Shown: positions 1 to 38,052 of the stretch, one piece after another | Layout: each line of letters begins with the position of its first letter | How positions within the stretch are numbered: the stretch's first letter is position 1 | DNA from: Acidobacteriota bacterium | Lineage (GTDB): Bacteria > Actinomycetota > Acidimicrobiia > ATN3 | DNA length: 38,052 nucleotides | Direction: 5' to 3' | Assembly (NCBI GenBank): GCA_003577105.1 | Contig: QEUQ01000018.1 | Coordinates: forward strand, 1-38,052 | Notes under the pieces: generated by a model | What the model was told of the DNA's origin: nothing | Database searches by the model: none | The model's input: the letters and a program-made list of their open reading frames with translations, nothing else | Translations under genes and position numbers: made by a program

Positions 1-1
1 C

Positions 2-751
2 GCATATGCCGAGTACTTAGGGCAACAACACGTCTTTAGCCACGGTCTGAGCCCAACAGGACAAGACATCCTGCGCCACGGCTACTACGACATCGGAGTC
101 GGCACTTGGATCTTTGACACCCTCGATGAGGGATCCAGCGAAGGCTCGGCGCTGTCGGCCATGGTTTGGCAGGATCAACTGCATGTATTCGGGGGGGTTT
201 CGAATCGTGCTCAGGGATTGCGTCATGGTTGGTTCGAGCCTGGCACTGGGTGGAAATTCGAGACACTATTGGCTGATGGCTTAGGTTCAGTTGTTGTGCC
301 AGCGCTTGCCACCGCAGCGATGGTGACGGCGGACGGGCGACAAAACGTCTGGTTTACCGCCGCCCTTTACAACTCTGCCCCCGGCGTGTATCCGCACTAT
401 GTTGAGTTCCTTGGCCATGGGTGGTATGAGGAGTCCTTGGCCAATTGGCACTTCGAGAGTCGGCCTTACCCTCGCGGTAATGGTCGTGGACCGTCTGTGG
501 CGACATATGCTCAGCACACCGAGGTCTTTGATTACTACGCTTCTCCCGTTGGTTGCAGCGGTCTGTTTCATGAATACTGGGATGGCGCCGAGTGGTCTGG
601 CGAATTCCGACAGGTGACATGTCCGGGAATTGCGAGCGTGCTTCTAAATAGTCCCACTGCCTCCGCTACCTACCCCCCCTTCAACCAGCTACACGCCTTC
701 TACGCCCAAGACCCGCCTGCCATTGGCCATTTCTGGTATGACCCGGACTAA
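2..751 (+). CDS. Beta-propeller-like repeat protein, 3' part
   Basis: This reading frame is open from the window edge, so the N-terminus is missing; 249 residues remain. It consists of four full and one partial degenerate repeats of about 50-59 residues. Each begins with a strand like QLHVF or QNVWF and continues with a block like RHGWFE followed by W-x-F-E-T-L. Copies begin near residues 9, 56, 110, 169 and 226. This periodicity, the aromatic residues and the absence of other motifs suggest a beta-propeller of the sialidase, fucose-lectin or tachylectin kind, but I cannot name a family. The molecule is probably extracellular; the signal peptide would lie upstream of the window. A binding role is inferred only from the fold type. 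It converges with a GtrA-family gene, and its base composition looks less GC-rich than the operon that follows. Confidence 0.6.
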   Translation, partial: AYAEYLGQQHVFSHGLSPTGQDILRHGYYDIGVGTWIFDTLDEGSSEGSALSAMVWQDQLHVFGGVSNRAQGLRHGWFEPGTGWKFETLLADGLGSVVVPALATAAMVTADGRQNVWFTAALYNSAPGVYPHYVEFLGHGWYEESLANWHFESRPYPRGNGRGPSVATYAQHTEVFDYYASPVGCSGLFHEYWDGAEWSGEFRQVTCPGIASVLLNSPTASATYPPFNQLHAFYAQDPPAIGHFWYDPD

Positions 752-766
752 GGACGTATCTCGTTT

Positions 767-793
767 GAGCTCGGATCATCGCCGGCCGGGCTC
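767..793. terminator. Hairpin between convergent genes
   Basis: GAGCTCGG (767-774) can pair with CCGGGCTC (786-793) as an 8-bp stem with one G-U pair and an 11-nt loop. It lies between the stop of the repeat protein and the stop of the GtrA gene, so it could end transcription from both sides. There is no clear T-run, which is common in high-GC Actinobacteria. Confidence 0.35.
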
Positions 794-1316
794 ATCCCTC
801 TGCTAGGGCTGCCGTCTCTTTGCCGCCGGCATCATCGGCGGCATCTTCGACCACCACGCCGTCCACGTCAGTGACGCCTTGGTGCTCGTGGACTTTGAAG
901 ACGACCTTCTGGAAGAACAGGAGCTTGAAGACCCAGACTGTTCCAAAGCCGAGGAAATTGGCGGCATTGATCGCCAATAAGTTGCCCTTCCAGATGCTGT
1001 CGGCAATTGTGATGGCGATCTGACTCGCAACGAATCCACCGATCGATGCCAACAGATATTGCATCCACTGTTTGGCAGATGAGGCCCCTTCGCCCTTCTC
1101 GAGCCTGAAGACCCATCTTTGCTGTAACGGGAAGACTGAAACGGTTGCGGCCGTGAAGGCAGCCGTCTTGGAGAGCTGGGGGTTCAAGTTGAAAAGCTTG
1201 ATGCCACCGTTGAGAACTACAAGGTCGATCACGGTCGCGATTGCGCTAACGATCCCGTATTTGATGGTGATACGTGTCTTGGGGTGCCTCGACAGCCGGA
1301 GAATTTTCTGACGCAT
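792..1316 (-). CDS. GtrA-family membrane protein
   Basis: The product has 174 residues with four hydrophobic segments near residues 17-38, 47-67, 82-105 and 113-135. The KYGIVSAIATVIDLVVL opening, the F-P-L-Q-Q-R-W-V-F stretch after helix 2 and the N-A-A-N-F-L-G-F-G helix are the pattern of the GtrA family. Members are small four-helix proteins thought to help move polyprenyl-linked sugars across the membrane for cell-wall or O-antigen glycosylation. The C-terminal 30 residues are acidic and probably disordered. I chose the ATG at 1316 because GAGG lies about 5 bases before it; an upstream ATG at 1370 has no ribosome site and would add a hydrophilic tail that fits the family poorly. It diverges from folB. 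Its substrate cannot be told from the sequence. Confidence 0.8.
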   Translation of the reverse strand: MRQKILRLSRHPKTRITIKYGIVSAIATVIDLVVLNGGIKLFNLNPQLSKTAAFTAATVSVFPLQQRWVFRLEKGEGASSAKQWMQYLLASIGGFVASQIAITIADSIWKGNLLAINAANFLGFGTVWVFKLLFFQKVVFKVHEHQGVTDVDGVVVEDAADDAGGKETAALAEG

Positions 1317-1384
1317 TGAGCCTCGAATCTTAGGTGGCGAGTGCTCCCGATGCCACATTTGCCGGTCCACGCACTCGGGCCGGG

Positions 1385-1413
1385 CTGCCTCTGATCCGCT
1401 TCACCCTTAGACT
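1385..1413 (+). promoter_or_regulatory. Candidate folB promoter, leaderless type
   Basis: A TAGACT -10 element (1408-1413) lies 17 bases after a weak -35 CTGCCT (1385-1390). The folB ATG begins only 6 bases after the -10, where transcription would be expected to start. No ribosome binding site precedes the ATG. This arrangement fits a leaderless mRNA, a common form in Actinobacteria. Confidence 0.45.
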
Positions 1414-1419
1414 GACCTC

Positions 1420-1779
1420 ATGGACAGGTTGGTTCTCAGCGGTATCAAGGTTTCCGGTATCCATGGCGTGCTCGACTCCGAGCGCGTATCGCATCAGCCT
1501 TTCGAGATCAATTTGGTCATTGAAACCGATCTGTCGGCCGCCGCAAACGCCGACGACCTGGGTCTCACGATCGATTACTCGCAGGTCGCAGCTGAGGTTT
1601 CACGCATGGTGCGAGAAGAAAGCTTTGGGCTCATTGAGGCCCTCGCCTCACGGATCGCCGACGCAGTCTTGGCCGACGACCGGATCTCAGCGGTTGAGGT
1701 CGAGGTTCGCAAGCTCCGACCTGAGGTTGAAGCCCGCCTCTCATACGCGGCAGTTCAGATTCGGAGATCGAACTCCTGA
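1420..1779 (+). CDS. folB: Dihydroneopterin aldolase
   Basis: FolB converts 7,8-dihydroneopterin to 6-hydroxymethyl-dihydropterin and glycolaldehyde in folate synthesis. The 119-residue length is normal. Family marks are visible: G-I-x-G-I-H-G-V-L at residues 8-18 followed by the conserved Glu21, the L-T-I-D-Y-S-Q-V block near 55, the L-I-E-A-L-A pterin-binding segment near 72, and V-E-V-E-V-R-K-L-R-P near 92-101 carrying the expected lysine. It is cytoplasmic and acts as an oligomer in characterised members. It is followed after 11 bases by folK, the next enzyme of the pathway. The ATG at 1420 is the only sensible start, and the promoter-like sequence immediately before it suggests a leaderless message. 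Confidence 0.93.
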   Translation: MDRLVLSGIKVSGIHGVLDSERVSHQPFEINLVIETDLSAAANADDLGLTIDYSQVAAEVSRMVREESFGLIEALASRIADAVLADDRISAVEVEVRKLRPEVEARLSYAAVQIRRSNS

Positions 1780-1790
1780 GCGCCGGCCGG

Positions 1791-2300
1791 GTGCGGGTGC
1801 CGGCCTACGTCGGTCTCGGCTCAAATGCGGGCGATCGACGGGCGTTCTTGGCCTTTGGGCTGAATGCTCTCCTCAACAGCCGTCGCGTTGATCTGCTTGG
1901 GCTTTCCGGAATTTACGAGACGCTTCCTGTCGGTGGCCCGAAACAGGAGAGCTATCTCAATGCGGTGGCGCTTCTCTCGACGACTCTCGACACGCGAGAA
2001 CTGCTCGAACTAATAGCCAAAGCTGAAGACAAGGCTGGGCGCCGGCGGGACGCCGAGGAGAGATGGGGACCACGCCCGCTCGACATCGACATCCTGGCTC
2101 ACGGTGACGAGGTAATTAGCACTCCGGAGCTGACTGTCCCGCACCCGCGAATGTACGAAAGGGAGTTCGTGCTGGTGCCGCTCTTCGATGTTGGATTGGT
2201 AGCTGGCACCTCAATCGACTTCGATCGGGCCGAGGCAGCGCTGCGAAAGCTGAGGGGGGCACAAGGAGTCGTGCTAGTTGAACCGCCCGACTGGCTTTGA
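1791..2300 (+). CDS. folK: HPPK, 6-hydroxymethyl-dihydropterin pyrophosphokinase
   Basis: FolK transfers pyrophosphate from ATP to 6-hydroxymethyl-dihydropterin, the step after FolB. The product has 169 residues. It shows the Y-V-G-L-G-S-N-x-G-D-R opening, the Y-E-T-L-P-V-G-G-P-x-Q-x-x-Y-L-N-A-V segment, the R-W-G-P-R-P-L-D-I-D-I-L signature with the two metal-binding aspartates, and V-P-H-P-R-M-x-E-R-x-F-V-L near residue 120. I use the GTG at 1791; a second GTG two codons later is equally possible because neither has a clear ribosome site, so translation is probably coupled to folB. The folate genes folP and folE are not in the window. The stop codon overlaps the -35 element of the next promoter. 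Confidence 0.93.
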   Translation: MRVPAYVGLGSNAGDRRAFLAFGLNALLNSRRVDLLGLSGIYETLPVGGPKQESYLNAVALLSTTLDTRELLELIAKAEDKAGRRRDAEERWGPRPLDIDILAHGDEVISTPELTVPHPRMYEREFVLVPLFDVGLVAGTSIDFDRAEAALRKLRGAQGVVLVEPPDWL

Positions 2301-2323
2301 GACCTAGGTTTCCGGTCTATAAT
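2297..2323 (+). promoter_or_regulatory. Promoter of the pantothenate-NAD-lysS operon
   Basis: TTGAGA (2297-2302) and a perfect TATAAT (2318-2323) are separated by 15 bases. The -35 overlaps the folK stop codon. Transcription would start near 2330, giving a leader of about 90 bases before the GTG of the reductase gene. The spacer is shorter than the ideal 17. Confidence 0.55.
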
Positions 2324-2333
2324 CAGACGTAAT

Positions 2334-2367
2334 CTCGGAGGACCGAGTCCGGTATCCGCCTCGCGGA
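2334..2367 (+). promoter_or_regulatory. Two hairpins in the operon leader
   Basis: CTCGG-AGGA-CCGAG (2334-2347) and TCCGC-CTC-GCGGA (2355-2367) each form a perfect 5-bp stem, and they lie just after the expected transcription start. They precede a strong ribosome binding site, GGAGG at 2376-2380. No known riboswitch class is recognised. Confidence 0.4.
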
Positions 2368-2388
2368 ACTGGAACGGAGGGAATCCAA

Positions 2389-2421
2389 TTGACTATCGCA
2401 TTTGCGCCCTTCTCGCAGTGA
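2389..2421 (+). CDS. Ten-codon leader ORF coupled to the reductase gene
   Basis: A TTG at 2389 lies 8 bases after a strong GGAGG. It opens a reading frame for MTIAFAPFSQ that ends in a TGA at 2419-2421. That TGA overlaps the GTG start of the next gene as GTGA. The GTG itself has no ribosome site, so ribosomes ending this small frame could restart on it. The peptide has no run of one amino acid of the kind seen in classical attenuators. This is inferred from spacing and overlap; the peptide is unproven. An alternative is that the reductase starts at an in-frame ATT at 2388, also well spaced from the GGAGG. Confidence 0.35.
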   Translation: MTIAFAPFSQ

Positions 2422-3329
2422 AGGGCGATCTCACGGGTGATCGGCCGCGTTCAGTCGCGCTCATTGGTCCCGGAAGGGCTGGAACTTCAGTGGCTCGCGC
2501 TCTCTTGGCATCGGGGTGGGATGTCACATCAGTGGCGGGTTCAACTCCTAGTTCTGCCACAGCCACTCAATTTGCAGCTGAGGTCGGCGCCACCCGCGCG
2601 GAGACCCCTGGCGAGGCCGCTCGTCTCGCCGACGTCGTGGTGATAGCCGTTCCGGATCACGCAATTGCGGAAGTCGGATCCTCACTCGCGGCAGAGTCCG
2701 GTACCGGCCCAATGCAAGCGGCCTATTTCGGCCATCTCTCTGGAGCGGTCGGATCCTCAGCGCTCTCGGCTCTCAGCGACGCCGGGAAGTCAGTCTTTGG
2801 ATTTCACCCGGTGCTTCCATTCGCGAGCCGCCAAGTGAGCCCGTCTGTCTTCGAGTCGGCACCCGTCGCGATCTCGGGCGACAGCGAAGGCATCGAACTT
2901 GCTCGGACCATGGCCGAGTCGATTGGCGCCAGTGCCTTTGTTGTAGCGGACGAAGATCGGGTCCTCTATCACGCAGCGTGTGTTCTGGCCTCCAACGCTC
3001 TCGTGGCTCTAGAAGGAGTTGCGTTCGAAGTGGCCAAAGCGGCCGGGATCTCGGATCCCGCGGCTGTCCTCTTGCCCCTCGTCAAGGCAACCGTCTCAAA
3101 CCTAGAGGAGAAGGTGCCCGGGGAGGCATTGACCGGTCCAGTAGCACGTGGCGATGTCATGACAGTCGAGTCACACATCAGCGAGCTTGATCGAATTTCA
3201 GCCTCGGCCGCAGAGATATATCGAGTTCTCTCGGCTGAGGCGGCAGATCTCGCGGCAGGTCTTGATGAATCCGCGCGGACGAAGCTCATCGCGGCGCTCT
3301 CCCGTCGCGCCCAAGGGGATGCGGCATGA
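2418..3329 (+). CDS. panG: Rossmann-like/DUF2520 protein, candidate PanG ketopantoate reductase
   Basis: The product has 303 residues. The N-terminal half is a Rossmann fold with V-A-L-I-G-P-G-R-A-G near residues 13-22 for NAD(P) and a V-V-V-I-A-V-P-D strand near 74. It is followed by the H-L-S-G-A block near 105 and G-F-H-P near 126, then an all-helical C-terminal domain with A-A-C-V-L-A-S-N. This is the Rossmann plus DUF2520 architecture, which I recall as that of PanG, an alternative ketopantoate reductase described in Francisella. The gene overlaps panC by ATGA and no PanE-type reductase lies nearby, so the same job is likely here: NADPH-dependent reduction of ketopantoate to pantoate. 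The GTG start is chosen because it overlaps the preceding leader ORF. The symbol rests on family and context, not on a comparison run here. Confidence 0.7.
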   Translation: MKGDLTGDRPRSVALIGPGRAGTSVARALLASGWDVTSVAGSTPSSATATQFAAEVGATRAETPGEAARLADVVVIAVPDHAIAEVGSSLAAESGTGPMQAAYFGHLSGAVGSSALSALSDAGKSVFGFHPVLPFASRQVSPSVFESAPVAISGDSEGIELARTMAESIGASAFVVADEDRVLYHAACVLASNALVALEGVAFEVAKAAGISDPAAVLLPLVKATVSNLEEKVPGEALTGPVARGDVMTVESHISELDRISASAAEIYRVLSAEAADLAAGLDESARTKLIAALSRRAQGDAA

Positions 3330-4261
3330 AGATCATCACCGCGCCAAGCGAGCTTCTCTGGGATGTGAGAGATGCGCGGCGACGCGGAGCCTTGGTAGGC
3401 CTCGTTCCCACGATGGGGTTTCTTCACGAAGGACATGCGTCGCTCATTCGGCGGGCGAGGGCGGAGTGCGATCTAGTTGTTGTCTCGATCTTTGTCAATC
3501 CTCTTCAATTCGGCGAGGGCGAAGACTTCGACTCGTATCCTCGGGATCTCGACGGAGACGTTGCTTTAGCCGCCGACACCGGCGCAGATCTGGTATTTGC
3601 GCCCGAGGTTGGCGACATCTATCCGACCGAGGTCAAGACGACGATCCACGTTGATTCGGTCAGCGAGGGACTCTGTGGTGACCATCGCCCCGGTCACTTC
3701 GATGGAGTCGCGACCGTCGTGGCGAACCTCTTCAACCTTGCCGAACCGGACCGTGCCTATTTCGGAAACAAAGACGCCCAACAGGTCGCAGTGATTCGCC
3801 AGATGGCACACGATCTCAACTTTCCCGTAGAAATCGTTGCGTGCCCGACAGTCCGTGAGTCCGACGGGCTGGCAATGTCGAGCCGGAACGCCTACCTGAC
3901 CGAGACCGAGCGGATCTCGGCACTGGCACTTGTGAAGTCTCTGCGCAAAGCGGCTGATCGCATTTGCGAGGGGGAGCGCTCGGCGCGGGAAATCGAGCGC
4001 GTCGCCTCCACAGTTCTGACATCGGCGCCACTAGTCGCCATCGAGTACGCCCAATTGCGTGACGCCTCAACCATGGCTCCGGTTGAGTTCATCGATGAGG
4101 GCCGGTTTGTCTTGGCTGTTGCTGCGAGGGTGGCGGAAGGGTCTGGATCGGGCGCGCGCCTGATCGACAACTTCGTCTTTGAGGTTTCGGGGGGAGAGGT
4201 TTCGGTTGACGAAGGCGTTTTGGCCTCGGCGGCCGGTGTTGAGGCAACATCTCTGGAATGA
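3326..4261 (+). CDS. panC: Pantothenate synthetase
   Basis: PanC joins pantoate and beta-alanine using ATP through a pantoyl-adenylate. The 311 residues show the P-T-M-G-F-L-H-E-G-H motif at 28-37 (the HIGH-like nucleotide site), F-V-N-P-L-Q-F-G near 57 for pantoate, the long block G-D-H-R-P-G-H-F-D-G-V-A-T-V-V near 115, Y-F-G-N-K-D-A-Q-Q near 145, and R-E-S-D-G-L-A-M-S-S-R-N near 173 (the KMSKS-like loop). It is about 25-30 residues longer than usual because of an acidic C-terminal tail. The ATG overlaps the TGA of the reductase gene, so the two are translated together. It is cytoplasmic. Its two substrates come from the neighbouring reductase branch and PanD. Confidence 0.96.
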   Translation: MKIITAPSELLWDVRDARRRGALVGLVPTMGFLHEGHASLIRRARAECDLVVVSIFVNPLQFGEGEDFDSYPRDLDGDVALAADTGADLVFAPEVGDIYPTEVKTTIHVDSVSEGLCGDHRPGHFDGVATVVANLFNLAEPDRAYFGNKDAQQVAVIRQMAHDLNFPVEIVACPTVRESDGLAMSSRNAYLTETERISALALVKSLRKAADRICEGERSAREIERVASTVLTSAPLVAIEYAQLRDASTMAPVEFIDEGRFVLAVAARVAEGSGSGARLIDNFVFEVSGGEVSVDEGVLASAAGVEATSLE

Positions 4262-4283
4262 GTGAGAAAAGGAGGGTCCTGCT

Positions 4284-4703
4284 GTGAAGCGGACCATGCT
4301 CAAGAGCAAGATCCATAGGGCAACGGTCACGGGCGCAAGCCTTGACTATGTGGGTTCCATCACGGTCGACGAGGAGTTGCTCGATGCCGCGGACATCCTT
4401 CCTCACGAACAAGTTCAAGTACTCGACATCAACAATGGTGCGAGATTTGAAACCTACGCGATTGTCGGTGAGCGTGGGTCGGGAACGATCTGTGTGAACG
4501 GTGCTGCGGCGAGGCTGGTTCAACCCGGTGACAAGGTGATCATTCTCACCTACGCGGTTGTGAACGAGGCCGAGGCCAGGGAGATGAGCGAGGGGCCGAT
4601 CGTGGTCCACGTCGACGAGGACAACCGCATGCTCCCGAGCGTCGATGCGCCGGCGGCGAGCTCGGGTGAGGGTAGACATCAGCCCGTGCGATATTCCGGC
4701 TGA
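4284..4703 (+). CDS. panD: Aspartate 1-decarboxylase proenzyme
   Basis: PanD makes beta-alanine from aspartate for pantothenate. The 139-residue proenzyme carries the self-cleavage site Y-V-G-S-I-T-V-D; cleavage between Gly24 and Ser25 creates the pyruvoyl cofactor. Lys9 and the [11 protein letters not shown] segment near 74-84 are typical. The GTG at 4284 follows an excellent GGAGG with 8 bases of spacing, and the next ATG, five codons in, would remove conserved residues. The C-terminal 20 residues are a variable tail. It sits 22 bases after panC and 11 before nadC, clearly in one operon. Confidence 0.96.
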
Positions 4704-4714
4704 AGCAGACGACC

Positions 4715-5686
4715 TTGGCGGGTCAGACTGAAGCCCGAGCACCGCAATTCGCCTACACCGAATCAGAAGTCAAGGCGGCAAGGGCTGCAGCTGAGCGCTC
4801 ACTGGCCGAGGATCTCGACGACCGGGGAGACATAACAACCCGGCTATTTGGAGAGGCGTCCTCTGCAGCTGTCATTGAGGCAGCCTTCGTGCCCCGCGAA
4901 AACGGCATTCTCGCGGGAGCTCGCGTGGCCGATGAGGTGTTTACCCTAATAGACAAGGGCACTGAGATCCGGTGGCTGATTGGCGATGGCGAACAACTGG
5001 TTCGAGGTCGCGCGGCAGCGGTGCTAGCGGGATCCGCCGACGCGATCCTGGCCGGAGAACGATCTGCATTGAATTCTCTCTGCCACCTCTCGGGTATCGC
5101 GACCATGGCCCACCGCTTCGTTTCGTTGATCGAGTTGGCCTCGCCTGATTGCCGCCTACGGGACACCCGCAAGACGCACGCCGGGTTGCGCATTCTTGAA
5201 AAAGCGGCCGTGCGGGCCGGTGGTGGGATCAACCACAGACTCAATCTCAGCGATGCGGTTCTGATCAAGGACAATCACATTGCTGCGTTCCTCGACTCGC
5301 GCATGCCGGACCGGGACGGCGATTTGGCGTCATCAGAACTGGAGAAGCGTTTTCGCGACTTGGTGGTGGCTGCACGCGAGCAGTATCCGGGTGTCGAAAT
5401 CGAGATCGAGGCGGATACGATCGGTGTGGTTGAAGCAGCCGTCGCGGCTGGAGCAGACACCGTTCTTTGCGACAACATGAGTCCTCCAGAACTCGGTCAG
5501 GCCGTTGAGGTTGCAAGGGGGCGTTGCCGGCTCGAAGCCTCAGGCGGTGTAACGCTCGAGAACGTGTCGGAGGTCGCGGCCACTGGTGTGGACTACATAG
5601 CGGTTGGGGCCGTAACGCACTCGGCTCCAGCCCTTGATATCGGCCTTGATCTTCTTGGCCTCGGGTCCTCAAAGGGGAATGAGTAA
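4715..5686 (+). CDS. nadC: Nicotinate-nucleotide pyrophosphorylase (quinolinate PRTase)
   Basis: NadC makes nicotinate mononucleotide from quinolinate and PRPP in NAD synthesis. It has 323 residues, somewhat longer than usual. The signature D-T-R-K-T-H-A-G-L-R near 151 and G-G-G-I-N-H-R-L-N-L-S-D near 173 bind quinolinate and PRPP, V-L-I-K-D-N-H-I follows near 187, and the C-terminal E-A-S-G-G-V-T and Y-I-A-V-G-A-V-T-H-S bind phosphate. The N-terminal helical domain contains E-D-x-x-D-R-G-D-I-T. The TTG at 4715 is the likely start, 11 bases after panD, though the ribosome site is weak. The partners NadA and NadB are not in the window. coaX follows after three bases. Confidence 0.95.
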   Translation: MAGQTEARAPQFAYTESEVKAARAAAERSLAEDLDDRGDITTRLFGEASSAAVIEAAFVPRENGILAGARVADEVFTLIDKGTEIRWLIGDGEQLVRGRAAAVLAGSADAILAGERSALNSLCHLSGIATMAHRFVSLIELASPDCRLRDTRKTHAGLRILEKAAVRAGGGINHRLNLSDAVLIKDNHIAAFLDSRMPDRDGDLASSELEKRFRDLVVAAREQYPGVEIEIEADTIGVVEAAVAAGADTVLCDNMSPPELGQAVEVARGRCRLEASGGVTLENVSEVAATGVDYIAVGAVTHSAPALDIGLDLLGLGSSKGNE

Positions 5687-5689
5687 CAG

Positions 5690-6472
5690 ATGCTTCTCGC
5701 AATAGACGTGGGCAACACTCACACGGTCATGGGGCTCTTTGGACCTGAGGCAGATGACGAAGATCTCGGCCTTGTGGATCACTGGAGAATTGCGACCCAA
5801 GAGCCAAGAACCGCCGACGAGTTGGCCCTGCTATTGAGGAGTTTTCTGAGGTTTGAGGGGCGCTACATGGAGGACATCACCGGTGTGGCCGTCTCAAGCG
5901 TTGTGCCAAGGGTGACCGGCGCACTCAGGCAGATGATCGATCGGTATCTCAGTGTTGATCCGGTGGTGGTTGAACCGGGAACCCGCTCGGGCATGCCGAT
6001 TCTCTACGACAATCCGAAAGAAGTCGGGGCGGATCGCATAGCCAATGCGGTTGCGGCATTTGAGGGATACGGCGGGCCGGCCGTGGTAGTCGATTTCGGT
6101 ACCGCCACCACGTTTGACGCAATCAGCGAGAAGGGCGAGTACCTTGGCGGAGCAATATCCCCCGGAATCGAGATTTCTTCGCGTGCCCTCTTTGACGCTG
6201 CGGCCGGATTGCGCCGCGTCGAGATCGGCGAACCTCGCAGCGTCATAGGCAAGAACACCGTTGAGAGCGTTCAGTCGGGAATGCTCTACGGCTTTGCCGG
6301 CCAAGTCGATTCCATGGTCGAACGGATCCGAGATGAGTTCGGCGGTCATGGTGTGGCGGTTGCTACTGGAGGGCTGGCCCAGACAGTGATGCGAGCTTGC
6401 CGTACGGTCGATCATCACGATCAGTGGCTCACACTGAAGGGGCTGAGGATCATCTACGAGAGGAATCAATGA
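5690..6472 (+). CDS. coaX: Type III pantothenate kinase
   Basis: CoaX phosphorylates pantothenate, the first step from vitamin to CoA. The 260-residue protein belongs to the ASKHA fold: D-V-G-N-T-H-T-V-M-G at 6-15 is the phosphate 1 loop, P-x-x-V-G-A-D-R-I-A-N-A near 106 is the pantothenate site, and V-V-D-F-G-T-A-T-T-F-D near 130 is phosphate loop 2. G-G-A-I-S-P-G-I and A-T-G-G-L-A near 228 complete the set. It begins 3 bases after nadC and its TGA overlaps the lysS ATG. Type III kinases are not inhibited by CoA in characterised cases, so the neighbouring pathway is probably not controlled at this step by product feedback. Confidence 0.95.
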   Translation: MLLAIDVGNTHTVMGLFGPEADDEDLGLVDHWRIATQEPRTADELALLLRSFLRFEGRYMEDITGVAVSSVVPRVTGALRQMIDRYLSVDPVVVEPGTRSGMPILYDNPKEVGADRIANAVAAFEGYGGPAVVVDFGTATTFDAISEKGEYLGGAISPGIEISSRALFDAAAGLRRVEIGEPRSVIGKNTVESVQSGMLYGFAGQVDSMVERIRDEFGGHGVAVATGGLAQTVMRACRTVDHHDQWLTLKGLRIIYERNQ

Positions 6473-7899
6473 CATCTGAGGGCACCGGTTCAGGTCCGGG
6501 TGCATTTCGACCATCAGCGCGGGCCAGTGAGCTGATTTCAAGATTCGAGGACCTTCCCGAGGGGGAAGGCTCTGGGGTTGGCGAGTCCGTCGCGGGCCGG
6601 GTCGTGGCTCGCCGGGACTCGGGAAAGCTCGTCTTCGTGGTGCTGCAGGATTCGACTGGCAGGATTCAGCTCTTCTGCTCTCTATCCGAACTCGATCCGG
6701 ACTCGTTCGCAACGGCGAAGGACTGCGACTTGGGGGATTGGCTCGGCGCGCAGGGCGAGATCATTAGGACCAAGCGGGGGGAGCTATCGGTCAAGGCTCG
6801 CTCGGTGACCCTCGTCGCCAAGGCGATGCGCCCACTTCCAGATAAGTGGCATGGCGTCACCGATACCGAGACCAGGTATCGCCAGAGATATCTCGACTTG
6901 ATTGTCAATCCGGATGCGCGCCAAGCCCTTGAGGCCAAGGCCAAGGTTCTAGCCTCAGTGAGGAGCACGCTTGCTGACCGAGGCTTCATCGAGGTCGAGA
7001 CCCCGATCCTTCAACCACTGCCTGGGGGGGCGGCGGCCAAGCCATTCTCGGCCAGATACGAGGCTCTTGACACCGAGGTTTACATGCGGGTCGCGCCTGA
7101 GCTGTACCTCAAGAGAGTTCTGGTGGGCGGAGTAGAACGCATCTATGAATTGGGCCGTTGCTTTCGCAACGAAGGGATCTCGACTCGGCACAACCCCGAA
7201 TTCACAATGCTCGAGGCCTACCAGGCATTTGCCGACTACTCGGACATGATGGAGCTCGTAGAAGCGATAGTGGCCGCCGCCGCGTTGGCGGTGATGGGCA
7301 CCACGCAGCTGATCTACGCGGAGCGTGAGCTTGATCTCACGCCGCCATGGGACCGTCGGTCACTCGCGGAGCTGGCATCTGACGCTGTGGGGCGTGAGCT
7401 CTCGATCGAAATGAGTCGCGACGAACTCGCAAATGTTGCAGCCTCTCACGGGCTCGAAGTCCAAGCGGATTGGGGTCCGGGCAAGATCTTGTTTCACATT
7501 TACGACAAGCTTGCCGAGGGCGAGATTTGGGGACCTGCCTTTGTCGTGGATTTCCCCGAAGAGGTGAGCCCTCTAGCGCGGCCTCATGCAGACAAGGCCG
7601 GCCTCGCCGAGCGGTTCGAGGCGGTGTGTGCCGGCCGGGAGATGGCAAACGCTTTCAGCGAGCTGAACGATCCGGTCCTGCAGCGAGAAAGGCTGGAAGC
7701 TCAGGCCAAGAAGCGTGCGGCCGGTGACGAGGAGGCAATGCGCCTCGATGAGGACTTCTTGAGGGCGCTGGAGCACGGCATGCCACCCGCCGGCGGCATG
7801 GGGCTGGGCATCGACAGGCTCGTGATGCTACTGACCAACGCATCCTCGATCCGAGAGGCCCTCACATTCCCACAGCTTCGCCCGGAAAAGGGTCTCTGA
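6469..7899 (+). CDS. lysS: Lysyl-tRNA synthetase, class II
   Basis: LysS charges tRNA-Lys. The 476-residue protein has an N-terminal OB-fold anticodon domain, roughly residues 40-145, and a class II catalytic core. Motif 1 is around F-I-E-V-E-T-P-I-L-Q-P near 173. Motif 2 is in F-R-N-E-G-I-S-T-R-H-N-P-E-F-T near 233. Motif 3 is G-M-G-L-G-I-D-R-L-V-M-L near the C-terminus, followed by the usual ending R-E-A-L-T-F-P-Q-L-R-P. The start ATG at 6469 overlaps the coaX stop as ATGA and is preceded by GAGAGGA. The first 25 residues are a Gly/Ser-rich extension. The pan-nad-coaX-lysS order is typical of Actinobacteria. It is the last gene of the operon and meets the next gene tail to tail. Confidence 0.96.
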   Translation: MTSEGTGSGPGAFRPSARASELISRFEDLPEGEGSGVGESVAGRVVARRDSGKLVFVVLQDSTGRIQLFCSLSELDPDSFATAKDCDLGDWLGAQGEIIRTKRGELSVKARSVTLVAKAMRPLPDKWHGVTDTETRYRQRYLDLIVNPDARQALEAKAKVLASVRSTLADRGFIEVETPILQPLPGGAAAKPFSARYEALDTEVYMRVAPELYLKRVLVGGVERIYELGRCFRNEGISTRHNPEFTMLEAYQAFADYSDMMELVEAIVAAAALAVMGTTQLIYAERELDLTPPWDRRSLAELASDAVGRELSIEMSRDELANVAASHGLEVQADWGPGKILFHIYDKLAEGEIWGPAFVVDFPEEVSPLARPHADKAGLAERFEAVCAGREMANAFSELNDPVLQRERLEAQAKKRAAGDEEAMRLDEDFLRALEHGMPPAGGMGLGIDRLVMLLTNASSIREALTFPQLRPEKGL

Positions 7900-7920
7900 T
7901 TTCGCGCTGACTCGGGTTGG

Positions 7921-8367
7921 CTAAGAGGGGACCAGTGCGGCGGCGAAGAGCACAATAAGCACCGAGATCACCAGAGTCCCCATCGACAGCCATCGCGAGA
8001 GCTTCTTGCGCCCTGAGGACGATGCAATGCCGTGAGCGCCTGCGACGGCGACGACGGTTGCGACCAATCCCAGTTTGATGAAGAGGGTCTTGCCGTAGGG
8101 GCGTGAGAGAAGCTCGGTGGCTCCGATGCCGCGCCTGGCCATCAGAGCCACTCCTGTACCGATGAGAACGGGCAAGAGAACCGCCATGAGGAGTATTCCC
8201 ACGGTCTTGCCGACCCTTGCTATCAGGTTCTTTGCTGCTTCCTCGCCGATATCGGGCTCGGAATGGATCTTCGGCTCCACGACCAACGTGAAAACGAGCA
8301 GGCCGCCGACCCAGATCGTCGCCGAGATTACATGGGTAAACCGAACGACGGTCCAGCCGTTGATCAC
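7921..8367 (-). CDS. Four-helix membrane protein, CopD/DUF2269-like
   Basis: This 148-residue protein has four predicted transmembrane helices, near residues 6-29, 53-74, 92-113 and 124-146. The first helix reads F-T-H-V-I-S-A-T-I-W-V-G-G-L-L-V-F, a pattern of the CopD, DUF2269 and HemJ-like membrane families, in which the histidine and tryptophan-glycine positions are conserved. Those families are linked to copper or heme handling, but the sequence here is too short on further motifs to choose one. The GTG start at 8367 has a weak GAAG upstream. It diverges from the large glycosidase-like gene and converges with lysS. The function is unknown. Confidence 0.6.
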   Translation of the reverse strand: MINGWTVVRFTHVISATIWVGGLLVFTLVVEPKIHSEPDIGEEAAKNLIARVGKTVGILLMAVLLPVLIGTGVALMARRGIGATELLSRPYGKTLFIKLGLVATVVAVAGAHGIASSSGRKKLSRWLSMGTLVISVLIVLFAAALVPS

Positions 8368-8572
8368 TTCGTCTTCACATCCTCTTCGGTCGATATCAGG
8401 TCGCGATTCCGCGGATGCTCATCGGGATGCTGTTCCGGTGTGCCGCCGCTGCCGGGCAGGAATCGGGCAATACACACTACAATCCCGACTTGATCGGATT
8501 CCCCAGCCGGCGTGGCCACATCACACGCCGGCCAGGCCAAAGCCCACCCTGACCTTTCCGAAAGGGGAGATC

Positions 8573-10639
8573 GTGCCGGCAACCGTCCATATCGCCTTCG
8601 GGCAGCACGTCAACATGTACCACTCATACCGGGGTGACGATCCAGTTGCCGACGACGGATTTGGCCCCGACATCAAGGTGATCACCCGGACTCTCGACAT
8701 CTTGGAGAGCTATCCGGAAGTCCCGTTGGACTGGGATTTCGATTGCTTTGAGACGCTCGAAGTTCGCATGCCAGAACACGCCTCAGAGTTGCTAACGCGC
8801 ATCCGGACGCGTCTGGCGGGTGGTGACTCGGTCAGGCACATGTCGTGGGCGGGCGAGGCACTTTCCTGGTGTACTGATGATGAGTTCGTTGCGTCAATTG
8901 AGAAATCACGGGCGACGATCAAGTCGGTTCTGAACGACGATCCGGTTGAGGCCATCTACCCCCAGGAGATGATGGTCACGCCTGACTTCCCGCGGTTGAT
9001 GACTCGTGCGGGACTCCGGTGGGTAAGCCTTTTCTACTCGGCTTCGCCTTTCACGGCGTTTCGCAATGATGTCCAGCTCACCCCCAACCAGATGTTCAAC
9101 CCCCTCAAGTGGATCTCGGCTGACGGCGAGTGGGACACGATTGTTCTTCCGACATATCACCATGCCGACATCATCGATCACGGTTCTCTCGGCCAGTACG
9201 TCGATTGGATCCACCGGAATTGCGACGGGAGTGCACTTCTTTTCATCTGCTTCGACGCAGATGCCGCGTCGTGGCCGATGGTGCTCGAGCAAGGGCTGCC
9301 TCAGGTGGCCCAATTGGACTACGTTCGCTTCACCACGCCCGATCGATACGTCACCGACAACGATACGGCCGGCGAGGTTGCCATCAACAAGGACTTAGCG
9401 GACGGCAAGTTCGACGGCTATGGCAACTGGTCGGAGAAGCCGATCAACTTCGAGATCTTCACTGAGCTAGCCGCAGCTAGGCGCAGGGACACGCTGGTGG
9501 AGATCTACGATCCGGGGGCGCGCCGAACTCGTGGTACACATTCGGCCCTGATAGATGCCAAGCTCAGAGTTCTCGCCACTACCAACTACGGCCTGGCCGA
9601 GCCTGTCCTCCACCCCGATCGCCTGCGCAGCGCGAGGGCGGCTGCGGCAGCTCTAAGAGATCTCTCCGAGAAGGAGCTGGCTGAAGCTCGTGGTGATGTG
9701 CCGCCGTCGCCGGGAGTGGTCGCCAACGTCGCCGATGGATCGGTGCTGCTCGACGACGGACCGCCGCTCGAGCAGAGGAATCGTCGCAAGCTCCGCCCGG
9801 TAGCGAAGCCGGTAGTAAACGAGAACGGGCTCGCAACTGAAGGCGTCAGTCTCTCTCTCATGGAAGACGGCAAGCCCGGCCCGCTAGTGCTTGGCGGAAT
9901 CCAGATTGCTGGTTCCGGTTGGCTTCGTTCGGGCTTTGCAGTTGGCGATCGCCTTGCTGAAGCGGACCTTGTCTCGGAGCAGGGCGACGGGAAATATCGG
10001 ATTTCAGGTCCGTTCAAGTGGGGCGATGGCTCTCCTGCCGGAGGCGGAGTCGAGTTCGTCTTGAGTGCTCGCGGTACCTCGCCGGTGCTTCGGATCGATG
10101 TCACATGTGACATCCCTCAGGTTGATGGACTGACCGAGGTCTATCCGGCCGCCATCTCGCCGGCAATGAGCGGCCTTCCACTCTTTGTTTCGAGGTACAA
10201 CTTCACGGGAAGTGTTCACACCTACGAGGTTCATGAGCCGGCGGTAGCACTCAACAATCACGTCACCAACGGTTGGGCAGGTGTGAGTGACGGCTCGATC
10301 GGCATGATCCTGGCGTTTGACACGACGGTCTTGGCCGGTGGCGCCGCGATACCGATGCGGATCGACGACTTCGACGGTTCGCTTGCACCGTTGCTGAATC
10401 CATTCGGGACGCTCTGGGGTGAGCAGCCTGGGCATCATCCGGAGTGGAGCGGCGGTTCGGGTGCCGGGCAGCAGGCGACCATCGAGATCGGGTCTCACAT
10501 CAAGTCTTCGGGCCCTGCCTTTGGCGGGGCCAGGTTGAGATTCCGTCTAGGGCTTACTGCGTTCCACGGCGCCTATCCTTCAGACGCCGCGCAGGGCTAC
10601 GCTCTCGGCATTGCGCAACCGCCGGCCCGACTCGGATAA
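8573..10639 (+). CDS. Large glycoside hydrolase-like protein (GH38/GH57 type), unassigned
   Basis: The 688-residue product begins V-H-I-A-F-G-Q-H-V-N-M-Y-H-S-Y-R-G-D, resembling the first strand of the (beta/alpha)7 barrel of GH38 and GH57 enzymes. Further barrel-like elements are W-D-F-D-C-F-E-T near 56, Y-P-Q-E-M-M near 131, L-P-T-Y-H-H-A near 196, and F-I-C-F-D-A-D near 227. From about residue 390 a beta-rich region follows, like the sandwich domains of alpha-mannosidases. There is no signal peptide, so it is probably cytoplasmic. The frame is open far upstream, but the GTG at 8573 is chosen because GGGGAG lies just before it and the fold starts there. Substrate and catalytic residues cannot be fixed from sequence alone; a role in storage or cell-surface glycan turnover is a guess. 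Confidence 0.55.
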   Translation: MPATVHIAFGQHVNMYHSYRGDDPVADDGFGPDIKVITRTLDILESYPEVPLDWDFDCFETLEVRMPEHASELLTRIRTRLAGGDSVRHMSWAGEALSWCTDDEFVASIEKSRATIKSVLNDDPVEAIYPQEMMVTPDFPRLMTRAGLRWVSLFYSASPFTAFRNDVQLTPNQMFNPLKWISADGEWDTIVLPTYHHADIIDHGSLGQYVDWIHRNCDGSALLFICFDADAASWPMVLEQGLPQVAQLDYVRFTTPDRYVTDNDTAGEVAINKDLADGKFDGYGNWSEKPINFEIFTELAAARRRDTLVEIYDPGARRTRGTHSALIDAKLRVLATTNYGLAEPVLHPDRLRSARAAAAALRDLSEKELAEARGDVPPSPGVVANVADGSVLLDDGPPLEQRNRRKLRPVAKPVVNENGLATEGVSLSLMEDGKPGPLVLGGIQIAGSGWLRSGFAVGDRLAEADLVSEQGDGKYRISGPFKWGDGSPAGGGVEFVLSARGTSPVLRIDVTCDIPQVDGLTEVYPAAISPAMSGLPLFVSRYNFTGSVHTYEVHEPAVALNNHVTNGWAGVSDGSIGMILAFDTTVLAGGAAIPMRIDDFDGSLAPLLNPFGTLWGEQPGHHPEWSGGSGAGQQATIEIGSHIKSSGPAFGGARLRFRLGLTAFHGAYPSDAAQGYALGIAQPPARLG

Positions 10640-10676
10640 GGGGCCGTGCGGCGCCGGGGTTTGACCGTCGGCTGAA

Positions 10677-11816
10677 TCAATTCAGCTTGTAGATCTTTCT
10701 GGAATTCTCCGCGCCAATCTTCGATCGCAAGTCAGCCGGGAGTTTGTTGATGGCCGTCCACGTCTCTGAATACGAGACCGACGCCCCTTCGAGCTGGCCA
10801 CTCGGCGTTATGAAGTCATCTGCACCGACGACAAAGCGATCCGGGTAGGCCTCGAAGACGCTCAGCCACGCGGGGTCGATCTTGTTGTCGGATGTGACGA
10901 TCCTGTTCGGCATCGGAGAGTCCTGGGTGCCTACCTGCGTCTGGCGCTTCTCTACTCTCAGTGCCACATATAGATTCGGATGCGCGCCCAACAGCTCTCG
11001 TGTCAGCTCGGGTGTTCGATAGCCGGTGTTGTCCCAGCCACCGTGCTGCCAGACGATTCTGGTCTTCGGATTGTGTGAGAGAAGCGCTTTGAGTGCGGGG
11101 ATCGACGCTGGGAGATTCGCCGGATTCTGGCTACACGCAGCGCGCAAATTTGCGGGGGTGGGGACTTCCGTCGGTATCGCCTCTAGGTGAATGTCAATTG
11201 GCACGTCATTTCGGGCGGCGACATCGGCGAGCGCCATGAAGGCGGGGCTATCGGGGGGCGCGTATTGGTATGAGTGCTTTTCTGACATACAGAGATGCAC
11301 CGAGATCATCTCACCGAAGCCGCGAGCCCCCGAGTCGAGAATCGCCTGGGCCCGAGCCTCGAGCGCTGCTGTCGACGTGTCAGCTGTTGAGCCAGCTTCC
11401 AGAATTGAAGCGAGAGATGCTCCTCCGCCCATCCAGTAGAGACGACCGGCATGATTCTGCGCGACTTCCCGGATGCTGGCCTCGTCAGCCTCTTCCTGGC
11501 CCTCTCTCCCTGGAACCGCAACGAGTATGGACTTCTCAACGCCGTTCTTGTCCATGAGCGATATCAGCTGGCTTGCAGCGGCTACGTACCCGTCGCCGGC
11601 CTCTGCACTTGTCGCAGGCCTCTTGCCGGTTGAGGCAAAGCGCGGCTCAGTTGACACAACGTGCATGTGTGTATCGACATAGCTGGCTTTGAGCGGCGAT
11701 TCAGTCGGTCTAGAGGCAGACGTCGTGCTGCTGGTCCGAGCGCAGCCCGCAATGAACAGGGCTAACAGCGCTGTGACAGTCAAGGCACTTTGCACATGAG
11801 TCTTCGGCGTCGTCAT
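10677..11816 (-). CDS. Amidohydrolase-2 family lipoprotein
   Basis: The product has 379 residues. Residues 1-25 form a lipoprotein signal peptide ending F-I-A-G-C with Cys25 as the lipid anchor, followed by a Ser/Thr-rich linker. The rest is a TIM-barrel metal hydrolase of the amidohydrolase-2 (PF04909-like) group: D-T-H-M-H-V carries the first two metal histidines, D-I-H-L-E a further histidine, W-Q-H-G-G-W another, and G-A-D-D-F the late aspartate. Family members are hydrolases or decarboxylases; export and lipid attachment are unusual for them. The ATG at 11816 is preferred over a GTG three codons earlier because GGAAG lies 8 bases before it. It is convergent with the glycosidase-like gene. 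The substrate is unknown. Confidence 0.75.
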   Translation of the reverse strand: MTTPKTHVQSALTVTALLALFIAGCARTSSTTSASRPTESPLKASYVDTHMHVVSTEPRFASTGKRPATSAEAGDGYVAAASQLISLMDKNGVEKSILVAVPGREGQEEADEASIREVAQNHAGRLYWMGGGASLASILEAGSTADTSTAALEARAQAILDSGARGFGEMISVHLCMSEKHSYQYAPPDSPAFMALADVAARNDVPIDIHLEAIPTEVPTPANLRAACSQNPANLPASIPALKALLSHNPKTRIVWQHGGWDNTGYRTPELTRELLGAHPNLYVALRVEKRQTQVGTQDSPMPNRIVTSDNKIDPAWLSVFEAYPDRFVVGADDFITPSGQLEGASVSYSETWTAINKLPADLRSKIGAENSRKIYKLN

Positions 11817-11918
11817 CGTTGCCACTTCCGTTCAGGCCGGTTACCGGCCCCTCACGCGGGCCCTTCAGAGGTTAGCAAGCGCCTGATTCTTGCGGCCGGG
11901 CAAGAGCGGCTCGCGCTG

Positions 11919-13043
11919 TCAGCTCGGCAGCGGAACTCTGGCGAGTATGAACTCACCCATCGCTTCAAGTGCGTCCCTCACAGGATTGGCCGGCAGTCGT
12001 GCCAGAGCTTGATCGGCCGCCGCGAGGTGCTCTCTCGCCTGGTCCATCGCATAGGTAATAGAGCCAGATTCACGGAGTAGGTCTCTTATCTCGGTGAGTT
12101 CGGCGTCTCCGATCTCGTTGCGTCTTGATCCGTCTGCGGCCGGGGTAAACGGAGTCAGCAGTTTTCCCAGCTGGTCGCCGTTGGGCCCGTTCAGACCGTG
12201 AATCACCGGAAGTGTGTAGGTACCCTCGACTAGATCGATTCCGGGGGGCTTGCCGATCTCTTCCTCGGTCGAGACCAAGTCGAGTAGGTCGTCGGCGATC
12301 TGGAAGACGATTCCGATACGGAAACCGTATTCGGCCAGGTCATTTGTGACCTGCTGAGAGGTTCCTCCGACCATGCCTCCGAGCCGAGCCGATGCTGAGA
12401 TGAGTGCCGCAGTCTTGTTCTCAATGACATGCCAGTAGTCGTCCAGCCCGCTTTCGAGGTTGTACGCGTTCGTCAACTCACGCAGCTCGCCTTTTACCAG
12501 GTCACCTAGGGTCCGGGCTAGCAATTCCGATGCCTCGCGGCCAAGTCGCGCGCCGATCTCAGACGCCTTTGAGAGCAGGAAATCACCGGCGAGAATCGCG
12601 ATCGTGTTGTTCCAGTTGGCGTTGACGCTCGGGAGCCCGCGCCTGGTGTCCGATTCATCGATGACGTCGTCGTGGTAAAGGCTTCCGAGATGGATCAACT
12701 CAACGGCAACAGCTGCGTCTATCGCCGACTCGCCGATCGAGTCGCCGAATTTCGAGCCCAGCAGCACCAGTGCGGGGCGAACTCGCTTACCACCGGCTTT
12801 TAGCAGGTAGCTGGTGGTTTCCGAAATAGATGGATCCGCGACCAGCACGGTGTCTGTTAGTGCCTCTTCGACATCAACTAGCCCGCGAGCGATATCTGGA
12901 AACGCGTCAATTCCCGGGAGGGTGTTCTTGGTTGCCAGTGCTATTCCTCGACTTGCTCCGAAACTCTGCCTGCACCTGGCCAAACGAAATCCCGTACGGC
13001 CTATTTCCCTAGCGCCGGCCCCACCGGCATGAGCTTGAATCAT
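11919..13043 (-). CDS. Polyprenyl diphosphate synthase
   Basis: This trans-isoprenyl diphosphate synthase condenses isopentenyl diphosphate onto an allylic primer to make long-chain polyprenyl diphosphate, probably for menaquinone. It shows G-G-K-R-V-R-P-A near 85, the first aspartate-rich motif in H-D-D-V-I-D-E-S-D-T-R-R-G near 125, G-D-F-L-L-S-K-A near 152, and the second in F-Q-I-A-D-D-L-L-D near 253. The 374-residue length includes about 40 N-terminal residues that do not look conserved. The ATG at 13043 lacks a ribosome site; the true start may lie near 12938, where GAGG precedes a CTG codon. Chain length cannot be set from the sequence. The enzyme draws on the pathway that includes IspDF, also in this window. 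Confidence 0.88.
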   Translation of the reverse strand: MIQAHAGGAGAREIGRTGFRLARCRQSFGASRGIALATKNTLPGIDAFPDIARGLVDVEEALTDTVLVADPSISETTSYLLKAGGKRVRPALVLLGSKFGDSIGESAIDAAVAVELIHLGSLYHDDVIDESDTRRGLPSVNANWNNTIAILAGDFLLSKASEIGARLGREASELLARTLGDLVKGELRELTNAYNLESGLDDYWHVIENKTAALISASARLGGMVGGTSQQVTNDLAEYGFRIGIVFQIADDLLDLVSTEEEIGKPPGIDLVEGTYTLPVIHGLNGPNGDQLGKLLTPFTPAADGSRRNEIGDAELTEIRDLLRESGSITYAMDQAREHLAAADQALARLPANPVRDALEAMGEFILARVPLPS

Positions 13044-13357
13044 CTCAGCATACGGTCTTTCCCGCCAAGAGGGGACATCTAAACGACCGGATCACGCTCT
13101 ATTGGAGGGCAGCTACGGCCGGCAAGGGAACAAATGCCAGTTGGCGAAATGTTGAGCGAATTGGCGGATTGGACTTGACCTGATCCGGCGGGGGGCCGAT
13201 ATCCGTATCAAGAGACAAGCAAACTATGTGGCCCGAATCACTTTCTGACAGCGGAGAGTGGTGGCCGGAATTCCGCTACCAATATGGAAACGGAATCGGC
13301 TAGGGTCGCCGATATAATCGAGCATCCTGCATGGGCAGGTGCTCCCGAGGAGGCCAG
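13044..13357. promoter_or_regulatory. Divergent promoter region before clpC
   Basis: No gene is seen in these 314 bases. A perfect TATAAT -10 for clpC is at 13313-13318, which would give a leader of about 33 bases. No good -35 lies at the expected distance; the positions are instead part of an inverted repeat, with GCCG-GA-ATTCCG at 13264-13275 facing CGGAATCGGC at 13291-13300. Such a dyad at the -35 is consistent with an activator or repressor site. Neither CIRCE (HrcA) nor the ClgR pattern is visible. Confidence 0.45.
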
Positions 13358-15853
13358 TTGTTCGAGCGCTTCACAGACAGGGCACGTAGAGTGGTTGTGC
13401 TCGCCCAGGAAGAGGCGCGGCTTCTCAACCACAACTACATCGGTACCGAGCACATCCTCCTTGGTCTGATTCATGAGGGCGAAGGCGTAGCAGCCAAGGC
13501 CCTGGAGAGCCTCGACATCAGCCTCGAAGCAGTCCGCGCGCAGGTCGAAGAGATCATTGGCCAGGGAGGCAGTGCGCCGAGCGGCCACATCCCCTTCACC
13601 CCGCGGGCCAAGAAGGTACTTGAGCTCTCACTGAGAGAGGCATTGCAGCTTGGTCACACCTATATCGGCACCGAGCACATTCTTCTGGGATTGATTCGTG
13701 AAGGCGAGGGAGTAGCGGCGCAGGTACTTGTGAAGCTTGGCGCTGACTTGTCTCGGGTTCGCCAGCAGGTGATTCAGCTTCTCTCCGGATATGCCGGCGG
13801 CAAGGAGGCGACGACCGGCGAGGCGGCTCCGGCGGGGAGCCTCGTACTGGATCAGTTTGGGCGCAACCTCACTCAGCTCGCGAGGGAGTCCCAGCTTGAT
13901 CCGGTGATCGGGCGTGACAACGAAATCGAGCGGGTCATGCAGATCTTGTCTCGGAGAACGAAAAACAACCCGGTGCTCATCGGCGAGCCCGGTGTCGGAA
14001 AGACCGCGATCGTCGAAGGCCTCGCGCAGCGGATTGTCAGCGGCGACGTGCCCGACATTCTCGAGAACAAGCAGCTTTACACCTTGGATCTCGGCGCACT
14101 GGTTGCCGGCAGCCGCTATCGCGGTGATTTTGAAGAGCGCCTGAAGAAGGTCCTCAAGGAGATCAGGACTCGCGGGGACATAATCCTTTTCATTGATGAG
14201 CTTCACACTCTCGTCGGTGCTGGCGCGGCGGAAGGCGCAATCGATGCCGCGAGCATCTTGAAGCCCATGCTCGCGAGGGGTGAGCTTCAAACTGTCGGAG
14301 CGACAACTCTCGATGAGTATCGCAAGCATCTCGAGAAGGACGCCGCTCTTGAGAGGCGCTTCCAGCCAATCAAGGTCGAGGAGTCAACGGTCGCACACAC
14401 AATTGAGATCCTCAAGGGGCTCCGCGACCGCTATGAACAGCATCATCGGGCGACGATTACGGATCAGGCACTCGTTGCAGCCGCCAACCTGGCCGATCGC
14501 TACATCTCCGATCGGTACTTGCCGGACAAGGCAATAGACCTCGTCGATGAGGCCGGGTCGCGCCTGCGCATAAGGCGCATGGCGACGCCGCCGGACTACA
14601 AGGAGCTCGAGTCAAAGCTCGCTTCGGTGCGCGCCGAGAAGGAAGCCGCGATCGAAGGCCAGAAGTTCGAGGAGGCGGCTCAGCTACGCGATCAGGAAAA
14701 GCAGCTTTCCGAGGAGTGGCAAGAGAAAGAGAAGGAGTGGAAGGCGAAGGGGATCGATCTCTTCGATGAGGTCGATGAGGAGCAGATCGCCGATGTCCTC
14801 TCCATGTGGACGGGAATTCCCGTCTACAAGCTGACTGAGGAGGAGACCGCGAAGCTCCTTCGCATGGAAGACGAACTCCACAAGCGCGTCATCGGGCAGA
14901 ACGATGCAATTCGCGCTGTCAGTCAGGCCATTAGGCGTACTCGTGCGGGGTTGAAGGACCCGAAGAGGCCAAGCGGCTCATACATATTCCTCGGCCCATC
15001 AGGTGTGGGTAAGACCGAGCTGGCAAAGACCTTGGCGGAGTTCCTCTTTGGAGCGGAGGATCACCTCATTCAGCTAGACATGTCCGAATACATGGAGAAG
15101 CACACAGTGAGCCGGCTTGTCGGTTCGCCTCCGGGATACGTCGGCTACGAAGAGGGTGGCCAGCTTGCTGAGGCAGTGAGGCGCAAGCCGTTTTCGGTTG
15201 TGCTTTTCGATGAGATCGAGAAGGCACATCCCGACGTCTTCAATACTCTGCTGCAAATCCTCGAAGATGGCCGGTTGACCGATGCGCAAGGGCGCGCGGT
15301 GGACTTCAAGAACACCGTGATCATCATGACCTCGAACTTGGGAACCGCTGATCTCAGGAAGGCAGCGCTCGGCTTTTCAAAGGTCGATGAGGCGGTCAGC
15401 TACGAGAAGATGAAGGAACGGGTTGGCGAGGCCCTGAAGAAGAACTTCAGGCCCGAGTTCCTGAATCGGATCGACGAGACAATCGTTTTCCATGAGTTGA
15501 GCAGGGAAGACGTCAAGCAGATCGTTGACCTCATGGTTCGCAGGGTGCGTGAGCAGCTAGAAAGCCAGGGTATTGGCCTGGAACTGACCGAGGCGACAAA
15601 GGATTTCCTTGCCAAGAAGGGTTACGACCCTCAACTTGGAGCACGACCTCTGCGTCGCGCGATTCAGCAGCATCTCGAGGATCCGCTTTCCGAGCGCATC
15701 TTGTGGAAGGAATTCAAGGCCAACGAGACCGTCATTGCCGATGTCGACGAGGAAGAAGATGCGCTTGTTTTCAAGAGCATCGAGACCGTCGGATCAGTCG
15801 ACGTTGAGCTTGCTGGATCAGCTGCGGCCGGGGAGCAACCGCAGGCCGATTGA
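13358..15853 (+). CDS. clpC: ATP-dependent Clp protease ATP-binding subunit ClpC
   Basis: ClpC is the AAA+ unfoldase that feeds proteins into ClpP. The 831-residue product has the double Clp-N repeat (about residues 1-145, with [12 protein letters not shown] twice), AAA-1 with Walker A G-E-P-G-V-G-K-T at 209-216, a UVR coiled-coil insert near 410-450, AAA-2 with Walker A G-P-S-G-V-G-K-T at 546-553, and a C-terminal domain ending about 30 residues past the conserved part in an Ala/Asp-rich tail. I use the TTG at 13358, which gives the usual opening of F-E-R-F-T-D-R-A-R and has AGGAGG just before it. An upstream ATG at 13331 has no such site. In Actinobacteria this gene is usually essential and stress controlled. 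uspA follows. Confidence 0.96.
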
Positions 15854-15971
15854 GCGTTTCTGTCACACCGGCGTGCCAAGATCGGCAAAACCGGTAAGAA
15901 TCCATGCTCACCGGTATGACCGCGGGCACGAATTGCCCGGACCCGGTATGAACACTCGCTAGGAGGCCAGC

Positions 15972-16337
15972 GTGTATCAGAAGATCATTGTCGGTGTCGA
16001 TGGCTCACCCACCTCTATGAAGGCTGCCCAGAAGGCTGTCGAGATCGGGCAGGCGGTTGGAGCTAAGGTCACACTTATCTCCGTCGGTGAGCATGGCCGC
16101 CAAAACGTTTCAGACGCGAGCGATCGGTTTGAAGGCATGGAGGTCGAAATCGACACCGTGGTTGACACCGGCGACCCGGCTGACGTGATTCTCGAGACAG
16201 CTGAAGACGGTGGCTATGACCTGATCGTCGTTGGTAACCGCGGCATGACCGGGGTGCAGCGATTTCTCCTCGGCTCTGTGCCGAGCAAGATCAGCCACCA
16301 CAGCCCGTGTGACGTACTGATCATTCACACAACCTGA
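15972..16337 (+). CDS. Universal stress protein, compact UspA domain
   Basis: The 121-residue product is a single UspA domain, about 20 residues shorter than usual; the loop and helix after the second strand are trimmed. It starts I-I-V-G-V-D-G-S. The ATP-binding signature G-N-R-G-x(9)-G-S is intact near residue 90 (G-M-T-G-V-Q-R-F-L-L-G-S-V), so nucleotide binding is expected. The GTG at 15972 has AGGAGG five bases upstream. It follows clpC by 118 bases, where CCGGTA occurs three times (15891, 15911, 15943) with a CGGGCA/TGCCCG hairpin between the last two. The role is stress tolerance by analogy; no partner is visible. Confidence 0.9.
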   Translation: MYQKIIVGVDGSPTSMKAAQKAVEIGQAVGAKVTLISVGEHGRQNVSDASDRFEGMEVEIDTVVDTGDPADVILETAEDGGYDLIVVGNRGMTGVQRFLLGSVPSKISHHSPCDVLIIHTT

Positions 16338-16381
16338 CCGGGGGCGCTTCCTCGCCGAGAGCGCATCGGGACTTCACAAGA

Positions 16382-17185
16382 GTGCCTCCCTTGAAGTCGC
16401 GCGTTCTCATAGTGGCCGTCTTGTCGCTGTTTGCCTTGTTTGGCGCGGCGTGCAAGTCAACGATCGGATTGTCAGTTGTCGTCGACGCAGACGGCGGTGG
16501 TGAGATTTCAATTGGGATTCAAGTTGATCCCAAGGCCGAGAAGGCCATCTATGAGCTGACAGGCAAGTCGTTTTCGGACTCTTATGCGGTGTCAGACGTA
16601 GCGGCCGCGGGCTGGAAGGTTGCTCGCCTGCGGGGACCAGACGGCTCAAGCGGAGTGAGTGTGACCAGACGCTTCGGCGCGCCCGAGGAGGCCGGAGCAA
16701 TGCTACGTGCAATCGCAGGCCGGCCGCCGGTTGTCTTTGAGACGTTCGAGCTGAATCGTAGTGACGGACTACTCAGAGTCGAGTTTGACTTGGCGATGAC
16801 CATAAATCTGCGGAGCAAGGTTCTTTCCGACACTGTCGCGGCTGCAATTGGAAAGGCGGAGTTCTCCAAGTTGTCGACTGGCTTTGGCATATCACTGACC
16901 GATGGAGTCTCGGCCGAGGTGAGGGTGGCCCTTCCGGGCACCATCTCGTCGAACAACGCTCAGGCGGTCGAGGGCTCCATATTGGTCTGGAGCGTCAAAG
17001 GCGGCGAGAGGCTCGAAATGACCGCAAAGAGCGCATACTTTCAGTGGCCTTATGTCGGCGGTGCAGCGGTCGTCGGTGTATCGGGCATATCGCTAGTCGT
17101 CTTGCTCGCTTCCGATGTTCGGAGACGAAGGCGAGCGCGCTCGGCGCCGGCAGCCAGTGCCGATCCGCTCGGTGAAACCCAATGA
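16382..17185 (+). CDS. LppM-like (DUF3153) lipoprotein
   Basis: The product has 267 residues. Residues 1-24 are a lipoprotein signal with L-F-G-A-A-C and Cys24 as anchor. A beta-rich domain (S-V-V-V-D-A-D-G-G-G-E-I) follows, and a transmembrane helix near 222-244 precedes an Arg-rich tail. This order of lipobox, DUF3153-type domain and C-terminal helix is that of mycobacterial LppM, an exported protein linked to host interaction and lipid binding in tuberculosis work. The assignment here rests on architecture and local similarity. The TGA overlaps the radA ATG, so the two are translated together, although no functional link is known. The GTG at 16382 lacks a clear ribosome site. Confidence 0.6.
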   Translation: MPPLKSRVLIVAVLSLFALFGAACKSTIGLSVVVDADGGGEISIGIQVDPKAEKAIYELTGKSFSDSYAVSDVAAAGWKVARLRGPDGSSGVSVTRRFGAPEEAGAMLRAIAGRPPVVFETFELNRSDGLLRVEFDLAMTINLRSKVLSDTVAAAIGKAEFSKLSTGFGISLTDGVSAEVRVALPGTISSNNAQAVEGSILVWSVKGGERLEMTAKSAYFQWPYVGGAAVVGVSGISLVVLLASDVRRRRRARSAPAASADPLGETQ

Positions 17186-18600
17186 AGAACGTCGTGCGAT
17201 ACGCATGTCAGGAATGCGGCAACGTCACACTCAAGTGGCAAGGTCAGTGCCACGCGTGCGGCGAGTGGAACACGATCGTGGAGGAGCCGGCCGCCGAGGT
17301 CTCATTCGTTGGAGACGGGGCAGGTACCGGAGACCGCCCCGAGTCGATTGGCGCAATCGACGATTCGCAGACGGCGCGATTGGCCTCGGGGATCGGCGAG
17401 CTGGACCGCGTCCTTGGTGGTGGATTTGTGCCCGGCTCAAGTGTCCTACTGGGCGGCGAGCCTGGCATAGGCAAGTCCACTCTTCTCCTGCAGGCTGCTG
17501 CGGGATACGCACGCTCCAACCCGTCATCAGAGGTCTTGCTGGTAAGCGCGGAGGAATCCAAGCCGCAGGTTCGACGGCGGGCCGAGCGCATTGACGCGCT
17601 CGCCGAGAATTTACTGCTCTATTGCGAATCATCGTGTGAGCGGATTGCCGCTGAGATTCAGGACCGGAAGCCGGCTGTGGCGATCATCGACTCGATTCAG
17701 ACGATCAGATCGGGCCTGCTATCTGGTGCCGCCGGTTCTGTTGGCCAGGTGCGCGAGTGCGCCGCGCTTCTCGCGAGCACGTCCCGGGCATCGGGGACAT
17801 CGCTGGTCATGGTGGGGCACGTGACTAAGGACGGCGCTCTTGCGGGTCCGAGGACGCTCGAGCACTTGGTCGACTCGGTTCTGGCCTTTGAAGGTGACCG
17901 GCGTCATGGCCTGCGCTCTCTGCGGGCCGAGAAGAACAGGTTCGGACCATCGGGTGAAGTAAGCCTTTTCGAGATGGAAGCCTCGGGTCTCGTCGAAGTC
18001 GCAGACGCATCGGCCCGCTTGATTAGGGACCGAAGGCCCGAGCAGGCAGGGTCTGTGATCGCTGTGGCGATTGAAGGGCATCGGCCGGTACTTGTTGAGA
18101 TCCAGGCGCTGGTCTCTTCGGAGAAGAACTCTGCCGGGCGGCGGGGAGTTATCGGCATCGAGTCCCAGCGGGTATCACTGATTGTTGCGGTGCTCGAGAG
18201 CCGGGCGGAGGTGTCGCTCGGATCAAGAGATCTCTATGTGTCAGTGGCCGGCGGGATTCGCGTCGAAGATCCCGGGGTCGACCTCGCAGTCGCGCTGGCA
18301 ATTGCCTCGGCGGCGTCAGGCGTGCCGGTCCCGACTGGCTTGGCGGTGTGGGGAGAGCTCGGCCTCGGTGGGGAGCTACGTCTCGCTCCGCACGGAAAGC
18401 GTCGTCACGAAGAGGCGACCCGCCTCGGCTTCTCGCTCTGCATGTCCCCCAATATCGGCGGGCCCGGGGGTGACATCTCTGGATCGGAAGTGCCTCACCG
18501 AGGGGGTGGCGTGATCTCGGTCGATGTCTTGGAAGAGGCGCTTGACGCAGCAGGCCTGGGAGGGCTAAAGACCGGTGGCTCGTCTGCGGTCGAGGGCTAA
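17182..18600 (+). CDS. radA: DNA repair protein RadA (Sms)
   Basis: RadA is a RecA-like branch-migration ATPase in recombination repair. The 472-residue product has a C4 zinc finger (Cys9, Cys12, Cys23, Cys26), Walker A G-G-E-P-G-I-G-K-S-T at 91-100, the RadA-specific K-N-R-F-G at 251-255, and a C-terminal Lon-protease-like domain with V-D-L-A-V-A-L-A near 370 but without the Lon catalytic role. Length is normal. The ATG at 17182 overlaps the stop of the LppM-like gene. Its TAA overlaps the stop codon of the convergent crp-like gene by three bases. Confidence 0.96.
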   Translation: MKNVVRYACQECGNVTLKWQGQCHACGEWNTIVEEPAAEVSFVGDGAGTGDRPESIGAIDDSQTARLASGIGELDRVLGGGFVPGSSVLLGGEPGIGKSTLLLQAAAGYARSNPSSEVLLVSAEESKPQVRRRAERIDALAENLLLYCESSCERIAAEIQDRKPAVAIIDSIQTIRSGLLSGAAGSVGQVRECAALLASTSRASGTSLVMVGHVTKDGALAGPRTLEHLVDSVLAFEGDRRHGLRSLRAEKNRFGPSGEVSLFEMEASGLVEVADASARLIRDRRPEQAGSVIAVAIEGHRPVLVEIQALVSSEKNSAGRRGVIGIESQRVSLIVAVLESRAEVSLGSRDLYVSVAGGIRVEDPGVDLAVALAIASAASGVPVPTGLAVWGELGLGGELRLAPHGKRRHEEATRLGFSLCMSPNIGGPGGDISGSEVPHRGGGVISVDVLEEALDAAGLGGLKTGGSSAVEG

Positions 18601-19295
18601 GTCGCGCGCGCCTCGAGGCGCGCCAGGTCTTTAACCACGTAGAAGCGGCCTTTCCTTTCGAGGATTCCTCGGTTTGCGAAGCCGGCGAGCGCCCTGTTCA
18701 CACCTTCCCTTGTTGCCCCGACCATGGCCGCGAGCTGTTCTTGGGTAACCGGAATGCCGATCCTGATTCCGGTTTCGGTCGGGGAACCGTGATTCTCGGC
18801 CAGATCCACGAGGCGCTTGGCTACTCTTCCGGCGACATCGAGGAAGGCCGCGTCCGCGACAGCTTCGTCGGCCTTGCGAAGCCTTCTTGCGAGCATCTTC
18901 AGCAATGCCCAGCTCAACCCCGGTGAGCGATCAATGCAGGAGTTCAGCGCCGCAGCGGAGAGTACATAGGCCTCTGTTGCCTCAACGGCTCTTGCCTCTG
19001 CCGAGCGAGGCTCGCCGTCTAGGAGCGATAGCTCCCCAATGATTTCGCCCGGCCCGAGAAACGCCACTAGGACTTCCCGGCCCTCGGGAGAGCGGGAGCT
19101 GATGCTCACTCGACCCGAGGAAATCAGATACAGGTGGGATCCCTCGTCTCCCTCATAGAAGAGAGCTTCGTTGGCGCGGTATCGCCTCTTCTGCATGTGA
19201 TCTGCCACATTGGACTTCTCATCGTCTGACAAGTCGGCGAAGAGTTCGCTGGACGCGAGCAGTTCGATGAGTTCGCTTTGGGACGAAGCGCCCAA
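18597..19295 (-). CDS. Crp/Fnr-family transcription regulator
   Basis: The 232-residue protein has a cyclic-nucleotide-binding beta-roll (about 15-130, with G-E-I-I-G-E-L-S-L-L-D-G-E-P-R-S-A phosphate cassette near 88-104, the Arg-Ser pair being typical of cAMP binders), a dimer helix, and a C-terminal winged helix with T-Q-E-Q-L-A-A-M-V-G. The recognition helix reads T-R-E-G-V-N-R-A; the R-E-x-x-x-R pattern is that of E. coli CRP, which reads TGTGA. No cysteine cluster of FNR is present. The TTG at 19295 follows AGGAGG with 8 bases of spacing. A perfect CRP-type palindrome lies 113 bases upstream (19408-19425), which points to self-control. The family includes mycobacterial Cmr and corynebacterial GlxR. 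Confidence 0.9.
   Translation of the reverse strand: MGASSQSELIELLASSELFADLSDDEKSNVADHMQKRRYRANEALFYEGDEGSHLYLISSGRVSISSRSPEGREVLVAFLGPGEIIGELSLLDGEPRSAEARAVEATEAYVLSAAALNSCIDRSPGLSWALLKMLARRLRKADEAVADAAFLDVAGRVAKRLVDLAENHGSPTETGIRIGIPVTQEQLAAMVGATREGVNRALAGFANRGILERKGRFYVVKDLARLEARAT
18606..18623. terminator. Perfect 18-bp palindrome, bidirectional terminator candidate
   Basis: GCGCGCC-TCGA-GGCGCGC is a perfect palindrome five bases after the radA stop and inside the last codons of the convergent regulator gene. As RNA from either strand it forms a 7-bp all-GC stem with a four-base loop. There is only a weak T-run on the + side. Confidence 0.5.
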
Positions 19296-19407
19296 CTCAG
19301 CTGCCTCCTAGGGAACCCAGCGTGACGAAAATTCGGCTAGAGCATGCCATCTAGCTGCCTTGCGTTGGAAGGTCAGACTCTGCCAGGTGACAAGAATCAC
19401 TTGCTAC

Positions 19408-19425
19408 CTGTGAGCGCACTCACAG
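19408..19425. promoter_or_regulatory. CRP-type operator
   Basis: CTGTGAG-CGCA-CTCACAG is a perfect inverted repeat containing TGTGA-N6-TCACA, the consensus read by CRP, GlxR and Cmr type regulators. The crp-like gene starts 113 bases away on the minus strand, and carD lies 384 bases away on the plus strand. Confidence 0.7.
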
Positions 19426-19480
19426 TACCGCCTTGTGTCTTCGTTCACAATCCAAGCTAATACAGCGGATAGGCAACGAG

Positions 19481-19508
19481 GCTATCAGCCATCCTGATAG
19501 CGGGTTTT
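19481..19508 (+). terminator. Terminator-like hairpin in the intergenic region
   Basis: GCTATCAG-CCATC-CTGATAGC is a perfect 8-bp stem followed by GGGTTTT. Read on the plus strand it looks like an intrinsic terminator, but no known gene ends here, which suggests a short transcript starting after about 19420. Confidence 0.4.
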
Positions 19509-19595
19509 CCCCGGACCTCCGTTTTCGAGCGGCAGTAAGACCTGATCCGTCTTGTGCCAGAGCCGGTTTCCGATCCGCCGGCACGGCAGCATCCC

Positions 19596-19620
19596 CGCGC
19601 TTGCCCTTTGGGCAAGCGCG
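19596..19620. repeat. Perfect 11-bp hairpin
   Basis: CGCGCTTGCCC-TTT-GGGCAAGCGCG: an 11-bp uninterrupted stem with a three-base loop, the strongest simple hairpin in the window. It lacks a following T-run on either strand. It lies about 190 bases before the carD start. The role is unknown. Confidence 0.5.
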
Positions 19621-19747
19621 TCCCGATCTGCCCTGCCGCGAATTGGGAGCGAATCTGCCGCAGAGTTGCCTCCGTTGACTTCCTCAAGTTGGCTGCAATA
19701 CCTGCTCATCCCCCCGATGTGGTGCCTGAGCAGGGATTTTGTTAGAC

Positions 19748-19792
19748 TCAGCCCCGGAAGCGGGCTGAACCGCAATGCGGGCTGAACCGCAA
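19748..19792 (+). promoter_or_regulatory. Tandem repeats and alternative hairpins in the carD leader
   Basis: A 16-base unit, GCGGGCTGAACCGCAA, occurs twice exactly (19760-19775 and 19777-19792). TCAGCCC at 19748-19754 can pair with GGGCTGA in either copy (19762-19768 or 19779-19785), so two exclusive stems are possible, and CCGC-AAT-GCGG (19770-19780) forms a third. The second copy ends 7 bases before the carD ribosome site GGAG. Confidence 0.5.
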
Positions 19793-19808
19793 GATCGATG
19801 GAGCATTG

Positions 19809-20303
19809 ATGGGATTCAAAGTCGGAGACAAAGTCGTATACCCGCATCATGGCGCTGCCGTTGTGGCAAAGCGGGAGAAGCGCCCCGCTCCAGGTACTCC
19901 GGACCAGAAGACCAGCTATCTGATCCTCAAGCTCGCCTACGGCGACCTCACTCTCATGGTTCCGGAAGACAAGACTGAAGAAGTCGGCATTCGCGACGTA
20001 ATCCCCAAAGATGAGGTCGACAAGGTCTTCAAAGTCCTCAAGAAGAAAGAGGACAAGATGCCGACCAACTGGAGCCGGCGTTTCAAGACCCACGTCGAAA
20101 AGCTCAAGAGCGGCGACATTTATCAGGTCGCAGAGGTGGTAAGGAATCTCTCGGTGAGAGAGAACGATAAGGGGCTATCCGCCGGCGAGAAGCGCATGCT
20201 GACCAAGGCCCGTCAGATTCTGGTGTCGGAGCTGACCTTTGCCCTCAATATCAGCGAGGATGAGGCCGAAGACAGACTCGATTCGCAGCTGCCGAAGTCC
20301 TGA
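19809..20303 (+). CDS. carD: CarD-family RNA polymerase-binding regulator
   Basis: CarD binds the RNA polymerase beta subunit and stabilises open promoter complexes, notably at rRNA promoters. The 164-residue protein has the N-terminal Tudor-like RNA polymerase-interaction domain (F-K-V-G-D-K-V-V-Y-P-H-H-G, residues 3-15) and a helical DNA-binding domain containing W-S-R-R-F-K near residue 80 with the conserved tryptophan. The C-terminal R-x-M-L-x-x-A-R-x-I-L-V-S-E-L is typical. The ATG at 19809 follows GGAG at 5 bases; a TTG directly before it is less likely. In many Actinobacteria ispD follows carD; here a PIN-TRAM gene lies between carD and ispDF. In mycobacteria the gene is essential. Confidence 0.95.
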   Translation: MGFKVGDKVVYPHHGAAVVAKREKRPAPGTPDQKTSYLILKLAYGDLTLMVPEDKTEEVGIRDVIPKDEVDKVFKVLKKKEDKMPTNWSRRFKTHVEKLKSGDIYQVAEVVRNLSVRENDKGLSAGEKRMLTKARQILVSELTFALNISEDEAEDRLDSQLPKS

Positions 20304-20344
20304 TTGCCTTCCCAAGACTAGCAGCTCAACAGCGCTTTCGGGAT

Positions 20345-20366
20345 CGGGCGCGCACTAAGGCGCCCG
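20345..20366 (+). terminator. Terminator candidate after carD
   Basis: CGGGCGC (20345-20351) pairs with GCGCCCG (20360-20366) across an 8-base loop, 42 bases after the carD stop and before the PIN-TRAM gene. There is no T-run, as is usual in high-GC genomes. Confidence 0.45.
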
Positions 20367-20410
20367 CAGTCAAACTAGGATAGAACCGTCAACTTCCCCC
20401 AGAGACGGCG

Positions 20411-21565
20411 ATGTTTGTCGAAGTAATACGCCTTTTCATAGTGCTCGCGCTCACCGCGCTCGGTTACGCGGTCGGGAACCGTCTCTACGCGTCGCAGCGC
20501 GCCGGTGAAATCGCGCCCTTGATCGGCCTCGTACTCGGATGTGGAGTTGGGTACGTCCTCGGAGGTGTTGTGGGCCGGACCCTCGATCGAGCCTTCGGTG
20601 TGGTCGAGGAGAAGGTCGGCCGCTCCGAGCCTGGCCGGCTCTTTGCGGGCACTCTCGGCGCCGTGATCGGCGCCGGGCTCGGCGGCGTCTTTGGCTTTCC
20701 CTTCTTTTTCATTCTCGATTGGTACTGGGCTTATCCCGCAGTTGCGTTGCTCATGTGGATTCTCGGGTCCCTCGGGTATCGCGTCGCCGGCCATAGAAGC
20801 GAGGACCTTCTTGCCCTAGCGGGTCTCTCGTCTCGTCCACTTGTGAGGGCGAGCCGCTACGGGACCTCTGACACCAATGCATATCTGATCGACACATCGG
20901 CGCTCATCGATGGTCGATTGCTCGATGTAGCGCGTTCCGGCTTCCTAAATGGCAGCCTCCTTGTGGCTCCGTTTGTGCTTGAGGAGCTTCAAGGCATCGC
21001 CGATTCCGGGGATGTCAACCGCAGACGTCGCGGCCGGCGGGGGCTAGAGGTACTTGCGGTTCTAAGCGAAATGCCGACCGTTGACCTCCATGTCCTCGAT
21101 GATTCGGTCCCCGAACACGAGCACGTCGACGCCAAGCTGGTGTCGCTGGCGCGTCATCTCAGGGTGAGCTTGATTACGACCGACGGAAACCTTCAGCGAG
21201 TCGCCGAGCTCCAGGGCATTTCAGTTCTGAATCCGAACAGGCTCGCAACCGCGCTCAAGCCGGCGCAGCTCCCTGGGGACAAAATCACCATCGGGATCCT
21301 TCGAGAGGGCGACCAAGACGGTCAAGGCGTTGGATATCTAGATGACGGAACGATGGTCGTCGTCGAGGGCGCGGCATCTCGGGTCGGCAAGGAAGTGACC
21401 GCGAAGATCACCAGTGCGACCCAGACTTCGATCGGCCGAATGCTCTTTGCGACATTTGACAATGAAGCCGGACTCACCGGTGGGGAGGATTCCCCGGGCG
21501 ACGGCTCCAAGGGTGACAACTCCCGATCCGGAAGAGGATCAGCTACCCCGATTTCAAAGGAATGA
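20411..21565 (+). CDS. Membrane-anchored PIN-TRAM protein (YacL-like)
   Basis: The 384-residue product has four hydrophobic segments in the first 130 residues, then a PIN domain (about 155-275) and a TRAM domain (about 285-345), with a Gly/Ser-rich tail. The PIN acidic residues are seen in L-I-D-T-S-A-L-I-D-G, V-L-E-E-L, the D of V-D-A-K-L and I-T-T-D-G-N-L, so nuclease activity is plausible. The TRAM part reads L-P-G-D-K-I-T-I-G-I-L-R-E-G and G-V-G-Y-L-D-D-G-T-M-V-V-V-E. This is the YacL architecture found next to ispD and carD in Gram-positive bacteria; the true substrate of the family is not established, but RNA is likely. The TGA overlaps the ispDF ATG, so translation is coupled. Confidence 0.9.
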   Translation: MFVEVIRLFIVLALTALGYAVGNRLYASQRAGEIAPLIGLVLGCGVGYVLGGVVGRTLDRAFGVVEEKVGRSEPGRLFAGTLGAVIGAGLGGVFGFPFFFILDWYWAYPAVALLMWILGSLGYRVAGHRSEDLLALAGLSSRPLVRASRYGTSDTNAYLIDTSALIDGRLLDVARSGFLNGSLLVAPFVLEELQGIADSGDVNRRRRGRRGLEVLAVLSEMPTVDLHVLDDSVPEHEHVDAKLVSLARHLRVSLITTDGNLQRVAELQGISVLNPNRLATALKPAQLPGDKITIGILREGDQDGQGVGYLDDGTMVVVEGAASRVGKEVTAKITSATQTSIGRMLFATFDNEAGLTGGEDSPGDGSKGDNSRSGRGSATPISKE

Positions 21566-22737
21566 GCGAGGACTTTCGCTGCTGGGGGGTAGTGGTGGCG
21601 GCAGGCTCGGGCAAGCGCATGGAAGCCGGCGGCATTCCCAAGCAGTTCAGGTCACTTGCGGGTATTCCGGTCTTCGAGTGGTCGTTGGCGGCGATGCTTG
21701 CATCGGGCGTGGTCGAGAAAGTGGTCGTGGTCCTCCCGCCAGATCAGGTGCTCGCGCTGAGCCAAGATGCGTTTGGAGTCGAGGGCGGCAAGACCCGAGC
21801 CGAGTCGGTGGCGGCTGGTCTGGCGGCGGTCCCGGCCGATGTGTCTCACGTCTTGGTGCACGACGCCGCACGTCCGTTTGTGAGTGAGGCGCTTGTCAGG
21901 CGCCTTGTTGAGAAATTGCAGGGGGGCGCCCGCGGCGTCGTGCCCGTCGTGCCGATTGTTGACACGATCCGCACCTCAGAGGGATCAACCGCGGACCGAG
22001 CAGGCTTTGTCGCGGTTCAGACTCCCCAAGGCTTCGAGCGTGCCACCCTCGTTCGCGCCCACGAGGAGGCGAGGCGAGCGGGGGACTCCGAAGCGGCATC
22101 GCCAACAGATGATGCGCAGCTGCTCGAGGCCATTGGCGAAGAAGTCCAGAGCGTGCCAGGAGCACCAGAGAACTTCAAGATTACAACAGAGAGCGACTGG
22201 CTCACAGCCAACGCGCTGGTGATGGCAGGTGTTCGCCGGCCAGTGGGGAGGGAAGTTGATGACTTGCGCGCCGGCATCGGGGTCGACGCCCATCGCTTTG
22301 GCGCCCCGGGACCTCTGCGCATTGGTGGTGTGGAGATTGAAGATTGCGAGGGGCTAGAGGGGCATTCCGACGCGGATGTCGTGCTGCACGCGATCAGCGA
22401 CGCGCTCCTCGGGGCGGCAGCCCTGGGCGATCTCGGCCGGCACTTCCCTGAAGACCGGGTCAAGCCCGGCATGTCGAGCGAACTGATTCTCGCCGAGGTC
22501 CTTGCCATGATTGGCGATGCCGGTTTTCGCGTTGGCAACGTCGACACAACGGTGATAGCGGCACGACCGCGCCTCGCTCATCTCAGCGAGGCAATCACCT
22601 CGAAGTTGGCGAGCCTGCTTGAGATTCCAGCCGACTGTGTCGGATTCAAGGCGACTACAACTGACGGCATGGGCCTTACAGGCTCCGGCGAGGGGATCGC
22701 TGCCGTGGCAACAGCAATGCTGGTCAGAAGGGCGTGA
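21562..22737 (+). CDS. ispDF: Bifunctional IspD/IspF, MEP isoprenoid pathway
   Basis: This 391-residue fusion joins two steps of the MEP pathway. Residues 1-225 are IspD (MEP cytidylyltransferase) with V-V-A-A-G-S-G-K-R-M near 12-21 (CTP loop), H-D-A-A-R-P-F near 98 and the late T-x-E-S-D-W motif near 210. Residues 233-391 are IspF (2-C-methyl-erythritol 2,4-cyclodiphosphate synthase) with G-I-G-V-D-A-H-R-F at the junction, G-H-S-D-A-D-V near 268 carrying zinc ligands, and T-T-D-G-M-G-L-T-G near 372. The intermediate IspE is absent, as in other fusions. It is cytoplasmic. It overlaps the PIN-TRAM gene by ATGA and is followed by cysS after 61 bases. Confidence 0.96.
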   Translation: MSEDFRCWGVVVAAGSGKRMEAGGIPKQFRSLAGIPVFEWSLAAMLASGVVEKVVVVLPPDQVLALSQDAFGVEGGKTRAESVAAGLAAVPADVSHVLVHDAARPFVSEALVRRLVEKLQGGARGVVPVVPIVDTIRTSEGSTADRAGFVAVQTPQGFERATLVRAHEEARRAGDSEAASPTDDAQLLEAIGEEVQSVPGAPENFKITTESDWLTANALVMAGVRRPVGREVDDLRAGIGVDAHRFGAPGPLRIGGVEIEDCEGLEGHSDADVVLHAISDALLGAAALGDLGRHFPEDRVKPGMSSELILAEVLAMIGDAGFRVGNVDTTVIAARPRLAHLSEAITSKLASLLEIPADCVGFKATTTDGMGLTGSGEGIAAVATAMLVRRA

Positions 22738-22798
22738 TAGCATCCACGAACTTCAGTGGGCGAAGTTATGTCTTCCTGCCTGATTCAGGGCGATTTCC

Positions 22799-24202
22799 TT
22801 GCAGATCTACTCGACACTAAGCCGCGAAAAACGTCAGTTCGTGCCGCGCGACCAGGGCAAGGTCGCACTTTATGTGTGCGGTCCGACCGTCTACGATGAC
22901 CCCCACCTAGGGCACGCCCGATCGACGATCGTCTTTGATGCGATCAGGAGATATCTGATCTATCGAGGTTTTGATGTCACCTACGTCTCGAACTTCACCG
23001 ATGTCGACGACAGAATTATCAATCGGGCGCAGCAAGAGGGCATCGAGCCTGCCGCAGTGGCAGAGCGCTACATCGAATCCTGGATCGGCTACATGGATCG
23101 CCTCGGCGTGATGCCACCTGACATCGCTCCAAGGGCCACAGCGCACATCCCTCAAATGATCGATTTGATCGAGAAGCTGATTGAGGCGGGCAAGGCATAT
23201 GAGGCCAACGGCGACGTGTACTTTTCGATCGCGTCGTTCGATTCATATGGCGCTTTGTCGGGGCGCAAGATTGATGAGCTTGAAGCCGGTGCTCGAGTCG
23301 AGCCGGGGGAGCACAAGCATGATCCACTCGATTTTGCCCTCTGGAAAGCTTCGAAGCCCGGAGAGCCTTCGTGGGACAGCCCCTGGGGGCCAGGGCGTCC
23401 AGGCTGGCACATCGAGTGCTCGGCGATGTCGGAGGAGTACTTGGGCGAGGGCTTTGACATTCACGGTGGTGGTCACGATCTGATCTTTCCGCACCATGAA
23501 AACGAGCGCGCGCAGTCCGAGGCTCTCGGAGGAGAGTTTGCTCAAATCTGGATGCACAACGGACTCGTCAATCTCGAGGGCGAGAAGATGTCGAAATCGA
23601 CGGGGCAATTTGTCAGCCTCGCCGAGATTCTCGAGCGCAACGATCCCCAAATCGTGCGGCTCATGTCGCTTCAGTCGCATTACAGGCGCCCCGTCGATTT
23701 CGGCCCTTCCGAGATCGACCAGGCTCGTGCCGCGCTGGAGCGGATTCAGGAGTTCGACCGTCGAGCGAGGCAGTATGTGAGCGGTTCAGAGCCAGGTGAC
23801 GCCGGCGAGGCCATTGAGGCCCACCGCCAGGGCTTCATCGATGCGATGGATGACGATTTCAATACGCCAGAGGCCATTGCCGAGATCTTCGAGCTGGTCC
23901 GAGCGGGGAACAACGCGATCGACTCCGGCCGCCCCGTCGCCGAAGTTGGCGCATACATGAGGGAAGTAGAGGAACTATGTGAGGTCCTCGGTCTCGACGC
24001 CCGCCAGGGCGCGGAGGCCCCGACGGGAGCTGCCGACGCACTGGTGGACCTTGTGATCTCGGTGCGAGATGAGGCGCGTCAGAAGAAGGATTGGGATCTC
24101 GCGGATCGCCTGCGAGACGCCCTCGCCGACTTGGGTGTGGTAGTTGAAGATTCGAGTGGCGGGGCGGTTTGGCACTGGCGTTCCCCGGGTTCGAGGACTT
24201 GA
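22799..24202 (+). CDS. cysS: Cysteinyl-tRNA synthetase
   Basis: CysS charges tRNA-Cys. The 467-residue class I enzyme has the HIGH-type motif H-L-G-H at 36-39, Cys27 in Y-V-C-G-P-T-V-Y as a zinc ligand, the conserved W-H-I-E-C-S-A-M near 203-210, H-G-G-G-H-D-L-I-F-P-H-H-E-N-E near 222-236 completing the zinc site, and K-M-S-K-S at 263-267. The DALR and C-terminal regions follow. I use the TTG at 22799 because it gives the standard N-terminus, M-Q-I-Y; the ribosome site is weak (AGGG). In many bacteria cysS lies between ispDF and rlmB, as here. The TGA overlaps the rlmB TTG start. Confidence 0.96.
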   Translation: MQIYSTLSREKRQFVPRDQGKVALYVCGPTVYDDPHLGHARSTIVFDAIRRYLIYRGFDVTYVSNFTDVDDRIINRAQQEGIEPAAVAERYIESWIGYMDRLGVMPPDIAPRATAHIPQMIDLIEKLIEAGKAYEANGDVYFSIASFDSYGALSGRKIDELEAGARVEPGEHKHDPLDFALWKASKPGEPSWDSPWGPGRPGWHIECSAMSEEYLGEGFDIHGGGHDLIFPHHENERAQSEALGGEFAQIWMHNGLVNLEGEKMSKSTGQFVSLAEILERNDPQIVRLMSLQSHYRRPVDFGPSEIDQARAALERIQEFDRRARQYVSGSEPGDAGEAIEAHRQGFIDAMDDDFNTPEAIAEIFELVRAGNNAIDSGRPVAEVGAYMREVEELCEVLGLDARQGAEAPTGAADALVDLVISVRDEARQKKDWDLADRLRDALADLGVVVEDSSGGAVWHWRSPGSRT

Positions 24203-24963
24203 GCCGCAAGGGAGGAGACCGCCCGCGCTGGGGAGAGCAGGTTGAGGGTGTTCGGGCTGTCGAGCATCTGCTGAAGGCGGGCCGCAGGGAAATCAAGCAC
24301 TTGTATCTGGTCAAGGGCGCAGCCGGGGTTGTGAAGTCCTTGGCGGGATTGGCCGGGGAAGTTGGAGTGAGGCCGACCGAGGTGGACAAGGGAAGGATCC
24401 GCCAAATGGCCATGACCTCGGTGCCACAGGGAGTGATAGCCGTATGTGAACCGCTACCCGCCGTCAGCGTCTCGGATCTCGCTCGAAAGGCAGCCAAAGA
24501 GCGCGGATACTTGATTGCCTTTGATGGCGTCGAGGACCCGGCAAACATGGGAGCTGCGCTGCGGACGGCTAGCGCTCTCGGAGCGGTCGGTGCGCTGATT
24601 CCCGAGCACGGTGGTGCAGGCCTCACGCCGTCGGCAGTCAAGTCCGCAGCCGGGGCCGTGGAGTACCTAGATCTGGCCCCTGTGAAGAGCCTGGCCAAGG
24701 CCCTGGCGCAGACATCTGATGCCGGGCTCTGGTCGGTCATCCTCGATTCAGGCGGGCGGTCGATCTATGACCAACCGCTCCTGACTGAGCCGCTCGTATT
24801 GGTCGTCGGGGGTGAGGGGCGCGGAGTCTCCCGCCTCGTCGCGGAGCGAGCGGACTTGATTGCCTCGATTCCGCTGTCGGGCAAGGTAGAGTCGCTCAAT
24901 GCATCGGCGGCAGTTGCCGCTGCGTGTTCCGAAATCTGCAGAATTCGAGGTGAGCGCGCGTGA
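24199..24963 (+). CDS. rlmB: 23S rRNA 2'-O-methyltransferase, TrmH/RlmB type
   Basis: The SPOUT-fold product matches the TrmH/RlmB group. It begins with an N-terminal substrate-binding domain (G-E-Q-V-E-G-V-R-A-V-E-H-L-L). Three SPOUT motifs follow: motif 1 L-I-A-F-D-G-V-E-D-P-A-N-M-G-A with the Asn, motif 2 L-V-L-V-V-G-G-E-G-R-G-V, and motif 3 I-P-L-S-G-K-V-E-S-L-N-A-S-A-A, which forms the knot that binds S-adenosylmethionine. RlmB methylates the ribose of G2251; this exact target is inferred from the context after cysS. I prefer the TTG at 24199, which overlaps the cysS stop as TTGA; a TTG 30 bases earlier would give ten more residues. A tRNA gene follows. Confidence 0.9.
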   Translation: MSRKGGDRPRWGEQVEGVRAVEHLLKAGRREIKHLYLVKGAAGVVKSLAGLAGEVGVRPTEVDKGRIRQMAMTSVPQGVIAVCEPLPAVSVSDLARKAAKERGYLIAFDGVEDPANMGAALRTASALGAVGALIPEHGGAGLTPSAVKSAAGAVEYLDLAPVKSLAKALAQTSDAGLWSVILDSGGRSIYDQPLLTEPLVLVVGGEGRGVSRLVAERADLIASIPLSGKVESLNASAAVAAACSEICRIRGERA

Positions 24964-24987
24964 CAGCGGAAGTTATCGTAACTGCAC

Positions 24988-25060
24988 GCTGGTGTAGCTC
25001 AGTCGGTAGAGCAAGCGATTTGTAATCGCTAGGTCGTCGGTTCGATTCCGTCCACCAGCT
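24988..25060 (+). tRNA. tRNA-Thr (TGT)
   Basis: A 73-base tRNA with acceptor GCTGGTG paired to CACCAGC, the usual D-arm (GCTCAGTCGGTAGAGC), anticodon stem AGCGA/TCGCT with loop TTTGTAA giving anticodon TGT, a T-arm with GGTTCGATTCC, and discriminator T. The 3' CCA is not encoded. It decodes ACA and wobble ACN threonine codons. Confidence 0.96.
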
Positions 25061-25098
25061 CTGTCTGTAGATCGTAGAGGCCGGCCGGTCGCCAGGGC

Positions 25099-25623
25099 AT
25101 GTACGAGTTTCGAGAGCTAACAGAGAACAAAGTCATCAGAGGGATCGGCATTGCGCTGATCTGCATCGTCCTGGGACTTGGCACGTATCTGCTGATGTAT
25201 CAGCCCGACTCGAATATCGCCGTTCAGGTTGGCAACCAATCGACTCGGACCGCACCCGAGCCGGCCGTCACACCCCCGCAGTCGGCCCCGCTGGAGATTT
25301 CGGCCAACGTGATGCCAACCTCTACGCCGACGATTCCTCCGGAGCCAGGGATTCCGCCGCGCTCGAGCTTCACGCTCAAAGTTCAAAATGCCGGCGGCTC
25401 AGCTGAGTCGGTGCAGTCGACTTTGGAGGAGGCTGTGGCCCTTGGGTACCAGGCGCAGATGGCAGATGTGCCAGGCAAGGCCCTCACCAAGACGGTCATT
25501 CGCCACAAGCCCGGCCTCGACGCGGCGGCTCTAAGGGCCGCAGCAGATCTGGCGCCCGGCGCGCTGCTCGAAGCCCACGCTGACATATCAGTCGATCTTG
25601 TTGTGGCGGTCGGGAAGAGCTGA
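25099..25623 (+). CDS. Membrane-anchored LytR_C-domain protein
   Basis: The 174-residue protein has a short cytoplasmic N-terminus, one transmembrane helix near 15-34, a long Pro/Thr-rich linker of about 60 residues that probably spans the wall, and a C-terminal domain of about 75 residues: V-Q-N-A-G-G-S-A followed by L-x-x-A-x-x-x-G-Y. This matches the LytR_C domain, often found on the ends of LytR-CpsA-Psr wall-polymer ligases but here standing alone on an anchor. Such proteins are common in Actinobacteria and their role is not known. The gene follows tRNA-Thr, and its TGA overlaps a CTG where otsB may begin. ATG at 25099 has a modest AGGG upstream. Confidence 0.75.
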   Translation: MYEFRELTENKVIRGIGIALICIVLGLGTYLLMYQPDSNIAVQVGNQSTRTAPEPAVTPPQSAPLEISANVMPTSTPTIPPEPGIPPRSSFTLKVQNAGGSAESVQSTLEEAVALGYQAQMADVPGKALTKTVIRHKPGLDAAALRAAADLAPGALLEAHADISVDLVVAVGKS

Positions 25624-26450
25624 ATGGATTCGCGCTGAGCGCCGAGGGCAATGACGCCGAGATCATCCGCCGGGGCGTTGAGTTCGTCGGTCGCAATCCC
25701 TCAGGCTGCGCGGTCCTCCTCGACTTCGACGGCACCCTGGCGCACGTGGTGGATCACCCTGATGACGCCGCGGCACTTCCCGAGTCGGTTGAGGCGATTG
25801 TCCGTCTGATTCCGTTGGTTGGCAGGGTCGCTTTGGTCTCGGGGAGACCTGTGGCCGACCTCAGGAGCCGCATCGAGGTCGATGGGTTGCTCTATTCGGG
25901 ACTCTACGGCCTCGAACACGCCATCGGCGCCGGTGAGATCGGCGTCGATCCAAAGGCGGCCGCGTGGATACCAGAGGTAGCTATGGTCACCGAGGCCGCT
26001 ATCGAATGGGCGGCTTCAGCTGACGCCGAACTCGATGGAATTGTGATCGAGGGCAAGGGCCTCTCGGTGACACTCCACTACCGCATGACCGCTGACCATG
26101 CCTTGGCCCACGAGGTGGTGGCTGACTGGGCAAGAGGAGAAGCCGCGCGCACTGGGATGCGCGTCATCTTCGGCAAACTCAACGTCGAGCTCGTGCCCCC
26201 GATCGATTCCGACAAGGGCTCGGCGGCTGACGAGCTCATAGCCGGCATGGACTCCTGCCTTTACATCGGCGACGACTGCGGCGATCTGCCGGCATTTGAC
26301 GCGATTCGCCGTTGGGGAAGGGATTCCCTCGTGCTAGCGGTACAGAGCAGTGAACTCCCAGCCGACGTTGGCGAGAAGGCCGATGCGATAATTGGCGGAC
26401 CCCAAGGAGTAGCGCGGCTGTTGGGCCAGGTCGCCGAGTCACTCGACTAG
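25620..26450 (+). CDS. otsB: Trehalose-6-phosphate phosphatase
   Basis: OtsB is a HAD-fold phosphatase that removes phosphate from trehalose-6-phosphate made by OtsA. Motif I L-D-F-D-G-T is at 34-39, S-G-R motif II near 78, a Lys in D-S-D-K-G near 200, and motif IV I-G-D-D-C-G-D near 218. The first standard start codon in frame is GTG at 25746, which would leave the nucleophile Asp out, so the true start must be earlier. The frame is open from 25584 but holds no ATG, GTG or TTG there. I place the start at CTG 25620, which overlaps the previous stop; CTG 25635 is the other choice. A well-placed ATG at 25624 is in the wrong frame, so a missing base is also possible. Confidence 0.85.
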   Translation: MNGFALSAEGNDAEIIRRGVEFVGRNPSGCAVLLDFDGTLAHVVDHPDDAAALPESVEAIVRLIPLVGRVALVSGRPVADLRSRIEVDGLLYSGLYGLEHAIGAGEIGVDPKAAAWIPEVAMVTEAAIEWAASADAELDGIVIEGKGLSVTLHYRMTADHALAHEVVADWARGEAARTGMRVIFGKLNVELVPPIDSDKGSAADELIAGMDSCLYIGDDCGDLPAFDAIRRWGRDSLVLAVQSSELPADVGEKADAIIGGPQGVARLLGQVAESLD

Positions 26451-26465
26451 CAATATAGGAGCCCC

Positions 26466-28040
26466 ATGACCCTCGAAGGCCCGCCCGCCCCGCGCCCCGT
26501 AGCTCCCCAGAATCTCCTCGAAGCCGGACTGAGATCGCGCCCCGACGAAGTGGCAATCACTTCACTTTCGCGCTCGCTCACGTGGCGCGAGCTCGATGAA
26601 GCGAGCAACACGCTCGCCCTCAACTACCGCGCTCTCGGTCTCGAGCGCGGCGACAGAATCGCTTCTCTTTTGCCGAACAGGGTCGAGCTGGCAATTCACT
26701 ACATAGCTTGCTTCAAGTCCGGGATCGTTGCGACCCCATTCAACTACCGCTATGCAGCCGCTGAGATCGACCATGCACTTGAGGTAGGCGGGGCGAAGAT
26801 GCTCGTTGCTCACTCCGAAAGGGATGGGGACATCGCGGCCTCCCGGCTGGCGTCCGGGCTAGAACTCGGGCACATTCGATTTGGCGACGCGTCACTTGGT
26901 GAGCGAGACCTCGAGACTCTGATTGGGGAACCCATCGGTGGTGGGCCAAGCGACGAGGTCAATCGTGATTCGCTCGACCCTGCGGCACCGGCTGCGATCT
27001 TCTTCACGTCAGGGAGCACCGGACCCGCAAAGGGAGTCACACATTCGCTTGAGACACTCGGGTGGGCATTGGCTATTGCGGGGGCGGCTTTCGAGCTGAC
27101 TGAAGACGACGTCTTCTTACCCGCCTCTTCCATGTCCCACATCGGCTCTTTCCTCTGGACTCTCGCAACGCTGAGCGTTGGGGCGCGGGCGGTCGTCGCA
27201 CACACCGTTGACTCACACGAAGTCTTCGCGTTGCTGAAACAAGAGCGCCCAACTGTGCTCGCCATGATCCCGGCTGCACTTACAGCGCTCATTCGTGACC
27301 ACGACGCGACCTCGGAGGACTTCGAGTCGCTGCGTCTGTGCCGGGCAGGTGCCGACAAGGTTTCGGCCGAGCTTGAATCCGAGTTCAGCCACCTCGTCGG
27401 ATTTCCAATCGATGAAGGATATGGAATGACCGAGGTCGGCCTCGCTTCACTCAATCCACCGAGCGGAGTGATCAAAAATGGCTCAATCGGTTGCGCCGTA
27501 CCCGGCTTTGGGTTCGAACTTCGCGACGACTCTGGCGCCGAGGTTCCTATCGGAGAAGTCGGCCGAGCGTGGTTGCGTAGTCCGAGCGTGACCACCGGGT
27601 ATTGGCAGGATCCCGGAGCGACAGACGAGGTGCTGCGGGACGGCTGGCTCGACTCGGGCGACCTGATGCGGGCTGACGAAGATGGCTACCTTTGGTTCTT
27701 CGGAAGGAAGAAGCAAATCATTGTCCACGACGGGTCGAACATCAGTCCGCTTGAAGTCGAAGGTGCGCTCCTGGAGCACCCGGCCGTGGCCGCCTGCGGC
27801 GTGGTGGGAATACACGACTCTGTCCACGGCGAAAACGTGCGAGCTTACATATCACTTCGGGCGGAGGTTGACGCGCCAACAAGTCCCGAGCTGATCGCCT
27901 TCGCCAGAGAGCGGGTGACCTACAAGGCCCCAGAGGAGATCGTCTTCCTCGATGAGATGCCGCTAAATCCCACGGGAAAGGTCGACCGCGTCGGACTCAA
28001 GAAGCTGGCCGAGGAGCACCTCAACCCGCACGATGCTTAG
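26466..28040 (+). CDS. AMP-forming acyl-CoA synthetase/ligase
   Basis: The 524-residue protein belongs to the ANL superfamily, which activates a carboxylic acid as an acyl-adenylate and then forms a thioester. It shows the P-loop F-F-T-S-G-S-T-G-P-A-K-G near 179, the Y-G-M-T-E adenine-binding motif near 319, G-W-L-D-S-G-D near 394, the hinge G-R-K-K-Q-I-I near 415, and the catalytic lysine in N-P-T-G-K-V-D-R near the C-terminus. Length and motifs are normal for a fatty or aryl acid CoA ligase; the acid is unknown. The ATG at 26466 follows TAGGAG. It is downstream of otsB by 15 bases and may share its transcript. Its stop is followed 25 bases later by the truncated otsA copy. Confidence 0.9.
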   Translation: MTLEGPPAPRPVAPQNLLEAGLRSRPDEVAITSLSRSLTWRELDEASNTLALNYRALGLERGDRIASLLPNRVELAIHYIACFKSGIVATPFNYRYAAAEIDHALEVGGAKMLVAHSERDGDIAASRLASGLELGHIRFGDASLGERDLETLIGEPIGGGPSDEVNRDSLDPAAPAAIFFTSGSTGPAKGVTHSLETLGWALAIAGAAFELTEDDVFLPASSMSHIGSFLWTLATLSVGARAVVAHTVDSHEVFALLKQERPTVLAMIPAALTALIRDHDATSEDFESLRLCRAGADKVSAELESEFSHLVGFPIDEGYGMTEVGLASLNPPSGVIKNGSIGCAVPGFGFELRDDSGAEVPIGEVGRAWLRSPSVTTGYWQDPGATDEVLRDGWLDSGDLMRADEDGYLWFFGRKKQIIVHDGSNISPLEVEGALLEHPAVAACGVVGIHDSVHGENVRAYISLRAEVDAPTSPELIAFARERVTYKAPEEIVFLDEMPLNPTGKVDRVGLKKLAEEHLNPHDA

Positions 28041-28053
28041 GTCCGGTGTGCTT

Positions 28054-28383
28054 TCGGCCCGAGCTCTAGCCGAAGGCTGCCAGCTGGGCCTCGAGCCACG
28101 CCCTCGGGGAATGCGCACTGGCAAGTTCCCGCAGCGATTGCGCCCGCTCGCGTCGCTCATCCCCGGCCATCGAGAGAGCGCGCGCGATAGCGGCCGCAGT
28201 CTCGCTCACATCAAAGGGATTCACCATGAGTGCAGCGTCGCCGAGGACGTCTGCTGCTCCCGCTTGAGCGGAGATCACCAGAGCGCCATAGCGTTCGTTG
28301 GCGATTGGGCCCTCACGGGCCACGAGGTTCATGACGTCGGCAATTGAGTTGACCAGCAAGACGTCATAGCGGCGCAGTGCGGC
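28054..28383. repeat. Direct repeat of the otsA 3' end, left copy
   Basis: This stretch matches 30707-31036 base for base over about 330 bases, with roughly 17 mismatches by my count and no gaps (about 95% identity). It covers the last 106 codons of otsA and 12 bases after the stop. The repeats lie in the same orientation and bracket 2.3 kb. Confidence 0.85.
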
Positions 28384-28410
28384 CTCATGGCGACGAGACG
28401 GGCTCCGCAA
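28066..28410 (-). pseudogene. Truncated otsA copy (C-terminal third)
   Basis: This is the last third of a trehalose-6-phosphate synthase, reading A-L-R-R-Y-D-V-L-L-V-N-S-I-A-D and ending W-L-E-A-Q-L-A-A-F-G. It lacks the N-terminal Rossmann domain and cannot be an active glycosyltransferase. The conserved D-G-M-N-L-V of the donor site has become D-V-M-N-L-V, a change that supports decay. The upstream ten codons, from a TTG at 28410, are not otsA sequence. It lies directly behind the stop of the membrane protein gene of the cassette. Whether any peptide is made is unknown. The intact gene is at 30719-32152. Confidence 0.85.
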
Positions 28411-29002
28411 TCCTGCATCGCGGCGGTTTGCAGTCGATCGGCGGGGACGACAAGGAAGCAGGTACAGCCCAGAAGAGAACCATTATCAAGGCGAACGCGA
28501 GTAGCGTCTGAACGACGACAGAAACGCCCACAAACGGCCAACGTAGCCATGCGCTGTTGAATGCGGGTATCGGCTTTGGTCGTAGCATTCGTATGGCGAC
28601 ACCACAGGTGACGACGACTACTCCTGCAAGGGCGATGTAGATCCCGATTGCGTACCTGACGGTCGGTTCGTCGAAACCTGAGCCCATTGACAATGCTCGG
28701 GTGAAAGCCAGGCCCATGATCAGAGCGGCGTAGCCAACCGGCAGGAGCCACCACCTACTTGCCACCCTCGGCTCTCCAAATCTCTTCAACGCTCTCAGCC
28801 AAACTCCGGCCAGCAACGAAGCCATTGCCACGAGCGCTAGGAAGATCAGTGCCAACCTGCCGATGACGCCACCCGCAGCGAACGTGGCTGGACGCGGGGC
28901 CCCATTCTCCGAGTACCACGGAAGCAGAGCCGCGGCCTGGAATATGAAGAACCCGATCCACACGAGGGCGTCGCCAATCGTGATTCGCGTTGTACGTCTC
29001 AC
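28385..29002 (-). CDS. Five-helix membrane protein of the cassette
   Basis: I do not recognise a family. The 205-residue product has five predicted transmembrane helices near residues 9-32, 47-70, 85-106, 119-142 and 156-180, with short loops and a hydrophilic C-terminus that contains two cysteines (D-C-K-P-P-R-C). The GTG at 29002 overlaps the TGA of the previous gene, so it is translated together with the Pro-rich exported protein. The stop codon abuts the duplicated otsA segment. By position it could anchor or handle the two exported proteins of the same cassette; this is inference from gene order. Confidence 0.65.
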   Translation of the reverse strand: MRRTTRITIGDALVWIGFFIFQAAALLPWYSENGAPRPATFAAGGVIGRLALIFLALVAMASLLAGVWLRALKRFGEPRVASRWWLLPVGYAALIMGLAFTRALSMGSGFDEPTVRYAIGIYIALAGVVVVTCGVAIRMLRPKPIPAFNSAWLRWPFVGVSVVVQTLLAFALIMVLFWAVPASLSSPPIDCKPPRCRIAEPVSSP

Positions 29003-29637
29003 GCGGGAACCGGTGGCTCGGTCGGTGGCGCCGGTGAAGTTGTCGGCGGTGGCGGCTCGGTCGGTGGCGGCGGTGATTCCCCAGGGCTCATGCCGCCCTC
29101 GTAGCTGAGCTCCCAGTTCGTCCCTGCCGGGCCCCATGGGAGTTCGCCGCCCAGGAGCCCACACAGATTGCCCTTCAGGTCGAAACCAACCGCCGCGATG
29201 TAGGCCTCGCCGGTCCAAATCGTGTATGTCGGTCGAGGAGGAACAGAGCTGTGGAAGTGGCCGATTGCATACGCCTCGCGCAGAGTGCCCTGCTCGTAAG
29301 TACCAACCTGACAATGTTGTGTCCACACCGCTGGAATGTCGGTCCAGCAAAACCCCAAAACGTCGTGGAGTGGCGACATCGTGGACGTCGTTTGGGTGAA
29401 GTGAGCCGACACTTGCAGGTTGTTTACGGAAATCCCGACGTACTCTTTGACGCTTGCCTTTGCCCATAGCTCATGATCGTGGGGTGGTCCTCTGTGGGCG
29501 TATCCGGGAATCCCCATGACCCAAATCAAGACCGTCGCGAGAACGACGGTTGTTGCGGCATTAGATCCTCGATGCGCAAGAAGCGAGCGCGTGGAGTGCC
29601 AGCGCGCTCGTACCGAGGCATCAGTGTCCCTTTCCAT
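28999..29637 (-). CDS. Exported protein with Pro-rich C-terminus
   Basis: I do not recognise a family. The 212-residue product has a basic N-terminus and a signal-peptide-like helix (V-V-L-A-T-V-L-I-W-V-M-G) with a likely cleavage after G-Y-A near residue 47. The mature part has about 125 residues with three cysteines and histidine-rich spots (A-H-R-G-P-P-H-D-H-E, I-G-H-F-H-S). The last 27 residues are an almost pure Pro/Thr/Glu tail, a common wall-spanning or linker feature. It lacks a sorting motif or a membrane helix at the end. Its start overlaps the previous gene by 17 bases and its end overlaps the next, so the three genes form one unit. No ribosome site is clear before the ATG at 29637. 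Confidence 0.6.
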   Translation of the reverse strand: MERDTDASVRARWHSTRSLLAHRGSNAATTVVLATVLIWVMGIPGYAHRGPPHDHELWAKASVKEYVGISVNNLQVSAHFTQTTSTMSPLHDVLGFCWTDIPAVWTQHCQVGTYEQGTLREAYAIGHFHSSVPPRPTYTIWTGEAYIAAVGFDLKGNLCGLLGGELPWGPAGTNWELSYEGGMSPGESPPPPTEPPPPTTSPAPPTEPPVPA

Positions 29638-30328
29638 GTTCGCCGTGGCGGTCTCGGCACAGTGGGCGCGTCGACCGACTCGATTGCCCGGCGGGACTTG
29701 ACGGTTCTATGAAGATTGACCCGTCATGTTTGTGACTGTGACCGCCATCGTGCGCGCGCATATGTCGCTGGTGGTCGGTCAGGTGGAAGCAAGTGGATTG
29801 ACCTGTAGGGATTTGGCTCGCCACCGTCGGTGAAATATCGGGTCCAGGGTCCGCGGGCGATTCCGGCGGCTTTCCGCTGTGAGAAATCGATGCCACCACC
29901 AGGCTGCACTCGTCTGAGAGCTGAAGCCGCACTTTGGTGTCTCCGCTACCGCTGTCGAAAGTGAGCACTCCGACCGGGCGGTTGAACACACAGGTTCCGG
30001 AGCTAGGGTTCCACTCGCCGACAGCGACAACGTCGCCTTGTTCCACGGGGAATCGACGGTTCCCGTCGAACCCGATGCTGAAGGCCCTTCGAGATGGCTG
30101 AGACCTGGTCGGGTGATCGTCTCGTCTGACCTCGCTATCACGGCTTCGTGCGGCAGATTCGTCGCGACCGCGCGCAGTGGCAATGTCGGGCGCAATCACG
30201 AACACACTGACCAACAGCGTCAGGACTACCGCGGCCCCGGGCTTCGATCTGATTGCCGCGTGCCGACGCGTCGGGCTGGCTTGGCTGGGCAGAGGAGGCC
30301 TGACTGATCTGTTCGGCAACTGAACCAC
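29621..30328 (-). CDS. Exported protein, first gene of the cassette
   Basis: I do not recognise a family. The 235-residue product has a basic N-terminus, a hydrophobic stretch near 33-47 and an A-T-A cleavage-like site near 52, so it is probably exported. The mature region includes a beta-rich part (V-E-Q-G-D-V-V-A-V-G-E-W) with two cysteines, and a C-terminal part rich in His and Arg (H-L-T-D-H-Q-R-H-M-R-A-H-D-G-G-H-S-H-K-H), which could bind metal. The GTG at 30328 lies 34 bases after the likely transcription start and has no visible ribosome site. Its promoter carries an inverted repeat in the spacer. The function is unknown. Confidence 0.55.
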   Translation of the reverse strand: MVQLPNRSVRPPLPSQASPTRRHAAIRSKPGAAVVLTLLVSVFVIAPDIATARGRDESAARSRDSEVRRDDHPTRSQPSRRAFSIGFDGNRRFPVEQGDVVAVGEWNPSSGTCVFNRPVGVLTFDSGSGDTKVRLQLSDECSLVVASISHSGKPPESPADPGPDISPTVASQIPTGQSTCFHLTDHQRHMRAHDGGHSHKHDGSIFIEPSSPAGQSSRSTRPLCRDRHGEHGKGH

Positions 30329-30706
30329 CGGGACGTGCGAATGATGGGGTTAGTGCCGCTACGTCAAAATGCTAAGTGCGGGTGACGCACTCGTCAACTC
30401 GCCGAGTTGCCGGGACCAGCGTCGGTTTCCTGACAGCCCCCGTGATCGCGTCGACTGTTTTCAAGAACTCGGCCATGCGTGCCTTTCCCGTCGCACGCGG
30501 GCCTGACTTCGGCAAGCCTCATGCGGGCTAGGCCAGTCAGCAGCGACTGCTATCCAGTCGCACGGGACCACATCAATGATTACGTCAAGCTTCACAGACA
30601 CTTTGAAAAAAACACGCTGAACCCGCCTTCCGCATCCGGGCTTGGCCGCTTTGCGTTCCGGGCAGCGATCCACTGACGGCGCTCGCTAGCTAGTTGCAGC
30701 GTCCCA
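30329..30706. other. Intergenic stretch of the cassette
   Basis: These 378 bases hold the cassette promoter on the minus strand (30369-30397). From about 30400 to 30706 I see no credible gene, only short frames on both strands without ribosome sites. The composition looks less GC-rich than the neighbouring otsA, and it contains a run of seven A near 30606. The right copy of the otsA repeat starts at 30707. Confidence 0.5.
30369..30397 (-). promoter_or_regulatory. Cassette promoter with palindromic spacer
   Basis: On the minus strand, -35 TTGACG (30392-30397) and -10 TAGCAT (30369-30374) are exactly 17 bases apart. The whole spacer is the inverted repeat AGTGCG-N5-CGCACT (30375-30391). A protein bound there would cover RNA polymerase contacts, so this looks like an operator-controlled promoter. 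Transcription would start near 30362. Confidence 0.65.
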
Positions 30707-31036
30707 TCGGCCCGAGCCCTAGCCGAGGGCTGCCAGCTGAGCCTCGAGCCACGCCCTCGGGGGATGCGCACCGGCAAGTTCCCGCAGCGATTTCGCCCGC
30801 TCGCGTCGCTCATCCCCGGCCATCGAGAGCGCGCGCGCGATAGCGGCCGCAGTCTCGCTCACATCAAAGGGATTCACCACGAGTGCAGCGTCACCGAGGA
30901 CGTCTGCTGCTCCCGCTTGAGCGGAGATCACCAGCGAGCCATCGCGCTCGTTGGCGATTGGGCCCTCACGGGCTACGAGGTTCATGCCGTCGGCAATTGA
31001 GTTGACCAGCAAGACGTCATAGCGGCGCAGCGCCGC
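30707..31036. repeat. Direct repeat of the otsA 3' end, right copy
   Basis: This is the partner of 28054-28383 at a constant offset of 2653 bases and lies inside the intact otsA plus 12 bases after its stop. Similarity stops sharply after 31036. Confidence 0.85.
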
Positions 31037-32152
31037 AAGTGAGCGAGGATATGAGTCGGCCACATCAACGGTAATCGGCTCCCAGGTCGGCAAGCGCCAA
31101 CGGGAGTTGACTGCCTCGGCGGTCAGCCGGCATTCGGCCTCATATGCCTGGTACTCGACCAGCCGCTCCCTTGACGGGTGAAGGAGCGCGAGGTGTCGCA
31201 GGCGTCCACGCAGCTCCGGTGCCGCTCCGAGAAGCTCGTCAATTGCCCAGAAGCCTCTGACAATGTTCTTCGCGGGTTCCATGCGATCCACCCTGAGGAC
31301 AAGGAGGTCCTCCGCCCCAACAATCTCTTCGAGCCGTTTGCCGGCCTCGAAAACTGCGGAGGATTTCAGTTCTGATTTCAAAGTCTCTGGGTCAGGGCCA
31401 AGCGGGAAGACCGCAAGGTTGGAGTGGGCTGATGAGCCAGGAGCTTCTACGCTGCTCCCATATGCCGCACGCGCTTCGTCGAAGCGATCTGCCCACCGCT
31501 GGCTGTGAAATCCGACAAGATCGCACGCACCCGCAAGGCCGAGGATCTCCTTACACCACTCAGCGGGAAGCCTCGAAAGCGATTCAACTGATGGAAACGG
31601 CGTGTGAAGGAAGAACCCGATTTTCGCTTGAGGTATCAGGTTCCTCAGCATCGCGGGGGCCAGATACAGGTGGAAGTCTTGGACCAAGACAGTCGCGTCC
31701 GACGTTCCTACCTCGGCTGCCACCGCTTCAGCCACTTGCTCGTTGTAGGTGCGGTAAGCAGACCACGCTGCATGTGCCCGTGCATCAATCCGCGGTCTGT
31801 GGGCTGCATCGAAGAGACCGTGAGCCGCGAACCACAAGAGGCCGTTGGAGATGAAGTCGTACGCGCTTCGGAAGGTCGACTCGTCGATATTGAGATACCT
31901 GAGGTTGTACCTTCCGCCATCGATCTCTGCGGTCTGGGAAACCTCTGAATTTGCGGCGAATTCGCGGTCTGCCTCACTCATGGCCACTGCTATCCATGTG
32001 CCGGCTCCGCTCTCCATCGCCGGCCGCAGCGCCGATACCAATCCGCCACTGCCGCGCTTTGCCCCGCCACCCTCTAAGAACGTGACCGGCCCTCGGTTCG
32101 AGGCGACGACGATCTTGCCTGAGCCCAAAGATTGCAGAGGCTTTGCAGTCAT
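30719..32152 (-). CDS. otsA: Trehalose-6-phosphate synthase (GT20)
   Basis: OtsA joins glucose-6-phosphate and an NDP-glucose to trehalose-6-phosphate. The 477-residue product has the GT20 marks: V-A-S-N-R-G-P-V near 17-24, G-S-G-G-L-V-S-A-L near 34, Q-D-F-H-L-Y near 158 with the H-T-P-F-P-S acceptor-site segment near 182, R-V-D-R-M-E-P-A-K-N-I near 287, and D-G-M-N-L-V-A-R-E-G near 391. The R-V-D-R-x-x-x-x-K-N-I form is the actinobacterial variant of the usual V-D-R-L-D-Y-x-K-G. The ATG lies only two bases after the treT stop, so both share one transcript from 33489. The last third is duplicated at 28054. Confidence 0.92.
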   Translation of the reverse strand: MTAKPLQSLGSGKIVVASNRGPVTFLEGGGAKRGSGGLVSALRPAMESGAGTWIAVAMSEADREFAANSEVSQTAEIDGGRYNLRYLNIDESTFRSAYDFISNGLLWFAAHGLFDAAHRPRIDARAHAAWSAYRTYNEQVAEAVAAEVGTSDATVLVQDFHLYLAPAMLRNLIPQAKIGFFLHTPFPSVESLSRLPAEWCKEILGLAGACDLVGFHSQRWADRFDEARAAYGSSVEAPGSSAHSNLAVFPLGPDPETLKSELKSSAVFEAGKRLEEIVGAEDLLVLRVDRMEPAKNIVRGFWAIDELLGAAPELRGRLRHLALLHPSRERLVEYQAYEAECRLTAEAVNSRWRLPTWEPITVDVADSYPRSLAALRRYDVLLVNSIADGMNLVAREGPIANERDGSLVISAQAGAADVLGDAALVVNPFDVSETAAAIARALSMAGDERRERAKSLRELAGAHPPRAWLEAQLAALG

Positions 32153-32154
32153 CG

Positions 32155-33489
32155 TCAGGCTTGCCGGTTGAGGCTCACAAAGAGTTCGAGGTAGTTCCTG
32201 AGGTTGTTCGTCGAGAGGTAGTTCTTTCGGATGTGTTCCTTGCCGTGCTTGCCCATCCTGGTAGCTTCTTCCGGGTTCTTGAGCAGATCAACTAGGCGGG
32301 CCGCACATTCTTCTACTGAGTCAACCAAGAACCCGGTCTCACCCTCGACGATCTGAAGGCGGATTCCGCCTGCACGCCCGCCAATCACCGGGGTCTCCTT
32401 CCACAGCGCCTCTGCAACCGTGAGCGCGAAGCCCTCGCGAATCGACTTTTGAAGTACGACATCGGATGCGCGTTGAAACGCGTTGACTTGTGTTGCCCCG
32501 ACTTGCTGCATGTTTGTAAGCAGATAGATGTCGGGGTCGCCTTCGCGGTGCTCATCGGTGGCAGTGAAGTAGTGCCACCCCTCGGGGTCATCGGTGGCCA
32601 TGGACCCCGCCATTATCAGTTGGAGGCCTGGGATCTCCTCTTTGGCGAGGCGGTAGGCATCGATCACGCCGAGCGGATCTTTCCACGGGTCGAACCTGCT
32701 TATCTGGCACGCAATGGGGCGTTCGACGTCGATTTGGTAAGCCTGAAGCATTGCTGTGACCGTGCGGCGGTCCATCCAAAGGTTCTTGTGGGCAAGCGGA
32801 TCAATACATGGTGGGATGATCGCCACCTGTGGCTCGAATCCCTGGGGCACATAGTCGTCAAGGGTGAAGACGCCTGCGTCGTATTCGTTGATGAAGGGCT
32901 TGAAGAAGTTGCTGACCGGCTCATGCGGCGCAGTCGTATCAATGTGACATCGCCATATCCACTTGCCGGGAGGGTGTTCGCCTCGCACCTCAGTGAGCAA
33001 GTGGAGCATCGCTGCAGTCTGGGGGTCATGGCAGACAATGAAATCGTAGGAGTCGCTCCAAGACTCGATGTTCTCGCGTAGCTTGGCGAGATAAATCGAT
33101 TCCATCTCGGCAGTCCAGAGGACCTCCATGCCCTGGAGGCCGTTATGCGCGGCTTTCGTGACGTTGAAGAACTCCTCTGACCCGTGGATCAGCCGCCATT
33201 CGGCTTCGAGACCTACCGATCGCATCAGGGGTACCAGCGCATATAGAAGTTCGGCGACGCCGCCCCCGAACGCGGTCGGGTTCAGGTGAAGAACCCTGGC
33301 TCCTTCGATCTGTGAAGCCAGCTCGGCGATTTCCTCGACGACATCGTTGCCCACGATTTCCGCATAGGGTTCTATTGGCTTTTCGGGCAGGGGAACCAGA
33401 TCCAGAGCGGGCGCCGCCCTAAGTGAACGTGGGCTCTTGCTCTCCGATTCGCCAGATGTTGATGCGGTCGCGCTCGAGGGCTCGGTCAC
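32155..33489 (-). CDS. treT: Trehalose synthase TreT-type GT4 glycosyltransferase
   Basis: TreT makes trehalose in one step from NDP-glucose and glucose, and can run in reverse. The 444-residue GT-B protein has the hallmark N-P-T-A-F-G-G-G-V-A-E-L-L near 72, W-R-C-H-I-D near 182, S-R-F-D-P-W-K-D-P near 270 in the donor domain, S-I-R-E-G-F-A-L-T-V-A-E-A near 352 with the nucleotide-sugar glutamates, and G-G-R-A-G-G-I near 377. These fit the trehalose glycosyltransferring synthase of Thermococcus, Pyrobaculum and Rubrobacter type. The first 30 residues are a Ser-rich extension. The GTG at 33489 has GGAGA about ten bases before it. It precedes otsA and diverges from the glycerate kinase gene. 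Confidence 0.85.
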   Translation of the reverse strand: MTEPSSATASTSGESESKSPRSLRAAPALDLVPLPEKPIEPYAEIVGNDVVEEIAELASQIEGARVLHLNPTAFGGGVAELLYALVPLMRSVGLEAEWRLIHGSEEFFNVTKAAHNGLQGMEVLWTAEMESIYLAKLRENIESWSDSYDFIVCHDPQTAAMLHLLTEVRGEHPPGKWIWRCHIDTTAPHEPVSNFFKPFINEYDAGVFTLDDYVPQGFEPQVAIIPPCIDPLAHKNLWMDRRTVTAMLQAYQIDVERPIACQISRFDPWKDPLGVIDAYRLAKEEIPGLQLIMAGSMATDDPEGWHYFTATDEHREGDPDIYLLTNMQQVGATQVNAFQRASDVVLQKSIREGFALTVAEALWKETPVIGGRAGGIRLQIVEGETGFLVDSVEECAARLVDLLKNPEEATRMGKHGKEHIRKNYLSTNNLRNYLELFVSLNRQA

Positions 33490-33543
33490 GGGCTGTGGTC
33501 TCCGGGTGGTCTCTCTGGCTGTGCCGGCCAGCGTTGCCGGCGA

Positions 33544-33572
33544 ATGTAAGTTTGCATCTTCCTACGAGGCAA
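33544..33572 (-). promoter_or_regulatory. Promoter of treT-otsA
   Basis: On the minus strand TTGCCT (33567-33572) and TTACAT (33544-33549) are 17 bases apart. Transcription would start near 33537, about 48 bases before the treT GTG. No separate promoter for the divergent kinase gene is obvious. Confidence 0.45.
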
Positions 33573-33592
33573 GGGTTAACGGGCGGATTCGA

Positions 33593-34726
33593 ATGCGAGT
33601 TGTCGTGGCACCCGACAAGTTCAGAGATTCGATCACTGCGGAGCTGGCCGCCGAGGCCATCGCTCGCGGCTTCGTGCAAAGAGCGGGCGATGATGCCGAG
33701 GTCGTGACCATCCCACTCGCTGATGGCGGTGAAGGGACTGTCCTAGTGCTGGCGCGTGACGGCGAACTGATCGATGTCGAGACCGTTGACGCCCTCGGGC
33801 GGCCCGTCAGTGCTCGGATCGGCATGCTTGACGATTGTACTTCAGTCGTCGAGATGGCTGAGGCCAGCGGGCTCTGGAGGCTTGACCCCTCCGAGAGGAA
33901 TCCGATGCGGACATCCACCTTGGGGAGCGGGATCCTCATTGCGAGTGCGCTTGAGACCGGAGCGAGACGCATCATCGTCGGCGCAGGTGGCTCCGCGACG
34001 GTCGACGCGGGACTAGGAGCCCTAGAAGCCCTCGGCGTCAGGGCACTGAATGACGCGAAGAATTCGCTCGAACCGATTGGCGCGAATCTCAGCAAGGTTG
34101 CCTATCTCGATACTGCGGGGCTCGACAGGCGGCTCGTTACGGACGTTTCGGTCGTGGTGGCTTGTGACGTGACAGCGCCTCTCTATGGGCCTTTGGGCGC
34201 AGCCCGTCGATTCGCGTCGCAAAAGGGCGCGAACCCGGAGGAGGTCGAGGCGCTCGAGCGGGGCCTCATGCATATTGCCGGCATCTATGAGGAGACTTTT
34301 GGCTCCGAAGTCGCTGAGGATCCCGGGTCGGGAGCGGCTGGGGGGCTTGCGGCGGGGCTTCTCGCAGCAGTTGATGCCGACCTAGTTGACGGCTTTGACC
34401 TGGTAGCACAGATCACCGGGCTCGACTCTGCGCTTGAAGGAGCCGATCTCGTAATCACGGGCGAGGGCTCGTTTGACTCGGTCAGTGGCAAGGTAACGGC
34501 AGGTGTAACCAGACATGCGCATAGGCTTGGTATCCCGGTTGCAGTCGTGGCCGGGCAGACCGGCCTCTCCGATGAGTCGCTGAAGCCGATGGGAATTGAA
34601 ATGCAGCTCTCTCTCGCGGAGCTCGCCGGGAGTGTCGAAGAAGCCAAGGCCCGCCCGGCTGAGCACCTGGTGACAGGTGGCGCCCAAGTGGCGGCTTGGT
34701 GGGCCCGGACAGGCAAGGCGGTATAG
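33593..34726 (+). CDS. Glycerate 2-kinase (type I)
   Basis: The 377-residue product is a glycerate kinase of the GlxK/GarK type, which phosphorylates D-glycerate at the 2 position. The opening V-V-V-A-P-D-K-F-R-D-S-I-T-A near 3-16, I-P-L-A-D-G-G-E-G-T near 41, G-G-S-A-T-V-D-A-G near 134, G-A-A-G-G-L-A-A-G near 250 and I-T-G-E-G-S-F-D near 291 are family marks. The ATG at 33593 gives the normal N-terminus; the frame runs 52 codons further upstream, but that part is not conserved-looking and overlaps the treT promoter. It is directly followed by the rhomboid gene, four bases after the stop. Confidence 0.92.
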   Translation: MRVVVAPDKFRDSITAELAAEAIARGFVQRAGDDAEVVTIPLADGGEGTVLVLARDGELIDVETVDALGRPVSARIGMLDDCTSVVEMAEASGLWRLDPSERNPMRTSTLGSGILIASALETGARRIIVGAGGSATVDAGLGALEALGVRALNDAKNSLEPIGANLSKVAYLDTAGLDRRLVTDVSVVVACDVTAPLYGPLGAARRFASQKGANPEEVEALERGLMHIAGIYEETFGSEVAEDPGSGAAGGLAAGLLAAVDADLVDGFDLVAQITGLDSALEGADLVITGEGSFDSVSGKVTAGVTRHAHRLGIPVAVVAGQTGLSDESLKPMGIEMQLSLAELAGSVEEAKARPAEHLVTGGAQVAAWWARTGKAV

Positions 34727-34729
34727 GCC

Positions 34730-35623
34730 GTGACTGAAGACCTCAGCACGCACACGTCGGACACTTGTGCGTTTCACTCAGATCGCCCGGCATGGGTTCG
34801 GTGCACTCGGTGCGACCGCCCAATTTGTGGCGACTGCGTGATTCCGGCGTCAGTCGGGCAGCACTGCCCCGCGTGTGTCCGCTCGGCCCAGAAGAGGATT
34901 CGCTCCATACGCCCCGACCGGCACGCCGCGGCGACCTTCGTGATCATCGGGGTAACCGTCGCGGCCTATGTGCTGAACCTGATCCTCGGTGACCGTCTCG
35001 TGGAGTGGTTCCTAGTTCAGCCGTACCTCGTGCTGGTTGAGAACGAGTGGTGGCGCCTGGTGACGCCGGTTCTGGTCCATGGCCCGATCTATCACATCCT
35101 TTTCAACATGTACGCGCTCTTCGTCATCGGGAGGGTCCTTGAAGAGGGGCAGGGAACGCGACGCTTCCTGATCGTCTATTTCGTCTCGGCGATTTCTGCC
35201 TCAACAGCGAGTATCGCCGTGCCGGTATTTCTCCACCCGCGCACGACGCTTCCGATCCAGACCGATCTCGGCTGGCTGGTCCCCGGCGGATCCATTGGCG
35301 CTTCAGGCGCGGTCTTCGGCCTCTTTGGTGCCCTCGCGCTGCTTCTGTGGAAGCGCCGCCACCAACCATCGGCACGTTCTGCGCTGACTCAAATCGTCGT
35401 CTTGATTCTCATCAATCTCGCGATCGGTTTCACGATAGGTGGAATAGACAACAACGCCCACATTGGCGGCATGATCGGCGGCATCGCGATTGCAGTGGGT
35501 TTCGACCTCGCCGATACCAAGTCGGCATGGCAGCGACGCTCCTGGATCGGTATTGCCGTCGTCCTTGCGGTCTGTGCCGTGGTGCTCTTTGTGGCCCGAG
35601 CCCGTCTGCTGGCTATCGCCTAA
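34730..35623 (+). CDS. Rhomboid intramembrane protease with N-terminal zinc finger
   Basis: The 297-residue product starts with a B-box-like zinc finger (C-x-x-H, C-x-x-C, C-x-x-C, then H-C-x-x-C in residues 12-49), followed by a rhomboid domain with six or seven transmembrane helices. The catalytic serine is in G-S-I-G-A-S-G-A-V-F-G near 186 and the histidine in N-N-A-H-I-G-G near 243. H-I-L-F-N-M-Y-A-L near 122 is the usual helix 2 motif, so the protease should be active. The zinc finger on rhomboid proteases is common in Actinobacteria; its role is not known. GTG at 34730 is four bases after the kinase gene. Confidence 0.93.
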   Translation: MTEDLSTHTSDTCAFHSDRPAWVRCTRCDRPICGDCVIPASVGQHCPACVRSAQKRIRSIRPDRHAAATFVIIGVTVAAYVLNLILGDRLVEWFLVQPYLVLVENEWWRLVTPVLVHGPIYHILFNMYALFVIGRVLEEGQGTRRFLIVYFVSAISASTASIAVPVFLHPRTTLPIQTDLGWLVPGGSIGASGAVFGLFGALALLLWKRRHQPSARSALTQIVVLILINLAIGFTIGGIDNNAHIGGMIGGIAIAVGFDLADTKSAWQRRSWIGIAVVLAVCAVVLFVARARLLAIA

Positions 35624-35643
35624 TTACCGTCTAACCTTTGGGG

Positions 35644-36297
35644 ATGCGAAACATACGCCGGTTTGTGCTCCTGGCCGTTATGGCCACGCTCCTGACTTCT
35701 TGCTCTAACGGGCAGAGCACATTTACCGCAACCGAAGCCGCCGAAGAAACAGGCAGCAGCGTGACCGTGTGTGACGTGGTTGCCGACGTCAGGCCCGACC
35801 CAATTTCTTCTGGGCCGCTCTATCTCGATCTCGTCAGGCCCGCACCGGATCAGGCCATGACGATCATGATTCAGAATCGAGATGGCGCCGGCGCGATCCG
35901 ATATCTCGGTCACGAGGTATGCGCATCCGGTCTGGTCGAGGCGACTGGCGGCGACTCAGCCCGGCCCCGCCTCATGGTCAAGTCGCCATCGCAGGTGAGG
36001 ATCTCAGGCCCCGCGCCAGCGGTAATAAGCGCCGCAGAGGCCGCGGCCGGCCCCGAGAGGATTGCGACGGTATGCGATGTTGTCGCTGCCTTTCGCCCCG
36101 ATTCGATCTCCGAGCTAACTGGTTTTCTCGATCTCGTCAGGCCCGCTCCGGACGCACTCATCACTGTCGTACTCGAAGACCGGCGCCAGCTCGTTGAGGC
36201 CGCGAGCTATCCGGGCAAGACGGCCTGTGTCACTGGATACGTGAAGAAGGACAGGACACTGACGCTTCGCGATCCGCGAGAGCTCGTGCTCAAGTAG
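35644..36297 (+). CDS. Exported lipoprotein with two tandem OB-like repeats
   Basis: The 217-residue product has a lipoprotein signal ending L-L-T-S-C near residue 20. The mature part is an internal duplication: V-T-V-C-D-V-V-A-D-V-R-P-D near 42 and A-T-V-C-D-V-V-A-A-F-R-P-D near 140 each lead into L-D-L-V-R-P-A-P-D, a beta-rich stretch, a second cysteine and a V-x-G or T-G-Y-V turn. Each unit of about 75-85 residues looks like a small OB-type beta barrel with one disulfide. No family is recognised. ATG at 35644 lies seven bases after a TAACCT -10-like element, so the message may be leaderless; a TTG two codons earlier is the alternative. The C-terminus converges with htrA. Confidence 0.7.
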   Translation: MRNIRRFVLLAVMATLLTSCSNGQSTFTATEAAEETGSSVTVCDVVADVRPDPISSGPLYLDLVRPAPDQAMTIMIQNRDGAGAIRYLGHEVCASGLVEATGGDSARPRLMVKSPSQVRISGPAPAVISAAEAAAGPERIATVCDVVAAFRPDSISELTGFLDLVRPAPDALITVVLEDRRQLVEAASYPGKTACVTGYVKKDRTLTLRDPRELVLK

Positions 36298-36302
36298 GAG
36301 CT

Positions 36303-36327
36303 AGCTGGGTCAGTACCTAACCCAGCT
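36303..36327. terminator. Bidirectional hairpin between lipoprotein gene and htrA
   Basis: AGCTGGGT (36303-36310) pairs perfectly with ACCCAGCT (36320-36327) over a 9-base loop. It starts just after the lipoprotein stop and covers the last codons of htrA. It can act on both convergent transcripts. Confidence 0.6.
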
Positions 36328-37726
36328 TGGCCTTGACCGTCTTGCGTGAACCGTTTCTGTAGATCTCGAGGGAGACTTCATCGCCCGGAGCGTGGCCGAT
36401 GACCGCGGCTCTCAGCTCACTCGAGTTCTGAATCGCCTTTCCGTCCATCTCCACGACGACGTCGTCGGCCTTGAGGCCGGCACGGGAAGCGGGACTGTCC
36501 TCGGCCACCTCGACAATCAGCGCGCCCGACGTTGTCGGCAGATCGAGCCGCTGAGCAACTCGTGCGTCAACTGTCGAGGTGGTCACTCCTAGGTACGCCT
36601 TCGCTTGCTGCGGAGCGGTCTTGCCGGAAATGATGTTGTCAGCCGCAACCTTCACATCGTTGATGTTCTGCGCGAATCCGATGTTCTGCGCGGCCGTTGA
36701 TCCACCAGGATTTCCCGGATCTGCTGCCACAGCGGTGTTCACCCCGACCACCTCGCCGGCAAGGTTGATGAGTGGCCCACCGGAGTTCCCGGGGTTGATC
36801 GCGGCATCAGTCTGGATAAGACCCGAGAGAGTCACGGTCCTGCCTGACTGATCCACATCACTGAGTTGCCGCCCCTTTGCGGAAACGATGCCTGTGGTAA
36901 CCGTCGGCCCCCCGGGAAGATTCAATGCGTTACCGATCGCGATCACGCGGTCGCCCACCTGAAGCTTGTTGGCATCACCAAGAGGGAGCGGGGTCAGTCC
37001 GGTGCTCTCCTCGATCTTGATCACGGCGACATCGATTTCGGGATCTTCGCCGAGGACTCGAGCAGCGATGTTCTTCTTGCCGGCAATGTCCACAGTCACG
37101 TCGCGAGCTCCGCTCACGACATGGCGATTGGTGATGATGTGGCCTTCGCGGTCAATCAGGAAACCAGTACCCGCACCCTGGGAACGCCCGATCTTCACGT
37201 GAATGGCTGCTATACCCGGATCAACTGCCTTGATCAGATCCGCGATCGTCGCGTCATCGGGGAGAGTGAGGGTGCTGCCCTGAGGCGGATTGGCTGTGGC
37301 CGAATCCCTGTCGCGAAGCCGCCACTCGGTGATAGCAGCGCCGCTTCCCGCTCCCGCTATGAGCGAGACGAGGATAGCGATCACCACGAGCCATGCGCTG
37401 CGAGACTTGCGCGGAGCTGATGGTGCCGGTTGGTGCGGGCTGGAGCCGTCGTGCGGCGGCCAACTTGGTGGGACGGGGCTCTCGGGATAAGACGGGACTT
37501 CCGGCAAGGCGTAGGCGCCTGAGCCGGGTGGCGGGTAGGCAGCGCCCTGCCCGCGGAGTTGCTCGTACTGCGATGGCCCCGGTGAGGGGGCGCGAGGTGG
37601 GGCGAAAGTTCCTGTACTCACTTGCTCTGTCGTTTCGTCGTTTGAATGGTTCTCAAACTGACTTACGGACTCGGCCGCGAGTCGGTTCCCGCTCGAGGAG
37701 TAGGTTGGGTTACGGTTCTCGTCCAT
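36317..37726 (-). CDS. HtrA/DegP-type serine protease with PDZ domain
   Basis: The 469-residue protein has a Pro/Ser-rich cytoplasmic N-terminus of about 105 residues, a transmembrane helix near 110-132 (W-L-V-V-I-A-I-L-V-S-L-I-A-G), a trypsin-like domain and a C-terminal PDZ domain. The triad is intact: His in I-T-N-R-H-V-V near 205, Asp in P-E-I-D-V-A-V-I near 235, Ser in N-P-G-N-S-G-G-P near 312. The PDZ domain carries Y-L-G-V near 384. It is a membrane-anchored exported-protein quality-control protease, like mycobacterial PepD/HtrA. The frame extends 39 codons further, but ATG 37726 lies exactly seven bases after a good -10 and gives the typical N-terminus. Confidence 0.92.
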   Translation of the reverse strand: MDENRNPTYSSSGNRLAAESVSQFENHSNDETTEQVSTGTFAPPRAPSPGPSQYEQLRGQGAAYPPPGSGAYALPEVPSYPESPVPPSWPPHDGSSPHQPAPSAPRKSRSAWLVVIAILVSLIAGAGSGAAITEWRLRDRDSATANPPQGSTLTLPDDATIADLIKAVDPGIAAIHVKIGRSQGAGTGFLIDREGHIITNRHVVSGARDVTVDIAGKKNIAARVLGEDPEIDVAVIKIEESTGLTPLPLGDANKLQVGDRVIAIGNALNLPGGPTVTTGIVSAKGRQLSDVDQSGRTVTLSGLIQTDAAINPGNSGGPLINLAGEVVGVNTAVAADPGNPGGSTAAQNIGFAQNINDVKVAADNIISGKTAPQQAKAYLGVTTSTVDARVAQRLDLPTTSGALIVEVAEDSPASRAGLKADDVVVEMDGKAIQNSSELRAAVIGHAPGDEVSLEIYRNGSRKTVKAKLG

Positions 37727-38052
37727 GGATATCAGAGTAGATGGTAAGGCAGCTCTAGTCACAGGAGCGTCGAGGGGAATCGGGCTGGCGATCGCGAAAG
37801 CCATTATCGATTCCGGAGGCAAGGTCTGCATTACTGCTCGCAAGCAGGACGAGCTTGACGAGGCGCTTGCAACCCTGGGAAGCGGCGCTATCGCGGTCGC
37901 AGGAGGCGTTGACGATCGCGATCACGCGGAGGCGGCCATCGCTACTTGCATTGCCGAGTTCGGTTCGCTCGACATACTCGTCAACAACGCGGCGACAAAT
38001 CCGCAATTCGGACCGCTCATCCAAGCTGATCCGGCGGCGGTCTCGAAGATCT
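37725..38052 (+). CDS. Short-chain dehydrogenase/reductase, N-terminal part
   Basis: The gene runs off the window edge; 109 codons are visible. It shows the SDR cofactor loop T-G-A-S-R-G-I-G at 13-20, the strand-2 arginine in T-A-R-K near 40, a D-D-R-D after the third strand, and the N-N-A-A motif near 90. These are classical SDR marks with NADP(H) preference suggested by the Arg residues. The substrate cannot be assigned. The ATG at 37725 shares the palindrome CCATGG with the htrA start on the other strand. No ribosome site precedes it; a TACGGT element at 37711-37716 ends eight bases before the ATG, so it too may be leaderless. Confidence 0.9.
   Translation, partial: MDIRVDGKAALVTGASRGIGLAIAKAIIDSGGKVCITARKQDELDEALATLGSGAIAVAGGVDDRDHAEAAIATCIAEFGSLDILVNNAATNPQFGPLIQADPAAVSKI
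37734..37762 (-). promoter_or_regulatory. Leaderless promoter of htrA
   Basis: On the minus strand, GTGACT (37757-37762), 17 bases, and TACTCT (37734-37739) are followed after seven bases by the htrA ATG. Transcription would begin at the A of the ATG. The element lies inside the coding region of the divergent SDR gene. Confidence 0.55.

Follow-up and report, generated by a model that had tools for sequence, protein, structure and literature searches.

A duplicated otsA 3′ end around a 2.3-kb block of orphan genes: a probable insertion with long target duplication

The otsA locus and its direct repeat

The window, an entire contig of 38,052 bases in a draft genome (2.87 Mb, 104 contigs, 95% complete), contains an intact otsA gene with a treT-like gene upstream and, beyond its 3′ end, an acyl-CoA/AMP ligase gene and an otsB homologue (Table 1). 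The best NCBIfam match of otsA is TIGR02400, whose 281 bits lie under that model's cut-off, and the best otsA relatives elsewhere, in a scan of genome contigs, reach only 31–44%; one related MAG is labelled Acidimicrobiia. The D-F-D-G-T-L motif of otsB lies 5′ of the first ATG, GTG or TTG (25620–25746) in a frame that is open upstream, so the otsB start would be either non-standard or mis-sequenced.

By self-comparison we found that 327 nt at the otsA 3′ end, taking in 12 nt past the stop codon, occur twice in direct orientation, ungapped, with 16 mismatches (95.1% identity) and at an offset of exactly 2653. With blastn, the same repeat extends to 28383/31036 (330 nt, 94.8%, E = 5e-146). The first-pass annotation had described just such copies (about 330 bases, about 95% identical, gapless, 2653 apart, with 12 bases after the stop) and had assigned the inner one to the intact gene; both points hold, the right copy being the end of the 477-aa otsA. 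Identity to the right of 28380–28383 is at background level, and at 28381–28387 the outer copy runs into the stop of the first gene in the cassette. To the left of 28054, 15 of 27 positions are identical (P about 0.001, for a single offset and a window length picked post hoc). We considered continued homology into the ligase end and dropped this borderline candidate, setting the repeat edge at 28054, since 15/27 is out of keeping with the repeat's 5% divergence. No Rfam element or tRNA gene was found at the insertion point.

The chance that the two copies were brought together by assembly, as a chimera of two metagenome strains, appears very slim. Although the genome is a draft and the junction at 28381 is seen in the assembly alone, there are 16 differences between the copies, and an identical layout occurs at three other loci (see below); the joints also have no long shared k-mer, which argues against a chimera, since assemblers need one for wrong joins.

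The outer copy lacks the first ~370 otsA codons, and its D-G-M-N motif reads D-V-M-N, a change at a glycine (G389) that is invariant in an alignment of 18 relatives; the description of this copy as a dead fragment with an altered motif is thus borne out. At the conserved sites that differ between the copies (371, 389, and 404), the common residue is always that of otsA and never that of the fragment, and in the same 18 relatives there is no conserved site where the fragment agrees with the relatives and otsA does not.

Table 1. Features of the otsA locus and of the three further repeat loci
Feature	Position	Strand	Basis or remark
otsB homologue (trehalose phosphatase)	25746..26450	+	Pfam PF02358, E 1e-16; true start further upstream
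Acyl-CoA/AMP ligase between otsB and fragment	26466..28040	+	Pfam AMP-binding
Outer repeat copy	28054..28380	-	otsA 3′ end + 12 nt, pseudogene fragment; 95.1%, no gaps, G389V at invariant site
Unique cassette between copies	28384..30706		Occurs once in this genome; among the top 4% of matched pieces by tetranucleotide distance
c1, predicted multi-helix membrane protein, 207 aa	28385..29008 (start inferred)	-	Weak similarity to ferric-reductase-like membrane domain
c2, 212-aa orphan, signal-peptide-like start, proline-rich tail	28999..29637	-	No homologue
c3, 235-aa orphan ORF, signal-peptide-like start	29621..30328	-	No homologue; coding status uncertain
Single promoter-like site 5′ of c3	30369..30397	-	Consensus match only
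Inner repeat copy	30707..31033	-	Intact otsA 3′ end + 12 nt after stop
Intact otsA (trehalose-6-phosphate synthase, GT20, 477 aa)	30719..32152	-	Pfam PF00982, E 2.8e-84
treT-like trehalose synthase	32155..33489	-	Pfam TreT_GT1; synteny: conserved upstream neighbour of otsA
Acyl-CoA dehydrogenase repeat	C78:24356-24597 and 27489-27730 (L119 4356-4597, 7489-7730)		242 nt, 96.3%, 3133 apart
Methyltransferase 5′ end repeat	C32:28292-28494 and 29188-29390 (L137)		203 nt, 89%, 896 apart
Repeat around most of Gp49-type toxin + HTH_3 antitoxin pair	C32:76457-76561 and 77403-77507 (L139)		105 nt, 89%, 946 apart

The cassette between the copies

Three overlapping ORFs lie on one strand between the copies, in the transcription order c3, c2, c1, which agrees with the three unrelated genes claimed earlier for this interval except that the coding status of c3 is uncertain: its codon score falls in the lowest 1% of long ORFs and is no better than that of a shadow ORF. 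The coding signal of c1 and c2 is modest. The signal-peptide-like stretches of c2 and c3 were judged by eye. The c1 product has a weak match (28% over 130 aa) to a PF01794 protein, a ferric-reductase-like membrane protein of one class genome; its single-sequence structure model is helical and of low confidence (mean pLDDT 58.6), and the model of c2 is poor (mean pLDDT 36.7).

None of the cassette proteins matches a family in Pfam, NCBIfam, or PADLOC, and c1 also has no match in PHROGs; c2 and c3 have no match among solved structures. Convincing homologues were found neither in plasmids, phages (searched with c3 only), and viral contigs nor in the 60 nearest genomes, ~395 genomes of the class, and ~396 of the phylum (searched with c2 only), each collection having been queried with one or more of the three proteins. 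The occurrence of both copies and the cassette throughout the class, which the first-pass annotation had named as speaking against an insertion, thus finds no counterpart in those ~395 genomes. A number of apparent matches were dismissed on reading, since they had internal stops, lay in the wrong frame, or involved proline-rich tails (chance or low complexity, for c2).

The cassette had also been called foreign-looking. Its GC content is normal (z = 0.8), and its tetranucleotide use is mildly atypical, at rank 34 among 833 matched pieces (2 of 106 with a smaller, earlier reference); the composition therefore lends this label weak support, through tetranucleotide use and not through GC. No second cassette copy or remnant was found in the genome, nor any replicon, mobilisation, or phage gene that would mark the cassette as a circle.

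Prophage e14 integrates in icd and restores the gene with its own 3′ end. A comparable arrangement would arise if the insert were what is left of an integrase-driven element bearing an otsA 3′ end of its own, with the gene restored upon integration and the displaced 3′ fragment remaining at the far side. No recombinase or phage gene was found in the cassette in any frame tested, however, so that the recombinase expected of an integrase element is missing, and the insert spans just 2.3 kb; we regard this origin as highly improbable.

The locus in relatives and the origin of the insert

To place the locus we compared it with one genome of the same order (G001) and others of the same class. Convergent otsA and otsB genes occur in 14 distinct relatives (the two rows of G001 and the re-fetched loci L073 and L074 being counted once). 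In all but one of these the two stop codons are no more than 70 nt apart, with or without overlap; in the exception the distance is 659 nt. The gap is 20 nt in G001 versus 4268 nt here, and these 4268 nt consist of the ligase gene, the otsA fragment, and the cassette. Since 13 of the 14 relatives keep this short tail-to-tail distance and otsA and otsB are 4.27 kb apart here, DNA has been added in this genome; class-level synteny favours the absence of the insert at the relatives' otsA locus.

An uninterrupted ligase–otsA junction in relatives, expected in the first-pass annotation if there had been an insertion, was not seen: No ligase lies at the relatives' locus, and it is instead otsA and otsB that are uninterrupted. 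The ligase is beside otsA in no relative with a treT–otsA pair, and its closest counterparts among the 20 nearest genomes share 32–35% identity with it, which together indicate a separate, lineage-specific addition at the same junction. If the cassette came in by a single crossover, the ligase was probably there before it, because the fragment left by such a crossover must adjoin the old downstream sequence.

A purely endogenous history, in which the cassette already lay beside otsA, the otsA end and cassette were duplicated in tandem, and the second cassette was later deleted, dispenses with a foreign donor and accords with the normal GC of the cassette. We nevertheless think it quite unlikely: it requires two events, and the later deletion would have had to end exactly 12 nt past the otsA stop; relatives have no cassette here or elsewhere; and this genome retains no remnant of a second one.

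The divergence of the copies, aligned and dated by synonymous changes as the first-pass annotation had proposed, bears on what the donor may have been. They differ by seven synonymous and eight nonsynonymous changes (dS = 0.089, dN = 0.036; codon comparison). With assumed omega values of 0.05–0.1, the relatives being too distant for measuring omega, the probability of at least eight nonsynonymous changes out of 15 is only 0.0001–0.007 if both copies were functional until recently. If at least about half of the divergence postdates the event and the fragment was unconstrained, the observed pattern is expected (P = 0.3–0.8). The counts thus fit one copy drifting freely after the event, and much of the divergence probably postdates the duplication. 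This suggests that the copies were near-identical at birth, which in turn points to a donor strain identical or very closely related to this one.

The explanation we consider moderately probable, and most likely overall, is a 2.3-kb insertion with long target duplication, in which a small or recircularised molecule entered by a single crossover. The donor, circular or recircularised and derived from this strain or one very close to it, would have had the cassette linked to an otsA 3′ end and would have recombined with the chromosomal otsA end in a RecA-type crossover, yielding one complete otsA gene, one headless 3′ fragment, and a target duplication of 327 nt. The added segment would be a small operon of putative envelope or secreted-type orphan genes at the otsA 3′ end, and the fragment would then have drifted without constraint. 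Of the original proposal, single-crossover integration of a circular molecule with an otsA end, the insertion is supported and the anatomy is the expected one; nothing in the cassette identifies a plasmid or phage, and the circular donor is a putative one.

Circular, linear, and tandem-duplication-plus-deletion routes all end in the same layout, and the junctions expected from the first two could be told apart only with the donor at hand. Published frequencies bear on the choice between these two. When a lacZ end was supplied on a non-replicating plasmid, 56 of 60 clones arose by single crossover of the circular molecule, with partial gene duplications of 109–950 bp, and four by homology-facilitated illegitimate recombination, of which deletion is the usual product (PMC3240628). 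These proportions make the single crossover the leading route and recombination with a linear donor its main rival.

Such a linear donor, from a related strain and carrying the otsA end followed by the cassette, would undergo homologous recombination in otsA and an illegitimate join within the resident otsA, whose 3′ end would thereby be duplicated. We judge this possible but unlikely. The mechanism is documented, would leave an identical final layout, and needs homology at one edge of the insert only; moreover, the genome encodes a ComEC domain, which most control genomes have too, making DNA uptake possible. On the other hand, it usually produces deletions and not duplications, often with microhomology of 3–10 bp, and only about 4 bp (GCGA) are visible near 28390; the substitution pattern, too, suggests copies nearly identical at birth. 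Capture of foreign DNA by end joining is less likely because a Ku gene (PF02735) has no match in this 95%-complete genome.

If insertion and duplication are of one age (about 0.044 substitutions per copy at each neutral site), the probability that three unselected frames would all stay free of new stops is about 0.07, or about 0.001 (0.066 × 0.013) with an assumed indel rate. This suggests that the cassette frames are under selection, provided that the ORFs are genes and that insertion and duplication coincide. Because the reading frames stayed open, we infer that the cassette still matters to its host; with its frames open beside a decayed flanking fragment, the orphan operon is a candidate for a selected function.

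Similar scars elsewhere and known systems

Self-comparison of some 2.0 Mb, or 70% of the genome, yielded, beyond ordinary paralogues and tandem repeats, three further sharp-edged, ungapped direct repeats (105–242 nt) around unrelated DNA, chosen by reading the repeat list without a preset rule (Table 1). At the first, a broken acyl-CoA dehydrogenase copy with its first codons retained lies downstream of the intact gene, and the interior contains a periplasmic-binding-protein gene and an orphan ORF. At the second, near 28.3 kb of contig C32, the repeat encloses a small HTH-domain gene, and a Gp49/HTH_3 toxin-antitoxin pair adjoins it. At the third, near 76.5 kb of the same contig, the antitoxin 3′ end forms part of the repeat.

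Insertion with long target duplication is known from Helicobacter pylori (Nobusato et al. 2000, as referred to in PMC1643837 and PMC3031569). As described there, such insertions likewise have long direct copies of the target on either side of unique genes and need no transposase. They were defined by strains with and without the insert, whereas the otsA case is read from one genome together with class-level synteny, and they carry mostly restriction-modification genes and are reportedly often tied to selfish genes, whereas no restriction genes occur in the otsA cassette. The selfish-gene aspect of those accounts has a parallel in the toxin-antitoxin pair at another locus of this genome. Of the traits that characterize such insertions, the otsA locus has the long direct repeats and has no transposase or site-specific recombinase; the restriction-modification cargo, typical but not essential, is lacking. 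With the long repeat present and the transposase absent, albeit without the typical cargo, the locus is probably a new instance of a known event and not a new system.

The locus also shows the homologous direct repeats on both sides that a Campbell-type integration leaves, and it resembles the lacZ-end experiment in the direct duplication of a gene end (327 bp here, within the range given above) around added DNA, one copy being complete and the other truncated, although that experiment had a known vector as donor (PMC3240628) and the otsA insert has no vector functions. A further likeness is to the effector-immunity arrays of T6SS, in which a conserved gene part serves as the anchor for incoming downstream genes and older DNA is left behind (PMC5361080); the orphan modules there are ascribed to homology-facilitated illegitimate recombination. 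Those arrays, however, consist of effector-immunity modules whose displaced parts differ in sequence, whereas the displaced otsA end is 95% identical.

What is new is the recurrence of such scars at three more loci of the same genome. That all four record one active, transposase-free route, by which small gene blocks (an orphan operon, a toxin-antitoxin pair) are repeatedly inserted in this lineage with target duplications of 100–330 nt, is a decidedly doubtful proposition, the count coming from this genome alone. Long target duplications expose insertions from a single genome, needing neither a transposase nor relatives, and at least four scars of differing apparent age offer a test of whether toxin-antitoxin pairs and orphan operons spread by this means outside the organisms in which such insertions were first described.

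As a separate observation, the genome contains a multi-copy family of 300–800 nt, 73–90% alike, within and between the short contigs L044, L098, L102, L106, L112, and L130.
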